A DNA stretch of 64,000 nt from Brevinematales bacterium (GTDB taxonomy: Bacteria > Spirochaetota > Brevinematia > Brevinematales > Thermospiraceae), in assembly GCA_026417555.1 (NCBI GenBank), contig JAOADA010000001.1, positions 585,245 to 649,244 on the forward strand. Direction: 5' to 3'. Numbering within the stretch: the first letter of the stretch is position 1; every line of letters begins with the position of its first letter. Shown one piece after another: positions 1 to 64,000 of the stretch. The notes below the pieces were generated by a model that saw only the letters and a list, made by a program, of their open reading frames with translations, was not told the origin of the DNA and did no database searches. Position numbers and translations under genes: made by a program.

Positions 1-2327
<2,327 letters not shown>

Positions 2328-2329
2328 TT

Positions 2330-3550
2330 ATGACAAAAAAGCATTTTTTGTGGAATACCATCTTGTCTCTCGCGGGTTTCGGGATACTTACCGGAGCAAA
2401 TTTCTTGTACAGTATCTTTACCGTGAGACTTCTTCCTCCTGACGCTTTCTCGGCTTACAATACTTTTTTTTATTTTTTGCTTGCTCTTCCCCTTCCCTCA
2501 TTTCAACTGGCAGTAGCCAAGGTTACAGGCCGGTATAGCCTTTCTCTTCGTTCCCACGTTCTTGCCATCTTTCCTTCTCTCTCTCGTTTAGCGCTCTGGT
2601 CTGCTGTGGGATACCTTGTTTTTTCTCCCCTCCTTTGGTATCTCTATGGACAACAGTATCCTCTTCTTGTTCCGTTGGGGCTTCTGGTTCTCGAAGGTTG
2701 GATATGGTTATCTGGTTTTCGTGGAATGTATCAGGGTATCCTTCGCTTTGATATCTTCGCTCTCAATATGGGAATAGAAGGTATCTTCCGTCTTTTGGTA
2801 GGCGCTTTTGCCCTTCTTTTAGGATTGAGTGTGTATGGGGCTCTCTCGGCTTCCATGGTAAGTGGGATTATAGGGTTGATTGCCCTCTTGATTCCCGTGG
2901 CTCTTTCTCCTCATGATACCACCTCCTCTTCTGTCAAGGAAACCCCTCCTATACTTGCCTCATTTTTTCATGCTCTTCTCATGCTCTTGCCCTTTGGTTT
3001 GATTGTGGTCTTGGACCAAACGATGATCAATCGCTTTCTTCCCTCCTTCGGAAAAATTGTGAATCTTTCCAGCCTTTTTGGAAAAAACCTCATCACCCTT
3101 TCTCTCACCATCGCTCATGTTGTTTTTGCCTACGTCATAAAGGAAGGAGAAGAGAGTTTTTTTCTGAGGGGCATGGGAATCATTGTTGCTTTGTTTGGTG
3201 GAGCATATGTCTTCGCTGTTCTGGGAGGAAAATGGCTTTTTGAATTTCTTTTTGGTTCATCAGGGGGGTATGACTTCCTGCCTTTGTATATTGGGTATTG
3301 TCTTCCTCTTGGACTTCTCCAACTCGTGGTAAATTACAGTGTGGCTGAAGAACATCGATGGGTTATTCCCTGTCTCTGGCTCTATCTGATAGGGATGGCG
3401 TCTTTCATGATGATTTTTCTCCACTTTTTCCCTTCTTCGCTCTCCTTTTTCTATACTCTCTTTGGAATTTGTCACACTCTGTTTGTGGTGATACTCACGG
3501 GTATTTTGGTCTTTTTTCAAAAAACCTCTTCCCACCATCCCTCTTCGTGA
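2330..3550 (+). CDS. MOP-superfamily membrane flippase (polysaccharide/lipid exporter family)
   Basis: A 406-residue integral membrane protein with roughly 12 hydrophobic segments and short charged loops. The N-terminus (NTILSLAGFGILTGANFLYS) resembles Wzx/MATE-like polysaccharide exporters. Members of this superfamily flip undecaprenyl- or lipid-linked sugars across the inner membrane. It is somewhat shorter than MurJ (about 500 residues), and nothing visible distinguishes an O-antigen, capsule or lipid II substrate. AGGGAG lies just upstream of the ATG. No glycosyltransferases are adjacent, so the substrate cannot be read from context. It is followed after 49 bp by the hisB promoter, so it is probably a separate unit. 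Confidence 0.65.
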   Translation: MTKKHFLWNTILSLAGFGILTGANFLYSIFTVRLLPPDAFSAYNTFFYFLLALPLPSFQLAVAKVTGRYSLSLRSHVLAIFPSLSRLALWSAVGYLVFSPLLWYLYGQQYPLLVPLGLLVLEGWIWLSGFRGMYQGILRFDIFALNMGIEGIFRLLVGAFALLLGLSVYGALSASMVSGIIGLIALLIPVALSPHDTTSSSVKETPPILASFFHALLMLLPFGLIVVLDQTMINRFLPSFGKIVNLSSLFGKNLITLSLTIAHVVFAYVIKEGEESFFLRGMGIIVALFGGAYVFAVLGGKWLFEFLFGSSGGYDFLPLYIGYCLPLGLLQLVVNYSVAEEHRWVIPCLWLYLIGMASFMMIFLHFFPSSLSFFYTLFGICHTLFVVILTGILVFFQKTSSHHPSS

Positions 3551-3599
3551 TTTTTGTGCAAAAGACACAGGCATTTTCACTGAGAGAGAGCAGACCCTC

Positions 3600-3627
3600 T
3601 TGACAAATAAAAATTTCTCCTTAAAAT
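3600..3627 (+). promoter_or_regulatory. Candidate promoter of the hisBHA-ispG operon
   Basis: TTGACA (3600-3605, a perfect -35) and TAAAAT (3622-3627) are separated by 16 bp, 29 bases before the hisB start. No leader peptide rich in His codons and no attenuator hairpin fit in the short leader. Confidence 0.65.
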
Positions 3628-3656
3628 AAAAAAGGGGAAAAAAGAAGGAGTTCCGT

Positions 3657-4247
3657 ATGAGACAGGGGACTTTTTCCCGCAAGACCAGGGAAACACACCT
3701 TGACCTCTCGCTAGACCTCGATGGCAATGGAACCTATGAGATCAATACGGGGGTAGGTTTTTTCAACCACATGTTGGAGACAATCTCTCGTCATAGTCTC
3801 ATTAATCTTTCTCTCAGTGGAAGTGGGGATATTCATGTAGATTATCATCACCTTGTCGAGGATTGTGGTATCCTTTTAGGACGATCCATCATGCATCTGC
3901 TGGGAGAAAAACGGGGAATTTCCCGTTTTGGGTGGTCAGTGATCCCATTAGACGAGGCTTTGGTAGAGGTGGCTATTGACATCAGTGGACGCCCATCATA
4001 TGTCTCCAACCTCAACAATTTTCCTGGCCTCATTGGAACTTTTGATATGGAGCTCGGAGATGTTTTTTTCCAAGGGTTTGCTTCGATGGGGTATACCCTT
4101 CATATCCTTGTCCAAAGAGGAGAAAACCGACATCACATCCTCGAAGCCTCGTGCAAAGCCTTTGCTCATGCCTTACGACAGGCTATCACAATAGACAAAG
4201 ACCATCCATCCCATCTCCCTACAACCAAAGACTACTTTGAGGTATAG
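3657..4247 (+). CDS. hisB: Imidazoleglycerol-phosphate dehydratase
   Basis: Catalyses the sixth step of histidine synthesis, dehydrating imidazoleglycerol phosphate to imidazoleacetol phosphate. The 196 residues match the monofunctional HisB length (about 195), without the N-terminal phosphatase domain of the E. coli enzyme. The Mn-binding signatures are present: FFNHMLETISRH, the HHLVED segment, and HHILEASCKAFAHAL near the C-terminus. AAGGAG lies 6 bases before the ATG. It is the first gene of a tight operon with hisH, hisA and ispG. Identification is firm. Confidence 0.97.
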   Translation: MRQGTFSRKTRETHLDLSLDLDGNGTYEINTGVGFFNHMLETISRHSLINLSLSGSGDIHVDYHHLVEDCGILLGRSIMHLLGEKRGISRFGWSVIPLDEALVEVAIDISGRPSYVSNLNNFPGLIGTFDMELGDVFFQGFASMGYTLHILVQRGENRHHILEASCKAFAHALRQAITIDKDHPSHLPTTKDYFEV

Positions 4248-4254
4248 GAAAACC

Positions 4255-4884
4255 ATGATTGGTATTGTTGACTACGATATGGGTAACATCGCTAGCGTGT
4301 ACAACGCTTTTCGACGTATTGGGACACCAGAAGATAAACTTCGTATTGTGAGAACAAAGCAAGAAATAGCCTCTTCAGATGCCCTTATTCTTCCAGGGGT
4401 TGGGGCTTTTGGAGATGCCATGAAACATCTTCGAGAGCAACATCTCATTGATGCCCTTCAGTCTCACGTCGTCGCTCACAAGCCTTTGTTGGGTATTTGT
4501 CTTGGTTACCAGTTACTTTTTGATCAGGGAGAGGAGGGAGGAAAAACATCAGGCCTTGGTTTTGTGAAAGGTCGGGTAGTGAGATTTCAGGTTCACCTGC
4601 CCATTCCTCATATTGGGTGGAGTACAACTATCCTCAGACAGGAAAAAGAAATATTTGACTCTATACCGCAAAATGTCTATTTTTATTATGATCATGCTTA
4701 CTATCCTGAGGTAGAGGAGCAAGAAGTAGTGGCCTGTGAAACGGAATACGGCATTCGCTATGTCTCTGGTATACAAAAGGATCGTGTCTTTGGTTTTCAA
4801 TTTCATCCAGAAAAAAGTCATAAATATGGTCTTCGTCTTCTTTCCAATTTTCTTTCTATTTTATCAGAGAGGGGCCTGGTATGA
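4255..4884 (+). CDS. hisH: Imidazole glycerol phosphate synthase, glutamine amidotransferase subunit
   Basis: HisH hydrolyses glutamine and channels ammonia to HisF, which makes IGP and AICAR. This 209-residue protein has the class I amidotransferase triad: Cys82 in LLGICLGYQLLF, and His184 and Glu186 in FQFHPEKS. I start it at MIGIVDYDMGN (4255), which is the conserved N-terminus. The in-frame ATG 18 bases earlier would add six nonconserved residues and overlap hisB. Its stop overlaps the hisA start. The partner hisF is not in this operon and must lie elsewhere. Confidence 0.96.
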   Translation: MIGIVDYDMGNIASVYNAFRRIGTPEDKLRIVRTKQEIASSDALILPGVGAFGDAMKHLREQHLIDALQSHVVAHKPLLGICLGYQLLFDQGEEGGKTSGLGFVKGRVVRFQVHLPIPHIGWSTTILRQEKEIFDSIPQNVYFYYDHAYYPEVEEQEVVACETEYGIRYVSGIQKDRVFGFQFHPEKSHKYGLRLLSNFLSILSERGLV

Positions 4885-5600
4885 TGATTATTCCAGCTAT
4901 TGATATCAAAAACAAAAAATGTGTTCGTCTTGTTCAAGGAAACCCAGAGTTTGAAACCGTATATTCAGATGATCCTATTTTTCAAGCCCAATTTTGGGAA
5001 AGAGAGGGAGCCAAAAGGATCCATATTGTTGACCTTGACGGGGCTTTTAACGGAAAACCTCAAAACCTTGATCTCATCGAGCGAATTGTCCAAGAGGTAC
5101 ATATCGAGATCGATGTAGGAGGGGGGATCCGTGACAATCGGGTTATCCGGGCTCTTCGAAGTCGTGGGGTTCACAAAGTAGTTATTGGAACAGCTGTCAT
5201 AGACAACCGAAAATTTGTTCGTAACCTCTGTAAAAGTGACCCACAGGGTGTGGTAATCGCCATTGATGCCTCTGATGGCTTTGTTGTCAAAAATGGGTGG
5301 AAAGAGATTACCTCTACTCGTGCAGTAGATCTCCTGAAGGAAATTGAGGATTTCGGGGTGTCGGAGGTGATTTATACTGATATCAGCCGTGATGGAACAC
5401 TTGAGGGTCCAAATTATGATGCCCTGGAAACCATGCTTACCGTATCTGATATCCCCATCATTATGTCTGGCGGTATCTCCTCCCTTGAAGATATCAAAAA
5501 ACTCAAGGAGTACGAACCAATGGGGCTCAAGGGGGTCATTATCGGAAAAGCCCTGTACGAAGGTCGTTTTACTCTTCGTGAGGCCTTGGAATTCGCATGA
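4881..5600 (+). CDS. hisA: ProFAR isomerase (phosphoribosylformimino-AICAR-P isomerase)
   Basis: A (beta/alpha)8 isomerase of histidine synthesis, 239 residues. It shows the N-terminal catalytic Asp (IIPAIDI), HIVDLDGAF, DVGGGIR, and the second catalytic Asp in YTDISRDGTLEGPN. The C-terminal phosphate-binding loops are IIMSGGIS and GVIIGKALYEG. The sequence fits HisA rather than HisF. The start can be the ATG at 4881 or the next one at 4884, and both overlap the hisH stop. The ATGA at 5597-5600 couples it to ispG. Confidence 0.95.
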   Translation: MMIIPAIDIKNKKCVRLVQGNPEFETVYSDDPIFQAQFWEREGAKRIHIVDLDGAFNGKPQNLDLIERIVQEVHIEIDVGGGIRDNRVIRALRSRGVHKVVIGTAVIDNRKFVRNLCKSDPQGVVIAIDASDGFVVKNGWKEITSTRAVDLLKEIEDFGVSEVIYTDISRDGTLEGPNYDALETMLTVSDIPIIMSGGISSLEDIKKLKEYEPMGLKGVIIGKALYEGRFTLREALEFA

Positions 5601-6679
5601 TTCAGAGGAGAAAAACCCGTCAGATTTACGTAGGAACAGTCGCTGTCGGGGGAGATGCTCCAATCTCTATCCAGTCCATGACAAGTGTCCCTACGGTGGA
5701 TATACGTGCCGTATCTCATCAAATCCGACGACTCGAAGAAGTAGGATGCGATATTGTCCGTCTTGGTATCCCTGATGAAGCAAGTGCTCATGCTATTGCC
5801 GAGATAAAAAAACATACCAGACTTCCTTTAGTGGCCGATATCCACTTTGACTATCGTCTCGCCCTTCTATGCATTCAGCATGGGATTGATGGTCTCCGCC
5901 TCAACCCAGGAAACATCAGACAGAAAGAACATGTAGCGGCTGTCGTCAAAGCTTGTAAAGAGCGCCATATTCCTATCCGTATTGGCGTCAATGCAGGCTC
6001 TCTTGATAGAAATCGTTATCCCCATCCCACACCAGAGGCCCTTGTCGACTCTGCCTTGACTCATGTCCAGATCCTAGAAGAACTTGATTTTTTTGATATC
6101 AAGGTGTCTCTCAAATCCTCCGATGTTCCGACCATGGTAGAGGCCTACAGACTTTTTGCCACCAAGAGGGATTACCCCCTTCATCTCGGAGTAACAGAAG
6201 CCGGACCTCTGAATCAGGCCCTCATCAAAAGTGGGATTGGTATTGGAAGCCTTCTTTTAGAGGGTATAGGAGACACTGTCCGGGTCTCCATCACTGGAGA
6301 CAATCTTGAGGATGAGGTAGAGGCAGCCAGAATTATTCTCAGAAGTCTTGGATTACGAAGAGAGGGCATCGAGATCGTTTCCTGCCCAACTTGTGCACGA
6401 AAAGAGTTTGACGTTGCTAGGACTGTCGAGCTTTTCCAACAAAAAACCCGCCACATCCGGCAGTACCTCCGAGTCGCTATCATGGGATGTGTGGTGAATG
6501 GCCCAGGAGAAGCGTTAGAGGCAGATTTAGGAATCGCTATTGGAAAGTCGGCCGCCATAGTCATTGAGAACGGCCAGAAAACCCCTCTCAAAATCCCCCA
6601 TCCTACCCCACAATCTATCACAGAAGTTCTTGTCAAAGAAATAGAAAAACGAATCCAGAATAACAAGGGAAAACTATAA
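5597..6679 (+). CDS. ispG: 4-hydroxy-3-methylbut-2-enyl diphosphate synthase (MEP pathway)
   Basis: IspG (GcpE) is an iron-sulfur enzyme that reductively converts MEcPP to HMBPP in isoprenoid synthesis. The 360 residues agree with the short bacterial form. Visible motifs are VGGDAPISIQSMTSVPT at the N-terminus and GLRLNPGN in the barrel. The [4Fe-4S] ligands appear as SCPTCARKEFD and CVVNGPGEALEADLG. It overlaps hisA by ATGA, so an isoprenoid gene is translationally coupled to histidine genes. No other MEP genes are in view. Identification is firm. Confidence 0.97.
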   Translation: MIQRRKTRQIYVGTVAVGGDAPISIQSMTSVPTVDIRAVSHQIRRLEEVGCDIVRLGIPDEASAHAIAEIKKHTRLPLVADIHFDYRLALLCIQHGIDGLRLNPGNIRQKEHVAAVVKACKERHIPIRIGVNAGSLDRNRYPHPTPEALVDSALTHVQILEELDFFDIKVSLKSSDVPTMVEAYRLFATKRDYPLHLGVTEAGPLNQALIKSGIGIGSLLLEGIGDTVRVSITGDNLEDEVEAARIILRSLGLRREGIEIVSCPTCARKEFDVARTVELFQQKTRHIRQYLRVAIMGCVVNGPGEALEADLGIAIGKSAAIVIENGQKTPLKIPHPTPQSITEVLVKEIEKRIQNNKGKL

Positions 6680-6815
6680 CCAGAAACAATGACTTTCCAA
6701 TTGAAAAATCTCTTCCTCATCAGAAAGATTTTGGTATCACTGCAAAAAATACCTCGTGGTTATTTTGCTCTCTCCCCAAAACAAAAGAAAAATCCTATAA
6801 GGAGGCATACACCGT

Positions 6816-8153
6816 ATGGGGTATAAGAAAAGAATAGGCTTGATCTTTGCAAGTATTCTCGTGGGAACGGTGGGTTTTGCGCAATCCTCTCAGTATATTG
6901 TGCATAGAAATTTTCCTTCCCGCTTTGTTGATCCACGAAACATCGTGATATACCTTCCTCCAGACTACTTTACTTCAACTCATCGTTATCCGGTTTTGTA
7001 CATGCACGATGGACAAAACCTCTTTGACAACCAAAAAACTGGGCTTCGAGGGGCAGGAAGTCCTATCAAATGGAATGTGGATCAGGCCCTCGAAAAACTT
7101 CTTTCTGAACACAAGGTCTCTCCTTGTATTATTGTGGGTATCTTCAACACCGCTAAACGTATCGAAGAATATGCCCCTCCTACCAATAGCTCAGAACGGG
7201 GACTTTTAGGGAATTATGCCCGTTTCATTGTTGAGGAACTCAAACCATGGATAGATACCACCTACCGCACAGACCCTTCCCCACAAGCCACTGGAGTTAT
7301 GGGATCTTCATTAGGAGGCCTGGCATCGTTTTACCTTCATATGTGGTATCCCGACGTATTTGGATTCTCTGGAATCGTTTCTCCATCTTTCTGGTGGGGA
7401 AAAGAATACACCCTTTCTCGTCTCACCAACTTTGACCTCACCAAGATAGGCCTCATGTACATCGATGCCGGCTGGAAAGAATCAGACGAGATGATGATTC
7501 CCGCCAGAAATATGTATCATGCTCTTTTCCCAAAGCTTGGAGACAGGCTTTGGTACTACGAAGACAGAAATGGAACCCACTCTGAATCCTCCTGGCAAAG
7601 CAGGGTTTTTCTCCCCCTTCTCCTTTTTTTAGGAAAAGAAAAAACCCACCTTCTGTCGTGGCAAGCGATCATTGATCCCCCTTCCCTTGGAGTCGGAGAC
7701 ACAAGCAGTGTGACAGTTGAGGCTCTCTACACAGAAAATATCCGAAAGACTTCTTTTCCTCTTCTTTCTTCGCAAAAGCTCACTATTTCTAACTTTCAGA
7801 TCACAGGACGTACCCCGGGAGAAGCCTCTCTGACCATCCAGAGTCTCTATGGCACCCTTACCACTAACCTCATCATTCAGCCAAAAAGCCGAGATGCCAT
7901 AAGTATCCGCTTCCTCTCCTCCCGTCCAGTCATCCTTGAAGTATTCCGCTATGTGACCAACAACCTCATCATAACAACCAACTTTGAGATTAACCTTGTT
8001 TCCTCTCGTGAAGTCACTCTCACACAAACCCGAGGGAGCCGGTTTCACTTTCGTCTCCTCGACGAGAACCGACAAATCATAGAAAAAAATGGCAAACCCC
8101 TCGAACTCTCCGTTACCTTCACCAGAGACAGAGATTATCTTGTGGAGTTCTGA
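6816..8153 (+). CDS. Secreted esterase (enterochelin esterase/esterase D fold) with C-terminal beta domain
   Basis: A 445-residue exported hydrolase. Residues 1-22 form a signal peptide ending GFA. Residues ~30-275 are the putative esterase domain, with VLYMHDGQNLFD and the nucleophile elbow GSSLG (Ser165). Candidate triad partners are Asp217 (MYIDAGW) and His255 (NGTHSE). The substrate could be a carbohydrate ester or other acyl ester and cannot be inferred. The C-terminal ~160 residues are beta-rich, contain a Big-2-like stretch, and are otherwise unrecognised. AAGGAGG lies 10 bases upstream of the ATG. Its 3' end overlaps the convergent thioesterase gene by 19 bp. Confidence 0.8.
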   Translation: MGYKKRIGLIFASILVGTVGFAQSSQYIVHRNFPSRFVDPRNIVIYLPPDYFTSTHRYPVLYMHDGQNLFDNQKTGLRGAGSPIKWNVDQALEKLLSEHKVSPCIIVGIFNTAKRIEEYAPPTNSSERGLLGNYARFIVEELKPWIDTTYRTDPSPQATGVMGSSLGGLASFYLHMWYPDVFGFSGIVSPSFWWGKEYTLSRLTNFDLTKIGLMYIDAGWKESDEMMIPARNMYHALFPKLGDRLWYYEDRNGTHSESSWQSRVFLPLLLFLGKEKTHLLSWQAIIDPPSLGVGDTSSVTVEALYTENIRKTSFPLLSSQKLTISNFQITGRTPGEASLTIQSLYGTLTTNLIIQPKSRDAISIRFLSSRPVILEVFRYVTNNLIITTNFEINLVSSREVTLTQTRGSRFHFRLLDENRQIIEKNGKPLELSVTFTRDRDYLVEF

Positions 8154-8554
8154 GAGAAAAAACGCTGCAATACCTCATCAACCTTGGGAGAGACAGCCAA
8201 TTGACCATTCACCGTGGTCGTGGCTGTCACTTTTCCCTGGGCTATGAGACGCTCATCGGGCAATCGAAATATATCCTGGTAAAAAATATATTTGAGCTTT
8301 CCCTCTTTTTCAAGTTTCAGACGACAAACAAACTCATCACCACTTCGAAGAGGATACTTATAGGCTATCTCAATACGAGCCACAAAAGCATCTATACCTT
8401 CCTCATGGAGCTTCGCAAAGTCCAATCCAAGAGATTTCATAAACTCATGACGAGTGTGCTCCATATAGTTTTGATACACCGCATTGTTCACCACCCCCTG
8501 AAGGTCACACTCGTAGTCCCTCACCTGAAAACGTAATTCATACACATAGTCCAT
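8135..8554 (-). CDS. Acyl-CoA thioesterase, 4HBT hotdog family
   Basis: A 139-residue single-hotdog protein. The 4-hydroxybenzoyl-CoA/YbgC-type active-site region is clear near the N-terminus: DYECDLQGVVNNAVYQNYME, in which an Asp in the loop and the following helix form the site. This family hydrolyses acyl-CoA thioesters in the cytoplasm; the acyl chain is not known. I start it at MDYVYEL (8554) because AAGGAGGAG lies just upstream. The longer frame would begin inside the preceding gene. It is the last gene of a minus-strand operon and ends inside the convergent esterase gene. Confidence 0.85.
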   Translation of the reverse strand: MDYVYELRFQVRDYECDLQGVVNNAVYQNYMEHTRHEFMKSLGLDFAKLHEEGIDAFVARIEIAYKYPLRSGDEFVCRLKLEKEGKLKYIFYQDIFRLPDERLIAQGKVTATTTVNGQLAVSPKVDEVLQRFFSQNSTR

Positions 8555-8564
8555 GGTCTCCTCC

Positions 8565-9140
8565 TTATTCCCCCTTCCTTTGACGTGCCTGTGCCCTGTG
8601 AGGAACATTTCCTCCAATGGCCCTCAATTGTTCATAATACCGCTCACGAATTTGCAAGAAAATCTCTTTGTACCTCTCACTTGCATAGTCAGGGTATGTC
8701 CATGGCCAAGATTGCCAGCTTTTTTTCTGATAGTGAAGAGTAACCTCGGCATAGATCCCCCGCGAAAGATATATTCTATGCTTCTGATCTTTGGTGGTAG
8801 CTAACACAAACTTGCCCATCTGCATATAGCCAGGATCAAGATTCACTCGCCGCTTTCCCTCACAAGCGAACTCCTCCTCAATCCCATTGGTAGTCAGTTT
8901 GATATCAACAAGATCTTCAATAGAAATCAACTTCTCAAATGAAACAAAACTTCTATAAATCGGATTTCCCATCTCCTGGTCGTAATAATGAGTAAACGTA
9001 AAAAGGAACGGAGCGCATTCATAATCTACAGGTCCATAGAGAGCAAGAAGCCTCTCACGAGCTTTGCGATAGCATGCCTCATCTGAAAACAAGATACCCA
9101 CCACAAGTTTGACAGGTTCGTGATCAACCGGCTTTCCCAT
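8565..9140 (-). CDS. DUF4416 family protein
   Basis: 191 residues matching, from memory, the DUF4416 family of short cytoplasmic proteins in anaerobes and spirochaetes. Features seen are KLVVGILFSDEACYRKA at the start, FTHYYDQEMG, a conserved NLDPGY segment, and a C-terminal PWTYPDYAS. No signal peptide or membrane segment is present. No biochemical function is established. It lies 15 bp after the beta-barrel gene and 10 bp before the thioesterase, so it is probably co-transcribed with both. Confidence 0.75.
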   Translation of the reverse strand: MGKPVDHEPVKLVVGILFSDEACYRKARERLLALYGPVDYECAPFLFTFTHYYDQEMGNPIYRSFVSFEKLISIEDLVDIKLTTNGIEEEFACEGKRRVNLDPGYMQMGKFVLATTKDQKHRIYLSRGIYAEVTLHYQKKSWQSWPWTYPDYASERYKEIFLQIRERYYEQLRAIGGNVPHRAQARQRKGE

Positions 9141-9155
9141 CGTCTACCCTTTCCC

Positions 9156-10724
9156 TTAGAGAAGAATACGAAGTCCCCCAATCACCTGCACGCCTCCCTC
9201 GGGAACACAGGGCCTACGGAAATGATTCTGATTAAAAAGATTTTCAACTGAAAGTTCAAGATAAAAGTCTCTCCCCAGCTGTTGAGAAAGACCAGCGCTC
9301 ACCACCACGGCATCAGGAAGCTCTGTCCCCTGAGCCGTCCGTGTTTTGGGATAGTATTTCCCCCTCAATGTCGTAATCAACCCAATCTCCTGCCATTTCC
9401 ACTCCAAAAGAGCAGACAAGGAAAGCCCCCCTATCTCATACATATCCGGAGAAAAGGGAAGAACATACGAGGCTGTCACTTTCCCTCCTAAGGTTTTGAG
9501 AGGACTCCAGCCAACAGAAACCTCTGCCTCCCCTACGGAAACATTTGTCCTCTCCTCATGAGTAAACATATCGAGATCTGCCCGATATACAGGAAGAGCA
9601 TAGGTTCCATAGAAATGGCACAAAAGACTCCCCTTCACCGAAAAACTCTCCACAGGAATATACTGCACCCCTATTTGAGGTGTCCACCTCTCATACCTTG
9701 TCGCACTGGTAAAGAAATACTGATTCTCTTCAACTATATCCCCTCCCAAAAGCCGTTTTCGTTCCCCATCCATACCAACAGTAAATACAAACACATCTGT
9801 ATATCTATACCTCACCATCACAAGAGGATACCAGAAAAAAGGAACCAAAGAAGAAAAATACACCCGTGCCCCCACATCCAACGAAAGAGAAGTCAGAAGA
9901 TTCAGTCTATCGAGAAATCCAACATCCCCCTCATGAAAAATACTCTCTTGAAAAACATACATATACCTTCCATCGAGACGGAGAAAATTGTCTTTGGCCC
10001 AATTTGCTTCATAAGAAAAAGATGGCGAAAAATGATAAAAAACCTGATTCGTATACCCACTCACAAGGAGCTTGTTGTTTCGTTCCAGATAGTTCCCTTC
10101 CATAGAAAGCGTAAAAAGACTGTACGTATCAGGGATAAATGAAAGCCCTACCCTTGCCGGGAAATACCTCATCTGCTCAGAGAGAACCCTCGCATTCGTA
10201 TAGAGCCCAAGTTCCCTTGCATAATAACCAACCTCCGTCTGGACTTCCCACTTGGGAGACAGCGTAGCAATCACATCTACATTGATATCATCCACTTTGA
10301 GTTCCGTATTGTAGAGTTTTTCATTGGAAAGTGTGAGACTCCCTCGAGAGTTTCTGAGATACGAAACAAGATAATTCAACGCATCCACACGTTTGCCTAT
10401 GGTAATATCCGAAAAAAGATTGTCACTTGTCCCATAAAAGAGACGAAAACTGGACAGAGAAAACGAAGGGGACCGACGCTGGTTGGTCAGTTCTATCTTG
10501 TAGTATTCACTCTTTCGTAGCCTCGAGAGTTCAGCAAGATCCACCCGCCCAAAGTCTATCTCTTGTCCCGAAAGGCTAAGATTGGTCTGGTCCTGAAGAG
10601 GGATAGAGGTATCCCCCTCAAGCACAATCTTCACATCTGGAAGAACAATCGTAGAGGAAACATTCTCTTGCGCCCAGGAAAAAATCCCACAAAAAAACAC
10701 TATCCCCAAAATATATTTTTTCAT
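9156..10724 (-). CDS. Outer-membrane beta-barrel, TonB-dependent-receptor-like
   Basis: 522 residues with a signal peptide (MKKYILGIVFFCGIFSWAQ). From about residue 70 onward there are alternating amphipathic beta strands rich in Tyr and Phe. The last ~45 residues (LELSVENLFNQNHFR and a terminal VIGGLRILL) look like the C-terminal strands of TonB-dependent receptors, where ENLFN is common. It is shorter than a full receptor (about 700), and I see no clear plug domain or TonB box, so it may be a plug-less or reduced barrel. It has a perfect promoter with a palindrome at the start site. It heads the operon with DUF4416 and a thioesterase. Confidence 0.6.
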   Translation of the reverse strand: MKKYILGIVFFCGIFSWAQENVSSTIVLPDVKIVLEGDTSIPLQDQTNLSLSGQEIDFGRVDLAELSRLRKSEYYKIELTNQRRSPSFSLSSFRLFYGTSDNLFSDITIGKRVDALNYLVSYLRNSRGSLTLSNEKLYNTELKVDDINVDVIATLSPKWEVQTEVGYYARELGLYTNARVLSEQMRYFPARVGLSFIPDTYSLFTLSMEGNYLERNNKLLVSGYTNQVFYHFSPSFSYEANWAKDNFLRLDGRYMYVFQESIFHEGDVGFLDRLNLLTSLSLDVGARVYFSSLVPFFWYPLVMVRYRYTDVFVFTVGMDGERKRLLGGDIVEENQYFFTSATRYERWTPQIGVQYIPVESFSVKGSLLCHFYGTYALPVYRADLDMFTHEERTNVSVGEAEVSVGWSPLKTLGGKVTASYVLPFSPDMYEIGGLSLSALLEWKWQEIGLITTLRGKYYPKTRTAQGTELPDAVVVSAGLSQQLGRDFYLELSVENLFNQNHFRRPCVPEGGVQVIGGLRILL

Positions 10725-10740
10725 ACTTCCTCCAACATAC

Positions 10741-10752
10741 CACTATATAGTG
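10741..10752. promoter_or_regulatory. 12-bp palindrome over the beta-barrel transcription start
   Basis: CACTATATAGTG is a perfect palindrome directly downstream of the -10 at 10754-10759. It would cover about -5 to +7, where a bound repressor blocks transcription. The regulator is unknown. Confidence 0.45.
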
Positions 10753-10753
10753 T

Positions 10754-10782
10754 ATTATAACGATAGGAAGAAAAAGTGTCAA
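10754..10782 (-). promoter_or_regulatory. Consensus sigma-70 promoter of the beta-barrel operon
   Basis: On the minus strand, TTGACA (10777-10782) and TATAAT (10754-10759) with a 17-bp spacer match the consensus at all twelve positions. The start codon is 30 bases downstream of the -10. Confidence 0.85.
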
Positions 10783-10875
10783 TCTCTCCCCAAAAAGAGG
10801 GCCTATGCCCCTTTGTGTACCACTTTTGGGGTAGAAAATACACAAAAGGAGAACAAATTTTCCCCTCTCGGGGGA

Positions 10876-10905
10876 TTGTTGAGTCTCCCAAAAATTCCGT
10901 ATAAT
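10876..10905 (+). promoter_or_regulatory. Promoter of the small RNA candidate
   Basis: TTGTTG (10876-10881), an 18-bp spacer and a perfect TATAAT (10900-10905). TGTTGA with 17 bp is the alternative register. The predicted start is near 10912, and no open reading frame with a ribosome site follows before the terminator. Confidence 0.6.
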
Positions 10906-10911
10906 ATTTTT

Positions 10912-11034
10912 GTAAATCAAAAATGATCAAACGACCTCTGAAAGGAGAAAAGGTCACCCACCGCCTTTTCTCCTTGTCTTGAATACATTGCCCCCCAACC
11001 CGGTAGGAAAATCTCTTTCCTGCCGGGTTTTTTG
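10912..11034 (+). ncRNA. Candidate small RNA of ~120 nt with two C-rich unpaired stretches
   Basis: The stretch between a TATAAT promoter and a strong intrinsic terminator is about 120 nt and has the layout of a stand-alone small RNA. It starts A/U-rich. It then forms a perfect 12-bp hairpin, AAGGAGAAAAGG (10942-10953) with CCTTTTCTCCTT (10964-10975), closing a 10-nt loop TCACCCACCG. A linker with a run of six C follows (10991-10996), then the terminator. C-rich single strands often pair with Shine-Dalgarno sequences in trans-acting sRNAs. I do not recognise a known family: it does not resemble SRP RNA, 6S, tmRNA or RNase P. The 5' end is inferred. Confidence 0.55.
10997..11033 (+). terminator. 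Strong intrinsic terminator of the small RNA
   Basis: AACCCGGTAGGAAA (10997-11010) pairs with TTTCCTGCCGGGTT (11016-11029), 14 bp with a single G-T wobble and a 5-nt loop. It runs directly into TTTTTT (11028-11033). Confidence 0.85.
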
Positions 11035-11573
11035 TGAGAAGGGATGACGTTGCTTATGGCTTTCTTGAAAGACCTTTGTCACCGAGAGAGTACCTGTCTT
11101 TTTCTTCCCGGCTTGGAAAGATCTTCTTCTCAGGGACATCCCTATGACGATACGGTGAGAGATCTCGTAAAAAACTCAAAAAAACTCCTCCCCACCTCTA
11201 TGATTGGCCAAACATGTTCTCTTCACATCTTCCCTGAGGAAACACAAAAAAATCTCACCACATACACTTTGTTTGAAGATTCTCTCTCTTTAAAGATCCT
11301 TCTTCATATCGCTTGTATCTTTCTGCTTTTTTGAAGAAAATCTTGCAGAATAAAGAAAAGAGACAGGTGGTCATCAAAAGGAAAGAATCTATAGCTTTTT
11401 GTATCCCTTCGTTGGAGATTCAAAAAGGGCTTTTAAATTACTATTAAAATATAGTATATATGGAATATTATTTTAGTAGAATATTTATAAAAATTTTGAT
11501 TTTTTCTGATTTTCTTGAGTTTTTTCCTTTGCCTTTCCGATAACGTGAGAAAAGAATCAAAAAGGGAGAGGTG
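11035..11573. other. Intergenic stretch with no convincing gene
   Basis: About 540 bases between the terminator and the SpoIIE-type phosphatase gene. An open frame at 11044-11334 (96 codons) has ordinary codon use but no spaced ribosome site, no promoter and no family resemblance. The last 140 bases are very A/T-rich, with loose inverted repeats (TACTAT...ATAGTA at 11449-11466) that may hold the promoter of the next gene. No clear -35/-10 pair is seen. Confidence 0.5.
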
Positions 11574-13850
11574 ATGCTGAAAATATTTTCTTTTTTCTTC
11601 TTTTTCCCTCTCGTGAGTTATGGTCTTTCCTTTACGGGAAGCATCACTACTATCACCGAACCTGTTTTTCTTGCTACCAAAGGCAATCCACCGGGAGCAG
11701 AAAGACTGGATTGTGATGATAGTACGTGGACACGAATCAGCCTTCCCACCAACCTCAGGTCCGTTCTTGGAGAAGCAGAAGACTATTGGGTGAGATGGCA
11801 CCTCTATATCCCCCCCACCTCTCATGAGCCCTTGGCAATTTTTATGGGGTACATTTATGCCTCAGATGCGTTTTACATCAATGGGAAATACCATGATGGA
11901 CATGGCATTTTTCCAACATACGAAAATGCCCATGATACCTGGAGGTTCTATTCCCTTTTTTCTGTGATTCCAGGAAAAACCAATATTCTGGCATGGCATA
12001 TCAAAGGTGCTTTTAAAAACTACACAGGTGCCGATCGCGCGCCTTTTCAGATAGGGCCCTACCTTCCTCTCTTCTGGAAGGTATATAAGATGGATATAGT
12101 AGGCCTTGGGTTTCTCATCGTTTATACATGTATTTGGGCATATCTGATGCTTTTTTTCCTCCAACGTCCGTCTCAAAAAGATTATCTTGCCTTTAGTTTT
12201 TTTATTCTTGCTCTTATCATTTACTCTTTTACTCGAACTCAGGTGAAATTTTTTCTCTGGCGGAATTATACGCTGCTAAAACAGATAGAGTATCTCACCT
12301 ACTATCTCTTGGTACCGTGTTTTCTTCTCTTTATTCGGGTTTTCTTTGAGGATAAAAGGCCTGTGGGAAGGGGCATACAATACTTTTCTTTTTCAATGGC
12401 TATTCCAGGATATGTGTTGGCCTTCTTTGCAGATTGGGAAAAAGCCAATGTATACAACTTTTCTTTCTACCAACCGTTGATTTTCACTTCTGGGGTATCG
12501 TACATTCTTTTTCTTCTTCTCAGATATTTTAAAAAGAGTAAGGAAGCCAAACTTTTTCTCGGGGGATTTGTGTTTATTATTTTGGCAATTCTTCATGACA
12601 TTGCTCTGGCACGGGGTTTCTTAAATACACGTCCCATCACTCCTTTTGCTTTTTTCGGATTCGTTGTCTTTTTTGCCCTTGTTCTTGCTAATCGATTTGT
12701 TCAACTTTACCACAGGTTAGAGGACTTGAACAAAAATCTGGAGCAAAAGGTTCATGAACGCACTCAAGAGTTAGAAGAAAGTAACGAGCGTTTGTTACAG
12801 GCACAAAAACAGATCCAGTTCGAGCTTGAGCTTGCTCAACGTATCCAACAGTCTATGATGCCCAAGCAGTTTGATAATATGCTTCCTGTCAAACTCCATG
12901 GGATGTACATGCCAATGGAAGAACTGGGGGGAGACTTCTACGATGTGTACAAAACACAGAACCGGTATCTTCACCTCATTATTGCCGATGTTTCCGGACA
13001 TGGGGTACCATCGGCGTTGATTGCCATGATGGCAAAGGCGTTTCTCAACTATTACAGTGAAAACGATCCCGATCCCGCCTCGGTTGTCGCCGCTGTCAAT
13101 ACTGATCTGTGTCGCCAATTAGGCGATGTGGAAAATTACCTCACCCTCTTCTACGGTGTCGTCGATATGGAAACTCATACCCTCAGCTATGTCAATGCTG
13201 GCCATGTGAGCATTTTTTATCTGAGCCCTTCAGGAGAAGTCCACAAACTTGTTGCGCAAACACCCTTCCTGGGAAAGTTTGAACATCTTTGTTTTTCGGC
13301 TCAGACTCTCTCTCTGGATGGTGGTGGAAAACTGGTGTTGTATACCGATGGGATCACTGAAACCAGAAACGAAAAAAATACCCTCTTCGGAGAAGGACAT
13401 TTCATGGATATTCTCTCTTTTCATAGCAAAAAATCTCCTGAAGAACTCACCTCTTTGATTCTTGAAGAGCTTGACCATTTTCGAGGAAGTATGCCATATG
13501 GAGACGATATCACCTTGCTTATTGTTGAATTTCCTCCAGAAACCGCCGAGATCAAAGAGGTTTTTCCCCAGCAAGATGTCGGAAAACTCTACGAAAAGGC
13601 CCTCATGAACTACAAAAACAACAACCTTGAAGAAGCAGAGAGACTCCTCACCACCCTTTTGGAATACCATACCCTTTCACCCGAGGATATTTATCGTATC
13701 TCTATCCTTGCTGGAAACCTTGCTTCTCAGCAAAACAAGTGGAATGATGCCTACAGTCACTGGAAAAAAGCCCTCGATATTCATCCTGAAAACGAAAAAC
13801 TCCGGTCCTACCTTGTCACGCTTGAGAAAAAGCTCAAAAAAACACCATAA
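11574..13850 (+). CDS. 7TM sensor - SpoIIE/RsbU phosphatase - TPR protein
   Basis: 758-residue membrane signalling protein. After a signal peptide, residues ~20-170 form a periplasmic beta-sandwich sensor of the 7TMR-DISM type (YWVRWHLYIPP...). About seven membrane helices follow (~175-395), then a coiled coil (EQKVHERTQELEESN). A PP2C-family SpoIIE domain (~430-655) comes next, with GGDFYDV near residue 452, ADVSGHGVPSAL, and a GDDITLL end. The C-terminal ~90 residues look like two or three TPRs. RsbU-like enzymes dephosphorylate anti-sigma antagonists; no such partner is in the window. GTG at 11571 is a possible start, but GGGAG suits the ATG at 11574. Confidence 0.88.
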   Translation: MLKIFSFFFFFPLVSYGLSFTGSITTITEPVFLATKGNPPGAERLDCDDSTWTRISLPTNLRSVLGEAEDYWVRWHLYIPPTSHEPLAIFMGYIYASDAFYINGKYHDGHGIFPTYENAHDTWRFYSLFSVIPGKTNILAWHIKGAFKNYTGADRAPFQIGPYLPLFWKVYKMDIVGLGFLIVYTCIWAYLMLFFLQRPSQKDYLAFSFFILALIIYSFTRTQVKFFLWRNYTLLKQIEYLTYYLLVPCFLLFIRVFFEDKRPVGRGIQYFSFSMAIPGYVLAFFADWEKANVYNFSFYQPLIFTSGVSYILFLLLRYFKKSKEAKLFLGGFVFIILAILHDIALARGFLNTRPITPFAFFGFVVFFALVLANRFVQLYHRLEDLNKNLEQKVHERTQELEESNERLLQAQKQIQFELELAQRIQQSMMPKQFDNMLPVKLHGMYMPMEELGGDFYDVYKTQNRYLHLIIADVSGHGVPSALIAMMAKAFLNYYSENDPDPASVVAAVNTDLCRQLGDVENYLTLFYGVVDMETHTLSYVNAGHVSIFYLSPSGEVHKLVAQTPFLGKFEHLCFSAQTLSLDGGGKLVLYTDGITETRNEKNTLFGEGHFMDILSFHSKKSPEELTSLILEELDHFRGSMPYGDDITLLIVEFPPETAEIKEVFPQQDVGKLYEKALMNYKNNNLEEAERLLTTLLEYHTLSPEDIYRISILAGNLASQQNKWNDAYSHWKKALDIHPENEKLRSYLVTLEKKLKKTP

Positions 13851-13862
13851 AAGGAGGTTTGT

Positions 13863-14057
13863 ATGAATGCTTCCCTTATGCTTGTGATAGGAGGAGTGGT
13901 AACCACACTCTTTTTCGTCGTCGTTCTCTTGATGGGCCTGAGAATCGTCCCTGGTGGAGTCATATGGCACAAACGCCTTGGGATAACTGCCATGGTTTTC
14001 GGTATTCTCCATGGAATTGGGGGGATCCTGAATTTTTTTGGACTTCTTCCCTTCTAA
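13863..14057 (+). CDS. Small membrane protein, two helices
   Basis: 64 residues with a clean AAGGAGG six bases before the ATG. Two hydrophobic helices (about residues 5-26 and 38-60) flank a short basic loop (HKR). The second helix is Gly-rich (GILHGIGGILNFFG). No family is recognised. It follows the phosphatase gene by 12 bp and precedes the lipase-like gene by 6 bp, so it is almost surely co-transcribed with both. It might be a partner of the membrane sensor, but that is only inferred from position. Confidence 0.7.
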   Translation: MNASLMLVIGGVVTTLFFVVVLLMGLRIVPGGVIWHKRLGITAMVFGILHGIGGILNFFGLLPF

Positions 14058-14063
14058 GAGAGT

Positions 14064-15335
14064 ATGACATACCACATCTGGCTTCTGAATGCAGCAGAAT
14101 CTCTTCTTTCTCCCTCTTGGATCCGTCATTCCTTTGAAAAACTTCTTGATGCACCTGTTATATGGGAAACACGAACTGTAGGGCAAACCACAACCTCAAA
14201 TCTCATGCCCGATGAGGAGTACTTTGTTCCGATAGCCATCAAGTGTCTCGGAAATCTCTGGGATCACCCCTCGAGGATCGCCCCTGAAGGAAAGCCTATT
14301 CTCGCACAAATGAAAAAGCTCTACTTTGACCAATGGAAAATCCCCTCTTGGGAAAACTTCTGGGACCAGTCGTCAGGTTTTCGCAATATGCAAACCCCTC
14401 CCGGAGTAGGATACTATGAACTCATCCAGAGTCATCATAAAGAGGGAGATAAACATATCCTCATTGGGTATAGCCAGGGAGGGGTTGTTGCCCGATTTTT
14501 GGCATGTGTTGATGAGTATCTGTTTAAAAACCATATGATTGACTGCGTCATTACCATAGCTTCTCCCCTTCGAGGATCCCCTTTAGCCGATCCATCTCAC
14601 AGGGAAGAGGTAACTGATGCGATGGTCAAGATTCTTCTGGCTTTGTTTTCCTTCTACGAGTCTTATGGACAAACCAGTGGTTATGTCCGGGTGATGAAAC
14701 AGATCAAACGCAAGATTCAATTTGAAGATCTTTATCATCTCCTTTCTGCCTGGATCGAAGACAGCCGTTCTCTCGCTTCCCTCTCTTCCTATTATCCTAC
14801 CATAGGAAACTATCTTGCCACCTTTCAGAAATGGCTCTCCGGTCTCAGAGGAATCAAAGAGAGTGCCTTCTGGGAACTCGCCCCCAGAAGGATGATGAAT
14901 CTTTTTTCTGTGTTAGGCCTCATCCAACGCCCCATCCAAGCGAAAACAGCGACTATTCTCACTTGCAATCATCATGTTGAAGAAATAGCCCGTGATTATC
15001 TTGCCCTCTCCCAAGGCCCATGGATCCGCTGGTTTTGGAACATCGGAAAAGAATGGTTTCTTTCAAGAAAAATAGGTGGACAATCTTTGCGTACCAATCT
15101 TCTCACCATCCAGAACCTCTATGACACAGAAATCATGGGCCTTGATCCCAGCCAAGACCATGATTTTATGGTACCGTCTTCAAGACAATACCTTGAAGAT
15201 CACCCCCCTCTTGGTCTTTTCCTTGCAAAAAAAGCCAACCATCTCAGTGGCAAAGACCCCTTCTCTCCCGGTGGAAAAGAGATTGTCTTCTCCCTTTTGC
15301 GCGCTCTGAAAAGGTACACGACATGGCAACCGTAA
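14064..15335 (+). CDS. Alpha/beta-hydrolase, lipase-like
   Basis: 423 residues without a signal peptide. The nucleophile elbow GYSQGG is followed by VVARFL, as in triacylglycerol lipases and PGAP1-like acyl hydrolases. ITIASPLRGSPLAD resembles the lipase segment after the elbow. A C-terminal SQDHDFMVPSSRQYL and KKANHLSG could give the Asp and His of the triad. The middle part (residues ~190-330) is helical and may be a lid. The substrate is unknown. The 3' end overlaps the Mut7-C gene by 13 bp, pointing to translational coupling. Confidence 0.7.
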   Translation: MTYHIWLLNAAESLLSPSWIRHSFEKLLDAPVIWETRTVGQTTTSNLMPDEEYFVPIAIKCLGNLWDHPSRIAPEGKPILAQMKKLYFDQWKIPSWENFWDQSSGFRNMQTPPGVGYYELIQSHHKEGDKHILIGYSQGGVVARFLACVDEYLFKNHMIDCVITIASPLRGSPLADPSHREEVTDAMVKILLALFSFYESYGQTSGYVRVMKQIKRKIQFEDLYHLLSAWIEDSRSLASLSSYYPTIGNYLATFQKWLSGLRGIKESAFWELAPRRMMNLFSVLGLIQRPIQAKTATILTCNHHVEEIARDYLALSQGPWIRWFWNIGKEWFLSRKIGGQSLRTNLLTIQNLYDTEIMGLDPSQDHDFMVPSSRQYLEDHPPLGLFLAKKANHLSGKDPFSPGGKEIVFSLLRALKRYTTWQP

Positions 15336-16048
15336 CACTTCGATTGTATGATTACCTTGCTCTCATAGCAGGTATGCGGGAGACTTCTCTCTCTTTTCCC
15401 CTCTTGCCTTCTGTGAAACATCTTGCAGAACACATGGGTATTCCTCACACAGAGATCGATCTCATCCTTGTCAACGGAAACCCAGTCACATTTGAAGCTC
15501 TTCCTCAAGACAACGACCGGATAGCGTTGTATCCTCGTTGGCACCACATCCCCATCCCTCATCTGCAGCACGATCCACCTTTTCCCGCCTTTGTCGTAGA
15601 TGTGAATCTCGGCAGACTCGCAAAATTTCTTCGCATGCTTGGATTTGATACTCTTTATGATAATGGCTATCAAGATAAAGAACTCATTGATATCAGTAGG
15701 AAAGAAAAACGTATCCTCCTTACCAGGGACAAACTTTTGCTCTGTCATTCTATGGTCACCTGGGGCCATTGGGTGCGAAGCACTGCCCCCTATGAACAGG
15801 TGAGAGAGGTTTTGGATCATTATCATCTGTATGATCAGATACATCCTCTTTCACGATGTTTAGTGTGTAACACTCCCCTTCATTCTATAGAAAAAGGGGT
15901 TGTGAAAGACCAGCTTCCTCCCCGTGTCCGTCAAAGACATAAAAAATTCTTCACCTGTGATAAATGCCATCGTCTCTATTGGGAGGGGAGTCACCATACC
16001 CACATGATGGCATGGATACAAAACCTTCAAAAAGACACCATCCCCTAA
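15323..16048 (+). CDS. Mut7-C RNase domain protein with N-terminal ubiquitin-like (MoaD-like) domain
   Basis: 241 residues. Residues 1-85 look like the beta-grasp domain often attached to Mut7-C (LRLYDYLALIAG, VNGNPVTFEALPQDNDRIALYP). Residues ~92-175 are the PIN-like Mut7-C nuclease fold with acidic residues (FVVDVNLGRLAKFLRMLGFDT, ILLTRDK). A zinc ribbon follows (CLVCNTPL and, further on, CDKCHRLYW). The family is predicted to act on RNA, but bacterial targets are not established. It overlaps the hydrolase gene and ends inside a hairpin. Confidence 0.85.
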   Translation: MATVTLRLYDYLALIAGMRETSLSFPLLPSVKHLAEHMGIPHTEIDLILVNGNPVTFEALPQDNDRIALYPRWHHIPIPHLQHDPPFPAFVVDVNLGRLAKFLRMLGFDTLYDNGYQDKELIDISRKEKRILLTRDKLLLCHSMVTWGHWVRSTAPYEQVREVLDHYHLYDQIHPLSRCLVCNTPLHSIEKGVVKDQLPPRVRQRHKKFFTCDKCHRLYWEGSHHTHMMAWIQNLQKDTIP

Positions 16049-16072
16049 CACCACAACATGCTAGGGGATGGT
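16037..16072. terminator. Hairpin between convergent genes, terminator mainly for the minus strand
   Basis: ACCATCCCCTA (16037-16047) pairs perfectly with TAGGGGATGGT (16062-16072) around a 14-base loop. On the minus strand it is followed by GTCTTTTTG, so it can end the amylase transcript. On the plus strand the U-run is weak. The stem includes the stop codon of the Mut7-C gene. Confidence 0.6.
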
Positions 16073-16107
16073 AACGTCTTTATCCCACCAGAGAACTCAC
16101 CTTTTGT

Positions 16108-19100
16108 CTATCTCAGATACAATCCGTCAACCCCAATCTTTCCCGGACCATTGAGTACATAAATACCAGCTGAGTTTGCTTTCACGGTAAAGGTAATACT
16201 CCCATTACTTACGGTGATCACAGTACCTGTCACCGCATCTCGGTAGGTACCATTTCGAACACCTGAGACAGTGATCGTTTGTTGGCTTCCAATAGTGAGT
16301 CCTACCACAACATAACTTTCCCCATTGTTGTAATCCCGAACAAAACTCATCCCACTCCCCCATTCGTTAACTTGTTGCATAGGTGCCTTCTGGAGGGCAG
16401 GAATAGCCCGACGGATTTGGTTGAGTCGTTTGATGTGTTGGTAGAGGGGATGGGACTGTGTGGTGGCTATTTTCGTAGCTGAGAGATTATCTCCATAATA
16501 TGCTCGTCCTGTCTGATCAATCGTCATCGTAGCATTTATAATATCTTGGGGGGCTCCCTTCTGGAACTCAATCTCTTCCCCATAGTAGAGACAAGGAATA
16601 CCACGGATGGTCCACAACAAGTTATACGCTGCCGCTGCCATCCACTGTTCCCCTTTAAAACGATACATAAAATCATTGTCAGGCCCTACATCATGGTTCT
16701 GAAGGAAAGTGACAAGTTTTGTCGCATCTCCATATACCCAGTCCATAGCCAAGATACCACCAATGCCACTAAAAGATCCTTTGCTCACATTGTCACGGAA
16801 GGTAGAGAAAAGAGAAAAATCAAGCACAGAGAAACCAGAGTCTCCCCCTGAGTTTGGATTATTCTCATCGTACCCAAGCCGAGTATACCACCAAGGACGG
16901 AGTCTCGAAGGAGCATTGTCGCCTCCAAGATTTCCCCATCCTGTTCCCTTGACAAGATTTTCTCCAAAGACAAAAAGTGAAGGTTTTCGAGCCTTCCAAC
17001 GGTTGACAAAACCATTCAACAGACTATCTCGCTCCACATGCTTGACAGTATCAAGACGAATGGCATCGACTCCCATATCAAGATAGCGATAGATAGCTTC
17101 GTTGATATAATTCCGTACTACTTCACTTTCTGTGTTGAGGTCAATACAATCCCCTGCCATACTCGTCACCCAGAGTCTCTCCGGATTTTCCCAATCTCCT
17201 CCCTGCACATAGCCAGCCTGATGATACCAATCATTGATAGTGGTACCAGAAACCGTCGTCCCTGTCAAGGGATAAAATGTCCCAAAAAACTTCCCACCAT
17301 CATTGATATTCAAAAGTGTCCCCGTGGCTTGATCATAGATGAGATTCGTTCCCTGAGGATCACTGGTTTGGTATGCCTTAAACCATGCGGGTGCTACAGG
17401 ATTGTCGTTATCTTCTCGATAAGGATGCTTGTAATCTCCCAGGTTATTCAGGTAGGGCCAATTTGCCCAGTTGGTGGACGTCACAGGCGTTCCTTGAGGA
17501 CGGAAGTATTTGATGGGATAACGAGTCAGCCACACCTTGCCACGGATTCCGTAACTTGAAGAGTGATTCACCACTACATCCATCACGATCTTGAGTCCTT
17601 TGGCATGGGCTGCATTGATGAGATCTTGAAAGGTAGCTCCTGTAGACTCAAGACGAGGATCTACCTTGGTCCAGTCATAGATATGGTATCCATGGTAATC
17701 TAACCCACTCCTATTCTCAAAAGGGGGAGTAATCCAAATCGCCGTAAACCCAAGATCCTTGATATAATCAAGCTTCTCAATAAGCCCCTTGAAATCTCCT
17801 CTCCATTGAGGATCCCCTACCTTAATACGATCACGGTTGTAGTAGTTATTGTTGGGATCCCCATCGTAGAAGCGTGTGGTAATGACAAAATAGATCGTCT
17901 CCTCTCGAAAGTCCACTGTTGTTGAGGAAGTGCCAACCACCACGTTCACACTGTCCTCAGCGGTATTGCCCGCTGTATTACTCACCTGAACACGAACGGT
18001 TTTCACTCCCGGACTACTAAAGGTAAGAGAAATGGCTGCCGTCGCAGAAAAGGCTGTATCCCATGTCCCATTTCCATCAGTATCCCAACGGAAACGAAGG
18101 GCAGACAAACTATCCTTCTCATCAAAAGAGTTTGAGGCATTGAAGAGAAATACCGTCGTCGTTGATCCACTCCCCGCAGAAACTGTGAGAACAGGGATAG
18201 GTATCCGAACCATTCGAAACGTCACCGTATTGGTCTGAGAAGACAAACCTGCTGTATCCCGTGCATATACAGAGCACTGATGTGTCCCTTCAGGGAGATC
18301 ATAAATGACGCTCCAGTTGGAACTATTGGCATCTATGAGAACAAAACTTCCATTATTGGTTTTGACATATACCCCTGCTACACCACGGTTATCCCAGACG
18401 GTTCCTTGAATGGTAATCGTGGGGGTCTTGGCACTCGAATTATTGGTAGGAGAGGTGATAGTAACCACAGGGGGGATGGTATCGGGACCAAGAGGATTAT
18501 TCGTCATTATCACACCGTTTGAGACCCAAATCTCTTTGTCAGAGCTGCGATAATCCATATTGTTATTGTTATCCCAGGTACCACTTCCATTGTTAAAAAC
18601 AAACGTAAGCACATTTGAGTACATAGGAATCTCTCTCACATACCAAGATCCTCCTTCATTGCTCATGGATTGACCTGGAACCGCTGTCCAACCAAGACCA
18701 TTGTTGTAATGAATATTGACCGTTGTCCACCCAGTACGGAAGTAATGTACCTTGATCCTATTGGTATTTGTTGCTACAGAAAGCACATTTACCACAAGCT
18801 TCTCTTCATTTTCATAGTACACAAATTCATATTTCCCATTCACAGGTACAGAAAGGGTTATATTTCCACCACCTTGGGCAAGGGAAGTAATCGTCTGGGG
18901 AAGTGTCAATCCACTTGATACCCCAAGACCACGATTTATATCCCAAGCATTGTTCATCGCCAACTTGTAAGAAACAGAACCAGCCACAAGGGTAATTTCT
19001 CCTCGCCATACGTAATTTGAGACAAGAGTAAGCGCTGGAGCCACAGTGGCAGACCAGCTTCCAAGCTCTGCCGTACTCCCAGGTACCCGAACCACAGTGT

Positions 19101-19584
19101 ACTTAGAAACAGGTCCGCTGGAGGCCGCCGCACTCACCGTGAGTCTTTCTTGTCCCTCATAGTAGGTAAACGTATAATATCCATTGGAAGGCACCGTGAG
19201 AGAAATGTTTCCCCCACCCTGAGCAAGGGAAGTAATTGTCTGAGGAACAGAAGTGCCGCTTGCTGAGCCCAAACCACGATTCACATCCCATGCATTGTTC
19301 ATCGCCAATTTGTAAGAAACAGAACCAGCCTTGAGGTAAACAATTCCCTGCCACACCTGGTTCGAAATCAGAGAAAGAGCAGGAGCTGTCGTAGCCGACC
19401 AGTTCGAGAGTTCTGCCACACTTCCCGTTACCCGCACTACTGAATACCCAGAGCTAAACGTGGCATAGGCAATGCGAGGGGCTTTCTTTGCCTCTTCATT
19501 TGCTTTTTGCACCTCAGGGGCTGTAAGCTGACACGCCCCTAATACTATGCTCATACCAAATCCCACCAACCATCGGTTTCTCAT
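16108..19584 (-). CDS. Multidomain GH13 alpha-amylase-family lipoprotein
   Basis: 1158 residues. The lipobox VLGAC (Cys18) predicts a lipid-anchored exported enzyme. Domain order: two near-identical starch-binding-like modules of CBM20/48 type (47-152 and 163-268); a CBM25/26-like module (~275-365, YFRTGWTTVNIHYN); an Ig-like domain (~372-460); a PKD-like domain (~465-555); and a GH13 barrel (~560-1050). The barrel has GFTAIWITPPFEN, DVVVNH, GVDAIRLDTVKHV (nucleophile Asp), VFGENL (acid/base Glu) and FLQNHDVG. A C-terminal beta domain ends the protein. It would degrade starch or glycogen outside the cell. AAGGAGG precedes the ATG. It is a single gene. Confidence 0.93.
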   Translation of the reverse strand: MRNRWLVGFGMSIVLGACQLTAPEVQKANEEAKKAPRIAYATFSSGYSVVRVTGSVAELSNWSATTAPALSLISNQVWQGIVYLKAGSVSYKLAMNNAWDVNRGLGSASGTSVPQTITSLAQGGGNISLTVPSNGYYTFTYYEGQERLTVSAAASSGPVSKYTVVRVPGSTAELGSWSATVAPALTLVSNYVWRGEITLVAGSVSYKLAMNNAWDINRGLGVSSGLTLPQTITSLAQGGGNITLSVPVNGKYEFVYYENEEKLVVNVLSVATNTNRIKVHYFRTGWTTVNIHYNNGLGWTAVPGQSMSNEGGSWYVREIPMYSNVLTFVFNNGSGTWDNNNNMDYRSSDKEIWVSNGVIMTNNPLGPDTIPPVVTITSPTNNSSAKTPTITIQGTVWDNRGVAGVYVKTNNGSFVLIDANSSNWSVIYDLPEGTHQCSVYARDTAGLSSQTNTVTFRMVRIPIPVLTVSAGSGSTTTVFLFNASNSFDEKDSLSALRFRWDTDGNGTWDTAFSATAAISLTFSSPGVKTVRVQVSNTAGNTAEDSVNVVVGTSSTTVDFREETIYFVITTRFYDGDPNNNYYNRDRIKVGDPQWRGDFKGLIEKLDYIKDLGFTAIWITPPFENRSGLDYHGYHIYDWTKVDPRLESTGATFQDLINAAHAKGLKIVMDVVVNHSSSYGIRGKVWLTRYPIKYFRPQGTPVTSTNWANWPYLNNLGDYKHPYREDNDNPVAPAWFKAYQTSDPQGTNLIYDQATGTLLNINDGGKFFGTFYPLTGTTVSGTTINDWYHQAGYVQGGDWENPERLWVTSMAGDCIDLNTESEVVRNYINEAIYRYLDMGVDAIRLDTVKHVERDSLLNGFVNRWKARKPSLFVFGENLVKGTGWGNLGGDNAPSRLRPWWYTRLGYDENNPNSGGDSGFSVLDFSLFSTFRDNVSKGSFSGIGGILAMDWVYGDATKLVTFLQNHDVGPDNDFMYRFKGEQWMAAAAYNLLWTIRGIPCLYYGEEIEFQKGAPQDIINATMTIDQTGRAYYGDNLSATKIATTQSHPLYQHIKRLNQIRRAIPALQKAPMQQVNEWGSGMSFVRDYNNGESYVVVGLTIGSQQTITVSGVRNGTYRDAVTGTVITVSNGSITFTVKANSAGIYVLNGPGKIGVDGLYLR
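18781..19098 (-). repeat. Second copy of the amylase carbohydrate-binding module
   Basis: Encodes residues 163-268, a close copy of 47-152 (19129-19446), repeated with a 348-bp period. Shared blocks include AGSVSYKLAMNNAWD, NRGLG and QTITSLAQGGGNI, so the duplication is recent or kept homogeneous. Confidence 0.85.
19129..19446 (-). repeat. First copy of the amylase carbohydrate-binding module
   Basis: Encodes residues 47-152, paired with the copy at 18781-19098. The two differ mostly at surface-type positions, for example RVTGSVAELSNW versus RVPGSTAELGSW. Confidence 0.85.
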
Positions 19585-20153
19585 ACCGACCTCCTTTTCA
19601 GCAATTTAGAGAATAATGCAAGAAACATGCCAAAAAAAATGAAATATTACAGGTATAAAATATTTTCTTATAAAACAAAGAAATACCCCCGCAAAAAACA
19701 CATCGAAAAAGAAATATGAGAAAAATCCATTGCATAACAGTTTCACATTTTGCCTTTTTTAATAGGGCATTTTGCACAATGAGGATGGGGAGATATTGGC
19801 GTGGAACATCCCAAGACTCTGATATTTCGCAACTTTGGGCATATTTTCTGAAAAAGAACGAGAAAAGGTGTTCACTTTCCCTGAGTCACTTCTCTTTCAT
19901 CACAACAAGCGTTTTCCTCGGTTATGAAAAAAGAAAAAGACATGCCTCTTGTGAAAAAAGTGGGCATGATGCGTATCCTCATCTCCATGACATCATTTCG
20001 CTTCGCGATCCAAGAGACTTTTGGATCAAGATGCTCTCCTATCAAAACGTCACTTTGAATTTTTTTTACCTCTACAGCCCTCTCATTCAGAAAAATAATG
20101 CCCCTCCAGAGAGTGAAATCTCCTTTTTCGCTTTGAAAGTTTCGCTTTCTTTT
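19585..20153. other. Long intergenic region with small inverted repeats
   Basis: About 570 bases with no gene I can support. Frames on both strands give low-complexity, unrecognisable products, and one would run into the ABC gene. Near the amylase start the sequence is A/T-rich, but no good promoter pair stands out. A 7-bp inverted repeat GATCCAA/TTGGATC lies at 20007-20027. An imperfect CATGCC...GGGCATG hairpin sits near 19940-19970. Confidence 0.5.
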
Positions 20154-20182
20154 TTGCATCATTCACAAAAAAATGCTATAAT
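20154..20182 (+). promoter_or_regulatory. Promoter of the ABC exporter/glycosyltransferase operon
   Basis: TTGCAT (20154-20159), a 17-bp spacer and a perfect TATAAT (20177-20182). The predicted start is near 20189, leaving a leader of about 40 bases before the ATG at 20228. Confidence 0.75.
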
Positions 20183-20227
20183 ATGGTCCTTGATACGGAA
20201 AGAAAATTCCCACCTAAGGAGACACCT

Positions 20228-21139
20228 ATGCTTGAGGTTCACCATGTTACCAAAAGGTACGGACAGTTTGAGGCAGTATCCGATATTTCATTCTCTGTGG
20301 CTCAAGGCTCAATTGTTGCTTTTCTTGGTCCAAACGGGGCAGGAAAAACCACAACCATGCGTATGATTACAGGGTATATGCCTCCCACAAGTGGAACTAT
20401 TTCTCTCCATGGAAGGGATATCTTTGATGATCCAGAAAACTGCAAACGCCAAATTGGTTATCTCCCCGAGAATCCTCCTCTTTATCCAGAGCTTACCGTG
20501 TGGGAATACCTTGAATTCGTGGCAAGTATCAAGCAAGTCCCCAAACAGAGGCGCGTCTCCGCTATTCAAGAAGCTATTGAAAAAACCAATCTTCAAGACC
20601 GCCGCCATACCCTCATTGCTCAGCTTTCCAAAGGCCTCAAACAGCGTGTGGGTATTGCTGGGGCTGTGGTCAATCATCCTTCTCTTCTCATTCTTGATGA
20701 ACCAACGGTAGGGCTTGATCCTCTCCAGGTCGTGGAAATACGAAACCTCATCAAGCAACTTGCCAAAGAAGAGGGCCGAACTGTCATGCTCTCCACCCAT
20801 ATCCTTGCAGAAGCAGAGGAAATCTGTGAACAGGCTATTATTATTCATAATGGCCGCATTATGGCCAGTGAATCCATAGAAAAGCTCAAAATTGACCGAA
20901 AAGAACAATTCCACATCACCGTTGAGGTCAAAAGAGAAAGTGAGAAAATACCCTCCTTGCTTTCTCCAATAGAGGGAATCCTTGATGTTCAACTCATTGA
21001 AAATGGGGCTATCATCACAACCTCTCATGATTGTCGAGAAGAGATTGCTCGTCTTGTTGTGGAAAATAACCTTGGGCTTGTCGGACTTTCCCAGAGAGTC
21101 GAAAACCTCGAAAGTATTTTTCTCAAATTGGTCAAATAG
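20228..21139 (+). CDS. ABC transporter ATP-binding protein, GldA-like
   Basis: 303 residues. Walker A is GPNGAGKTT near residue 40. The signature is the LSKGLKQRVG variant typical of GldA/ABC-2 exporters, with Walker B LLILDEPTVGLDP and the H-loop STHIL. A C-terminal ~80-residue extension (FHITVEVKRES...) is also family-typical. I choose the ATG at 20228 because AAGGAG lies 7 bases upstream. An in-frame start at 20183 would lie within the promoter. It drives export by the permease and GldG-like protein that follow. Confidence 0.9.
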   Translation: MLEVHHVTKRYGQFEAVSDISFSVAQGSIVAFLGPNGAGKTTTMRMITGYMPPTSGTISLHGRDIFDDPENCKRQIGYLPENPPLYPELTVWEYLEFVASIKQVPKQRRVSAIQEAIEKTNLQDRRHTLIAQLSKGLKQRVGIAGAVVNHPSLLILDEPTVGLDPLQVVEIRNLIKQLAKEEGRTVMLSTHILAEAEEICEQAIIIHNGRIMASESIEKLKIDRKEQFHITVEVKRESEKIPSLLSPIEGILDVQLIENGAIITTSHDCREEIARLVVENNLGLVGLSQRVENLESIFLKLVK

Positions 21140-21148
21140 GAGCGTGGT

Positions 21149-21853
21149 ATGTGGAGCATATTCCAGAAAGAACTCAAAGTGTATTTTTCCTCTATTCTCG
21201 GTTATGGAATTTTGTCTTTGTATCTTGTAATTGCGGGTATCTTTTTTATCATGTCGTATGCCACACCAGTAGGGATAAGTTCATTCACTGGATTTTTTTC
21301 GGTGATGAACACCACTATTCTTTTTGTTATTCCCTTCCTTACGTTGAGAACCATTGCTGAGGAATACCGCTATGGTACTATGGAGCTTCTGTTTACCTCG
21401 CCGCTTTTTTCATGGGAAGTCGTGGTGGGCAAGTTTCTCGCAAGTTTTGTCTTCACGGCTATTGCCGTCTCTCTCCTTCTCGTGTATCCTTTGGTACTAA
21501 GTTTCTATGCCCCTATCGAATGGGGTATGATCCTTTCGGGGTACGTGGGTATGCTCCTCTCTGTTGCTTTCTTTGTGGCCCTAGGGATTTTTGCTTCAAG
21601 CCTCACTCAAAACCTTGTCATTGCAGGACTTCTCTCTTTCGGTTTTTTCGTCATCCTTGTGAGCTTTTCTTCCTTATCCATGGTTTCACAAGAGCTGATT
21701 TCAGCCATCTTCAAAGAACTCTCTTACTACACCCATTACCAACAATTTGCCCAAGGGGTGATTCGATGGGTGGATTTCCTTTACTTTGTCTTGGGAACCT
21801 TTCTATGGCTCTATCTCACTGAATGGAGACTCTCCTCCAGAATCTGGAAATAA
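21149..21853 (+). CDS. ABC-2 type permease, GldF-like
   Basis: 234 residues with six predicted membrane helices. The start MWSIFQKELKVYFSSILGYG and the EEYRYGTMELLFTSPL segment are typical of ABC-2/GldF permeases. It begins 9 bp after the ATPase gene and ends 12 bp before the GldG-like gene. In Bacteroidetes this trio is linked to gliding, but homologues occur in many non-gliding bacteria, so gliding should not be assumed here. The exported substrate is unknown. Confidence 0.85.
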   Translation: MWSIFQKELKVYFSSILGYGILSLYLVIAGIFFIMSYATPVGISSFTGFFSVMNTTILFVIPFLTLRTIAEEYRYGTMELLFTSPLFSWEVVVGKFLASFVFTAIAVSLLLVYPLVLSFYAPIEWGMILSGYVGMLLSVAFFVALGIFASSLTQNLVIAGLLSFGFFVILVSFSSLSMVSQELISAIFKELSYYTHYQQFAQGVIRWVDFLYFVLGTFLWLYLTEWRLSSRIWK

Positions 21854-21865
21854 GGAGCACATCCT

Positions 21866-23491
21866 ATGAAGAGAAAAATTCTCATTGTTGGTACTCTCGC
21901 CCTCATCCTTTTTTTGACACACTGGATAAGCTGGATTTTGTGGGGAACCAAAAGCCTCATTTTTTCGGTACTCGTCATCACAGAGATCCTTTTGGCCGTT
22001 ACCTCCCTTTTTCTTTTCAAAGAAGTGTGGATATCCTGGCTTAAAAGAGGCCGAACACTCACGGGAATACAAAAAAGTGTGGAATGTGTCCTTGTTCTGG
22101 GGGTCATGGTTGTTCTCTATCTCCTCACTCAACAGAATCAGGCACGTCTTGACCTGACAGCTCAAGGATTGTACCGTCTCTCCCCTGAGACTCTGTCTCT
22201 TTTATCTTCTCTCACTAATGAACTCAAGATCATCTGTTTTCGACCAGATGCAGCCAGTGGTCCAGCTATCGAATACCAAGAAAATCTCCTCAAGACCTAC
22301 AAGGCCAAAAGTAAACATATCTCCCTCCAATTTGTCGATCCTATTAAAAACCCGGTTCTTGCTTCAGAATACAAACTCACGGAAGAGATAAGCACGATTT
22401 TTGAGTTGAGTGGCAACCGAGTAGCGGTAAGTATCCGCGATGTGATGGATCAAGATGCTCAAACGGGTAGAATGAATTACCGAGGGGAAGAGGCTTTTAC
22501 CTCCGCTATCAAGAGCCTTCTTGAAAGTGACGTCAGAAAAGCCTATGTCCTTGCTGGTCATGGGGAATTCTCTCCTAACACAACCTCTTACCAAGGCTAC
22601 AGTGATTTCTTCAACGCCCTTTCGCAAGATATGATTGAGTGGAAGAGCCTGGATTTGACAAAATTTGTCGAAATTCCCCAGCATACCTCCCTTCTCATTA
22701 TTGGTCGTCCAACCCATACCTTTTCAGTAGATGAGCTCGATACCCTCAAGGATTATATAGACCGGGGAGGAAACCTTCTTGTTTTTGTTGAACACGATAG
22801 TTCCTACCTCCTCAACGATGTTCTCAAAGAGTTTGGTATCTATTTTGAACCCAATATTGTTATCGAAGAGGAAAACTATATCCCTCAACTTGGCAATACC
22901 GTCTTTTCTCCCCGTCTTATTCCGCATACGATTACCGATCCGTTGATCAAAAGAAAACTCCCTGTGGTTGTAGGAGCAGCTATGGGCCTTGTGTCGGTAA
23001 GGGAAACCAATAAGGGAAACCTTTTTCTTGAGATCACTCCTCTTCTTCTGAGTTCTCGAACCTCGTACGCCGAACGTTCTCTCGAATCCATCAGAAAACG
23101 CAAGGCCATAAAGGATAAAAACGATTGGGGAGGACCTCTTCCTCTGGGGTTTGCTGTGGTCCGAAAAAAACTCCAGATATTCCGTTCTCTTGAGGGAGCA
23201 CTCACCAATACGGTTGAGTCACGCCTTGTGGTTTTTGGGGACGCTGACATGGCAAACAATGCCTATATTGCCCAATGGGCAAACAAGGATCTTCTCCTCA
23301 ATGCCGTAAACTTTCTTGTCAAGCGCGAGCGAAAGATTACCCTTCGACCTAAAACTCCCCTCATTGCCGAGTATAACCTCACCTCTACCGATCAGGCAAT
23401 CCTCATCTCGGTAGCCATTTTCCTGGTATTGGGATATACCATTACAGGAATCATTGTCATCTTCAACCGTCGGAAAAGGGTAAAAGGGTGA
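21866..23491 (+). CDS. GldG-like ABC transporter auxiliary protein
   Basis: 541 residues. Two or three N-terminal membrane helices are followed by a large periplasmic domain with an Abc-2/GldG IFT52-like fold (VLAGHGEFSPN, LLIIGRPTHTFSVDELDTLKDYIDRGGNLLVFVE). A C-terminal helix (ILISVAIFLVLGYTITGIIVI) and a short basic tail end the protein. SRLVVFGDADMANNAY is characteristic of this family. It is fused to no other domain. Its stop overlaps the GTG start of the glycosyltransferase gene. Confidence 0.85.
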   Translation: MKRKILIVGTLALILFLTHWISWILWGTKSLIFSVLVITEILLAVTSLFLFKEVWISWLKRGRTLTGIQKSVECVLVLGVMVVLYLLTQQNQARLDLTAQGLYRLSPETLSLLSSLTNELKIICFRPDAASGPAIEYQENLLKTYKAKSKHISLQFVDPIKNPVLASEYKLTEEISTIFELSGNRVAVSIRDVMDQDAQTGRMNYRGEEAFTSAIKSLLESDVRKAYVLAGHGEFSPNTTSYQGYSDFFNALSQDMIEWKSLDLTKFVEIPQHTSLLIIGRPTHTFSVDELDTLKDYIDRGGNLLVFVEHDSSYLLNDVLKEFGIYFEPNIVIEEENYIPQLGNTVFSPRLIPHTITDPLIKRKLPVVVGAAMGLVSVRETNKGNLFLEITPLLLSSRTSYAERSLESIRKRKAIKDKNDWGGPLPLGFAVVRKKLQIFRSLEGALTNTVESRLVVFGDADMANNAYIAQWANKDLLLNAVNFLVKRERKITLRPKTPLIAEYNLTSTDQAILISVAIFLVLGYTITGIIVIFNRRKRVKG

Positions 23492-25215
23492 GTCGTCCAA
23501 CGGAAAACATCCCCGTCTCTCATCTTCTTGAGGGGAAACGGCTTTCTATCATCATGCCCTTTTACAACGAAGGAAGGGTTATTGTTTCCCATGTCCAGCA
23601 GGTACTCGATGTCTGTAAAGAGATAGGTCTCAACGTAGAGATCGTAGCCGTTGACGATGGATCCGTCGATGATGGTTTTGAAAAACTCTCACAAAGTTTT
23701 TCACATAATCCCCAGGTTATCATCGTACGGAATGATACCAACTTTGGCAAAGGGTGGGCTCTCAAAACAGGGTATGAGTTTTCCCATGGGGAGTATGTAC
23801 TTTTTCTGGATGCTGACCTTGAGCTCTCTCCCTGGCATATTCCCCAGTTTTTGTTCCGTCTTTTTGAGCAAAAGGCTGATGCAGTCATTGGAAGTAAACT
23901 TCATCCAGAATCTGAGGTGAACTATCCCACCATCCGTCGGATATTAAGCAAAGGGTACTATTTTTTTATACGACTTCTTTTTCGTTTGCCTGTGATGGAT
24001 ACCCAGACAGGAATCAAGCTTTTCCGTCGTGAAGCCCTCGAGGCCTCCCTTCCAAAAACCCTTGTCAAGCGTTTTGCCTTTGATATCGAGTTGCTTGTTG
24101 TGATGATTGCAGAGGGATTTCGAATTGTCTCTGCCCCTGTCTGTCTCCATTTCAGTCGTGGAGGGATAGGCAATATCCGTCTCACCACTATCTGGAATAT
24201 TTTCTTTGACACACTGGCCGTGGTGTATCGATTTCATATCCTCCATTATTACAAACGAAAACTTGGTCCTCCCCTTCACTACCGCTGGCGAGTGATTCTC
24301 TTCTCGGAATCAATGAACCAAAAAGAAGTGGCCAACCTCTCACGGTATCTTACTCTTCCCTATGGCGATTATGACGTCGTTGTTTTAGGTCCCGTCTCCC
24401 CCCCTTTTCAGCACCCCCGTCTTTACTACCAAGAGGCAAAAGAAAACCTCTATGCTTCACGACTCAGAGCCCATCCAGAAGTTATTGACAATACAAAAGA
24501 AGGTTATCTCTTAGGCACCCTTTTGTTCTCTCCTGACAAAAAAATGTTTCTCAACAGTGGGCGACTACTTTCTCTCCCTGATGTGGGAATGATTGGAGGT
24601 TTTGTGATGCCTGCCCCAGACGAGTCCCCCAAGGGAAAATTCTTTTACTCTATCCTGCGGAGTGTCTTTCTCAATGGTCCCCTCACGTACCGATACAAGC
24701 ATGGGGTACAAAAGACTGTTGAAGAACTGGGACTTGAAGGAACTATGGTAACAAGAACCATCCTTGAGGCATGGTTTTCTACCCCTCATCCTACTGACGA
24801 TAAACTTGAACACCAACTCTCTTTAGTATGCAAGAATAGAGGAAAACTTATTCTCTATTCTCCTGATGTAGTGATGTTTGGATACTTTCCACAAACAATA
24901 CAAGAGTTCTTCCATTGGATAGCCTCCCAGGCTCTTATCCGTTCCCATCAAAGAGAAGGACTTCTCACATGGTATCTTCTCTTCTCTGGTCTTTTTAGCT
25001 TGTGGCTTCTTGTGTTTCTTGCCTTCTGGATAACCCCATGGCTGGGGCTCCCTTGGCTTTTTTATTACGGGTTTCTCATAATCATCTGGCCATTCTCAAA
25101 CGAGGAAAAGGGAATACAAAAACCCCTGCAGGGTTTTCTTCTGGCTACCGCGCAGATAGTATATGGAGGAAGTTTTCTTTTCCATTTCATCGCACAAAAG
25201 TTCAAAAAAACCTAA
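23488..25215 (+). CDS. Two-domain glycosyltransferase (GT2, dolichol-phosphate-mannose-synthase-like) with membrane C-terminus
   Basis: 575 residues starting at GTG, overlapping the previous stop as GTGA. Residues ~15-245 are a GT2 domain: LSIIMPFYNEGRVI, EIVAVDDGS, FLDADLELSPW, and MDTQTGIKLFRR as in polyprenyl-phosphate glycosyltransferases. Residues ~270-490 look like a second, degenerate GT2-like domain (RVILFSESMNQKEVANLSRYL, PDVGMIGGFVMPAP). Two or three membrane helices end the protein. It probably transfers a sugar at the inner membrane. Coupling to an ABC exporter suggests a shared envelope product. Confidence 0.75.
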   Translation: MSRPTENIPVSHLLEGKRLSIIMPFYNEGRVIVSHVQQVLDVCKEIGLNVEIVAVDDGSVDDGFEKLSQSFSHNPQVIIVRNDTNFGKGWALKTGYEFSHGEYVLFLDADLELSPWHIPQFLFRLFEQKADAVIGSKLHPESEVNYPTIRRILSKGYYFFIRLLFRLPVMDTQTGIKLFRREALEASLPKTLVKRFAFDIELLVVMIAEGFRIVSAPVCLHFSRGGIGNIRLTTIWNIFFDTLAVVYRFHILHYYKRKLGPPLHYRWRVILFSESMNQKEVANLSRYLTLPYGDYDVVVLGPVSPPFQHPRLYYQEAKENLYASRLRAHPEVIDNTKEGYLLGTLLFSPDKKMFLNSGRLLSLPDVGMIGGFVMPAPDESPKGKFFYSILRSVFLNGPLTYRYKHGVQKTVEELGLEGTMVTRTILEAWFSTPHPTDDKLEHQLSLVCKNRGKLILYSPDVVMFGYFPQTIQEFFHWIASQALIRSHQREGLLTWYLLFSGLFSLWLLVFLAFWITPWLGLPWLFYYGFLIIIWPFSNEEKGIQKPLQGFLLATAQIVYGGSFLFHFIAQKFKKT

Positions 25216-25370
25216 CGGCCATACTTTCACTTTTTGGCAATACGGTTGTCTTTTTTCTTGAGCATTTCCCACCTACTCACTGTCTTTCTCCAAAAAAGAA
25301 TTCTTCATCGTTTCCTTCTCAAGACGTTTGCAAGGGAGGGTGCCAACAAAAAGCTCTCCTTTTTTTAAGA

Positions 25371-25401
25371 AAAAAAAAGCTGCCCGGTACAACCGGGCAG
25401 C
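25371..25401 (-). terminator. Intrinsic terminator of the sugar-binding lipoprotein gene
   Basis: On the minus strand GCTGCCCGG and CCGGGCAGC form a 9-bp perfect stem with a 5-base loop (25379-25401). Eight U follow (25371-25378), about 20 bases beyond the stop codon. Confidence 0.9.
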
Positions 25402-25421
25402 CATATAAATGTCAAAGCCAA

Positions 25422-26786
25422 CTACTCTTCACCACCAGAGACAGCAGCCTGACTCTTAAGAGCCATAATATCCTTCACAATGGAATCAAGAGCCAAAATC
25501 ACAGATTTTGCATCCTTTCTTCCAAAGAAGACATCTTCAAGCTGCTCGTCAAGCTTCTGGCGAACCTCAATCCAACTTGGCACAAGAGGAGGAAGCTTCG
25601 CCCCAGGAAGCTGAGCGATGAAAGGATCTTCCTCTGGTTTGTTACGAGCCAAGTGAGGCTGATTGACAAGCACTTCTTTGGACTTGAGGTAGGAATCGGA
25701 AGCTACAAGAGACTTGCGGCTAGGTACAGCAAGCCCACCTTCGGCTGTAAAGACTTGCCCCTCGTAACTGGTCAAAAACTTCACAAGTTCCCATGCTTCT
25801 TTAGGATGCTTGGTGTTTGCATTGATAGAGAGAGAAACTGTTACCACAACAGAGATCTTGTTCTTCTTGCGAGGAAGTGGAGCAAGATTCCATTTAAACT
25901 TGTCAATATTCTTAAAGCGGAGTTGCACCCAACGGCCATACATACACATAGCTGTCTGGCCAGCGACAAAGCTAGCATCTCCACCCAGCTCACGAGAAGC
26001 TGTTACCGACGGAGCCACTTTGTATTTATTCATCGTATCGGCCACAAACTGGATAGCCTCTGCATTCGCATTGAGATACTTGGGATCAGCAAGCACCCAG
26101 TTCCCTTTTGCATCAAAGATCTCACCACCATTCTGGAGAATAAAGTTATAATACCAGTTAGCCCACGTTTCATTGAGCCAGCCATACTGATCAGGTACCC
26201 CATCCCCATTGGCATCCTTGGTGAGCTTCTGAGCGGCCTTGATCAAATCATCCCATGTCCACTTCTCATTAGGATAAGCCACCCCTTCTTTGTCAAACAT
26301 ATCCATGTTGTAGTAGATAGCAAACGTCGTCCAGTCCTTGGGAATACCATAGAGTTCTCCCCCAAAACGGAAAGCATCAACCAGAGAAGGATAAAAATCC
26401 TCAAACTGAAACTCTGGATCACTCACAAACTCATCAAGGGGATATAACAATCCTTTGCTCGCATAATCATAGAAACTCTCCACATGGAGATAGTGCACAT
26501 CGGGTGGCGTACCACCAGCGTACATCGTCTGGAGTTTGTCTCCAAACGAAAGAGAGTCTGTGTGAATCACCTTGAGCCCAATATTGGGATGCTTCTTTTG
26601 GAACTCCTGAAGGACTTTGTACACAGCCAGTTTCTCTTCAGGAGTACCCCACATCGCAAAAGTCAACACCACATCACCGGTTTCTTTGAGCTTGAGACTG
26701 GTGTCTCCCTCGCCTTTCTTTCCACACGCGGAAAGGAAAAGCCCCATGACCACGAGACCCAGTAACGCCCATTTCCACTGTTTCAT
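25422..26786 (-). CDS. Extracellular sugar-binding lipoprotein (ABC transporter, family 1)
   Basis: 454 residues. The lipobox LSAC (Cys21) and a GKKGEG spacer indicate a lipoprotein. TFAMWGTPEEKLAVYKVLQEFQ, YAGGTPPDVHYL, YGIPKDWTTFAIYYN and AAQKLTKDANGDGVPDQYGW are hallmarks of carbohydrate-binding proteins such as MalE/UgpB. An EF-hand-like calcium loop, DANGDGVPD, is also typical. It captures sugars for import, but no permease or ATPase gene adjoins it, so it must work with components encoded elsewhere. It has its own promoter and terminator, hence monocistronic. AGGAGG precedes the ATG. Confidence 0.92.
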   Translation of the reverse strand: MKQWKWALLGLVVMGLFLSACGKKGEGDTSLKLKETGDVVLTFAMWGTPEEKLAVYKVLQEFQKKHPNIGLKVIHTDSLSFGDKLQTMYAGGTPPDVHYLHVESFYDYASKGLLYPLDEFVSDPEFQFEDFYPSLVDAFRFGGELYGIPKDWTTFAIYYNMDMFDKEGVAYPNEKWTWDDLIKAAQKLTKDANGDGVPDQYGWLNETWANWYYNFILQNGGEIFDAKGNWVLADPKYLNANAEAIQFVADTMNKYKVAPSVTASRELGGDASFVAGQTAMCMYGRWVQLRFKNIDKFKWNLAPLPRKKNKISVVVTVSLSINANTKHPKEAWELVKFLTSYEGQVFTAEGGLAVPSRKSLVASDSYLKSKEVLVNQPHLARNKPEEDPFIAQLPGAKLPPLVPSWIEVRQKLDEQLEDVFFGRKDAKSVILALDSIVKDIMALKSQAAVSGGEE

Positions 26787-26850
26787 TGGAACCTCCTCGT
26801 TTTATCATCATGAAAATGATTGACTCGCGTCGCCCTTCTCTCCTCTCTTT

Positions 26851-26878
26851 ATTTTAATGTAAAAAATTTTTTTGTCAA
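26851..26878 (-). promoter_or_regulatory. Promoter of the sugar-binding lipoprotein gene
   Basis: On the minus strand TTGACA (26873-26878, perfect), a 16-bp spacer with A and T runs, and TAAAAT (26851-26856). It leaves a leader of about 57 bases. Confidence 0.75.
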
Positions 26879-27135
26879 TAGGAGAGACAAAAAATGTGTT
26901 GCAGCCCATGAACCCTCCCCCTTTGTGGGGCGAAAAAGAGCCCTCCTCTCTCCCCTGTTCTCCCCCTCTCGGGAAAAAGAAAACAGTTACTTCCCCCTCA
27001 AAGGAGAGCACCTTCAGCCTAGGTGGCCTTCTCAGTCAAACAACGCAAGGGCTTTTCCCCTCTATGACTTCTGGCAGGTTTTCATTCCACGTTACCCAAG
27101 AAGAGAAAGTACCACACCGGCTAAAGTTTCTGTGA
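26879..27135. other. Intergenic spacer without a gene
   Basis: About 260 bases between the lipoprotein promoter and the 3' end of the activase gene. It is rich in C/T runs such as CCCTCCCCC and contains only short hairpins (CCCC...GGGG near 26916-26930). No promoter, terminator or coding signal is convincing. Confidence 0.5.
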
Positions 27136-30100
27136 CTATCCTCCCCTCTTTTTCTTTCCTTGTTTTTTCTTTCTCTCCTGCATCCACTGATAGAGACGCT
27201 CTGCCTGAAGAAGAAAAGTCTCAAGCCTTGCCTCAATAATCTGGGAGAAAGGGTTTCCATCAAGTTCAATACTCAAGAAAGGAAGCTTGTCCATATACTC
27301 AGCAAGATCTTCATAATCCTCTTTGTTCCCAGCCTGCCACTCTGCCTCTCGTTTCCCCTCAACGGACATTTCTCTTGTAGCCACAGCCTCTGTCATACGA
27401 GAATTCATACATCCAAAAGGCCCCACATTGATAACCCCACAGTACTTATCCACCAGTTTTGCAAGAGCTGCCCCTGAGGAAAGTCCCGGTTCACCGGTAA
27501 GTTCCCATCGAAAGAAATGTTTCGAACGTTTCATATATTCACGGATATTGATCAGTTCATACTCATAGAGACCTGTCTTGGCAAGAATCTTTTTGATCCT
27601 CCGTTCATGATAATCTTGAACATAATCACTTATCGCCGCTTCAATCCGACCAACAAGGTTGGTCTTTACCTCAAACATATTGATATCTCGGAGAAAATCT
27701 GTGTATCTTACCCATTCTGTGACAGGAGCATCAAGCATAACAAACCCATGCTCAGCCAATTTCTCAGGAATCCCCATAAGAGAAAAATGATCCCGACGGA
27801 CAAAAATCTCCCCTACCACTCCAATATACTTTGCCTCGGTAATAGGCCGCACCAGTTTGATCTCGGAAAGCCTTTTTGCACTTTCTTTGAGTTGCCCGTA
27901 AAAAGATCGCTTTCGCGAGCCATCAATTACCGCGACAAGTTTCTCAAACTCCTCCTCATAAATCCTGAGGGCTGTATTTTTATCTTCTGCCATGGCCTTG
28001 ATAGCTGCTTTGATATCATCCATCACATCCATGAGATACACAGCCCGAGCGATGTGCAAACGGAAAGGAATGCCAAGCCCAGCGTATCCATTGTCATTAC
28101 TAAGACCTAGCACCGCCACATTCCGAAGTTGAAGCTGATCAATCATACGTTCAAGAAGGGTCTTGTACTGCCCTACCCGACAACATCCTCCAGCCTCAAC
28201 AATAAAAACAACAAGCCTTTCCTCAGGATTTTCTCGATATTTGATATATTTTAATACCTCTCCCAAAATATTGATAATGGGCAAACACTCCTTACTTGTT
28301 GTGACAGAACGCCCAAGATTCAGAGCCTCTCTATCACACACGGGAAGAGGCTCAGCATTCCACCCGACTCGTCGCAATGCGGCTGCCGCTCCCGCAGCAA
28401 AACTTTCCCCCATCGATGGCACTACCGCTTTAATGGAGGGGTGCCGATAGGGAAAAACTGCCCCTGTCGAATCCACATACTCCACATGCCCCCACTCATT
28501 AATACGGGTTTCTGCTCGTCGAAAGATAGGCTCAGCATCAAGAATCTTATCCCTCAACTTGATATAATTTCTCACCACATCAAGAAAAGCCTCAACCCTT
28601 GTGTTCACCCCTGCATCGGCTGTATGAGTATCAACCTCCAGGGTAAGGGATGGCTTTGTCCCCATAAGATCACGGAAATGGGTCACCATCATAGAATCAA
28701 TAGCACACAGAAAATTAGTAAAATAAACTCCAAAGAGTTGGGGATGGTTTTTCACAATCCGTGCCGCACGAATAATACGTTGTCCCATCTCCCAATAGGT
28801 ATTCCGATAATTCTCTTCCTTCTCGTACTCCAGAAAATCATAAGGAAGAATATAAATACCACGGGATGCAAACTTGAAGGGAATACCCTTGTTCGCCTCT
28901 TCAGCAAAGGCATTGTAGGGATGCCCAAAAAGTACGATAGCTATTTTGTTGGGATCCTTTTCAAGTTCCTTGAGAACTTTTCTTCCCTCTTCTTTCATGG
29001 TTTGGAAAAACGCCTTTTGTTTCTCATAAGCCACTCTATGGGCTTTCCGTCCCTCTGCTGCCGAAAAACCCATCTCCTGGGCAAGCTTCACAAACTGTTC
29101 TTCTTCTGTATGAAATCCCCGCATAAAGTTCAACACAGGCATGAGGAGCTTAGGGGGATTTGGGTGGTTTTTCAGAAATGTGGCCTGTTGGTAGTAAGGC
29201 TCTCCTTGGACAAACATACAGACTGTTTGGTATTCTTTGCGGTATTCTGGCTGTTCAGTGACATGCATTTCCATAATCTGAGGAGAGAAAATATAGTCAG
29301 GTTTTTTTTCAAGTAGATCCTCAAACATGCCTAAGGCTATCTGTCCTGAAAGGCAGAAGCTCGTCATCCCCTTGTCAATACCACTCTGACGTACCTCTTC
29401 AGGTAAAATAACTTTGCACCCAAGTTCTGTAAAAAAGTTGTAGTAAAAAGGATACAGCGTATGGGTATGAAAAGACTTATTTATACCCACAACAGGAGCA
29501 TTTTCTGGAAGCGGTTTCGGCTCACAAAAGACCTTGAAAAGGAGTTCCCGCCGTTTCAGAACATAATCGTAAGACTTGGTATCCACCTGAATATGATGGA
29601 TCTGGTTATAGTACTTGTTGCACGCCCCGCCAAAGGGAAACATCTTGCCTTTGACTTTAATCATGGCAATTTCACACTTTCTGTCACAGTTTTCTGGTTT
29701 CCCTTGGCAAATAAAGCTCTTCCCATACTCTATCTCACGGGAAGCAAGTTCCTCCAGATCATACAAGGATGGTTTCAGAAATCCCATGGAGAGCATCTCT
29801 TTGATTTCCAAAGCCACACCATACGCTCCCATCAGACCAGGTTCTGGGGGTACAATAATCCTTTTTCCTGTGAGGCTTGCCATAGCCAAAGGAACAGCCC
29901 GATTATAACACACCCCTCCCTGCATGAAGATGGTGTTCCCCACCTGTCTTGCCCCCTTCACGCGATTCACGTAGTTCATACAAATAGAATACACAAGCCC
30001 CGCAATAATATCTTCTTTTTCAATTCCTTCCTGGGTAGCGATCTTGATATCCGAGGAAATAAACGCCGCACATTGGTCAGAAAAGTTAGGAGGGCGTTTG

Positions 30101-31482
30101 GATTGCAGAGCAATAGAGGCAATCTCTTCTGTCTTCACACCCATCGATTCATAGGCAGACTCCTCAAGAAAACTTCCCGTTCCAGCAGAACAGGCCTCGT
30201 TCATTGCATAGTCAGAGGCTACCCCATTGACAAGATAGGTATACTTCGCATCCTGGCCCCCTATCTCAAAGATGGTATCCACCTCTGGATCAAAATGAGC
30301 AGCGGCTCGAGCATGAGCAATAATCTCATTGATAATACCATCTGTTTCCGCATGAAGTCCCGCAATATGGCGCCCACTTCCTGTTACCCCAAGACCAATG
30401 ATACGAATCTTTTTTCCTCCAAGTTGCTGAGAAAGTCCACGATAACAGTTCCGAGAGGCTTCAATAGGGTTCCCATTGGTACGAAGATACACCGAGGCCA
30501 GAATCTTCTCATCCCGAATACGTAAAAGTACTGCTTTCGTGGTGGTAGAACCTACATCAAGCCCAAGAATACATTCATCCCCTTCCTCTGCCACCCCTCT
30601 TTCCATAGTCTTGAATTCAACCATGCTTTCATAGGCCGAAAGGGGGCTCAAAAAAGTAAAGGAAGAGTGGTGATCCTTGAAAATAGTGTGCATTCCTTCA
30701 GAGAATTCTGTTTTGTTCTCCCATGCCCAAAGGGCTGCACCGTAAGCCTCAAAATAGGGGGCTTCTTCTGGTACAAAAATTTCCTCATATCCCTGGCGAA
30801 GTACATCAATCATGACAGAGTTTTGGGCTGTGCCTCCTACAATAATGGCTCTTTTTGCATTGATTTTCACCAAGAGCTCTTCTATCTTCTTGGCCATCAT
30901 ACGAGAAAGCCCAGCAGCCACATCTGGAATAGGCACACCAATATTTAAAGCATGGGTACAATCCGACTTGGCAAATACCGAACAGCGACTAGAAAGGTTA
31001 TGGGGATGCTTGGATTCACGAGCATAGCGGATTGCCTCATCAACAGTCAGGTTCATTCGACGAATCTGCTGGAGAAAAAATTCCCCCGTACCAGAGGCAC
31101 ATTTATTTCCCGAACTGATACTTGAGATTCTTCCCTTCTGGTCCAGCCCATAGACCATAAAAGTTTCTCCACCAGCTGATACAATAGCATCGTAGTGCTT
31201 GTTTCCATGCTTTTTGACAAGATAGCGATACGCTATCTCCGTAGCCTCTGGTTCAGTGAGCGAAGGAAGCCTTGTAATACGACGAAACTTACGACCTGTA
31301 AGTGCAACATAGGTATTGTCAAGCGAAAACCGACCAAGCAGTTCTTGAAGTTTTGACTTCGGGTCTCCCTCATGGGAAACTCTTTCGACATGGATAACCT
31401 TAGGGTCATGAGAAACATCCATTTCCACCACACTGATGGTAGACGCACCTAAACATATTCCGAGAGAACGATTTTTTTTCAT
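27136..31482 (-). CDS. 2-hydroxyacyl-CoA dehydratase activase-type ATPase, double-domain 1448-residue form
   Basis: Contains two BadF/BcrA/HgdC-type ATPase domains in one chain. The first (~5-258) has cluster-type Cys128 (GNKCASGTGEF) and Cys167 (SSRCSVFAKSDC). The second (~305-580) starts LGLDVGSTTTKAVLL and has Cys431 (NEACSAGTGSF) and Cys471 (SDQCAAF). The spacing of ~40 matches the [4Fe-4S] ligands of HgdC. Residues ~620-1000 are the associated DUF2229-type region, and ~1000-1420 a HgdB-like region (EAGGCCRVGQYKTLLE). Such proteins use ATP and a cluster to deliver low-potential electrons. The substrate is unknown, and no dehydratase genes are adjacent. AAGGAG lies 10 bases upstream. Confidence 0.9.
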   Translation of the reverse strand: MKKNRSLGICLGASTISVVEMDVSHDPKVIHVERVSHEGDPKSKLQELLGRFSLDNTYVALTGRKFRRITRLPSLTEPEATEIAYRYLVKKHGNKHYDAIVSAGGETFMVYGLDQKGRISSISSGNKCASGTGEFFLQQIRRMNLTVDEAIRYARESKHPHNLSSRCSVFAKSDCTHALNIGVPIPDVAAGLSRMMAKKIEELLVKINAKRAIIVGGTAQNSVMIDVLRQGYEEIFVPEEAPYFEAYGAALWAWENKTEFSEGMHTIFKDHHSSFTFLSPLSAYESMVEFKTMERGVAEEGDECILGLDVGSTTTKAVLLRIRDEKILASVYLRTNGNPIEASRNCYRGLSQQLGGKKIRIIGLGVTGSGRHIAGLHAETDGIINEIIAHARAAAHFDPEVDTIFEIGGQDAKYTYLVNGVASDYAMNEACSAGTGSFLEESAYESMGVKTEEIASIALQSKRPPNFSDQCAAFISSDIKIATQEGIEKEDIIAGLVYSICMNYVNRVKGARQVGNTIFMQGGVCYNRAVPLAMASLTGKRIIVPPEPGLMGAYGVALEIKEMLSMGFLKPSLYDLEELASREIEYGKSFICQGKPENCDRKCEIAMIKVKGKMFPFGGACNKYYNQIHHIQVDTKSYDYVLKRRELLFKVFCEPKPLPENAPVVGINKSFHTHTLYPFYYNFFTELGCKVILPEEVRQSGIDKGMTSFCLSGQIALGMFEDLLEKKPDYIFSPQIMEMHVTEQPEYRKEYQTVCMFVQGEPYYQQATFLKNHPNPPKLLMPVLNFMRGFHTEEEQFVKLAQEMGFSAAEGRKAHRVAYEKQKAFFQTMKEEGRKVLKELEKDPNKIAIVLFGHPYNAFAEEANKGIPFKFASRGIYILPYDFLEYEKEENYRNTYWEMGQRIIRAARIVKNHPQLFGVYFTNFLCAIDSMMVTHFRDLMGTKPSLTLEVDTHTADAGVNTRVEAFLDVVRNYIKLRDKILDAEPIFRRAETRINEWGHVEYVDSTGAVFPYRHPSIKAVVPSMGESFAAGAAAALRRVGWNAEPLPVCDREALNLGRSVTTSKECLPIINILGEVLKYIKYRENPEERLVVFIVEAGGCCRVGQYKTLLERMIDQLQLRNVAVLGLSNDNGYAGLGIPFRLHIARAVYLMDVMDDIKAAIKAMAEDKNTALRIYEEEFEKLVAVIDGSRKRSFYGQLKESAKRLSEIKLVRPITEAKYIGVVGEIFVRRDHFSLMGIPEKLAEHGFVMLDAPVTEWVRYTDFLRDINMFEVKTNLVGRIEAAISDYVQDYHERRIKKILAKTGLYEYELINIREYMKRSKHFFRWELTGEPGLSSGAALAKLVDKYCGVINVGPFGCMNSRMTEAVATREMSVEGKREAEWQAGNKEDYEDLAEYMDKLPFLSIELDGNPFSQIIEARLETFLLQAERLYQWMQERKKKQGKKKRGG

Positions 31483-31523
31483 AGACGAGTTTCTCCTTGC
31501 ACGGACAAAAGATTCATTTGTCT

Positions 31524-31552
31524 ATTATAATGCACTGGAGAAAAAATTGCAA
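31524..31552 (-). promoter_or_regulatory. Promoter of the activase gene
   Basis: On the minus strand TTGCAA (31547-31552), a 17-bp spacer and a perfect TATAAT (31524-31529), 41 bases upstream of the start codon. Confidence 0.75.
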
Positions 31553-31783
31553 AATTTCGAGGTATCTTGTGTTTGCTTATCCCTATTGAGGTCACTTTTG
31601 CTATAACTCATCCACGAAAAAGAAATCTCTCTCCCTCATGGTTATAAGATAATACACTGCTCATCAGGAAAGATAAAGAGAGCAAAGGGAGGGAAAATCC
31701 CTTGTATTTCTTCTTGGGAAAGGAGAAAACTTTTTGCCATGCCAACATTTTTCTCTTCCAGTTACTGTCAAAAACCTCAAAAT
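31553..31783. other. Region between two divergent promoters
   Basis: About 230 bases separate the activase promoter and the ctpA promoter. A small hairpin AAGGGA...TCCCTT lies near 31686-31704. Two TATAA-like hexamers near 31600 and 31644 lack a spaced -35. No gene is seen. Confidence 0.45.
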
Positions 31784-31812
31784 TTGAATTTCCTTAAGAC
31801 TTCATCTATAAT
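31784..31812 (+). promoter_or_regulatory. Promoter of the ctpA-accD-lptB-dnaJ-like operon
   Basis: TTGAAT (31784-31789), a 17-bp spacer and a perfect TATAAT (31807-31812). The leader to the ATG at 31843 is about 24 bases. Confidence 0.8.
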
Positions 31813-31842
31813 ATACCTTACAAAAACAAAAAAGGAGTCTCT

Positions 31843-33306
31843 ATGCGTTCTCAAAAACGGTTTTATCTTCTCACGTTCCTGTTAGGGTGTATAGTGGGAG
31901 GACTTGTTATTGGACTTCAGGAAACCTTTGTCAATCCGTTGTATGCTCAGAAAAGTACCTCTCTTCCTCAACTCGACCCAGAATACACCAAGTATATGAA
32001 CATGTTTCTCACTGCCTACAACATTATCAAGGAGCAATTCTACGACGAGAAACAAACCACCCCAAAGGTTCTTTTTTATGGGGCTATCAAAGGGATGTTA
32101 GAAAACACAGGGGATCCCTACACCACCTTCATGGATCCCCAACTCACCAAAGAGTTCAATATTGATATTGGTGGCACCTTCGGGGGGCTTGGAATCCATA
32201 TTGGGGACAGGAATGGACAACTCACCATCATTGCCCCGATTGAAGATACCCCAGCGTGGAAAGCTGGTCTCAAGCCAAATGACAAGATTCTTGAGATAGA
32301 CGGCAAATCTACCAAAGGCCTCACCTCAACAGAAGCTGTCAATGTGTTGCGTGGAAAACCAGGAACCAAGGTTACGCTCACCATTGGCCGTGATGGAGTA
32401 GAACCCTTTCAAGTCACTATCACCCGTGCTATCATCAAAGTGCCGACGGTGAAATCTTCTCTTATAGAAACGAACAACAAACGCTACGGGTACATCCGTC
32501 TCGTTGAATTCAGTATGCCAACCGCGCTTGACCTCAAAAACACGTTAGAACAGATGACAAAATCTAACCTCTCTGGGATTATCATCGATCTTCGAAATAA
32601 CCCGGGAGGACTCCTTTCGGCCGTTTCCGAATGTGCAAACTACTTCCTCTCAGAAGGGCTTATTGTTTACGTTCGTGGGAGAAATAACCAACTTGCTGAA
32701 GACTATCGAGCCACTCCCCAGAAACGCATCATCCCTGAAAATCTTCCTCTGGTGGTACTGATCAATGAAGGAAGTGCCAGTGCCAGTGAAATCTTTGCCG
32801 GTGCTATGCAGGATACCAAAAGGGGCATTGTTGTTGGAACAAAAAGTTACGGCAAGGGTTCGGTCCAACAAACCTACCCCTTCCCCGAAGACGGCTCTCA
32901 AATCAAGTTTACCGTTGCCAAGTACTTTACCCCCGCTGGTCGTACCATCGACAAAATTGGCGTTCAACCTGACATAGAGGAAAAATACTGGACAGAAAGT
33001 CTCAGTGACATTGAGAAAAACGCCCTTGTCAAACTCCAATCTACCAATTTCATCAAGGATTTTCTCAAAGAAAAACCAAATTACACAAAGACGGACGTAG
33101 CTTTGTTCCAGACTAACCTGATGAAGGTAGGGCTTCCTGTTCCCTTCCTTGCTCTTGATTATCTCCTCTACTCAGAAAAAATCATCAACCAAATACCCCC
33201 CGTCTACAATTTAGAATACGATAACCAGCTTCGAAAAGCCATAGAGGTTTTAGAAAACTACAAAAAATACCAAAAACCCATCCAATACTACAAAGAAGCT
33301 AAATAG
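31843..33306 (+). CDS. ctpA: Carboxyl-terminal processing protease (S41)
   Basis: 487 residues. The N-terminal hydrophobic segment (LLTFLLGCIVGGLVIGL) anchors or exports it. A PDZ domain spans ~100-185 (GTFGGLGIHIGDRNG, AGLKPNDKILEIDGK). The catalytic region has IIDLRNNPGGLL, the Ser in NEGSASASEIFAGA, and the general-base Lys in TKSYGKGSVQQ. It trims periplasmic proteins from the C-terminus. The C-terminal ~110 residues after PAGRTIDKIGVQPDI are less conserved. AAGGAG precedes the ATG. It leads an operon with accD, lptB and a dnaJ-like gene. Confidence 0.94.
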   Translation: MRSQKRFYLLTFLLGCIVGGLVIGLQETFVNPLYAQKSTSLPQLDPEYTKYMNMFLTAYNIIKEQFYDEKQTTPKVLFYGAIKGMLENTGDPYTTFMDPQLTKEFNIDIGGTFGGLGIHIGDRNGQLTIIAPIEDTPAWKAGLKPNDKILEIDGKSTKGLTSTEAVNVLRGKPGTKVTLTIGRDGVEPFQVTITRAIIKVPTVKSSLIETNNKRYGYIRLVEFSMPTALDLKNTLEQMTKSNLSGIIIDLRNNPGGLLSAVSECANYFLSEGLIVYVRGRNNQLAEDYRATPQKRIIPENLPLVVLINEGSASASEIFAGAMQDTKRGIVVGTKSYGKGSVQQTYPFPEDGSQIKFTVAKYFTPAGRTIDKIGVQPDIEEKYWTESLSDIEKNALVKLQSTNFIKDFLKEKPNYTKTDVALFQTNLMKVGLPVPFLALDYLLYSEKIINQIPPVYNLEYDNQLRKAIEVLENYKKYQKPIQYYKEAK

Positions 33307-33324
33307 ACACAAGCGGAGGTGCGT

Positions 33325-34167
33325 ATGGCCTGGTTCGCAAAACCACAATACACTATCAAAAAAAGTGCCACTATCAAACAAAATGAGGGACTCTGGACAA
33401 AATGCCCTGAATGTCACGCTATCATCTACAACCAAGATTGGGAAAATAATCTTCATGTATGTCCCCAGTGTGGTTTCCACGATAAGCTCAATGCCTTTGA
33501 GAGAATCCAAATGCTCATTGATCCAGGCACATTCATAGAAACCTTTAACAATATTGTCTCCGCAGATCCCTTGAATTTTAATGATGGTACTCCCTACTCA
33601 GAAAAGGTAAAAAACGCCATGATCAAGACCAATCTCAAGGATGCCGTTGTTACTGGCTATGGAAGACTTGAAGGCCACCTGATTGAAGTGGCTGTGATGG
33701 ATTTTAACTTCCTCGGAGGAAGTATGGGATCTGTCGTGGGAGAAAAGATCACGCTTGCCATTGAAAATGCGACAAAACACAAACGTCCCCTTGTGATTGT
33801 CTGTGCCTCAGGGGGAGCTCGTATGCATGAGGGGATTCTTTCCCTCATGCAGATGGCAAAAACCTCAGCTGCTCTGAAACGCTTTTCCGATGAGGGGGGA
33901 CTTTATATCGCTGTACTCACCAACCCAACCACGGGAGGAGTCACGGCTTCATTTGCCATGTTAGGAGACGTCATCATCGCTGAAAAAAAGGCTCTCATTG
34001 GATTTGCCGGACCCCGTGTGATTGAACAAACCATCAAACAAAAACTTCCTCCAGGTTTTCAGAGTGCTGAGTTTCTCCTTGAACATGGATTCGTGGATAT
34101 TGTCGTAGAACGCAAAGAACTCAAGACCACGATTGCCCGTGTGATTTCTTACGTCAAAGGAAAATAG
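33325..34167 (+). CDS. accD: Acetyl-CoA carboxylase, carboxyltransferase subunit beta
   Basis: 280 residues. A four-Cys zinc ribbon lies near the N-terminus (WTKCPECHAII and HVCPQCGFH), followed by the crotonase-fold carboxyltransferase (DFNFLGGSMGSVVGEK, CASGGARMHEG, LTNPTTGGVTASFAMLGD, IGFAGPRVIEQT). With AccA it transfers carboxyl to acetyl-CoA to make malonyl-CoA for fatty-acid synthesis. accA is not in the window. I start at the ATG 33325 because GCGGAGGT lies just upstream. A GTG two codons earlier overlaps that site. Confidence 0.96.
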   Translation: MAWFAKPQYTIKKSATIKQNEGLWTKCPECHAIIYNQDWENNLHVCPQCGFHDKLNAFERIQMLIDPGTFIETFNNIVSADPLNFNDGTPYSEKVKNAMIKTNLKDAVVTGYGRLEGHLIEVAVMDFNFLGGSMGSVVGEKITLAIENATKHKRPLVIVCASGGARMHEGILSLMQMAKTSAALKRFSDEGGLYIAVLTNPTTGGVTASFAMLGDVIIAEKKALIGFAGPRVIEQTIKQKLPPGFQSAEFLLEHGFVDIVVERKELKTTIARVISYVKGK

Positions 34168-34168
34168 C

Positions 34169-34930
34169 ATGCTCACCAAAGCAGAAAATGCCCGGGAATA
34201 TCTTTCTGAAGGTATTGTTGTTGATAATCTTGTCAAAATCTACAAAAAACGCAGGGTAGTCCAGGGCATCAGTTTCCATATCAAAAGAGGAGAAGTCGTA
34301 GGACTCCTTGGCCCAAACGGTGCCGGAAAAACCACCACCTTTTACATGATTGTAGGACTAGTACGTCCAAACGAGGGGCGCGTCTATCTTAATGGAGAAG
34401 ACATTACCTCGTATCCTATGTTCAAAAGAGCCCGTATGGGTATAGGGTATCTTCCTCAAGAAATCTCTATTTTTCGACAACTTTCCGTAGAAGACAATAT
34501 CAAGGCCGTTCTGGATATCCATGGCAAAACCAAAGAAGAAATAGAAGAAACCACAGAAAAACTTCTTTCGCAATTAGGACTGCAAAAAGTCCGAAAACAG
34601 ATGAGTTTCACCCTCTCTGGGGGAGAAAAAAGGCGCCTCGAGGTGGCTCGACTTCTTGCTCTCAAACCAGATTTTCTCCTTCTCGATGAACCTTTTACTG
34701 GGATTGACCCTATAGCTATTGCGGATATCCAAAATCTCGTCCTTCAACTCCGAGAGGAGATGGGACTTGGAATACTGATCACTGATCACAATGTCCGTGA
34801 AACCTTGCGTATCACGGATCGTTCCTACATCATTTATGAAGGAAAAATCCTTGTCTCTGGTACCAATGAAGAACTTACCACCAATGAAGAGGCTCGACGG
34901 ATCTATCTGGGTCAGAATTTCGATATGTAG
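34169..34930 (+). CDS. lptB: LPS export ABC transporter ATP-binding protein
   Basis: 253 residues. Motifs in order: GPNGAGKTTTFYMIVG (Walker A), the LptB-typical MGIGYLPQEISIFRQLSVEDNI, LSGGEKRRLEVARLLA, LLLDEPFTGIDPIAI and TDHNVRETL. LptB powers LptFG extraction of lipopolysaccharide or related lipids from the inner membrane. Its presence supports a diderm cell. lptF, lptG, lptA and lptC are not nearby. An N-terminal extension of about 15 residues precedes the usual start. It begins one base after accD ends. Confidence 0.95.
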   Translation: MLTKAENAREYLSEGIVVDNLVKIYKKRRVVQGISFHIKRGEVVGLLGPNGAGKTTTFYMIVGLVRPNEGRVYLNGEDITSYPMFKRARMGIGYLPQEISIFRQLSVEDNIKAVLDIHGKTKEEIEETTEKLLSQLGLQKVRKQMSFTLSGGEKRRLEVARLLALKPDFLLLDEPFTGIDPIAIADIQNLVLQLREEMGLGILITDHNVRETLRITDRSYIIYEGKILVSGTNEELTTNEEARRIYLGQNFDM

Positions 34931-34938
34931 GAGAAAGA

Positions 34939-35562
34939 ATGAAAGACCCATATGAAATTCTGGGTCTTGACCCCACTGCAGACATTGATACAATCAAGAA
35001 ACGTTTTCGAGAGCTTTCTAAAAAATACCATCCCGACAAAAACCCCACCGCTCAAGAGATCTACAAAGAGATTGTCATCGCCTATCGTCTGCTTATCAGT
35101 GAAAAAGCTCTCTCTCCAGCTAACCGACATGCTAGCCGCTCCCTTCCCACCATCCCTCCTGAACGTATCCATTATAACCTTTCTCTCATCAACATTCTCT
35201 CTGAAGGATTCAAAATAAGTCGAGATTTTTCTACAGAAGACTACCTTGACCATTTTCAAGCTGACATCACCGTAGAGCTCTACAAACTGGAACTCGTATT
35301 AGGATACCAGATCCCTCTCATGATCCCAACACGGCAGCTCTGTCCTGTCTGTGAGGGCCACAACGAACACTGTTACCGTTGCCAGGGAAAGGGCTTTGTT
35401 ACCTCTACGCTCACCTGGCCTATTACTCTTCCATCCACGACCCGACCAGAAGAAATCGTAGAAATCGATCTCACCCCCCTCAAACAGGCCTACCCCACCC
35501 TTCATATCAAGCGCCAGTCTCTCCGTATCCGTTGCCAACTCCTTGACCATGACAAACTCTAA
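34939..35562 (+). CDS. J-domain protein with a half zinc centre
   Basis: 207 residues. Residues 1-65 are a J domain with the HPD tripeptide (KKYHPDK) and DPYEILGL at the start. A C-x2-C-x6-C-x2-C cluster follows at ~135-148 (LCPVCEGHNEHCYRCQGKG), one half of the four-repeat zinc region in DnaJ. The C-terminal ~60 residues resemble a single substrate-binding beta domain (LPSTTRPEEIVEIDL). It would recruit DnaK to particular clients. Being shorter than DnaJ (about 380), it is a specialised co-chaperone rather than DnaJ itself. AGGAG precedes the ATG. Its stop shares bases with the convergent mfd stop. Confidence 0.85.
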   Translation: MKDPYEILGLDPTADIDTIKKRFRELSKKYHPDKNPTAQEIYKEIVIAYRLLISEKALSPANRHASRSLPTIPPERIHYNLSLINILSEGFKISRDFSTEDYLDHFQADITVELYKLELVLGYQIPLMIPTRQLCPVCEGHNEHCYRCQGKGFVTSTLTWPITLPSTTRPEEIVEIDLTPLKQAYPTLHIKRQSLRIRCQLLDHDKL

Positions 35563-38500
35563 ATCTCACAAATATCCTCCAAAAACCGCAAGAGTCGATT
35601 GACTTTGAGTTCCACACTTCCTTCAAAGCTCTCATAGGAAATAACCGACGGCTCAGAGGGATTAAGTTCAAAAGCGTGTTTTCCTGTCTGTTTCATCAGA
35701 AGCAGTTTTTCCACGTTTACCACACGAGGATTGGTAAAACGAATTTCGATGTATTTTTTTTGCTCGACAATGGCACTTATCCCAAGGTGTTTTGCTCGAA
35801 TCTTGAGCCGAACAATCTCAAAAAGAGTTTCCATATCTGCCGGATATGGACCATATCGATCTCTCAGAATCTCAGAAAGTTTTCGTATATCCTCCTCTGT
35901 GGTTACAGAAAGCATCAATTTGTATACTTCCATTTTTTCCATTGAGGATTGGATATAACTATCAGGAATGGCCGCTGTATAATTGAGATCAATAAGAGGT
36001 TCCACCACAGGCTTGTACTCTCCCTTTAGGCGCAGAATCTCCTCCCGAAGCATTTTCACATAGAGATCATACCCCACCGCAAGGATATTGCCATGCTGTT
36101 CTCTGCCAAGAATATTCCCCGCCCCACGAATCTCTAGATCTTTCATGGCTACCTGAAACCCAGCCCCCAAATCAGTGTATTCATTGATCACAAAAAGTCG
36201 TTTATGGGCATTCTCAGTAAGAAAACGTTTCCCAGGATAGAGAAAATAGGCATACCCTAACTCTTTTCCCCTTCCCACACGTCCCTTGAGTTGATACAAT
36301 TGTGACAACCCATATCGATGGGCATCACTCACAATAAGGGTATTGGCCCTTGGAATATCCAAACCAGACTCCACAATGGTGGTAGAAACAAAAACATTGT
36401 ACTCTCCTCGAACAAATCCCATAAAGGCATGATCGAGCATTTCTTCCTCCATCTGTCCATGCCCAATAACCACCCGAGCCTCTGGGACCTCGTGCTGAAT
36501 CCTATAGGCATATTCTGGAAGATTTTTGATGGTATTATGAATGAAATAGACTTGCCCTCCTCGACGAAACTCTTGTTGAAGAGCATAACGGACTATTTCC
36601 CATGAGAAATCAGCAACCGTCGTTTCTACGGGAATTCGCATATCAGGTGGGGTTTGGAGAAGACTCATATCCCGAAGAGAGGCCAAAGCCAAATTCAATG
36701 TTCGAGGAATGGGTGTCGCTGACAAACTCAAAAAATCCACATGGGGATAGCGTTCTTTGAGGGTCTCTTTTTGTTCCACCCCGAACTTGTGTTCCTCATC
36801 AATCACCACAAGCCCAAGATTATGAAACTCCACCCGAGGAGAAAAAAGTTTATGGGTCCCAATCAAAATATCCACCTGATGATGTTTCACTGCTTCAAGA
36901 ATACGCTTCTCTTGAGAACGTTCTGTGAAACGAGAGAGAAAAGCAATCTTTACCGGAAAGCCCTCAAAACGTCTGGTAAATGTATAGTAATGCTGTTCCA
37001 CCAGAACCGTCGTCGGGGCTACAACGGCGACCTGTTTTCCATCCATCACTGCCTTGAAGGCCGCCCTCATGGCTACTTCCGTTTTTCCAAACCCCACATC
37101 CCCACACAGAAGCCTATCCATAGGAACGGGGGATTCCATGTCTTTTTTGATCTCCTCAATAACCCTGATCTGGTCTGGTGTTTCGATATACTCAAACTTA
37201 TCCTCGAATTCTCTCTGCCACACCGTATCGGAAGAAAAGGCATGCCCCTGATAAGACTGGCGCTTGGCATAGAGGGTCACAAGTTTTTTGGCAAATTCCG
37301 CCACACTTTTTTCTACGGCCTCTCGTTTCTTTGCCCAACTCTTACTCCCAAGAGAATCCAAGGTCGGTTTATGAGAAGGATCGCCAATATACTTCCCTAT
37401 CAACGAGGACTGTTCAAGCGGAACATACAATTTCTCTCCCTGAGCGTATTCCAGATGAATATAGTCCTTCTCTTTTCCCAGGATAGAAAGCCTCTCCACC
37501 CCACGAAAGATCCCAATTCCATAATTCAGATGAACAACATAATCTCCCACAGCTATACTCTCCAGATCATCCAGAAGGGCATCCATTTGCCTCAGTCGCT
37601 TGCGAAAAACACGTTTTTTCCCCGAGATATCGCTCTCAGAAAGGAGAAGAATCTTTCCTCCTCGCCACTCAAAGCCATGCTCATAATCCATCACTACAAT
37701 ACCCACCGATGGAAGAGTCCCATCGTCCCGAGAAACACGCTGTGCTCCCAGAGGTTTGAGAATCCTTTCAAGCCTTTTTGCCAAATCCTCAAATTCTACA
37801 GCAATCACAACCGTGTAACCTGATTCTAGGTAGTGATGTGCCACACTTTCCATAAAAAGAGAAAAACCTTCCCCATATAGAGGGGCTTCCTCAATCCCCA
37901 CCAAGGGATCATCCTTTTCCCCCATCCCCTCACATACCCACTCATGAGAGAACGTTTCTGCAAACTCTTGCCAGGACCAGAAAAGGTTTTCCATACCCAT
38001 GTATTTGTGGTACATGGCATTCCAGAGATCTTCTCTCTCTGCTGGGGTAAACACTATCGTATCTTGTGGCATATACGCCAAAAACGTGGCAAGTCTCCCA
38101 TACCCTCGCACAAAACAAGAATGCGCCTTGGCAATATCTTCATCCTCTTTTGTTTTGGGAAACTCCCAGTCACAAGCAAATTCTGTCGCCGGGAGAAGCG
38201 TAACTTCTTCGATTTTCTCTCTTGAAAGTTGAGAGGCTACATCAAAAAACTTGATCTCCTCTATTACGTCGTCAAAAAACACAATCCGACAAGGTTCATC
38301 AAGATGGGGAGAAAAAACATCCACAATATCTCCCTTAACACTGAAACACGCCGGTTCAAGTACCTTATACTCCCGGATATAATGAGAACGACCAAGCCAT
38401 TCAAGAAACTCTTGCCTATCTATTCTCTCTCCTACGCGAATCTTTCGTGCTGATTGCCTAAAAAAAGCAGGTGGAGGTAGCTTCCTTCCAAGGGACTCTG

Positions 38501-38846
38501 GTGTCCCAATAACAATATCCCTCTCCCCTTCAAGGAGACGAGCAAGCGTTCGCATCCTATCTCCAAGCTTATCCAGAGAAGGAAGGACATGAGCGTAGGG
38601 CATCACATCCACTTCCGGGAAAAAGCTGACCCTCCCTCCCACACTCAGAACACTTTGATACACCTCTTCTGCCTCAATCTCACTCCTTGCTACATAAAGA
38701 ACCTGATACCCCTTTTGCTGCAAAAGGGTAAACCACACCCCCAAAAAGCCCAACGGGAGAAACCGCTTCACCTCTCGTTGGTGTAAATTTTGAGCAATTT
38801 TTTCCCAATCAAGAGAAAAAGACAAAGCCTCAAGTAGAGCCCTCAT
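35559..38846 (-). CDS. mfd: Transcription-repair coupling factor
   Basis: 1095 residues. A UvrB-like N-terminal module is followed by the RNA polymerase interaction domain (VGDYVVHLNYGIGIFRGVERL near residue 430). The helicase/translocase motifs are LLCGDVGFGKTEVAMRAAF, VVIDEEHKFGV, SLSATPIPRTL, VESGLDIPRANTLIV and QLKGRVGRG. A C-terminal TRCF regulatory domain ends it. Mfd pushes stalled RNA polymerase off lesions and recruits UvrA. It is the last gene of a minus-strand operon behind an adenylate cyclase and two unrecognised genes. AGGAG is 13 bases from the ATG, somewhat far. Confidence 0.96.
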   Translation of the reverse strand: MRALLEALSFSLDWEKIAQNLHQREVKRFLPLGFLGVWFTLLQQKGYQVLYVARSEIEAEEVYQSVLSVGGRVSFFPEVDVMPYAHVLPSLDKLGDRMRTLARLLEGERDIVIGTPESLGRKLPPPAFFRQSARKIRVGERIDRQEFLEWLGRSHYIREYKVLEPACFSVKGDIVDVFSPHLDEPCRIVFFDDVIEEIKFFDVASQLSREKIEEVTLLPATEFACDWEFPKTKEDEDIAKAHSCFVRGYGRLATFLAYMPQDTIVFTPAEREDLWNAMYHKYMGMENLFWSWQEFAETFSHEWVCEGMGEKDDPLVGIEEAPLYGEGFSLFMESVAHHYLESGYTVVIAVEFEDLAKRLERILKPLGAQRVSRDDGTLPSVGIVVMDYEHGFEWRGGKILLLSESDISGKKRVFRKRLRQMDALLDDLESIAVGDYVVHLNYGIGIFRGVERLSILGKEKDYIHLEYAQGEKLYVPLEQSSLIGKYIGDPSHKPTLDSLGSKSWAKKREAVEKSVAEFAKKLVTLYAKRQSYQGHAFSSDTVWQREFEDKFEYIETPDQIRVIEEIKKDMESPVPMDRLLCGDVGFGKTEVAMRAAFKAVMDGKQVAVVAPTTVLVEQHYYTFTRRFEGFPVKIAFLSRFTERSQEKRILEAVKHHQVDILIGTHKLFSPRVEFHNLGLVVIDEEHKFGVEQKETLKERYPHVDFLSLSATPIPRTLNLALASLRDMSLLQTPPDMRIPVETTVADFSWEIVRYALQQEFRRGGQVYFIHNTIKNLPEYAYRIQHEVPEARVVIGHGQMEEEMLDHAFMGFVRGEYNVFVSTTIVESGLDIPRANTLIVSDAHRYGLSQLYQLKGRVGRGKELGYAYFLYPGKRFLTENAHKRLFVINEYTDLGAGFQVAMKDLEIRGAGNILGREQHGNILAVGYDLYVKMLREEILRLKGEYKPVVEPLIDLNYTAAIPDSYIQSSMEKMEVYKLMLSVTTEEDIRKLSEILRDRYGPYPADMETLFEIVRLKIRAKHLGISAIVEQKKYIEIRFTNPRVVNVEKLLLMKQTGKHAFELNPSEPSVISYESFEGSVELKVNRLLRFLEDICEI

Positions 38847-38862
38847 GAGTTAAGTATTTCTC

Positions 38863-39648
38863 CTATTCCCCGAAATAAACCAAAAGAATCAAATCCACCT
38901 CTTTTTGAGAGATCTTCACACCCTCGGAAAGCAGATTGTGATAGATATCCTTTCTCCCCCAGTGGGGATGTGTCTTTTTCAGAGAAACAACTTTTTCAAT
39001 CTTGTCATCCGCAATAGGCCTCAACTGACCAAAAAGATTGCGATTGAGATAAGCAAGCCACAGCTTCTTGAGAGCCACATTCTCGGCTTCAAGAATAACC
39101 TGCCTCTCCTCTACACTTTCCACTTTCTGGAGAAGAATATCCATATCCTCAGAACGCATATAGAGAGTAGGATACATTACGGCACGTTGCATTCTGGCAA
39201 GAAGCTCTTCTTCGCTTTCATAGGATCCTCGAATACGAACCAAATTCGTCCCCACAATCATCCGAAAGTCATACACAAGCCCCACTCGCCAAAAGAAACG
39301 CATCCCTGAGGGAATATAGGGAGCAATATCCTGTCCCCGATATATCACGACCTTGGGAAGAAGCAAGATATCCATCCCATTCTCTGTAAGAAGAAAAGAA
39401 AGACTCTCCGGCACAATCCTCGTCCACTTTGCCATAACCTCTTTCACCTGGAGAAGAGTACCAATGTGTTTTTCAGAAAGAAGATTCGTATTCTCAACAG
39501 AAAACACAAACCCCTGTTGATCCCTCACCACCACCACAGGAACAGCGTTTTTATTGGTAGAAGACACGACCTCGAGATTATACGCTTGCCAATCAATAGC
39601 CCACAGAGAGGTATATATTCCCACAATAAAGAAAATTATTCTTTTCAT
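38863..39648 (-). CDS. Secreted protein of unknown function
   Basis: 261 residues with a short signal peptide (MKRIIFFIVGIYTSLWA). The first ~150 residues are of mixed beta/alpha character, with VPVVVVRDQQGFVFSVEN and a KWTRIVPESLSFLLTENG segment. A helical part follows (~165-205, EDMDILLQKVESVEERQVILEAENVALKKLW). The last ~40 residues (HWGRKDIYHNLLSEGVKIS) resemble a small winged-helix-like unit. I do not recognise a family. It overlaps the coiled-coil gene upstream by ATGA and precedes mfd by 16 bp. AAGGAG is present. Confidence 0.7.
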   Translation of the reverse strand: MKRIIFFIVGIYTSLWAIDWQAYNLEVVSSTNKNAVPVVVVRDQQGFVFSVENTNLLSEKHIGTLLQVKEVMAKWTRIVPESLSFLLTENGMDILLLPKVVIYRGQDIAPYIPSGMRFFWRVGLVYDFRMIVGTNLVRIRGSYESEEELLARMQRAVMYPTLYMRSEDMDILLQKVESVEERQVILEAENVALKKLWLAYLNRNLFGQLRPIADDKIEKVVSLKKTHPHWGRKDIYHNLLSEGVKISQKEVDLILLVYFGE

Positions 39649-41012
39649 AGTCCCTCTCCTTTCAACCGTAATACAATCCTATCAAAAACCTGAAATTCCC
39701 TTTTCGTGTCGTACCACTCTACCGGTTCAATGAACACGGTTTGATAATTGGAAAGCACAAATCTTACTCTGGCAATCATTTGATTGTCCTGTCTAAACAC
39801 ATAGCCACTATCCCCTGTTTTGACAGGATAGACCGGATCCATCACCACAAGTGTCATCTTCCCCGGGGAAAGGACAAGCCCATTTTCTCCCCTCTCTCTC
39901 ACATAACGAGTCAAAGCCTGGAGAGTACGTTTCCAAAGCTGGTCTCTCTCCTCAAGAATATCTCCCACCACACGTCCGAGAGACTCATACTCGGCTCTCA
40001 TGCCAAGAGCATAGGCATAAATCTGTCCCAATGTCAGGGGAACACTATTGGTATAAGGCACAAGAAGCAAACGTTTCAGAAGCCTCTCCTGATAAAGCGC
40101 CTGCCTAGAAATCTCCTCAAGAGAGAAGGGTATTCCATACTTCTGCACCACAAGAGGCCAAATGGCAAGCACATTTCTATTGGGAACGGAATAGCGAAGT
40201 GCCTCTTCAAAATCAGGGGTAGCTAACAAAGGATTGTATCGTCGGATAAGGGTCTCATTATACCGCTCATAATACCGCTTCAACTCGGCTTTTTCCTGTT
40301 CATAACGGCGCTTCTGTTCTGCAAGCTGATTCTGAAAATACTCCTGTTGTTTTTTGAGCCGAGCCTCATATGCCTGTCTTGTCGCATCTTCAATCGGGGC
40401 TTTTCTGGAAACACCCTTCACCTCTTTCTGGTAGTGTTCACTCTCTTGTTCAAGACGCGATATTTCCTCTTCCTTTGCCTGAATTTGTGGAAGATACGTT
40501 TCTTCCAACTGCTTAAGTTCCTTCATAGCATTGGTGGCTATTTGGGCGAATTTCTTGAGTTTTTCCTCTTCAGTGAGGTCCTGCTGGGCAAGCAAAAGCT
40601 CTTCCTGAACCTTGCGTTGTCTCACTTTGGCTTGAAGATCCCTATACTCTTGTTTCAATGTGTCCAACTCAAACCGTGCCTGAGAAAGGGCATCCTGGCT
40701 TTTGGCATAGTTTTCTAAAAGCTCTTTCAGGTTCAGATCTTGGAAATCCTCTACTTTCACCTCTGTGGAAACGGCATGTTCACGATACCATCTCGCCACA
40801 AAAAGACTCACTCCGACCACCACCACACTCACCCCTACCATCGTAAGATAGAGGAAATATGGGCGATTCTTCTTTGTTTTGGCAAATTCCTCTTCGAGAA
40901 CATACAGAGGGGGACGCTCAGCATCATGGGCTATATCTTCAGCAAGAAAAAAAGACTTTGGATCTTGTATCCATTGGGTTATTTGCTTGTCATGGTCCAT
41001 ATCCCATTCCAC
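39645..41012 (-). CDS. Membrane-anchored coiled-coil protein of unknown function
   Basis: 455 residues. An acidic cytoplasmic N-terminus (~52 residues) is followed by one membrane helix (YFLYLTMVGVSVVVVGVSLF, ~53-72) and a long coiled coil (~85-250, rich in Q, E, K and L). The C-terminal globular part (~270-455) includes KMTLVVMDPVYPVKTGDSGYVF and a beta-rich tail. No family is recognised. The topology suggests a periplasmic spacer domain. The start at 41012 overlaps the cyclase gene by 34 bp. A second ATG at 41000 is also possible. Confidence 0.7.
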   Translation of the reverse strand: MEWDMDHDKQITQWIQDPKSFFLAEDIAHDAERPPLYVLEEEFAKTKKNRPYFLYLTMVGVSVVVVGVSLFVARWYREHAVSTEVKVEDFQDLNLKELLENYAKSQDALSQARFELDTLKQEYRDLQAKVRQRKVQEELLLAQQDLTEEEKLKKFAQIATNAMKELKQLEETYLPQIQAKEEEISRLEQESEHYQKEVKGVSRKAPIEDATRQAYEARLKKQQEYFQNQLAEQKRRYEQEKAELKRYYERYNETLIRRYNPLLATPDFEEALRYSVPNRNVLAIWPLVVQKYGIPFSLEEISRQALYQERLLKRLLLVPYTNSVPLTLGQIYAYALGMRAEYESLGRVVGDILEERDQLWKRTLQALTRYVRERGENGLVLSPGKMTLVVMDPVYPVKTGDSGYVFRQDNQMIARVRFVLSNYQTVFIEPVEWYDTKREFQVFDRIVLRLKGEGL

Positions 41013-42661
41013 CCCTTTGGCGGTTTTTTCTCCTGTATTCTGTCAAGGAAAACAGAGGCACAAGGAAGTGACACCATGCGAAACCACTCTTGCGCCCTTT
41101 CCCACTCTCCCTCATAATAGGCTTTTAGAGCTTTCTGGAAAATCTCTAGATCTCTCTGAATTTTTTCATCAAGGTGGGCACGAAACAGAGGCCAATAAAT
41201 ACGTTTTCCCTCTGTTTTTCCCTTTACCTGCACCTGGTCCAATTCCACAAAGAGAAACTCCTCCCCATACCCATTCCCTTCAACATCCATTTTCACATAT
41301 TCTGAACAGATCACGGGCACTCCATAAACGCGTGTGAGTCCCTCCAATCGAGAAGCCGAATTCACATTATCCCCTATCACAGTGTTGGTCATCCGTTCAT
41401 AGGAACCTATATTCCCATAAAACACCCTTCCCCCATCAATCCCAACCCCAACCTCAAGCATAACAGCCTTGAGAAGCCGTTCTTCTTCTTCTGTAAAGGA
41501 CTGTTTGAGCTCCAAAAGTTTTTGTTTTTTTTCCTGCATTTTTTCTCTGAGAGACTGGGCCACCCGCTGAATCCCATAGGCTGCCTGAAGGGCTTGATAG
41601 GACTTGTTTTTCCCTCCCTCAAGAACCCCAAAAACAGCAAGAAGAGCATCCCCAATGATAGAGCCAACTATCCCCTCACGACTGAGGATCTCTCGAATAG
41701 CCCGATCATAGTGAAGGTTTAAGAGCTTAATAATATCTGTCCCCAGGGTTTCAGTAATAAAAGTAAAACTCTTGATATCAGAAAAGAGTACCGTCAGTTC
41801 CCTCTCTCTCCCTTCAAGACGAACCTCTTTCTCCCGATAGGCTTGAAGAGCAATGTCCTTGTTCACAAACTTGCGAAAGATAAAAAGAAGATTATTCACC
41901 GTACTGGAGAGAGAATTAAATGCTGCCCCAAGGAAGGTAATATCATCATTTGAGGCCCCGTGAAGATTGATCAGATCAAGGTGTTGCTCCTGTGTCATCT
42001 TGAGGATACTCTCTGTCATCACTTGAAGGTATTTTGTCGCGGCGGTGATGAGACGAAGTCCAACCCACGTCAAAACAAGCGAAATCACGACAATCAATCC
42101 CAGTACAATCCAGAAAATCTGACGAGATTTTGCATAAAACTCCTGCAATTTTTCCCCTCGAAGCAAAAAAGCTTTCCAACGAGGATGATACTTGTAAACA
42201 TAGACATACTCACTTCCTCCTGCTTTTAGTGAGAGGAAGCCATCTTCTTGTCCTTCGGCTTGCCGTTGTACAAGGAGAGGAAGGGCTGAAATAGCCACAT
42301 CCTGAGCACCTTCTCCTCTTCCTGCTATCACATCTCCACTGGGAGATACCATCACAAAAAAAGAACCTTTGTTCTTAAAGGTAAGCGTTGCCTTGTTAGT
42401 GAGAGAAGCCTTCACTTGCTCAAAATCTTTCTGAATCTCATAGATCTCGTATTGATTCCCCGCATAGGTATAGAGTTCTTTCAGGTTCTCCACCAAAAGA
42501 AGACGAAGCTGTTCAACAAGAGCCTCTTGATGAAGCGTCAGATTGATATAGTTTGTTGCAAAATTAGAAACTAGCATGAAAACAGAAAAAATCAAGGCTA
42601 TACGCAAAGCAAAAGGAACGATGCGGGTTTTTCCTATCTTGCGCAAGGGTTTGTGAGCCAT
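40979..42661 (-). CDS. Membrane adenylate/guanylate cyclase (class III) with extracytoplasmic sensor
   Basis: 560 residues. TM1 (~17-38), a periplasmic sensor of Cache-like size (~40-178), and TM2 (~183-208) are followed by a HAMP-like linker (~209-262) and a class III cyclase domain (~283-490). The domain carries both metal Asp residues (Asp295 in LFSDIKSFT, Asp338 in IIGDALLAVFG) and the transition-state motif GDNVNSASRLEGL. It would make cAMP (or cGMP) in response to an envelope signal. A C-terminal ~75-residue tail is TPR-like. It heads an operon with two unknown proteins and mfd. Confidence 0.9.
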   Translation of the reverse strand: MAHKPLRKIGKTRIVPFALRIALIFSVFMLVSNFATNYINLTLHQEALVEQLRLLLVENLKELYTYAGNQYEIYEIQKDFEQVKASLTNKATLTFKNKGSFFVMVSPSGDVIAGRGEGAQDVAISALPLLVQRQAEGQEDGFLSLKAGGSEYVYVYKYHPRWKAFLLRGEKLQEFYAKSRQIFWIVLGLIVVISLVLTWVGLRLITAATKYLQVMTESILKMTQEQHLDLINLHGASNDDITFLGAAFNSLSSTVNNLLFIFRKFVNKDIALQAYREKEVRLEGRERELTVLFSDIKSFTFITETLGTDIIKLLNLHYDRAIREILSREGIVGSIIGDALLAVFGVLEGGKNKSYQALQAAYGIQRVAQSLREKMQEKKQKLLELKQSFTEEEERLLKAVMLEVGVGIDGGRVFYGNIGSYERMTNTVIGDNVNSASRLEGLTRVYGVPVICSEYVKMDVEGNGYGEEFLFVELDQVQVKGKTEGKRIYWPLFRAHLDEKIQRDLEIFQKALKAYYEGEWERAQEWFRMVSLPCASVFLDRIQEKKPPKGWNGIWTMTSK

Positions 42662-42682
42662 AGTTACCCCCTTAGCTTTTAT

Positions 42683-42711
42683 AGTATATACCAGAAAGAA
42701 AAAAAATGCAA
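42683..42711 (-). promoter_or_regulatory. Promoter of the cyclase-mfd operon
   Basis: On the minus strand TTGCAT (42706-42711), 17 bp, and TATACT (42683-42688), 21 bases upstream of the start codon. It is divergent from the fumarase-like promoter 42 bases away. Confidence 0.65.
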
Positions 42712-42753
42712 TAAAAATAGCTCGTTACTCCATGGAAAAACATTCCCTTAGAT

Positions 42754-42782
42754 TTGCCAGAAAGCAAAAATCTCTGTATACT
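42754..42782 (+). promoter_or_regulatory. Promoter of the fumarase-beta-like/rseP/purN operon
   Basis: TTGCCA (42754-42759), a 17-bp spacer and TATACT (42777-42782). The predicted start is near 42789, so translation must begin at 42814 rather than at an earlier in-frame codon. Confidence 0.65.
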
Positions 42783-42813
42783 AAAAGGAGACGATAAAGA
42801 CAAGGATAGTTTC

Positions 42814-43365
42814 ATGATTCGTGTTCTGCACTTCCCCAACGAGGATGTGAGCTACCTTCAATGTGGCGAGATGGTCCTCTTGAATGGAACAATCTACACC
42901 GCCAGAGACCAAGCCCACAAAAGGCTTGTCGAAAGCCTCCACCACAACCACCCTCTTCCTCTTCCTCTGAGGGGACAGCTTCTTTATTATTGTGGTCCTA
43001 CCCCACCACGAGAGGATGGGCTTTTTGGGTCAGCTGGCCCCACAACCTCAGCAAGGATGGATCCTTTCACTCCCACACTTTTGTCCGCAGGGTTAACAGC
43101 CTGTATGGGCAAGGGCCCAAGAAGCCCATCTGTCCAAGAGGCTTGTGCACAATACGGGGCTGTGTACCTCATTACCTTTGGAGGTGCAGGAGCTTTCCTT
43201 GCCAAACATATCCTTTCCCAACGCCTTGTAGCCTATCCTGACCTAGGCACAGAGGCTATCTATGAACTCACTGTCAAAGATTTTCCTGCGATTGTCGCTA
43301 TTGATAGTCGGGGAAAGACCCTGTCTGAAGGAACATGGAAAACCTCTATGGAGGGAGAGAGATGA
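42814..43365 (+). CDS. Class I fumarase/tartrate dehydratase beta-subunit-like protein
   Basis: 183 residues, the usual length of the separate beta subunit (C-terminal domain) of class I iron-sulfur fumarases. Recognisable parts are LNGTIYTARDQAHKRL near the start, GPTTSARMDPF, MGKGPRS and YLITFGGAGAFLAKHI. The alpha subunit that carries the cluster is not upstream: the gene begins just behind its own promoter. The frame could open 60 bases earlier, but that overlaps the -35. Its stop overlaps the rseP start (ATGA). It probably pairs with an alpha subunit encoded elsewhere. Confidence 0.85.
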   Translation: MIRVLHFPNEDVSYLQCGEMVLLNGTIYTARDQAHKRLVESLHHNHPLPLPLRGQLLYYCGPTPPREDGLFGSAGPTTSARMDPFTPTLLSAGLTACMGKGPRSPSVQEACAQYGAVYLITFGGAGAFLAKHILSQRLVAYPDLGTEAIYELTVKDFPAIVAIDSRGKTLSEGTWKTSMEGER

Positions 43366-44681
43366 GTATTTTCTCCTATATTGTGGCACTTTTTCTTTTA
43401 AGTGTGATCGTTTTTGTTCATGAGCTTGGACATTTTCTTGTGGCACGGTGGTTTGGTATCACGGTAGAGATCTTTTCGATTGGGTTTGGACCAGAAATGA
43501 TAGGGTTCACCAAAGGGAAAACCCGTTATCGCCTCAGCTGGATTCCTTTCGGGGGATATTGTAAACTCAAGGGCGAACTCCAGGAAACAACCCCAGACTC
43601 TCTCTACGGAAAACCTGCCTGGATACGTATTCTTGTTCTCTTTGCTGGAGCTGGTTTTAACATTCTTTTTGCTCTCTTTACAATGTCTTTTCTCTATTTC
43701 GTGGGATACAAAGAAATCGTACCTTCTCGCGTTGTCGATGTCTTACCAACCATCAAGGGAAAATCTTCTCCTGCATGGGAGAGTGGTCTTCGACCAGGGT
43801 GTGAAATTCTTGCCATAAACCATCAACCTGTCCTCACTTATAACGATATCCTCGAACACATCTCTCTGCATGCAAACAAGCCCCTTTCTCTTGTCTATCG
43901 GATAGATCACCATACAAACCAAACCACTGTCACACCTCTTCTCTCCTCAAGTTCTGGCCTAGGAGAGATAGGCATACTTCCTGTGTATCGGGTGGTTATT
44001 GGTGGGGTACTTTCAAATTCTCCGGCTTTTTATTCTGGGCTTCAACCAGGGGACATCATCATCGCCGTCGATGGAAAACCTACCTCCTTTTACTATGAAT
44101 TTCGGTATGCTATCCAAGACAAAGCCCTCATGCCTGTTTCCTTTACCTTTGTAAGAAAAAACTCCACAAACACGCTCACTATTACTCTTGACAAGGTAGA
44201 GGAAAAAGGGTTTCTTGGCATCAGTCTCGCTGGTTCCCTTGCCTTTCCTATCACCAACACCGTCAAAAGTCAAAACCTTCTCTTTGCGCTGAAAAAAGGA
44301 AGTACAGAACTATGGAAACAATTTCTCTTTACCATCAAGGGTTTTTCTCGAATGTTTGAGGGAAACCTAGGGGTATCCCAAAATCTTTATGGTCCCATCA
44401 GAATCGTTCGTGAAACCGCCCTGATCACCCAATGGCTTGAGTTCTCTCTTCTGATACGTTTCATAGCTATCATCAGTTTGGGGCTAGGGGTGGCAAATCT
44501 TCTCCCTATTCCTGGCCTGGACGGTGGACACATTCTGATCAATACCCTCGAATGGATCAGTCGTCGAAAACTCCCCGACCATATACGAATTGCTCTTGAG
44601 AACATTGGTATCCTCGTTCTTCTTCTGCTTGGGACGTGGATCCTATCAAACGACATTTCCCATATTTTCTATAGGAGATAA
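43362..44681 (+). CDS. rseP: Site-2 intramembrane metalloprotease
   Basis: 439 residues. The zinc motif HELGH is in the first membrane helix (VIVFVHELGHFLVARW). Two PDZ domains follow (~130-200 and ~210-285, with AWESGLRPGCEILAINHQP and FYSGLQPGDIIIAVDGKP). The third catalytic Asp is in NLLPIPGLDGGHIL. It cleaves transmembrane substrates such as anti-sigma factors and signal-peptide remnants. I start at MSIFSYIV (43362), preceded by GGAGGGAG and overlapping the previous stop, rather than 9 codons upstream. Confidence 0.94.
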   Translation: MSIFSYIVALFLLSVIVFVHELGHFLVARWFGITVEIFSIGFGPEMIGFTKGKTRYRLSWIPFGGYCKLKGELQETTPDSLYGKPAWIRILVLFAGAGFNILFALFTMSFLYFVGYKEIVPSRVVDVLPTIKGKSSPAWESGLRPGCEILAINHQPVLTYNDILEHISLHANKPLSLVYRIDHHTNQTTVTPLLSSSSGLGEIGILPVYRVVIGGVLSNSPAFYSGLQPGDIIIAVDGKPTSFYYEFRYAIQDKALMPVSFTFVRKNSTNTLTITLDKVEEKGFLGISLAGSLAFPITNTVKSQNLLFALKKGSTELWKQFLFTIKGFSRMFEGNLGVSQNLYGPIRIVRETALITQWLEFSLLIRFIAIISLGLGVANLLPIPGLDGGHILINTLEWISRRKLPDHIRIALENIGILVLLLLGTWILSNDISHIFYRR

Positions 44682-44682
44682 T

Positions 44683-45330
44683 ATGCTCTTTCCAAGAAAA
44701 CATCGCCTTGTCATCCTGATTTCTGGTCGAGGCTCAAACATGAAAGCAATTTTGGAAGCAGTCAAAGATGGTCGAATCCCGCATACCAAAGTCGTGGGGG
44801 TGATAAGTGACAATCCCACAGCTGAAGGTCTCACCATTGCCAGAAAATATGGAATAAAGACTCGTTATCTTTCCGCTGCTCCTTACAAAACAAAGCTCGA
44901 AGGACCAGCTGAAGAAAAATATATCGCTACCATCAAGAAGTGGAAACCTGATCTTATCATCTTAGCAGGATTTATGAGGGTAATCAAGTCCCGTTTTATT
45001 CAGAGTTTTCCCAACAAGATTATCAACATTCACCCTTCTCTCTTGCCAGCATATCCTGGTCTTCATACCCATGAACGAGTTCTTGCGGCTGGAGAAAAAG
45101 AATCAGGCTGTACTGTACATTTTGTGAATGAAACAGTTGATGGGGGAAAACGTATTATCCAAGCCAGGGTACCCGTGCTTGCTCACGATACCCCTCAAAC
45201 CCTTGCTGCCCGCATCCTTGAAAAAGAGCATGTGATTCTTCCCTATGCTATCCGACTTCTTCTTGAAAAGAAAATCTCTTACGAGAGTCTCACAGAACCC
45301 CTACAATGGAGAGATGAATGGAAATTTTAG
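44683..45330 (+). CDS. purN: Phosphoribosylglycinamide formyltransferase
   Basis: 215 residues. PurN transfers a formyl group from 10-formyl-THF to GAR in purine synthesis. LVILISGRGSNMKAIL is the substrate-binding loop. The catalytic Asn-His pair is in INIHPSLLPAYPG, with the Asp in FVNETVDGG. The ATG at 44683 follows AGGAG and lies just after the rseP stop. An earlier in-frame start would be inside rseP. No other pur gene is nearby, and the rseP-purN order is unusual. Confidence 0.95.
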   Translation: MLFPRKHRLVILISGRGSNMKAILEAVKDGRIPHTKVVGVISDNPTAEGLTIARKYGIKTRYLSAAPYKTKLEGPAEEKYIATIKKWKPDLIILAGFMRVIKSRFIQSFPNKIINIHPSLLPAYPGLHTHERVLAAGEKESGCTVHFVNETVDGGKRIIQARVPVLAHDTPQTLAARILEKEHVILPYAIRLLLEKKISYESLTEPLQWRDEWKF

Positions 45331-45563
45331 GATTCATCGCTGGTTTTTGCACCACACTTTCTCTTGTTCCCCAGGTTATTAAGGTGATTCGCACACGACA
45401 GACAAGGGATATTGCCCTTGGGATGTATATCCTCATGGTCATTGGAGTCTTTTTCTGGCTTTTGTATGGACTGAGTACAAGGGCCATTTCTGTGATTGTT
45501 TCCAACAGTATCACTTTTGTATTATCCTTCACCGTGTTGGTATACAAACTACGAGAAAAATAG
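45318..45563 (+). CDS. SemiSWEET sugar transporter
   Basis: 81 residues with three predicted membrane helices and the PQ motif (LSLVPQVIKVIRTRQTRDIA). This is a half-SWEET that dimerises to form a facilitative sugar channel. Homologues from Leptospira and other spirochaetes are well known. The start at 45318 overlaps purN by 13 bp and has GGAGAG upstream. The substrate cannot be judged from sequence. Identification is good despite the small size. Confidence 0.9.
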   Translation: MEILGFIAGFCTTLSLVPQVIKVIRTRQTRDIALGMYILMVIGVFFWLLYGLSTRAISVIVSNSITFVLSFTVLVYKLREK

Positions 45564-45615
45564 GTGACTCTTTTTCTCACACTTTTTGTTTTTCTACCTG
45601 AGTATGGGGAAAAAT

Positions 45616-45644
45616 TTGACAGAAAAATTTCCTTTGTTTACACT
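45616..45644 (+). promoter_or_regulatory. Promoter of the glutaredoxin-FTR pair
   Basis: TTGACA (45616-45621, perfect), a 17-bp spacer and TACACT (45639-45644). The ATG is 36 bases downstream of the -10. Confidence 0.7.
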
Positions 45645-45679
45645 GAAACCTCTCAAGGTTTTCAAAGGAGGAAAGCCAT

Positions 45680-45961
45680 ATGATACCCTTTGAAAAGGTC
45701 TCCGGAAAAAACAAAGGTGATATCAAACTCTTTGCCCTCAGTACCTGCATCTGGTGCCGCAAAACACGCCGTCTCCTTGACGAACTTGGTGTTGAGTATC
45801 TCTATGTGTATGTTGATCTCCTTGACATCGATGCTAAAAAAGAAACTCTCGAAGAACTGACCAAATGGAATGCTGACTGTTCCTATCCTACCCTGGTTAT
45901 CAACAACACAACCTGCATCGTAGGATTTGAAGAAGACGACATACGAAAACATCTCGGTTAA
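45680..45961 (+). CDS. Glutaredoxin-family protein
   Basis: 93 residues with a thioredoxin fold. The active site CIWC follows KLFALST. A cis-proline segment, SYPTLVINNT, and a C-terminal GFEEDDIRKHL complete the GSH-site-like features. The CxxC differs from the CPYC of classical glutaredoxins and fits the NrdH/Grx-like group of anaerobes. It may be reduced by the ferredoxin:thioredoxin reductase encoded 15 bp downstream. AAGGAGG lies 9 bases upstream. Confidence 0.88.
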   Translation: MIPFEKVSGKNKGDIKLFALSTCIWCRKTRRLLDELGVEYLYVYVDLLDIDAKKETLEELTKWNADCSYPTLVINNTTCIVGFEEDDIRKHLG

Positions 45962-45976
45962 AGAGGACTATTCCCT

Positions 45977-46459
45977 ATGGAAAAGAAAGCTATCGATCTT
46001 CTCTATCACAAGCTGAAAAGTGAAGCAGAAGCCAGTGGTTACCACCTGAACCCCGATGAGGCTTTTACCAAAGAATTGGTGGAGAGTTTGCTGATCAACG
46101 AGCAAAGATATGGCTATCCGAGTTGTCCCTGTCGTCTCTCAACAGGTATCAAAGAAGAAGACCTAGACATTATTTGCCCCTGTGATTATCGAGATCCGGA
46201 CCTTGTTGAATATGGTACCTGTTACTGTGGTTTGTATGTCTCCCAAGAGGTGATAAACGGCACCAAAAAGCTTTCTTCTATCCCAGACAGAAGAAAAAAA
46301 GAAAAAAAGAAAAAATCAGAGATCTCCCCTCTTGGAGACAAACTCTCCTATCCTATCTGGCGATGTAAGGTATGTGGCTATCTCTGTGCTCGAGACAATC
46401 CCCCCGAGGTTTGTCCTATCTGCAAAGCCACCAAGGACAGGTTTGAACGTTTTGTGTAG
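45977..46459 (+). CDS. Ferredoxin:thioredoxin reductase catalytic subunit fused to rubredoxin
   Basis: 160 residues. Residues ~1-100 are the FTR catalytic chain with its three motifs: CPC (Cys50, Cys52), CPC (67, 69) and CYC (82, 84). The usual third motif is CHC, so Tyr83 stands where the plant-type enzyme has its catalytic His. A basic linker ([10 protein letters not shown]) leads to a rubredoxin-like module with C130-x2-C133 and C146-x2-C149 ([16 protein letters not shown]). FTR uses ferredoxin electrons and a [4Fe-4S] cluster to reduce a disulfide. The fused rubredoxin may deliver or accept the electrons. Confidence 0.93.
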
Positions 46460-46523
46460 GAAACATCTTTGAGAAAATTGATTTACCAACCCAGCCATGG
46501 GCTTTTTTCACTTCTCTGAAAAA

Positions 46524-46564
46524 TTTTCACCTTTCTTTTCACCAACGGCGAGGGACGGTGAAAA
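46524..46564. repeat. Repeated and inverted TTTTCACC motifs
   Basis: TTTTCACC at 46524-46531 and 46536-46543, then its inverse GGTGAAAA at 46557-46564. The second and third can form an 8-bp hairpin with a 13-base loop. No T-run follows, so it is not a standard terminator. It could be a regulatory or operator element before the lytic transglycosylase gene. Confidence 0.4.
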
Positions 46565-46707
46565 AATGAGACATGACACACAATAATCATTGTTTCTCAC
46601 CATTCCCCTTTTCTTTTTGCCCTAATACCCACCTTGGAGAATGGCATTTTTTCTTTTTCTTCTTTATACTGATATTCTCCTAATCAGTATTTTTGAGAGG
46701 AAAAGGC

Positions 46708-48852
46708 ATGCCATTGTGCGCTCTTTTTGCTATGACCATGTTTTTACAAAACAATCCTACCGATCCAGCTTTACTCTATCAGCGCGGGAGTTACCGACAG
46801 GTTGTTTCTTTGCTCAATCAAAAAACTTCCCTCTCCTTTGAAGATGCATACCGTCTTGCCCAATCCTATCTCATGCTTCAAGAGAGTGAAAAGGCTTGGC
46901 AAATAGCCTCTCACCTCTCCCTAGATCACAGAGACAACTTTTCCCAGTTTCTTTCGGCTTTTCTTGTACAAAAACTCCTGGAAAAACCCCTTTCCACCAA
47001 CCAAAACCTTGTCTTGGCAACTCTCTCCAACTGGCTTACTCAAGCAAAGGCCAACCCCTTTCTCACGACCAATCTGATTGAAACTATGTTTTGGCAAGCG
47101 TGGGTGCTTGATCCCACCATATCACCACCACCAACATTTTCTTCGCTGAAGGAAATGTATCAGGCATGGCAAAGGTTTCTCTCAGGAGAAGAAACCACCC
47201 TCGTTTCTCTTCTCTCAAACCGAATTCTTCTCACTATCACATGGCCTATTTTCACCAACCGGTTAGAGACCCTCTCGCGTTTCCCACCCTCAAGTCTCCC
47301 CATTCTTTGGTCATATCTCGGGAAGCTCCCTTCGTCCACGCGAGATCGGATTGCTGAGGCGTATCTCCCCACCCTCTCCCCATCCAAGAGATGGGTTGCC
47401 GAAATAGAACGTGCTGTTGCCAACAAAGAAACCTCCAAGGCTCTTTCTCTCCTCGAGGCAGCCCTTGTTTCCTCCCTTTCATCTCTCGAAGATTATCAGA
47501 AAGCCCTTCAGTGGGCTAACCAGCTCAAAGCCTATGCCTTAGCCGAAAAGATTGCCCGGGAAGGTATCCAACAATTTGGTTCTGTGTTTCATCTCGAATA
47601 CGCCAAAAGCCTCACCAGACAAGGGAAAAACGAAACCCTCCTCTCGTGGTATGAGGCTTCGGAAGAAAATATCCTCAATAGAGACGTCTCTCTCAGCGTG
47701 TTTCGTATTCTTATAGAAAAAAATGATCCAAGGCTTCTTCCCTGGCTCCTCCGACGAGAAGCAAAAACCCCTCACCAGACCTTCTTTCTTGTGCGTGCCC
47801 TCCTTTTGCTAGAACAATTCCAAACTGCCCAGGCGTATCCCCTTCTTCTTCGTATTCTTTCTGATTATCCATACACGTATGAATGGTGGGTTGCCAAACA
47901 ATACGCGTATCCGCTCCATAGCCTTTATCCCCATGTTTTCACTAACTGGTACACCAACGCTACCAACACCCTCTTTTCTCTCTCTCTTCCTCAGAGGCTT
48001 CTCCGAAGCCTTGCCCTCTTTGATATCTCAGGGGAACTTCCAGCAAGCCAATCCTTTTCCAACGATCTGAAACAGTATCAGGAAGGCTTTTTCTCCACCC
48101 ATTTTTCTCTCACTTCTGAGCAGAAAATCCTTTTTGAGAGGCTACTTTCTCTTTCCAATAGTGTATGGACAAACTATCCTCGAGAATTCTCTGCCTACCT
48201 GGACAAAGAACTCCTCACCCCAGAAAATCGCTACCGTTTTGCCTGGTATGGATATGATCTCTACGAAAAATCCGATGCTCTTGGAATTGCCCTTTCTCGG
48301 TTAGACTATTATATTCGCCGTTACCTCGGACGAGAAGCCGTTATGCTTCTGCCTGTCTCCTGGCAAAGAAAACTTTTTCCCCTCTCTCCTGTAGGGGACA
48401 TCCTCCCTTCTTTCTCCAATACCAATGAGGCTCTATGGGTACTTTCCGCCTATCGGCAAGAAAGCCACTTCCGCAAAGACGTGACCTCTCTTGCCGGAGC
48501 GTACGGGTATGCCCAGCTTATGCCTACAACAGCGAAAGAACTGGCAAAAAACCTCAAACAACCCGAACTCACCCCGTATGATTACGATGACAATGTACGA
48601 CTGGGAAATACGTTCTACGCCTATCTTTTTCGACGGTATGGATGGATCCCATACGCTATCGCTGCCTATAATGCAGGAGAGGGAGCGGTAAACAACTGGA
48701 GAAAAAGATACCCTTTTCGATCTCCTCTCTGGATTGAGTGTATCCCCTATGAAGAAACACGCAATTATGTGAAAATTATTTGGCAAAATACAGCCATTTA
48801 TCGTTCTCTCTATCCAGAATACTTCGCAGGAGTCCCCCTCTCGCTGGACTAA
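46708..48852 (+). CDS. Lytic murein transglycosylase with helical-repeat N-terminus
   Basis: 714 residues, Slt70-like layout. A long alpha-helical superhelix (~20-560) is followed by a C-terminal SLT domain (~565-690) with the catalytic Glu in YRQESHF, then GAYGYAQLMPTTA and AIAAYNAGEGAV. It cleaves peptidoglycan to 1,6-anhydromuropeptides in the periplasm. I start at the ATG 46708 behind GAGGAAAAGG. A TTG start 15 bases earlier is possible. The N-terminus is only weakly signal-like (MPLCALFAMTMFLQ), which is odd for a periplasmic enzyme. The last bases overlap the convergent gene. Confidence 0.88.
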   Translation: MPLCALFAMTMFLQNNPTDPALLYQRGSYRQVVSLLNQKTSLSFEDAYRLAQSYLMLQESEKAWQIASHLSLDHRDNFSQFLSAFLVQKLLEKPLSTNQNLVLATLSNWLTQAKANPFLTTNLIETMFWQAWVLDPTISPPPTFSSLKEMYQAWQRFLSGEETTLVSLLSNRILLTITWPIFTNRLETLSRFPPSSLPILWSYLGKLPSSTRDRIAEAYLPTLSPSKRWVAEIERAVANKETSKALSLLEAALVSSLSSLEDYQKALQWANQLKAYALAEKIAREGIQQFGSVFHLEYAKSLTRQGKNETLLSWYEASEENILNRDVSLSVFRILIEKNDPRLLPWLLRREAKTPHQTFFLVRALLLLEQFQTAQAYPLLLRILSDYPYTYEWWVAKQYAYPLHSLYPHVFTNWYTNATNTLFSLSLPQRLLRSLALFDISGELPASQSFSNDLKQYQEGFFSTHFSLTSEQKILFERLLSLSNSVWTNYPREFSAYLDKELLTPENRYRFAWYGYDLYEKSDALGIALSRLDYYIRRYLGREAVMLLPVSWQRKLFPLSPVGDILPSFSNTNEALWVLSAYRQESHFRKDVTSLAGAYGYAQLMPTTAKELAKNLKQPELTPYDYDDNVRLGNTFYAYLFRRYGWIPYAIAAYNAGEGAVNNWRKRYPFRSPLWIECIPYEETRNYVKIIWQNTAIYRSLYPEYFAGVPLSLD

Positions 48853-51398
48853 AGCCCTTGATTGTCCGTAGAGTCAGGAGTAGCCCTTGTTTCGGTGGGG
48901 GTATTTAGACGGTTTATCTGGTTTGAAAGAATCACATTGGTACTTCCAGGCAAAAACTCCACCCACAAGGCAGTAAACGCATTGGTCCAGATCCTATTCC
49001 CACGTAACTGATACCCACTCCATCCACCCTCTTTCACCATAAGATATTTCACCCCTCCCACAAAGGAGTTGGAAACAATACTTGTCTGCTGCATGTTTCC
49101 CGCCAACCAGAGGTTTACCCCATTGGTAGAGCCGAATATCGTAGAAAAAACCGAATTGTGCATCAAAAATACTCCCATATCTCTCGCATACACATCTATC
49201 AAAACACTCCCTGGGCTTCCCCATCCTTCATAGAGATAAAAAAGGTGATTACTGATCACTGCCCCTCCCCCTACCAGAAAGATCTGGGCATCCACATTGG
49301 AGAAAACCTGGGTAGTGTTGTGAACGTATTTGTTTTCTATCCCATAGTAGAAAACACCCGCACCAAAAAACACCCCAAAGTCCCGGGTTCGATTGTTGGT
49401 GAAAATATTACTCACCAGGCCAACCTGCGAGGCTTGGGCGTAGATGGCCGATCCACGTTGTCCTTCATTATTGAGAAAAACCGAATTCATCACATACAAG
49501 GTACCATTATTCACCCATATAGGACCATCTATAGTTGGCTGTCCACTCCCCGAAACGACAAACTTGAGAAATGCCACCCCTGTCACCCCATTCACCTCGA
49601 GAACCCGTCCTCCCGATCGAGTCAAGACAGTTGCTGACCCATTCGCTGAAAGAAAATCAGAAGTAAACCCTCCTGCCAATATCATATTGTTTGCGGGAAC
49701 AAGGGAACTCGAAAGCGTGTAACTACCTTCAGCAAAAACAACTGTCCTTACCCCTAACGACTTGGCTTTTTCCACCCCTTCAGAAGCACTGCGAGGATCA
49801 GAAGCAATTCCAAACGCCGATCCTCCCCCTGCTGGGGTCACGAAAATAGCAGGATACACCTCAATGTTTCTTGTATAGACGTTACTGTTTCCTGCCTTAT
49901 CCACAAGAACAATCTCATTGGTAATCACCGCCCCAAAGGGGAAATCCCGAGCCCCATCGTCCTCATACCATGTCCCCAACCATTCGTTTGTCCGTCGCTC
50001 CACAAGATACCCCATCCCTCCATACCCCCATTTCCCCTTGAGGGTATCATAGAAGTAACGGATACCAGAAAGGTTGTCTTCCAGGCGGATCCGCCGCCTC
50101 ACAGAGGAACGATTGACAATCACGGTTCCTCCCGTATCATACAGAGAGAGAGTGGGAGGAAGAGTATCTATAAGAAGACGATAGAGGGGACCTGTATTGG
50201 TCCTACTTCCATCAATGGCCCGCAAACGAAGAGTGTTTTCCTGATTGGCAAGATAGGTTGTAGTATTTGTCCATACTCCCATGCCCCACTGCCCCACATT
50301 CTGCCACGGGCTTCCATTCAAAGAGAACTGAAGCGCTGTCGCATTCCCATACTCCCCAAACAGAGGAAAATTCACCTCATTGGTGCACCACCATCCATCG
50401 GGACCCGTGATATATACATACGGATAGGTACCATCAACCGTAAACATAAAACTATTGGTGGCTGAGGAATTTCCAAAAAAATCTCTCACATAAAATTGTA
50501 CCGTATATGTTCCCGGAGTTACCCATTCCTCAAACCAGAAAGCAAGTTCATCTCTCATCCCCCACCATCCTCCAAGAAAACGAGAAGAGGAGGTTGCCCA
50601 GTTATCCTTTGTCCACACCAGACTCTCTGCCCCTACCTTGTCATCCTGGGTTTTCCCCTCAAATACTACCATTACAGCTTCCGTAGCCCCGTTGGTAGGA
50701 CGTGTCAGCACCACTACATGGGGACCACGACTATCTTGATAGACAGTGATAAGCCTATCCTCTGCCATCACACCAGCCTTGTCAACAACACAGGCCTTCA
50801 CTCCTACGTCTTGATTGGTCACTAACGGTATGGTCACTTCCCAGCCATTCATTCCCACCATGGTGGCTGTATACTCATCTGTTTGCGAGGGTCTTTCCAC
50901 ACGCACATACACTCTCTCAATATTGGTAAGTCCATTAGAAACCACTCCCCTCAACGTGAGGGATACATCAGAAGTATAGGTTTCTCCCCACTGGGCAAAA
51001 TCATTTGTCACCCGAATAGTCGGTCCTACCACATTCACATCCACAAAAACAGAACGTCTGATTCCCCACCGATTTACGGCACGAATCTCAATCGTTTTCC
51101 ATCCCCCTGTAGAAAACCCTATCTCTCGACTGAGATGATAGAAACCTACTCCGCCAGTCCCTACTTTTTCTACCTTCCCTTCATAGACAATCTCTATATC
51201 ACCCAACCCTTGTTCTTCCCTCACATCCGCCTCTACACGGATCCTTCCTGGATAGGACTGCCCTCCAAAGGGCGAAAAAACAACAAGCATCGGGCCATCA
51301 TACACATCCTTAAGCACAGGCTGATTCATATAATCCCGGAGAGAACACGAGAAAAAGGCTAACACACCCAACACAAAGAGAGAAGACTGCCATCTCAT
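48849..51398 (-). CDS. Large surface lipoprotein with Ig-like repeats and a right-handed beta-helix
   Basis: 849 residues. The N-terminal signal with lipobox FFSC marks a lipoprotein (start MRWQSSLFVLG; GGGAGG is 5 bases upstream). Residues ~30-520 are repeated beta-sandwich domains of Ig/Big type: WKTIEIRAVNRWG, YTVQFYVRDFFG, TLRLRAIDGS. Residues ~540-820 are a pectate-lyase-like beta-helix in which Val, Asn and Gly recur in rungs (VLEVNGVTGVAFLKFVVSG, TSIVSNSFVGG). No catalytic motif is visible, so it may bind carbohydrate or be structural. Tandem Asn/Thr-rich loops suggest surface exposure. It ends in the 3' end of the transglycosylase gene. Confidence 0.78.
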   Translation of the reverse strand: MRWQSSLFVLGVLAFFSCSLRDYMNQPVLKDVYDGPMLVVFSPFGGQSYPGRIRVEADVREEQGLGDIEIVYEGKVEKVGTGGVGFYHLSREIGFSTGGWKTIEIRAVNRWGIRRSVFVDVNVVGPTIRVTNDFAQWGETYTSDVSLTLRGVVSNGLTNIERVYVRVERPSQTDEYTATMVGMNGWEVTIPLVTNQDVGVKACVVDKAGVMAEDRLITVYQDSRGPHVVVLTRPTNGATEAVMVVFEGKTQDDKVGAESLVWTKDNWATSSSRFLGGWWGMRDELAFWFEEWVTPGTYTVQFYVRDFFGNSSATNSFMFTVDGTYPYVYITGPDGWWCTNEVNFPLFGEYGNATALQFSLNGSPWQNVGQWGMGVWTNTTTYLANQENTLRLRAIDGSRTNTGPLYRLLIDTLPPTLSLYDTGGTVIVNRSSVRRRIRLEDNLSGIRYFYDTLKGKWGYGGMGYLVERRTNEWLGTWYEDDGARDFPFGAVITNEIVLVDKAGNSNVYTRNIEVYPAIFVTPAGGGSAFGIASDPRSASEGVEKAKSLGVRTVVFAEGSYTLSSSLVPANNMILAGGFTSDFLSANGSATVLTRSGGRVLEVNGVTGVAFLKFVVSGSGQPTIDGPIWVNNGTLYVMNSVFLNNEGQRGSAIYAQASQVGLVSNIFTNNRTRDFGVFFGAGVFYYGIENKYVHNTTQVFSNVDAQIFLVGGGAVISNHLFYLYEGWGSPGSVLIDVYARDMGVFLMHNSVFSTIFGSTNGVNLWLAGNMQQTSIVSNSFVGGVKYLMVKEGGWSGYQLRGNRIWTNAFTALWVEFLPGSTNVILSNQINRLNTPTETRATPDSTDNQGL

Positions 51399-51428
51399 CA
51401 CAACCTCCCACCCACTTTCTCCCTTGAT

Positions 51429-51458
51429 ATTATACGGCATAAGAGAACAAAAAGTGAA
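51429..51458 (-). promoter_or_regulatory. Candidate promoter of the beta-helix lipoprotein gene
   Basis: On the minus strand TTCACT (51453-51458), an 18-bp spacer and a perfect TATAAT (51429-51434). The -10 is strong; the -35 is only four of six. It lies 30 bases from the start codon. Confidence 0.55.
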
Positions 51459-51702
51459 ATAAAACAGAGACTTCCAACCAGGTGAGTTTTCTCCCCTTGT
51501 CATAAGTTCTTGTTTCCATTCAAAGAAAAAAGCTTGCCCTATTGAATGTAAAAAATTTCACATTTCGAAAAAGAAAAAAAATTGAAGAGTTTTGCTTTTT
51601 TCTCCGGATTCCATTGAGCCATCCCAAGGACTCACAAATTTTTCAATATGAGGTATACCTGCGTATGCCAAAGAAAAACAGAACGATCCCCTCTCTCCTC
51701 GT
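51459..51702. other. Intergenic spacer
   Basis: About 240 bases between the beta-helix lipoprotein promoter and the 3' end of the gltD-like gene. It is A/T-rich, with a short AATGT...ACATT inverted repeat near 51546-51568 and a 10-bp palindrome AGGTATACCT near 51652. No gene or clear terminator is seen. Confidence 0.45.
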
Positions 51703-53079
51703 TTACGAAAGAAACTGATGAATCGACCGAGCCGCCTGTTTTCCATGGCCTGCCGCAAGAATCACTGTAGCCGCTCCCAACACAACATCTCCACCAGCAA
51801 ATACCCCCTGAAGAGAGGTTTGAAGGGTTTCATCCACAACCACATGACCTTTGGCATCAAGGGCAAGCCCTTCCATACTTTCAAGGAGAATACGGTTTGT
51901 CTCAAGGCCAATGGCATTGATAACCATCCGGGCAGAAAGGGAAAAGGTTTCTCCTTCAATAGGGAAAAAACACCTTCTTCCTTTTTCATCTGGTTCCCCT
52001 AATCGCATTCGCTGACACAAAAGAGAAACCACATTGCCTTCCCCGTCCCCCTCTATCCGAAGAGGCGAAGCAAGAAACTCAAATCTGACCCCTTCTTCTT
52101 CTGCATGGGCAATCTCCTCAATCCTTGCAGGCATCTCCTCCCGTCCACGACGGTACACAACCGTAACCGAGGGAGCTCCCATACGAAGAGCGCTCCTGGC
52201 GGCATCCATTGCCACATTCCCACCTCCAATGACCACAACCTCTCCCTTCACTTCAAGAGGGGTATCATACTCTCCAAAGTGGTAGGACTTCATGAGGTTA
52301 ATACGAGTGAGAAACTCATTGGCAGAAAACACATCTCGAAGATTCTCTCCAGGGATATGAAGATACTTGGGAAGCCCTGCCCCCGTCCCAAGAAAAACCG
52401 CATCAAATTGCCGTCTGATCTCCTCAAAGGTAACCGTCCTTCCTACCAGCACATTGGTTTGGAAGGCTACTCCCAAAGCCTTCAGGTAGTTTATCTCCCT
52501 TTCAAGTACCATCTTGGGAAGACGAAATTCTGGTATCCCATAGAGAAGTACCCCACCCAATCCATGAAGAGCTTCAAAAACCTCTACCTCATATCCAAGA
52601 CGAGCAAGTTCCCCAGCACACGTCAAGGAAGCAGGCCCAGACCCAATGATAGCCACTCGCTTCCCCTTCTTGTCTCCAGGGATGACGTTCTTTTCCGTGG
52701 TATCTCCTACAAAACGCTCAAGTTTCCCTATTTGAATAGGATCCCCCACCCGAGCCATAGTACAGCGTTTCTGACACTGAACCTCCTGAGGACACACCCT
52801 CCCACACACAGAGGGTAAGGGATTATCCTCAAGAATCACCCCTATAGCCTCATGGGGGTTCCCTTCAGCAATCTTTTGGATAAACTGAGGAATTTTGATG
52901 TGAACAGGACAATCCTCTACACAGGGAGGATTCTTGCATTGCAAACACCGAAGGGCTTCTTTTCTAGCCTCTTCAGAAGAGTACACAAGCTCTACTTCAC
53001 CAAAATCATGGATCCTCTCTTCGACTGGACGTTGGCGAACAGGAATTTTGTATTTTTGTACACCTCTTCTCTCATTCAC
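51703..53079 (-). CDS. NADPH-dependent glutamate synthase small-subunit family oxidoreductase (GltD/NfnB/SudA-like)
   Basis: 458 residues. An N-terminal [4Fe-4S] double-cluster domain (CLQCKNPPCVEDCPVHI, then CGRVCPQEVQCQKRC) is followed by an FAD-binding segment (VAIIGSGPASLTCAGELARLG) and an NADP-binding segment (VVVIGGGNVAMDAARSALRMG). The C-terminal FAD contact is GVFAGGDVVLGAATVILAAGHG. It could be the small subunit of glutamate synthase, the NfnB half of the electron-bifurcating transhydrogenase, or a homotetrameric synthase. No partner gene is adjacent, so the choice stays open. The start overlaps the gpmA stop by 8 bp. Confidence 0.88.
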   Translation of the reverse strand: MNERRGVQKYKIPVRQRPVEERIHDFGEVELVYSSEEARKEALRCLQCKNPPCVEDCPVHIKIPQFIQKIAEGNPHEAIGVILEDNPLPSVCGRVCPQEVQCQKRCTMARVGDPIQIGKLERFVGDTTEKNVIPGDKKGKRVAIIGSGPASLTCAGELARLGYEVEVFEALHGLGGVLLYGIPEFRLPKMVLEREINYLKALGVAFQTNVLVGRTVTFEEIRRQFDAVFLGTGAGLPKYLHIPGENLRDVFSANEFLTRINLMKSYHFGEYDTPLEVKGEVVVIGGGNVAMDAARSALRMGAPSVTVVYRRGREEMPARIEEIAHAEEEGVRFEFLASPLRIEGDGEGNVVSLLCQRMRLGEPDEKGRRCFFPIEGETFSLSARMVINAIGLETNRILLESMEGLALDAKGHVVVDETLQTSLQGVFAGGDVVLGAATVILAAGHGKQAARSIHQFLS

Positions 53080-53746
53080 CGGCTATCTCCTTTTTCCACA
53101 TCCCGTCCCAGTGATACACCAGAGCTGTTGCATGGGGGATCTCCAGGGAAACCACCTCCTGGGGAGAAAGGTTGTCTAGAAACATGACAATGGAACGGAG
53201 ACTATTGCCATGGGCACTGACAATGATTTTTTTCCCAGCTTGAACAAGGGGCACAATAACCCGCCGAAAAAAAGGAAGGGTACGTGCAGATGTCATTTTT
53301 AGAGATTCCCCCGCCGGAGGAGGTACATCATAACTCCGTCTCCAGAGGGTGACCTTCTCCTCTCCATAACGCTGACGGGTTTCCTCTTTGTTGAGTCCCT
53401 GAAGTTTCCCATAGTACCGTTCATTGAGATACCAGGCAGTATAGACAGGAAGGATAGCTCCCTTTGCCTCTTCACTAAAGATCTTTCCCCAGCGTTTCTC
53501 TCTTCCTGTATGCGACATCACAACGGGGGTCTTCTTTTGAAACGCAAGCACAAGCAAAAGGGTTTCCATGGCCCGTACCAGCGTTGAGGTATAGGCTACA
53601 TCAAAATCCACGTCTGCCAGTTTTCGACCACAGGCCAGTGCTTCTTCAATCCCTTGAGGTGTGAGAGAAACATCCACCCATCCTGTAAACCAGTTGCGTT
53701 TATTCCAGGTCGACTCTCCATGGCGAACAAGATACAGGCTTCCCAT
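53072..53746 (-). CDS. gpmA: 2,3-bisphosphoglycerate-dependent phosphoglycerate mutase
   Basis: 224 residues of the histidine-phosphatase superfamily. The phospho-His motif LVRHGESTWNKRNWFTGW, the NERYYGKLQGLNK segment and the second catalytic His in VSAHGNSLRSIVMFLD identify it as dPGM of glycolysis and gluconeogenesis. It lies 8 bp after gpmI, which makes the unrelated cofactor-independent enzyme for the same reaction. Identification is firm. Confidence 0.95.
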   Translation of the reverse strand: MGSLYLVRHGESTWNKRNWFTGWVDVSLTPQGIEEALACGRKLADVDFDVAYTSTLVRAMETLLLVLAFQKKTPVVMSHTGREKRWGKIFSEEAKGAILPVYTAWYLNERYYGKLQGLNKEETRQRYGEEKVTLWRRSYDVPPPAGESLKMTSARTLPFFRRVIVPLVQAGKKIIVSAHGNSLRSIVMFLDNLSPQEVVSLEIPHATALVYHWDGMWKKEIAGE

Positions 53747-53754
53747 ACTCTCCC

Positions 53755-55380
53755 CTAAAACTCAATCAACGAAGGATCATACTCTTCAGGCTTTTCATAC
53801 CCAAGGAGGTTAAGGAGGGTAGCCGCAACATTGGAAAGCCCTGCTTTGGGAAGCTTTCGCATATGATACTCATTCTGATAGCCATAATCCACAATAACAA
53901 ATGGCACTTTGTTCAGGGTATGCGCCGTTTTGACCTCTTTTTTCCCGTTTTTCTCAGTAAACATCTCATCAGCATTTCCATGATCGGCGGTAACCACCAC
54001 AATTCCTCCAAGTTTTTCTACCTCAGCAAGAAGCCTTGCTACACAGCGATCAACGGTTTCCACAGCCTCTATCGCTGCCTCCATCACCCCGGTATGCCCC
54101 ACCATATCTCCATTGGCAAAATTAAGACGCCCAAACTTGTACTGGCCACTCCGAAGAAGCTCAAGAGTTTTTTCCGTGATTTCATTGGCTTTCATCGCAG
54201 GGGCTTTGTCAAACTGGATCTTGTCAGAGGGAATCTCTATATAGGTTTCAAGTTTTTCATCTATGTAGCCAGAACGGTTTCCGTTCCAAAAATACGTCAC
54301 ATGCCCAAACTTTTGGGTTTCCGAGATAGCAAAACTTTTGATACCTGCAGCACAAAGGTATTCACTCACTGTTTTGGTAATCACCGGCGGCTGCACAAGA
54401 AAACGTGAGGGAAGCTTGAGATCACCATCATACTGCATCATACCAGCAAATATCACCTTGGGATAGCGTTCCCGATCAAATTTATCAAAGTCAGGATACT
54501 CAAAAGCCATGGAAATCTCAATAGCTCTATCACCCCGAAAATTAAAAAGCACCACACTATCCCCATCCTGGATAGTCCCTACAGGTTTGCCATTCTCACC
54601 GATAACAAAGGCTGGAAGATACTGGTCTGTGACCTTGGGATCCTCTGCATATAGAGTTTCGACGGCTTCACGAGCCGACGAAAACATCCTCCCCTTTCCA
54701 AGAACATGAGCATCCCATCCACGTTTCACGATATTCCAATCGGCAAAATAGCGATCCATGGTAGTGACCATCCTTCCCCCACCGGAGGCTATTCGATAAT
54801 CTACCCCATACCCAAGAGAGATCTCTTTCAAGACGGCTTCTATCTTGTCAATATAGATGAGCGCAGACTTTTCAGGAACATCTCGCCCGTCAAGAAGGGC
54901 ATGAACACGCACCTTCTTTACGCCCTCTTTTGCCGTTTGCCAAAGTAACGCTATCAGATGATCTATATGAGAATGAACATTGCCATCCGAAAGAAGACCA
55001 ATAAAATGAAACGTTCCCCCAGAAGACGTGACCTGTCCTACCAGATCTCTCCAGACATCTGTTTGGAAGATACTCCCGTCAGCAATGGCTTCATTTACCC
55101 GTTTTGCCCCCTGCGAAAAGACCCGTCCCGCCCCAAGAGCATTATGACCTACTTCACTATTCCCCATATCTTCATCAGAGGGAAGCCCCACAGCGGTTCC
55201 ATGAGCCTGAAGCTCTGTATACAAAGGCAGAGTAAAAAGCTTGTCCAGGGTTGGCGTATTGGCTTGATACACAGCATTTCCCTCTGTGGGTTTGCCAAGA
55301 CCTATGCCATCCATAATAATAAGAAGAAGCGGTCCCTGTCGACCATGAAACGTGTCAAGTGGCTTAAGTGAAAGTGACAT
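53755..55380 (-). CDS. gpmI: 2,3-bisphosphoglycerate-independent phosphoglycerate mutase
   Basis: 541 residues of the alkaline-phosphatase superfamily, slightly longer than the usual ~510. Motifs are LLIIMDGIGLGKPTEGNAV, the phospho-Ser loop DEDMGNSEVGHNALGAGR, HLIALL, HALLDGRDV, FNFRGDRAIEIS, NGDMVGHTG and VTADHGNADEM. It needs Mn ions and no cofactor. It heads the operon with gpmA and the gltD-like gene. AAGGAGG precedes the ATG, and the promoter is at 55410-55438. Confidence 0.97.
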   Translation of the reverse strand: MSLSLKPLDTFHGRQGPLLLIIMDGIGLGKPTEGNAVYQANTPTLDKLFTLPLYTELQAHGTAVGLPSDEDMGNSEVGHNALGAGRVFSQGAKRVNEAIADGSIFQTDVWRDLVGQVTSSGGTFHFIGLLSDGNVHSHIDHLIALLWQTAKEGVKKVRVHALLDGRDVPEKSALIYIDKIEAVLKEISLGYGVDYRIASGGGRMVTTMDRYFADWNIVKRGWDAHVLGKGRMFSSAREAVETLYAEDPKVTDQYLPAFVIGENGKPVGTIQDGDSVVLFNFRGDRAIEISMAFEYPDFDKFDRERYPKVIFAGMMQYDGDLKLPSRFLVQPPVITKTVSEYLCAAGIKSFAISETQKFGHVTYFWNGNRSGYIDEKLETYIEIPSDKIQFDKAPAMKANEITEKTLELLRSGQYKFGRLNFANGDMVGHTGVMEAAIEAVETVDRCVARLLAEVEKLGGIVVVTADHGNADEMFTEKNGKKEVKTAHTLNKVPFVIVDYGYQNEYHMRKLPKAGLSNVAATLLNLLGYEKPEEYDPSLIEF

Positions 55381-55409
55381 ATATCCTCCTTATTCTCACA
55401 AAGCCCTAT

Positions 55410-55438
55410 ATTATGGAGAAAAGAGGGATTTTTTGCAA
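55410..55438 (-). promoter_or_regulatory. Promoter of gpmI-gpmA-gltD-like operon
   Basis: On the minus strand TTGCAA (55433-55438), a 17-bp spacer and CATAAT (55410-55415), 30 bases upstream of the start codon. Confidence 0.6.
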
Positions 55439-55721
55439 GTTTTCTCTTCTTCCAAGGAAACATACACTCATACCCCCTTTCTCCCTGAACAAAAGAGAGT
55501 CACCTGTTCCGTCGCACCGATCTCGTATGCCCTTTGCTGGAGACTTTTCACTGGGAGAAGGGGGATTCACGTGTGTGGCAGACTTTCTCCTTAGCTCACG
55601 GGAAAACACCATAAACCCAGAAAGGGAAAAAGCCACCTTTATCCTTGGGAAAAAGAGATCTTATTCCGTGTATTTGCTCTGTGAGGTTTTATTCCGTCAT
55701 CCCTGGTTTCCATGATTTTTC
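55439..55721. other. Spacer between divergent gpmI and cutA promoters
   Basis: About 280 bases, no gene seen. It carries a TTATTCCGT pair at 55661-55669 and 55689-55697 close to the cutA promoter, and another TTCCGTC at 55507-55513. Confidence 0.45.
55661..55697 (+). repeat. TTATTCCGT direct repeats upstream of cutA
   Basis: TTATTCCGT at 55661-55669 and 55689-55697, 28 bp apart, ending 24 bases before the cutA -35. Tandem sites at this place suggest an activator, but no known regulator motif is matched. Confidence 0.35.
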
Positions 55722-55750
55722 TTGTCAAAAAAATCTTTTTGTTGTATACT
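55722..55750 (+). promoter_or_regulatory. Promoter of cutA-DUF2156
   Basis: TTGTCA (55722-55727), a 17-bp spacer and TATACT (55745-55750), 19 bases from the start codon. A frame opening at 55722 lies inside this promoter, which supports the later start. Confidence 0.7.
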
Positions 55751-55769
55751 GAGTGAGAAGGAGAAACGT

Positions 55770-56090
55770 ATGGGGTATGGAATAGTCTTGGTGGCTACAG
55801 ACAGCAAAGCAAGTGCAGAAAAATTAACCAATCTTCTCCTGGAGAATCGACTTGCTGGATGTATCCAACTTCTTCCTATAGAATCTCACTACCTATGGAA
55901 AGGAAAAAAAGAGAATTCTTCAGAAATTCTCATGGTTATCAAAACTCACCGCTCGAAATACGCTACCATAGAGAAAATAGTCCAGGACCATCATCCTTAC
56001 GAAATACCAGAGATCCTTTTTATCCCCATCCAGGAAATATTTCCTCCCTATCGGCAATGGCTAGATGATCTGATTCAGGAGGCAAAATAG
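55770..56090 (+). CDS. cutA: Divalent-ion tolerance protein CutA1
   Basis: 106 residues, the normal CutA size. GIVLVATDSKASAEKLTNLLLENRLAGCIQLLPIESHYLWKGK and the C-terminal YEIPEILFIPI match the trimeric ferredoxin-like family linked to copper tolerance. Its real biochemical role is not settled. AAGGAG lies 7 bases before the ATG. The stop overlaps the GTG start of the next gene by one base, so they form a two-gene operon. Confidence 0.92.
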   Translation: MGYGIVLVATDSKASAEKLTNLLLENRLAGCIQLLPIESHYLWKGKKENSSEILMVIKTHRSKYATIEKIVQDHHPYEIPEILFIPIQEIFPPYRQWLDDLIQEAK

Positions 56091-56998
56091 TGGATTTTCG
56101 CCCTCTCTCCCTTGAGGACAAGCCCTATTTTGACAAGTGGTTTCGTTACATGCAGCCGAAAATCTCTGAATTCACCTTCACCAATCTTTTTCTTTGGCAG
56201 AAAGCCCATGGCCTCTTGTGGACTCCCTGGAAAGAAGGAGCTCTTCTTCTCCGTAGGGAGAATAACCACCGGGTGTTTCTTCCCCCGGTAGGGTTTCAGG
56301 ACTGCGAAAAAATCTTTCAAGAAATGATAGAGATTGCCCACCGAGAGGGCATATCTGCTCTCATCCGTATCCCAGAATGGGCAAGGCGCTTTCTCCCTCG
56401 TGGGGGAGTCCTCATAGCAGAAAGAGACCATTTTGACTATGTGTATAAAGCACAACAACTTGCTGATCTCAAAGGCTGGCGATTGGATGGCAAAAGAGCC
56501 TTTGTAAGAAAATTTCAAAGTACCTATCCAGACTGGCAATTTGTTCTCTATGAAGAGAGATTCAAAGAGGAATGTGAACGCCTTCTCATCTCATGGGCGT
56601 CTCTCCATAAAGATACTCCTGGTATCGAGGAGGAAAAAGAGGCTCTTCTCACCCTCCTCAAAGAGAGAAAAAACCTTGGGGTTGAGGGAGGAGTTCTTCT
56701 GGTGGGGGAAAAAGTGATAGCCTTCAGTTTTGGAGAAAGGCTCAACGAAACCACCTTTGTCACGCATTTTGAAAAGGCCGACACCTCATACATTGGTGCC
56801 TACCAAATGATCAACCAACAAATGGCTCAGCATATCATTGCCCCATCCTATCTTTTTGTGAATAGGGAGCAAGACCTCGGTATCGAAGGGCTTCGCAAAG
56901 CCAAAAAGAGCTATGCCCCCCTCAAACTCATCAAAAAATACCGTTACCATATCCAGGAACACCCCTCTAATGACGTGACGACTCCCTATTTTCCGTAG
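56090..56998 (+). CDS. DUF2156 (GNAT-fold) protein, phosphatidylglycerol lysyltransferase C-domain-like
   Basis: 302 residues starting at GTG, AGGAGG upstream. The tandem GNAT-like fold of DUF2156 is seen: ISEFTFTNLFLWQKAHGL, VYKAQQLADLKGWRLDGKRAFVRKFQSTYP and the C-terminal YLFVNREQDLGIEGLRKAKKSYAPLKLIKKY. The related MprF C-terminal domain transfers lysine from Lys-tRNA to lipids. This gene has no membrane part, and its real substrate is unknown. The 3' end overlaps the convergent nitroreductase by 32 bp. Confidence 0.88.
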   Translation: MDFRPLSLEDKPYFDKWFRYMQPKISEFTFTNLFLWQKAHGLLWTPWKEGALLLRRENNHRVFLPPVGFQDCEKIFQEMIEIAHREGISALIRIPEWARRFLPRGGVLIAERDHFDYVYKAQQLADLKGWRLDGKRAFVRKFQSTYPDWQFVLYEERFKEECERLLISWASLHKDTPGIEEEKEALLTLLKERKNLGVEGGVLLVGEKVIAFSFGERLNETTFVTHFEKADTSYIGAYQMINQQMAQHIIAPSYLFVNREQDLGIEGLRKAKKSYAPLKLIKKYRYHIQEHPSNDVTTPYFP

Positions 56999-57563
56999 AA
57001 GCCTCAAGGGGATTTCCCCACCTTTCTATGAAAACAAACTCAGAAAAAGGTTTTCGCTCAGGACGATGACGTTCAGCCTCTTGCTGATGAGGACGAAGCT
57101 CAGAAAAAGAGTCGTCGTTTTTTTGACCTACGACAATCAGTGTCACAAGAATCCTCTCCTCAGGAATACCCAACACTTTCTGTGCAGCCCGAGTATCAAA
57201 CCCAGCAATAGGGTGAAGCACAAACCCCATTTCTGTTCCCATGAGAAGCATAGCAGCTACCGCCATCCCAGTATCAAAAAGAGCATACTCCTTTCCCTGA
57301 AGACGGCAATCGTCCTCCGGATGGGTTACCACAGCAATCACGAGAGAGGCGCGATAGGCCCACTCATTCCCCTGGCTATAGGTCTTTTGAAGATCTTGCA
57401 ACACCTCATGAGATCGAACAAAAATAAATCTCCATGGTTGATTATTAAAACATGAGGGCATGAGAGATGCCGCCTTTGCAAGAATTCTGATCTGCTCCTC
57501 AGAGATCTCTATCGGTCCTAACGCCCGATAAGACCGTCTCTTCTCAAGAAGTTCTTGAAACAT
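56967..57563 (-). CDS. Nitroreductase-family FMN oxidoreductase
   Basis: 198 residues. The RRSYR start (ELLEKRRSYRALGP) and the PSCFNNQPWRFIFVRS flavin region are typical. DTGMAVAAMLLMGTEMGFVLHPIAGFD and VTLIVVGQK are conserved core segments. It reduces a quinone- or nitro-type electron acceptor with NAD(P)H; the physiological substrate is unclear. It is 119 bp downstream of trpC, so it may share the trp operon transcript or have its own promoter. Its 3' end overlaps the DUF2156 gene on the opposite strand by 32 bp. Confidence 0.9.
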   Translation of the reverse strand: MFQELLEKRRSYRALGPIEISEEQIRILAKAASLMPSCFNNQPWRFIFVRSHEVLQDLQKTYSQGNEWAYRASLVIAVVTHPEDDCRLQGKEYALFDTGMAVAAMLLMGTEMGFVLHPIAGFDTRAAQKVLGIPEERILVTLIVVGQKNDDSFSELRPHQQEAERHRPERKPFSEFVFIERWGNPLEASTENRESSRH

Positions 57564-57682
57564 TGTGTCCTCCTCCCTTTTCCTTAACTACGGCAAAAGT
57601 ACTCTTCTCCCTCCCGATGTGTCCTCTCTCAACAAGACTCCAGATGCCTCTCTTTTCATCTTGAGACAATCCCCCTTTTCGC

Positions 57683-58477
57683 TCAGGCAGGCAAGGTGTT
57701 TGTTTGAGACAAACGCTTCCACTCGCCAATCTGATCTTTCCGATGGGGATTTTTCACAAGAGAGGTGCCCACCAAAATCCCGTCATACCCCGCCGCCATA
57801 ATTTCTCTCACAGCTTGGGTGGTAGAAAGGGCAGAAAGGCTAAATTTCCAGGCGGTTTGAGGGAGAAGATGCACAACCTCAAGACTATGGTGATAATCCT
57901 CTGTGAGTGTTTTCAGGTCTCTATTATTGACACCTACAATAGGGAAATCCATCTCCTGAATAGCACGAATATTGTCTCTTTCATGAACCTCAACAAGAAC
58001 GTCCATACCAAGAGAAGAAGCGTATTCATACAACTCCCTCATTCTTTCTCTTTCAGCAAAGGCTTCTGCAATCAGAAGCACCATATCCGCCCCACAGGCA
58101 GATGCCATATTGACTTGAACCTCATCAAGGATAAAATCCTTGCACAAAACAGGAAGCCCTGTGGCTTTTTTTATTTCGCAAAGAAACTCAAAACTCCCCC
58201 CAAAAAAATGCTCATCCGTCAAAACAGAGATCGCGTCCACCCCTGCCTCACGATACTCAAGAGCCAAGGCAACTGGATCCATATCCATGGCCATGTCTCC
58301 TTGAGAGGGAGATTTTCGTTTCACTTCAGCAATGATGAAAGGTTTTGAAGACGTTGTAAGTTTCTTTTGAAAGAGATATCTCTCTTTCACAGGTTTTGGC
58401 TTTGGGACGATGGACTTTTGACGCAAGACAAGGATCTCCTTCTCTTTATACTGGAGAATCTCGGCAAGCTTATTCAT
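57683..58477 (-). CDS. trpC: Indole-3-glycerol-phosphate synthase
   Basis: 264 residues. TrpC closes the indole ring of tryptophan. Motifs: FIIAEVKRKSPSQGDM, AISVLTDEHFFGGSFEFL, LPVLCKDFILDEVQV, GVNNRDLKTL and GYDGILVGTSLVK. The C-terminal PRA isomerase of the E. coli fusion is absent, so trpF must be separate. I use the start at MNKLAEI (58477), overlapping the trpGD stop as ATGA and preceded by GGGAG. The earlier in-frame ATG lies within trpGD. Confidence 0.95.
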   Translation of the reverse strand: MNKLAEILQYKEKEILVLRQKSIVPKPKPVKERYLFQKKLTTSSKPFIIAEVKRKSPSQGDMAMDMDPVALALEYREAGVDAISVLTDEHFFGGSFEFLCEIKKATGLPVLCKDFILDEVQVNMASACGADMVLLIAEAFAERERMRELYEYASSLGMDVLVEVHERDNIRAIQEMDFPIVGVNNRDLKTLTEDYHHSLEVVHLLPQTAWKFSLSALSTTQAVREIMAAGYDGILVGTSLVKNPHRKDQIGEWKRLSQTNTLPA

Positions 58478-60102
58478 GCTTCTCTCCCGTGAGAGAGTTC
58501 CTTCACTCTCTGGAGTACTGCCCACGCCTTCCCGCTGTCTATGGCCTCTTGGGCCTTGGCAAAGGCTTCTCTCAGAGTAGCCTTTTGCTCAAGGATATAA
58601 ATAGCGAGTCCTGCGTTGAGCACAACGGCTTTGTAGGGATCTCCCTTTTCCCGCCCTTGCAAGATCTGTTCAATGATTGCTTGACTCTCTTCTGGTGAAG
58701 TAATCCGACAAGCCTCAAGATTTCCCTCAAGCCCATATTCAGCCGGATCTAAAACCATATGTTGGATTTTTCCTTCAGAGATCTCGGTTATTCTGGTTTT
58801 CCCCTCGATAGTAGCCTCATCGAGTCCCCCCTCTCCATGGAGAACAAGTGCCCGTTTGTATCCCAATCGGACAAACACCTCCGGCAAAAGGTCATAGAGA
58901 GTTTCAGAAAAAACCCCCATCACATGGTATTTCACATGGGCGGGATTTACCAGAGGCCCCAAAATATTAAATATTGTCCGAAAACCCAGTTCTTTCCGGA
59001 CAGGCATCACATACTTCATACCAGGATGATAGTGAGGAGCAAAAATAAAACCAAAATATGCTTCTTCTATACAGCGTTTAACAACCTCTGGTGAAGCAGT
59101 TATATTAACACCCATTTTTTCAAGAACATCCGCCGAACCACTCTGAGAAGTAATGGAACGATTCCCATGCTTGGCTACTTTATACCCAGCTCCTGCCACA
59201 GCCAATGCTGCTGCCGTTGAAATGTTGAAGGTATGGGACCTGTCTCCACCAGAACCACAGGTATCGACCACCTTTTCCTCAGAAAGTTGTATAGGGATAC
59301 AATGACGATAAAGAGAGCGAGCACTCCCGGCAATCTCTTCTGATGTTTCTCCCTTCATACGAAGAAGAGAAAGGTACGCCGCTATATGAGTGGAAGAAAC
59401 ATGCCCCTCCAACATGAGATCAGTAAATTCCTCCACTTCCTTTTCGGTGAGATGCTGTCTCTCCGAAAGTTTAGCAAAAAGAGTTTTCGTCAGGTTTGTC
59501 ACTTTTCCCGTGGCTCTTTCTCGTTTTTTCTCATGAACAATGCGAACAAAATTAGCTATCATTTGTTTTCCATGTTCTGTCAGGATAGATTCTGGATGAA
59601 ACTGAACCCCATAGATTGGTTTCCCTTTGTAAACAAGACCCATGATTTCCCCATCCTCACTTTCCGCAACTACCTCAAGCATTTCGGGAAGAGATTCTCG
59701 TTTCGCCACAAGAGAGTGATAACGAATAGCCTGAAAAGGAGAGGGAATTCCCTCAAAGATACCCTTTCCAGTATGAGTGATGGAAGAAGCCTTTCCATGC
59801 ATGATGTATGTTGCCCCCCCCACCTGTCCTCCTGCCACCAGGGCAATCGCCTGATGTCCCAAACATACCCCCAAAAGTGGAATCCCCTCCTCTATAGCAT
59901 ACCGAATAAGATCTAAAGAGACACGAGAATCCTCTGGCCTGCCTGGGCCAGGAGAAATCACTATACCATCGACATTCATGGCTATCACATCATTCATCGT
60001 GATCGCATCATTCCTATACACACGGATATCTTTTTCATATTCTCCAAGGTACTGCACAATATTGTAGATAAAAGAGTCATAGTTATCAATCACAAGAATC
60101 AT
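58474..60102 (-). CDS. trpGD: Anthranilate synthase component II fused to anthranilate phosphoribosyltransferase
   Basis: 542 residues. Residues ~1-190 are the TrpG amidotransferase: LVIDNYDSFIYNIVQYLG, SPGPGRPED, the nucleophile Cys in LLGVCLGHQAI, and GVQFHPESI. Residues ~205-540 are TrpD, which adds phosphoribosyl to anthranilate: VDTCGSGGDRSHTFNIST, the HGNRSITSQSGSADVLE site and GPLVNPA. TrpG supplies ammonia to TrpE. Same-order TrpG-TrpD fusions are known in enterobacteria. It lies 10 bp after rtcB and overlaps trpC. Confidence 0.96.
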   Translation of the reverse strand: MILVIDNYDSFIYNIVQYLGEYEKDIRVYRNDAITMNDVIAMNVDGIVISPGPGRPEDSRVSLDLIRYAIEEGIPLLGVCLGHQAIALVAGGQVGGATYIMHGKASSITHTGKGIFEGIPSPFQAIRYHSLVAKRESLPEMLEVVAESEDGEIMGLVYKGKPIYGVQFHPESILTEHGKQMIANFVRIVHEKKRERATGKVTNLTKTLFAKLSERQHLTEKEVEEFTDLMLEGHVSSTHIAAYLSLLRMKGETSEEIAGSARSLYRHCIPIQLSEEKVVDTCGSGGDRSHTFNISTAAALAVAGAGYKVAKHGNRSITSQSGSADVLEKMGVNITASPEVVKRCIEEAYFGFIFAPHYHPGMKYVMPVRKELGFRTIFNILGPLVNPAHVKYHVMGVFSETLYDLLPEVFVRLGYKRALVLHGEGGLDEATIEGKTRITEISEGKIQHMVLDPAEYGLEGNLEACRITSPEESQAIIEQILQGREKGDPYKAVVLNAGLAIYILEQKATLREAFAKAQEAIDSGKAWAVLQRVKELSHGREA

Positions 60103-60112
60103 ATACCCTCCA

Positions 60113-61261
60113 TTACTCCACTGCTTTGAAATTATACACCGGTTTTACCACCTCTTCGACATCCACATTGTCTGGCAAGACCTCAAGGATGAGCTTGCTC
60201 GGTTTATAGGCCATTGGTGCTTCATCAATCGTGTGGAGAGACACTGTCGAGGACCAGACCCCTTCCATAGTCTTTCGGAACTCCTCCAGGGAGAGCTGCT
60301 TCTTCGCCTGATGGCGGGAGAGCCTTCTGCCAGCCCCATGGGGAGCCGAGAGATTCCAGTCTTTTCTCCCCTTGCCCCTTCCAATAATGACCCCATCCCT
60401 CATGTTCAGAGGAATCACCAACCGTTCCCCACTATGGGCACGAATAGCCCCTTTCCGAATGATCCCATCCTCAAAGTCAATATAATTGTGAACACTCTTG
60501 ATAACTTCTGTCTCTTCAATATCCTGTTTAAAAAACTCCTCAAGTATCAAACGAGCCATAGCTCTTCTGTTCACCTCAGCATATGTTTGGGCTACCCGCA
60601 TATCCTCAAGGTACTCTTCTCCCCCCTGTGAGAGAGGAAGGTATTCCAGATCTCGGTATTTCCAGCCTTTCTCGTGAGAAGCCACCCAGGCCTTGGCTCG
60701 CTTCTGATGGTAGGTAGCAATCTGAAGACCAAAATGCCGGCTCCCACTGTGAAGAGCCAGCCAATATCCCCCCTTTTTATCCTGGTCAATCTCCAGAAAA
60801 TGATTTCCTCCACCTAACGTTCCAAGGGAACACAACGCCACCAGAGGATCCATCCCTATCTTATGGCATATTTTTTCAATCTTTCTCTCAAGATCAGGCG
60901 TATAGTACCCCTTTTCATACTTTCCCACAAGAAGAGGCCGTGGATGCCTCTCAAACCCACTCGGAATCGCACGACGAATATAGTGGTCAAGTCTCGCAAA
61001 ATCCACATGATCCACCTCAAGTTTATACAACTCGATACCACACCCAATATCTACCCCAATAATGTTGGGTATGACCAGTTCTCCCAATTTCATAGTAAAC
61101 CCGATAACACTCCCCTTTCCCGAGTGACAATCAGGCATGATCACAATCTTTTGCCCCTCAAAGGCTGGACAATCGACAAGGGTTTTGATCTGCTCCCTTG
61201 TCGCCTCGTCTATATCCCGAATAAGTACTTCAGCATCCGTAAATTGACCTCGAAGTTTCAT
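60113..61261 (-). CDS. rtcB: RtcB-family RNA ligase
   Basis: 382 residues. RtcB seals 2',3'-cyclic phosphate and 5'-OH RNA ends with GTP and Mn. Core motifs are present: IMPDCHSGKGSVIGFT, GVDIGCGIELYKL with its metal Cys, GTLGGGNHFLEI, ALHSGSRHFGLQI and the APHGAGRRLSRHQAKKQ region with the guanylylated His. It is shorter than E. coli RtcB (408), like the group-2-type proteins. It lies 11 bp behind trpE and 10 bp before trpGD in the same transcription unit, an unexpected place. No PrfH or RtcA gene is nearby. Confidence 0.94.
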   Translation of the reverse strand: MKLRGQFTDAEVLIRDIDEATREQIKTLVDCPAFEGQKIVIMPDCHSGKGSVIGFTMKLGELVIPNIIGVDIGCGIELYKLEVDHVDFARLDHYIRRAIPSGFERHPRPLLVGKYEKGYYTPDLERKIEKICHKIGMDPLVALCSLGTLGGGNHFLEIDQDKKGGYWLALHSGSRHFGLQIATYHQKRAKAWVASHEKGWKYRDLEYLPLSQGGEEYLEDMRVAQTYAEVNRRAMARLILEEFFKQDIEETEVIKSVHNYIDFEDGIIRKGAIRAHSGERLVIPLNMRDGVIIGRGKGRKDWNLSAPHGAGRRLSRHQAKKQLSLEEFRKTMEGVWSSTVSLHTIDEAPMAYKPSKLILEVLPDNVDVEEVVKPVYNFKAVE

Positions 61262-61272
61262 CTCCCTTTCTC

Positions 61273-62688
61273 CTACATCAACGCTGTCAAAAGCGCCCGC
61301 GCTTTGTTAATGGTTTCCTCGTACTCCTTCTCTGGAACAGAATCATAGACTATCCCTGCCCCAGCCTGTAAATACGCCATACCATCCCGACAAACCAGTG
61401 TCCGTATCGCGATCCCTGTATCCAAATTCCCTCTAAAATCAATATACCCTACAGCTCCCGCATAGATTCCCCGCTTTTCTGGCTCCAATTCCTCAATAAT
61501 CTCCATCGCACGAATCTTCGGCGAACCCGTCACTGTCCCCGCTGGAAAAGTGGCCGTCAAAATATCCAGGGGATGAATACCTTCCCTTGGAGTAGCAAGC
61601 ACATCTGAAACAATATGCATCACATGGGAATAACGCTCAATATGAAAAGGTCTTTCAACACGTACCCCCCCATAGGTGGAAATACGCCCAAGATCATTTC
61701 TCCCCAGATCAAGAAGCATCGTGTGTTCAGCCCTTTCCTTGACATCAGAGAGAAGCTCTCTTTCATTGGCCTCATCCTCCTCCCGTGTCTTTCCCCGCGG
61801 ACGTGTCCCTGCAATAGGACGAAGAAGTACCTCATCCACCCCATTCTGTATGGTCCGCTTGACCATAACCTCTGGAGATGAGCCAACAATCTCAAAATCC
61901 CCAAATTCCATAAAGAACATGTAGGGTGAAGGATTTATCATCCGCAGTTTTCGGTAAATAGAAAAGGCTGGCTCATGAAGCTCTAACCGAAAACGTTGTG
62001 AGAGCACAAGCTGAAAAATATCCCCCGCCACAATATACTGTTTGGCTTTCTGAACAGCCACCAAGAAGTCCTCCCGCCGAAAATTGGAAAGAATCTTCAT
62101 CCCCGAAGACTTCCCAGAAACCAGTCGTGGTAAAGAGTGAGATTGGTATAACCTTTCCTCATATCGACGAAGTTTTGCCTCTGGATCTATCTCTTCTTCA
62201 CCAAAACGGTAGGTAATCAAGGAAATTTTTTGTTTGATATGATCAAACACTACAAGCACCCTCGGAAGTACAAAATACAAATCCGGGAGTCGAAAACGGT
62301 ACGGTTTCACATCCGGAATTCTCTCCATATACCTCACGGCATCATAACCTATATACCCAACCAACCCTGCCGTAAAAGGAAGCCCAACATTTTCCCCTTC
62401 CTCTTCAAAAGAAGAGACAAACTGCCGAAAAAGTCCAAGAACATCGGGAGTATGAAGCTTTTCCACTTCCCCCTTGCGAATAATCTCTACTTCTGTGCCT
62501 GTAGCTCGAAACATATAGGCTGGTTCAAAGCCAAGAAAAGAATACCGCCCAAGCATTTCTCCCATTTCTACACTCTCAAGAAGAAAAGCCTGCGCTGAAT
62601 TCTCCCGCAAGGCATGAAAAGCCAACACCGGTGTTTGCATATCCGAGGGCATCTCCCTTACAAAACGCTTCAGACAAATCTGTTCCAT
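61273..62688 (-). CDS. trpE: Anthranilate synthase component I
   Basis: 471 residues. Makes anthranilate from chorismate and ammonia or glutamine. Motifs: RYSFLGFEP (the feedback-site region near residue 45), SPYMFFMEFGDFEIVGSSPEV, RPIAGTRPRG, AEHTMLLDLGRNDLGRIS and ATFPAGTVTGSPKIRAM. I start at MEQICLK (62688), six bases after AGAGG. A further in-frame ATG lies 10 codons upstream, inside the promoter's operator. It is the first gene of the trpE-rtcB-trpGD-trpC operon. trpF, trpB and trpA are not in the window. Confidence 0.96.
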   Translation of the reverse strand: MEQICLKRFVREMPSDMQTPVLAFHALRENSAQAFLLESVEMGEMLGRYSFLGFEPAYMFRATGTEVEIIRKGEVEKLHTPDVLGLFRQFVSSFEEEGENVGLPFTAGLVGYIGYDAVRYMERIPDVKPYRFRLPDLYFVLPRVLVVFDHIKQKISLITYRFGEEEIDPEAKLRRYEERLYQSHSLPRLVSGKSSGMKILSNFRREDFLVAVQKAKQYIVAGDIFQLVLSQRFRLELHEPAFSIYRKLRMINPSPYMFFMEFGDFEIVGSSPEVMVKRTIQNGVDEVLLRPIAGTRPRGKTREEDEANERELLSDVKERAEHTMLLDLGRNDLGRISTYGGVRVERPFHIERYSHVMHIVSDVLATPREGIHPLDILTATFPAGTVTGSPKIRAMEIIEELEPEKRGIYAGAVGYIDFRGNLDTGIAIRTLVCRDGMAYLQAGAGIVYDSVPEKEYEETINKARALLTALM

Positions 62689-62698
62689 GGCAACCTCT

Positions 62699-62716
62699 GT
62701 TTCTATATATAGAAAC
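62699..62716. promoter_or_regulatory. 18-bp perfect palindrome at the trp operon start site
   Basis: GTTTCTATATATAGAAAC is fully self-complementary. It starts right after the -10 hexamer and covers about -6 to +12. This is the classical place of a repressor operator. It does not match the E. coli TrpR consensus in an obvious way. No leader peptide or attenuator fits before the start at 62688. Confidence 0.6.
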
Positions 62717-62745
62717 ATTATACAGAAAAAAAAGGATTACGTCAA
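62717..62745 (-). promoter_or_regulatory. Promoter of the trpE-rtcB-trpGD-trpC operon
   Basis: On the minus strand TTGACG (62740-62745), a 17-bp spacer and a perfect TATAAT (62717-62722). The leader is about 20 bases. Confidence 0.8.
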
Positions 62746-62930
62746 GGAAAAAGAGAAATTTTTAGCATTTTTCTTCTCCTGTTTCCTCACGCCATCCCTT
62801 CTCTTTCCTGACTCGGAAAATACCCGTTCTCCACTTTTGAAAGGCCGTTTTCTTCACACACCTCTCTTTTTTCTCGTCATATTCTCCGAACAATCAGGTG
62901 TTTCAAAATACTTTCTCTTTCTCCTTTCCT

Positions 62931-64000
62931 TTACCACCCTATATTGATGCCCACCATGAAAGGAAGCCCATTCTTGCCTGAGGTATTCAAAAACCCCAAT
63001 TGTACCCCATAGAGACTCTTGGCCGTATTGAGAAAACCCACCTGTACCCCACGAACCTCCTTTGCCACATTAATAAATCCCATTTGTACCCCTTTAAGAT
63101 CTCCACTCACATTGATAAATCCTTGTTGAACCCCAAGCATATTCTCCTCCACCGTATTCAGGAAACCCGCCTGCCATCCCATAGCAGAAATTTTCACGCT
63201 ATTGATGAGACCATGCTGTACCCCCAACAGGTATCCTTCAACAGAGGGAAAGAGTCCTTGCTGATACCCTACCATGAGGTAGGCCTGTGGCACCAGAAAA
63301 GCATATTCCCAGCCAACGTATATCTGGTTCTCCAGAGTGAAAAGACCAAATCCAACCCCCAGGAAATTCCACTTTCTCGGATAAACCTGAGCATCTCCTG
63401 CAATTCCCAACTGAAGCACAAAACCCCATCGATTATTTTGTAGATCCTTCCATACTGCATCAACCTCTTTCTTGGGAGAGACTGCTAAAGCCTCCTCCGA
63501 CCCCTCTTTGTCAGAAGGTGAGGATGATGTCTCGCTTGGTGTTTGGCTGGCTTGCCTTTGTCTGAGTTTTTCTTTTGCCTCTCGAACCAGTCTCTCCAAT
63601 GCACTTTCATCCGTTTCCTCAGTAGTATCCGAAGAGGTCTCTTTGGTCTGCTGTTGGGAAGAAGCTACTGGTTGCTCTGATGTCTTCTGAGAAGATGTCT
63701 CCCCTTGCGTCTTTTGAGAAGAAGTAGCTTCCCCTGTTTTTCGAAGCAATTTTCTCACAGGTTCATCCATCCTATCTAACAAAGCCTCCAGGGAACCCTC
63801 TCGAAGTTCTGCCACCTCTTCAATCGTCGCTGTTGAGGTATCAATCAATCGCAAAAGAAGAAGATAATTCTTTCCCACCCTTGAAAGTGACCCCACAATA
63901 GCTTTCGATGCCCCCACAAGAAGCCCTACTTGAGCTACCTGTTTCTCGGTAAGCCCTGATTGGTTAAGCTTCTGTTCTGTCAAGATCCTGTCAAGCTTCT
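62931..64000 (-). CDS. CsgG/FlgO-like domain protein with LA_2272-type surface repeats, 5' end beyond the window
   Basis: At least 356 residues. The frame is open to the right edge, so the true start is outside; the first in-window TTG is not the start. Residues upstream of the Ser/Thr/Gln-rich linker resemble the CsgG/LpoB-type domain (LTEKQVAQVGLLVGASKAIVGSLSRVG, LLRLIDTSTATIEEV). The linker holds SSQKT repeats. The C-terminal ~120 residues contain about nine repeats of the form GVQxGFxN, such as GVQQGFINVSG and GVQVGFLNTAK, resembling the LA_2272 surface repeats of Leptospira. It may be a surface beta structure. No partner is visible. Confidence 0.75.
   Translation of the reverse strand, partial: KLDRILTEQKLNQSGLTEKQVAQVGLLVGASKAIVGSLSRVGKNYLLLLRLIDTSTATIEEVAELREGSLEALLDRMDEPVRKLLRKTGEATSSQKTQGETSSQKTSEQPVASSQQQTKETSSDTTEETDESALERLVREAKEKLRQRQASQTPSETSSSPSDKEGSEEALAVSPKKEVDAVWKDLQNNRWGFVLQLGIAGDAQVYPRKWNFLGVGFGLFTLENQIYVGWEYAFLVPQAYLMVGYQQGLFPSVEGYLLGVQHGLINSVKISAMGWQAGFLNTVEENMLGVQQGFINVSGDLKGVQMGFINVAKEVRGVQVGFLNTAKSLYGVQLGFLNTSGKNGLPFMVGINIGW

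Follow-up and report, generated by a model that had tools for sequence, protein, structure and literature searches.

We identified a conserved small RNA (sRNA) gene at positions 10876–11034 of a 64,000-nt window (the whole stretch of DNA analyzed), which comes from contig 11 of a 2.0-Mb spirochaete genome (G000), and compared it with two Brevinematales genomes of the same genus, G001 (a single contig of 2.5 Mb) and G002. We put the probability that this is a real, conserved sRNA gene at roughly 0.9, its transcription being predicted. The evidence is computational and comprises the anatomy of the gene, its orthologues and their conservation, covariation in the terminator, independence of the downstream gene, and the lack of a detectable Hfq. 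The element is free-standing rather than a leader and represents a new family, though of a kind already known. For its mode of action, the likeliest reading, at about even odds, is a trans-acting antisense sRNA that is Hfq-independent and specific to the genus, with both mechanism and targets predicted. According to this model, a noncoding RNA of about 120 nt would be made from its own promoter and switched by a regulator acting at upstream dyads. Its invariant single-stranded segments would pair in trans with messages near the ribosome site, the 5′ tail ACGACCUCUGA first and perhaps also the ACAUUGCCCC linker or an opened right arm CCUUUUCUCCUU, and this pairing would block translation of those messages without Hfq.

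Anatomy of the sRNA gene

The sequence-only reading of this region had described a TATAAT promoter, a perfect 12-bp hairpin, a C-run linker, and a 14-bp terminator hairpin running into six T, and all of these could be read directly from the DNA (Table 1). The unit is intergenic and, on its sequence signals, has its own promoter and intrinsic terminator (ends not mapped). The spacer between TTGTTG and TATAAT is 18 bp; the former was not listed by a promoter consensus scan because it matches TTGACA at only 3 of 6 positions. The arms of the main hairpin (10942–10953 and 10964–10975) enclose the loop CACCCACC, whose length is 7–8 nt between species. The C6 run (10991–10996) reads CCCCUC in one species, and the terminator arms (10997–11010 and 11016–11029) include one G-U pair, with T6 at 11028–11033. 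In the fold, the 5′ tail, the loop, and the linker are likely unpaired, and the tail could pair transiently with AGGUC at 10951–10955.

Table 1. Features of the sRNA gene and of the DNA upstream of it (window positions)
Feature	Positions	Strand	Basis and remarks
Operator-like dyad 1 (distal), TACCACTTTTGGGGTA	10818–10833		Dyad scan and upstream alignment; TACCACTTTGGTGGTA in G002, TACCACTTTGGTGGTT in G001
Operator-like dyad 2 (proximal), TTCCCCTCTCGGGGGA	10860–10875		Abuts the −35; CCACTGAAGTGG in G001; weak, a lead only
−35-like hexamer, TTGTTG	10876–10881	+	Sequence and alignment; TTGTCA in G002, TTGTAA in G001
−10 hexamer, TATAAT	10900–10905	+	Sequence and alignment; TATAAT in G002, TAAAAT in G001
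Predicted sRNA transcript, about 120 nt	10912–11033	+	Start placed by the −10 and end by the T run of the terminator; z = −7.3 for the fold; G001 and G002 carry orthologues
Single-stranded 5′ tail, invariant, candidate seed	10931–10941	+	Alignment, fold, and duplex test
Main hairpin, 12 perfect pairs and a closing U-G	10942–10975	+	Both arms invariant in three species
Single-stranded linker, GUCUUGAAUACAUUGCCCCCC	10976–10996	+	Part ACAUUGCCCC invariant
Intrinsic terminator, 14 pairs and T6	10997–11033	+	Six compensatory pairs between species

The RNA from 10907 to 11034 folds at −45.6 kcal/mol, compared with −22.7 ± 3.2 kcal/mol for dinucleotide shuffles (z = −7.3). Besides the main hairpin, the 64-kb window has no perfect inverted repeat whose arms are 12 or longer around a loop of 3–12, and no such repeat appeared in 20 first-order Markov simulations.

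Upstream of the promoter, the distal dyad (TACCACTTTGGTGGTA type) lies at an equal distance from it in all three species. Since about 0.8 single dyads as strong as these would be expected in every 130 bp, only the conservation of the distal dyad counts. A search for the dyad motif across the three genomes found no excess over controls and no regulon. The dyads suggest that the sRNA is switched by a regulator, the existence of which is predicted from them.

Conservation and genomic setting

With a covariance model derived from the three genus sequences, one copy of the element was found in each of the three genomes, at 115–120 bits, and the hairpins are kept, as the sequence-only reading required of close relatives. 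The 66-nt core (ACGACCUCUGAAAGGAGAAAAGGUC-CCCACC-GCCUUUUCUCCUUGUCUU..ACAUUGCCCC) is 95–97% identical in every pair. For comparison, coding DNA reaches 72–76% identity in purH and 75% in the outer-membrane-like gene (G000 vs G002), and the DNA directly 5′ of the promoter reaches 59–68%. The terminator helix has been redrawn between species, with two-sided changes at six pairs and 97% of cells still paired, and this covariation signal was lost when the pairing was slid by 1–3 columns; with three sequences, these tests of conservation and covariation are small. The main stem has the same sequence at all 13 pairs in the three species and thus yields no covariation evidence; as judged from the alignment, this invariance shows a constraint on the sequence as such. 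Within the core, the loop and the C6 linker are conserved less well than the rest.

A possible 19-codon frame in G000 begins with an ATG near 10923 and has no ribosome site. We rejected this peptide, as G002 and G001 lack the start codon and a 1-nt indel in the loop leaves no reading frame common to the species. The original view that no coding frame fits the region was therefore borne out, and the core identity, the frame-breaking indel, and the terminator covariation mark the element as conserved as RNA, not as protein.

Outside the genus, the covariance model scored at most 32 bits, both among 13 genomes of the order (the genus included) and among 198 genomes of the phylum searched with stricter filters. 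Of the weak matches at 23–32 bits, those in L008, L010, L011, L012, and L016 were, on reading their context, coding sequence, G+C-rich repeats, or the end of a porin gene with its terminator; the remainder were judged to be chance matches by their alignments alone, L015 being a near copy of L012. A DNA search with the element matched G001 and G002 and nothing convincing in 38 other genomes. A synteny search upstream of the outer-membrane-like gene, run in the order's other families, revealed different neighbors and no sRNA, and plasmid, phage, and viral collections held no match to the element. An origin as a tracrRNA or anti-repeat was rejected, as a second copy of the hairpin arm was absent from the 464 kb searched in G000. 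Rfam 15 (4,227 families) gave no match in the window at the gathering threshold, and the matches that appeared at E up to 10 were weak and attributable to chance, consistent with the initial failure to recognize a known family. The same library does detect tmRNA, tRNAs, and cobalamin and ZTP riboswitches in the G000 genome; on contig 11, the ZTP riboswitch lies at L054:3051–3128 and the cobalamin riboswitch at L044:3775–3949. As far as our literature search went, no paper on regulatory RNAs of Brevinematales was found.

The genes to the left of the sRNA are, in order, hisB, hisH, hisA, ispG, and an esterase gene, followed by leftward-pointing genes for a thioesterase, a DUF4416 protein, and an outer-membrane-like protein; the names hisB, hisH, hisA, and ispG were assigned by eye from the sequences. 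About 53 bp ahead of the hisB-like gene (3599–3650, + strand) are 90% conserved against G001 and hold a TTGACA-type promoter region and then a ribosome site. The sRNA gene points right, just past the outer-membrane-like gene, with which it forms a divergent pair, and this gene is its upstream neighbor in all three genomes. It encodes a protein of 522 aa (9156–10724, − strand) that has no Pfam or NCBIfam match and was found in 13 of 13 genomes examined in the order, with 19–80% identity across 12 relatives. Ahead of it stands a sigma-70 promoter, TTGACA-17-TATAAT, that matches the consensus at 12 of 12 positions (10754–10782, − strand). In G001, an IS-like element lies between this gene and the sRNA, and the sRNA core and upstream dyads are intact; integrase/transposase frames of IS type occupy L003 1–1400 at that insertion.

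The downstream neighbor varies, being purH in G001 and G002 and, in G000, a 7TMR-DISM/SpoIIE phosphatase gene separated from the sRNA by 540 bp. In G000, purH lies about 350 kb from the sRNA with its own promoter there. A TATAAT of its own precedes purH in all three genomes, placed in G001 and G002 between the sRNA terminator and the purH start. The constant upstream neighbor, the changing downstream neighbors, and the separate purH promoter indicate that the sRNA is a unit independent of the downstream gene. This agrees with the early description of a complete-looking sRNA gene with predicted promoter and terminator, and it answers the objection raised at the time that the RNA could be the leader of a downstream gene, since the core is 95–97% identical whichever gene follows. 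Right behind the terminator in G000 lies an orphan frame of 96 aa (11044–11334, + strand) with no family match, not seen 3′ of the sRNA in the relatives; it is possibly debris of the rearrangement that parted purH from the sRNA.

Pairing segments, candidate targets, and alternative explanations

No match to Hfq (PF17209) was found in the three genus genomes, and 5 of 14 control genomes were positive. To assess pairing, duplex energies at translation starts were compared with those in coding interiors for 279 G000 genes, with 20 permutations per segment; the sample consisted of stretches amounting to 464 kb of G000 (~23%) and 400 kb of G001 (~16%). Starts were called by a simple ORF caller that itself favors SD motifs, a bias that also bears on the ribosome sites recorded here (AAGGAG, AGGAGG, or AGGAGA). 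The 5′ tail was the only single-stranded segment to favor translation starts, weakly (a difference of −0.45 kcal/mol vs +0.17 ± 0.24 for permuted tails), and the right arm also favored them (−2.16 vs −1.48 ± 0.33 when permuted), yet it is sequestered in the stem. These results, and those for the loop and linker below, are indications only, because of that caller bias and the 20 permutations per segment. The loop CACCCACC and the C6 linker, unpaired in the fold, had been thought to suit pairing with SD regions; in that form the idea found no support, as neither did better at translation starts than in coding interiors and both belong to the less conserved parts of the core. The complementarity of the right arm to AAGGAGAAAA-type ribosome sites was borne out, but this arm lies within a 13-pair stem.

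Exact complements (9- and 10-mers) of the tail (AGAGGTCGT) and the linker (GGGGCAATGT) were sought in the three whole genomes, and no common orthologue occurred among the matches examined, which for the tail covered part of those in G001 and G002. The one suggestive site lies in an OmpA-like gene of G001, which carries GGGGCAATGTATG at its start, with a duplex of −22 kcal/mol; we rejected it as a target since the site is not retained in its orthologues. Neither the seed searches nor the duplex energies thus yielded a conserved target.

Full invariance of both arms of the 13-pair stem goes beyond what simple antisense action needs, and a bound protein may account for it. The RNA could accordingly be a decoy, a sponge, or a ribosome-directed RNA whose hairpin, with an SD-like arm AAAGGAGAAAA and an anti-SD arm CUCCUU, is bound by a protein or the ribosome, mRNA pairing being secondary or absent. 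That all 13 pairs are unchanged while coding DNA differs by about 25%, and that no orthologous mRNA target was found, speak for such a role. We nevertheless regard it as doubtful, because invariance extends to the single-stranded 5′ tail and to ACAUUGCCCC, no 6S or SRP match appeared in Rfam, and a CsrA sponge needs several exposed GGA, whereas both GGA of the G000 RNA are paired. A switch built from the same arms seems improbable: the hairpin would pair an SD mimic on the left with an anti-SD mimic on the right, and the tail GACCU would hold the left arm and free the right one, dampening translation generally on many messages or at the ribosome. The GACCU...AGGUC pairing of tail and left arm is worth about −5 kcal/mol.

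Purine genes often have leaders, purH lies directly 3′ of the element in G001 and G002, and an intrinsic terminator closes the unit, so we weighed the possibility of a leader whose terminator governs read-through, either ancestrally for purH or for the SpoIIE-domain gene. A purH leader or riboswitch acting in cis is ruled out in G000 by the distance to purH, and the cis-leader explanation as a whole is largely refuted by this genome, where an unrelated gene follows 540 bp away and the core has hardly changed. Its low probability also reflects the TATAAT of purH in G001, G002, and at the separate G000 site, the lack of any terminator-breaking alternative fold among those seen, and the lack of an Rfam riboswitch match in an analysis that recovers ZTP and cobalamin riboswitches elsewhere in G000. 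Retention of the divergent pair in all three species would fit an sRNA that regulates only the outer-membrane-like gene, through common promoter DNA or through the RNA. This is quite improbable, given that inspection by eye revealed no long complementary stretch in the start region of that gene and that the two are parted in G001 by the IS-like element with core and dyads intact. Least of all do we expect that the region yields no functional RNA and is a conserved DNA element or a hairpin arisen by chance, because promoter, hairpin, and terminator are jointly kept in three species, the terminator covaries, and the simulations did not produce such a hairpin by chance.

Comparison with known systems

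The trans-acting sRNA proposed here would form a well-bounded, testable spirochaete family, unusual for its fully invariant stem, in genomes where Hfq was not detected. Its covariance model is usable for annotation, and the finding overturns nothing established. Like the CsrB/RsmZ sponges, it is a small stem-loop RNA containing GGA, but it has only two GGA, both paired, whereas CsrB has many exposed GGA. It resembles the ZTP (pfl) riboswitch in preceding purH in two species and in ending in a terminator; it differs in giving no match to that model even at E = 10, in that purH has its own promoter, and in being kept without purH. RoxS/RsaE, FsrA, and CsfG of the Bacillales are similar in size to the sRNA. 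They belong to another phylum and gave no covariance-model match, but share its layout, C-rich single-stranded regions, and intrinsic terminator (B. subtilis set, PMC8216469).

IsrR of Staphylococcus is likewise a standalone, intergenic, Hfq-independent sRNA at the level of a genus, with its own promoter, stem-loops, single-stranded C-rich regions, and an intrinsic terminator (PMC9410917). The two have no sequence relation (no Rfam match), and IsrR has three hairpins where the present RNA has one main hairpin, whose accompanying C-rich segments show no preference for translation starts. In IsrR, the functional stems show little covariation and the terminator is poorly conserved (PMC9410917), and it is common to both RNAs that the stems are conserved in sequence while the terminator is poorly conserved.
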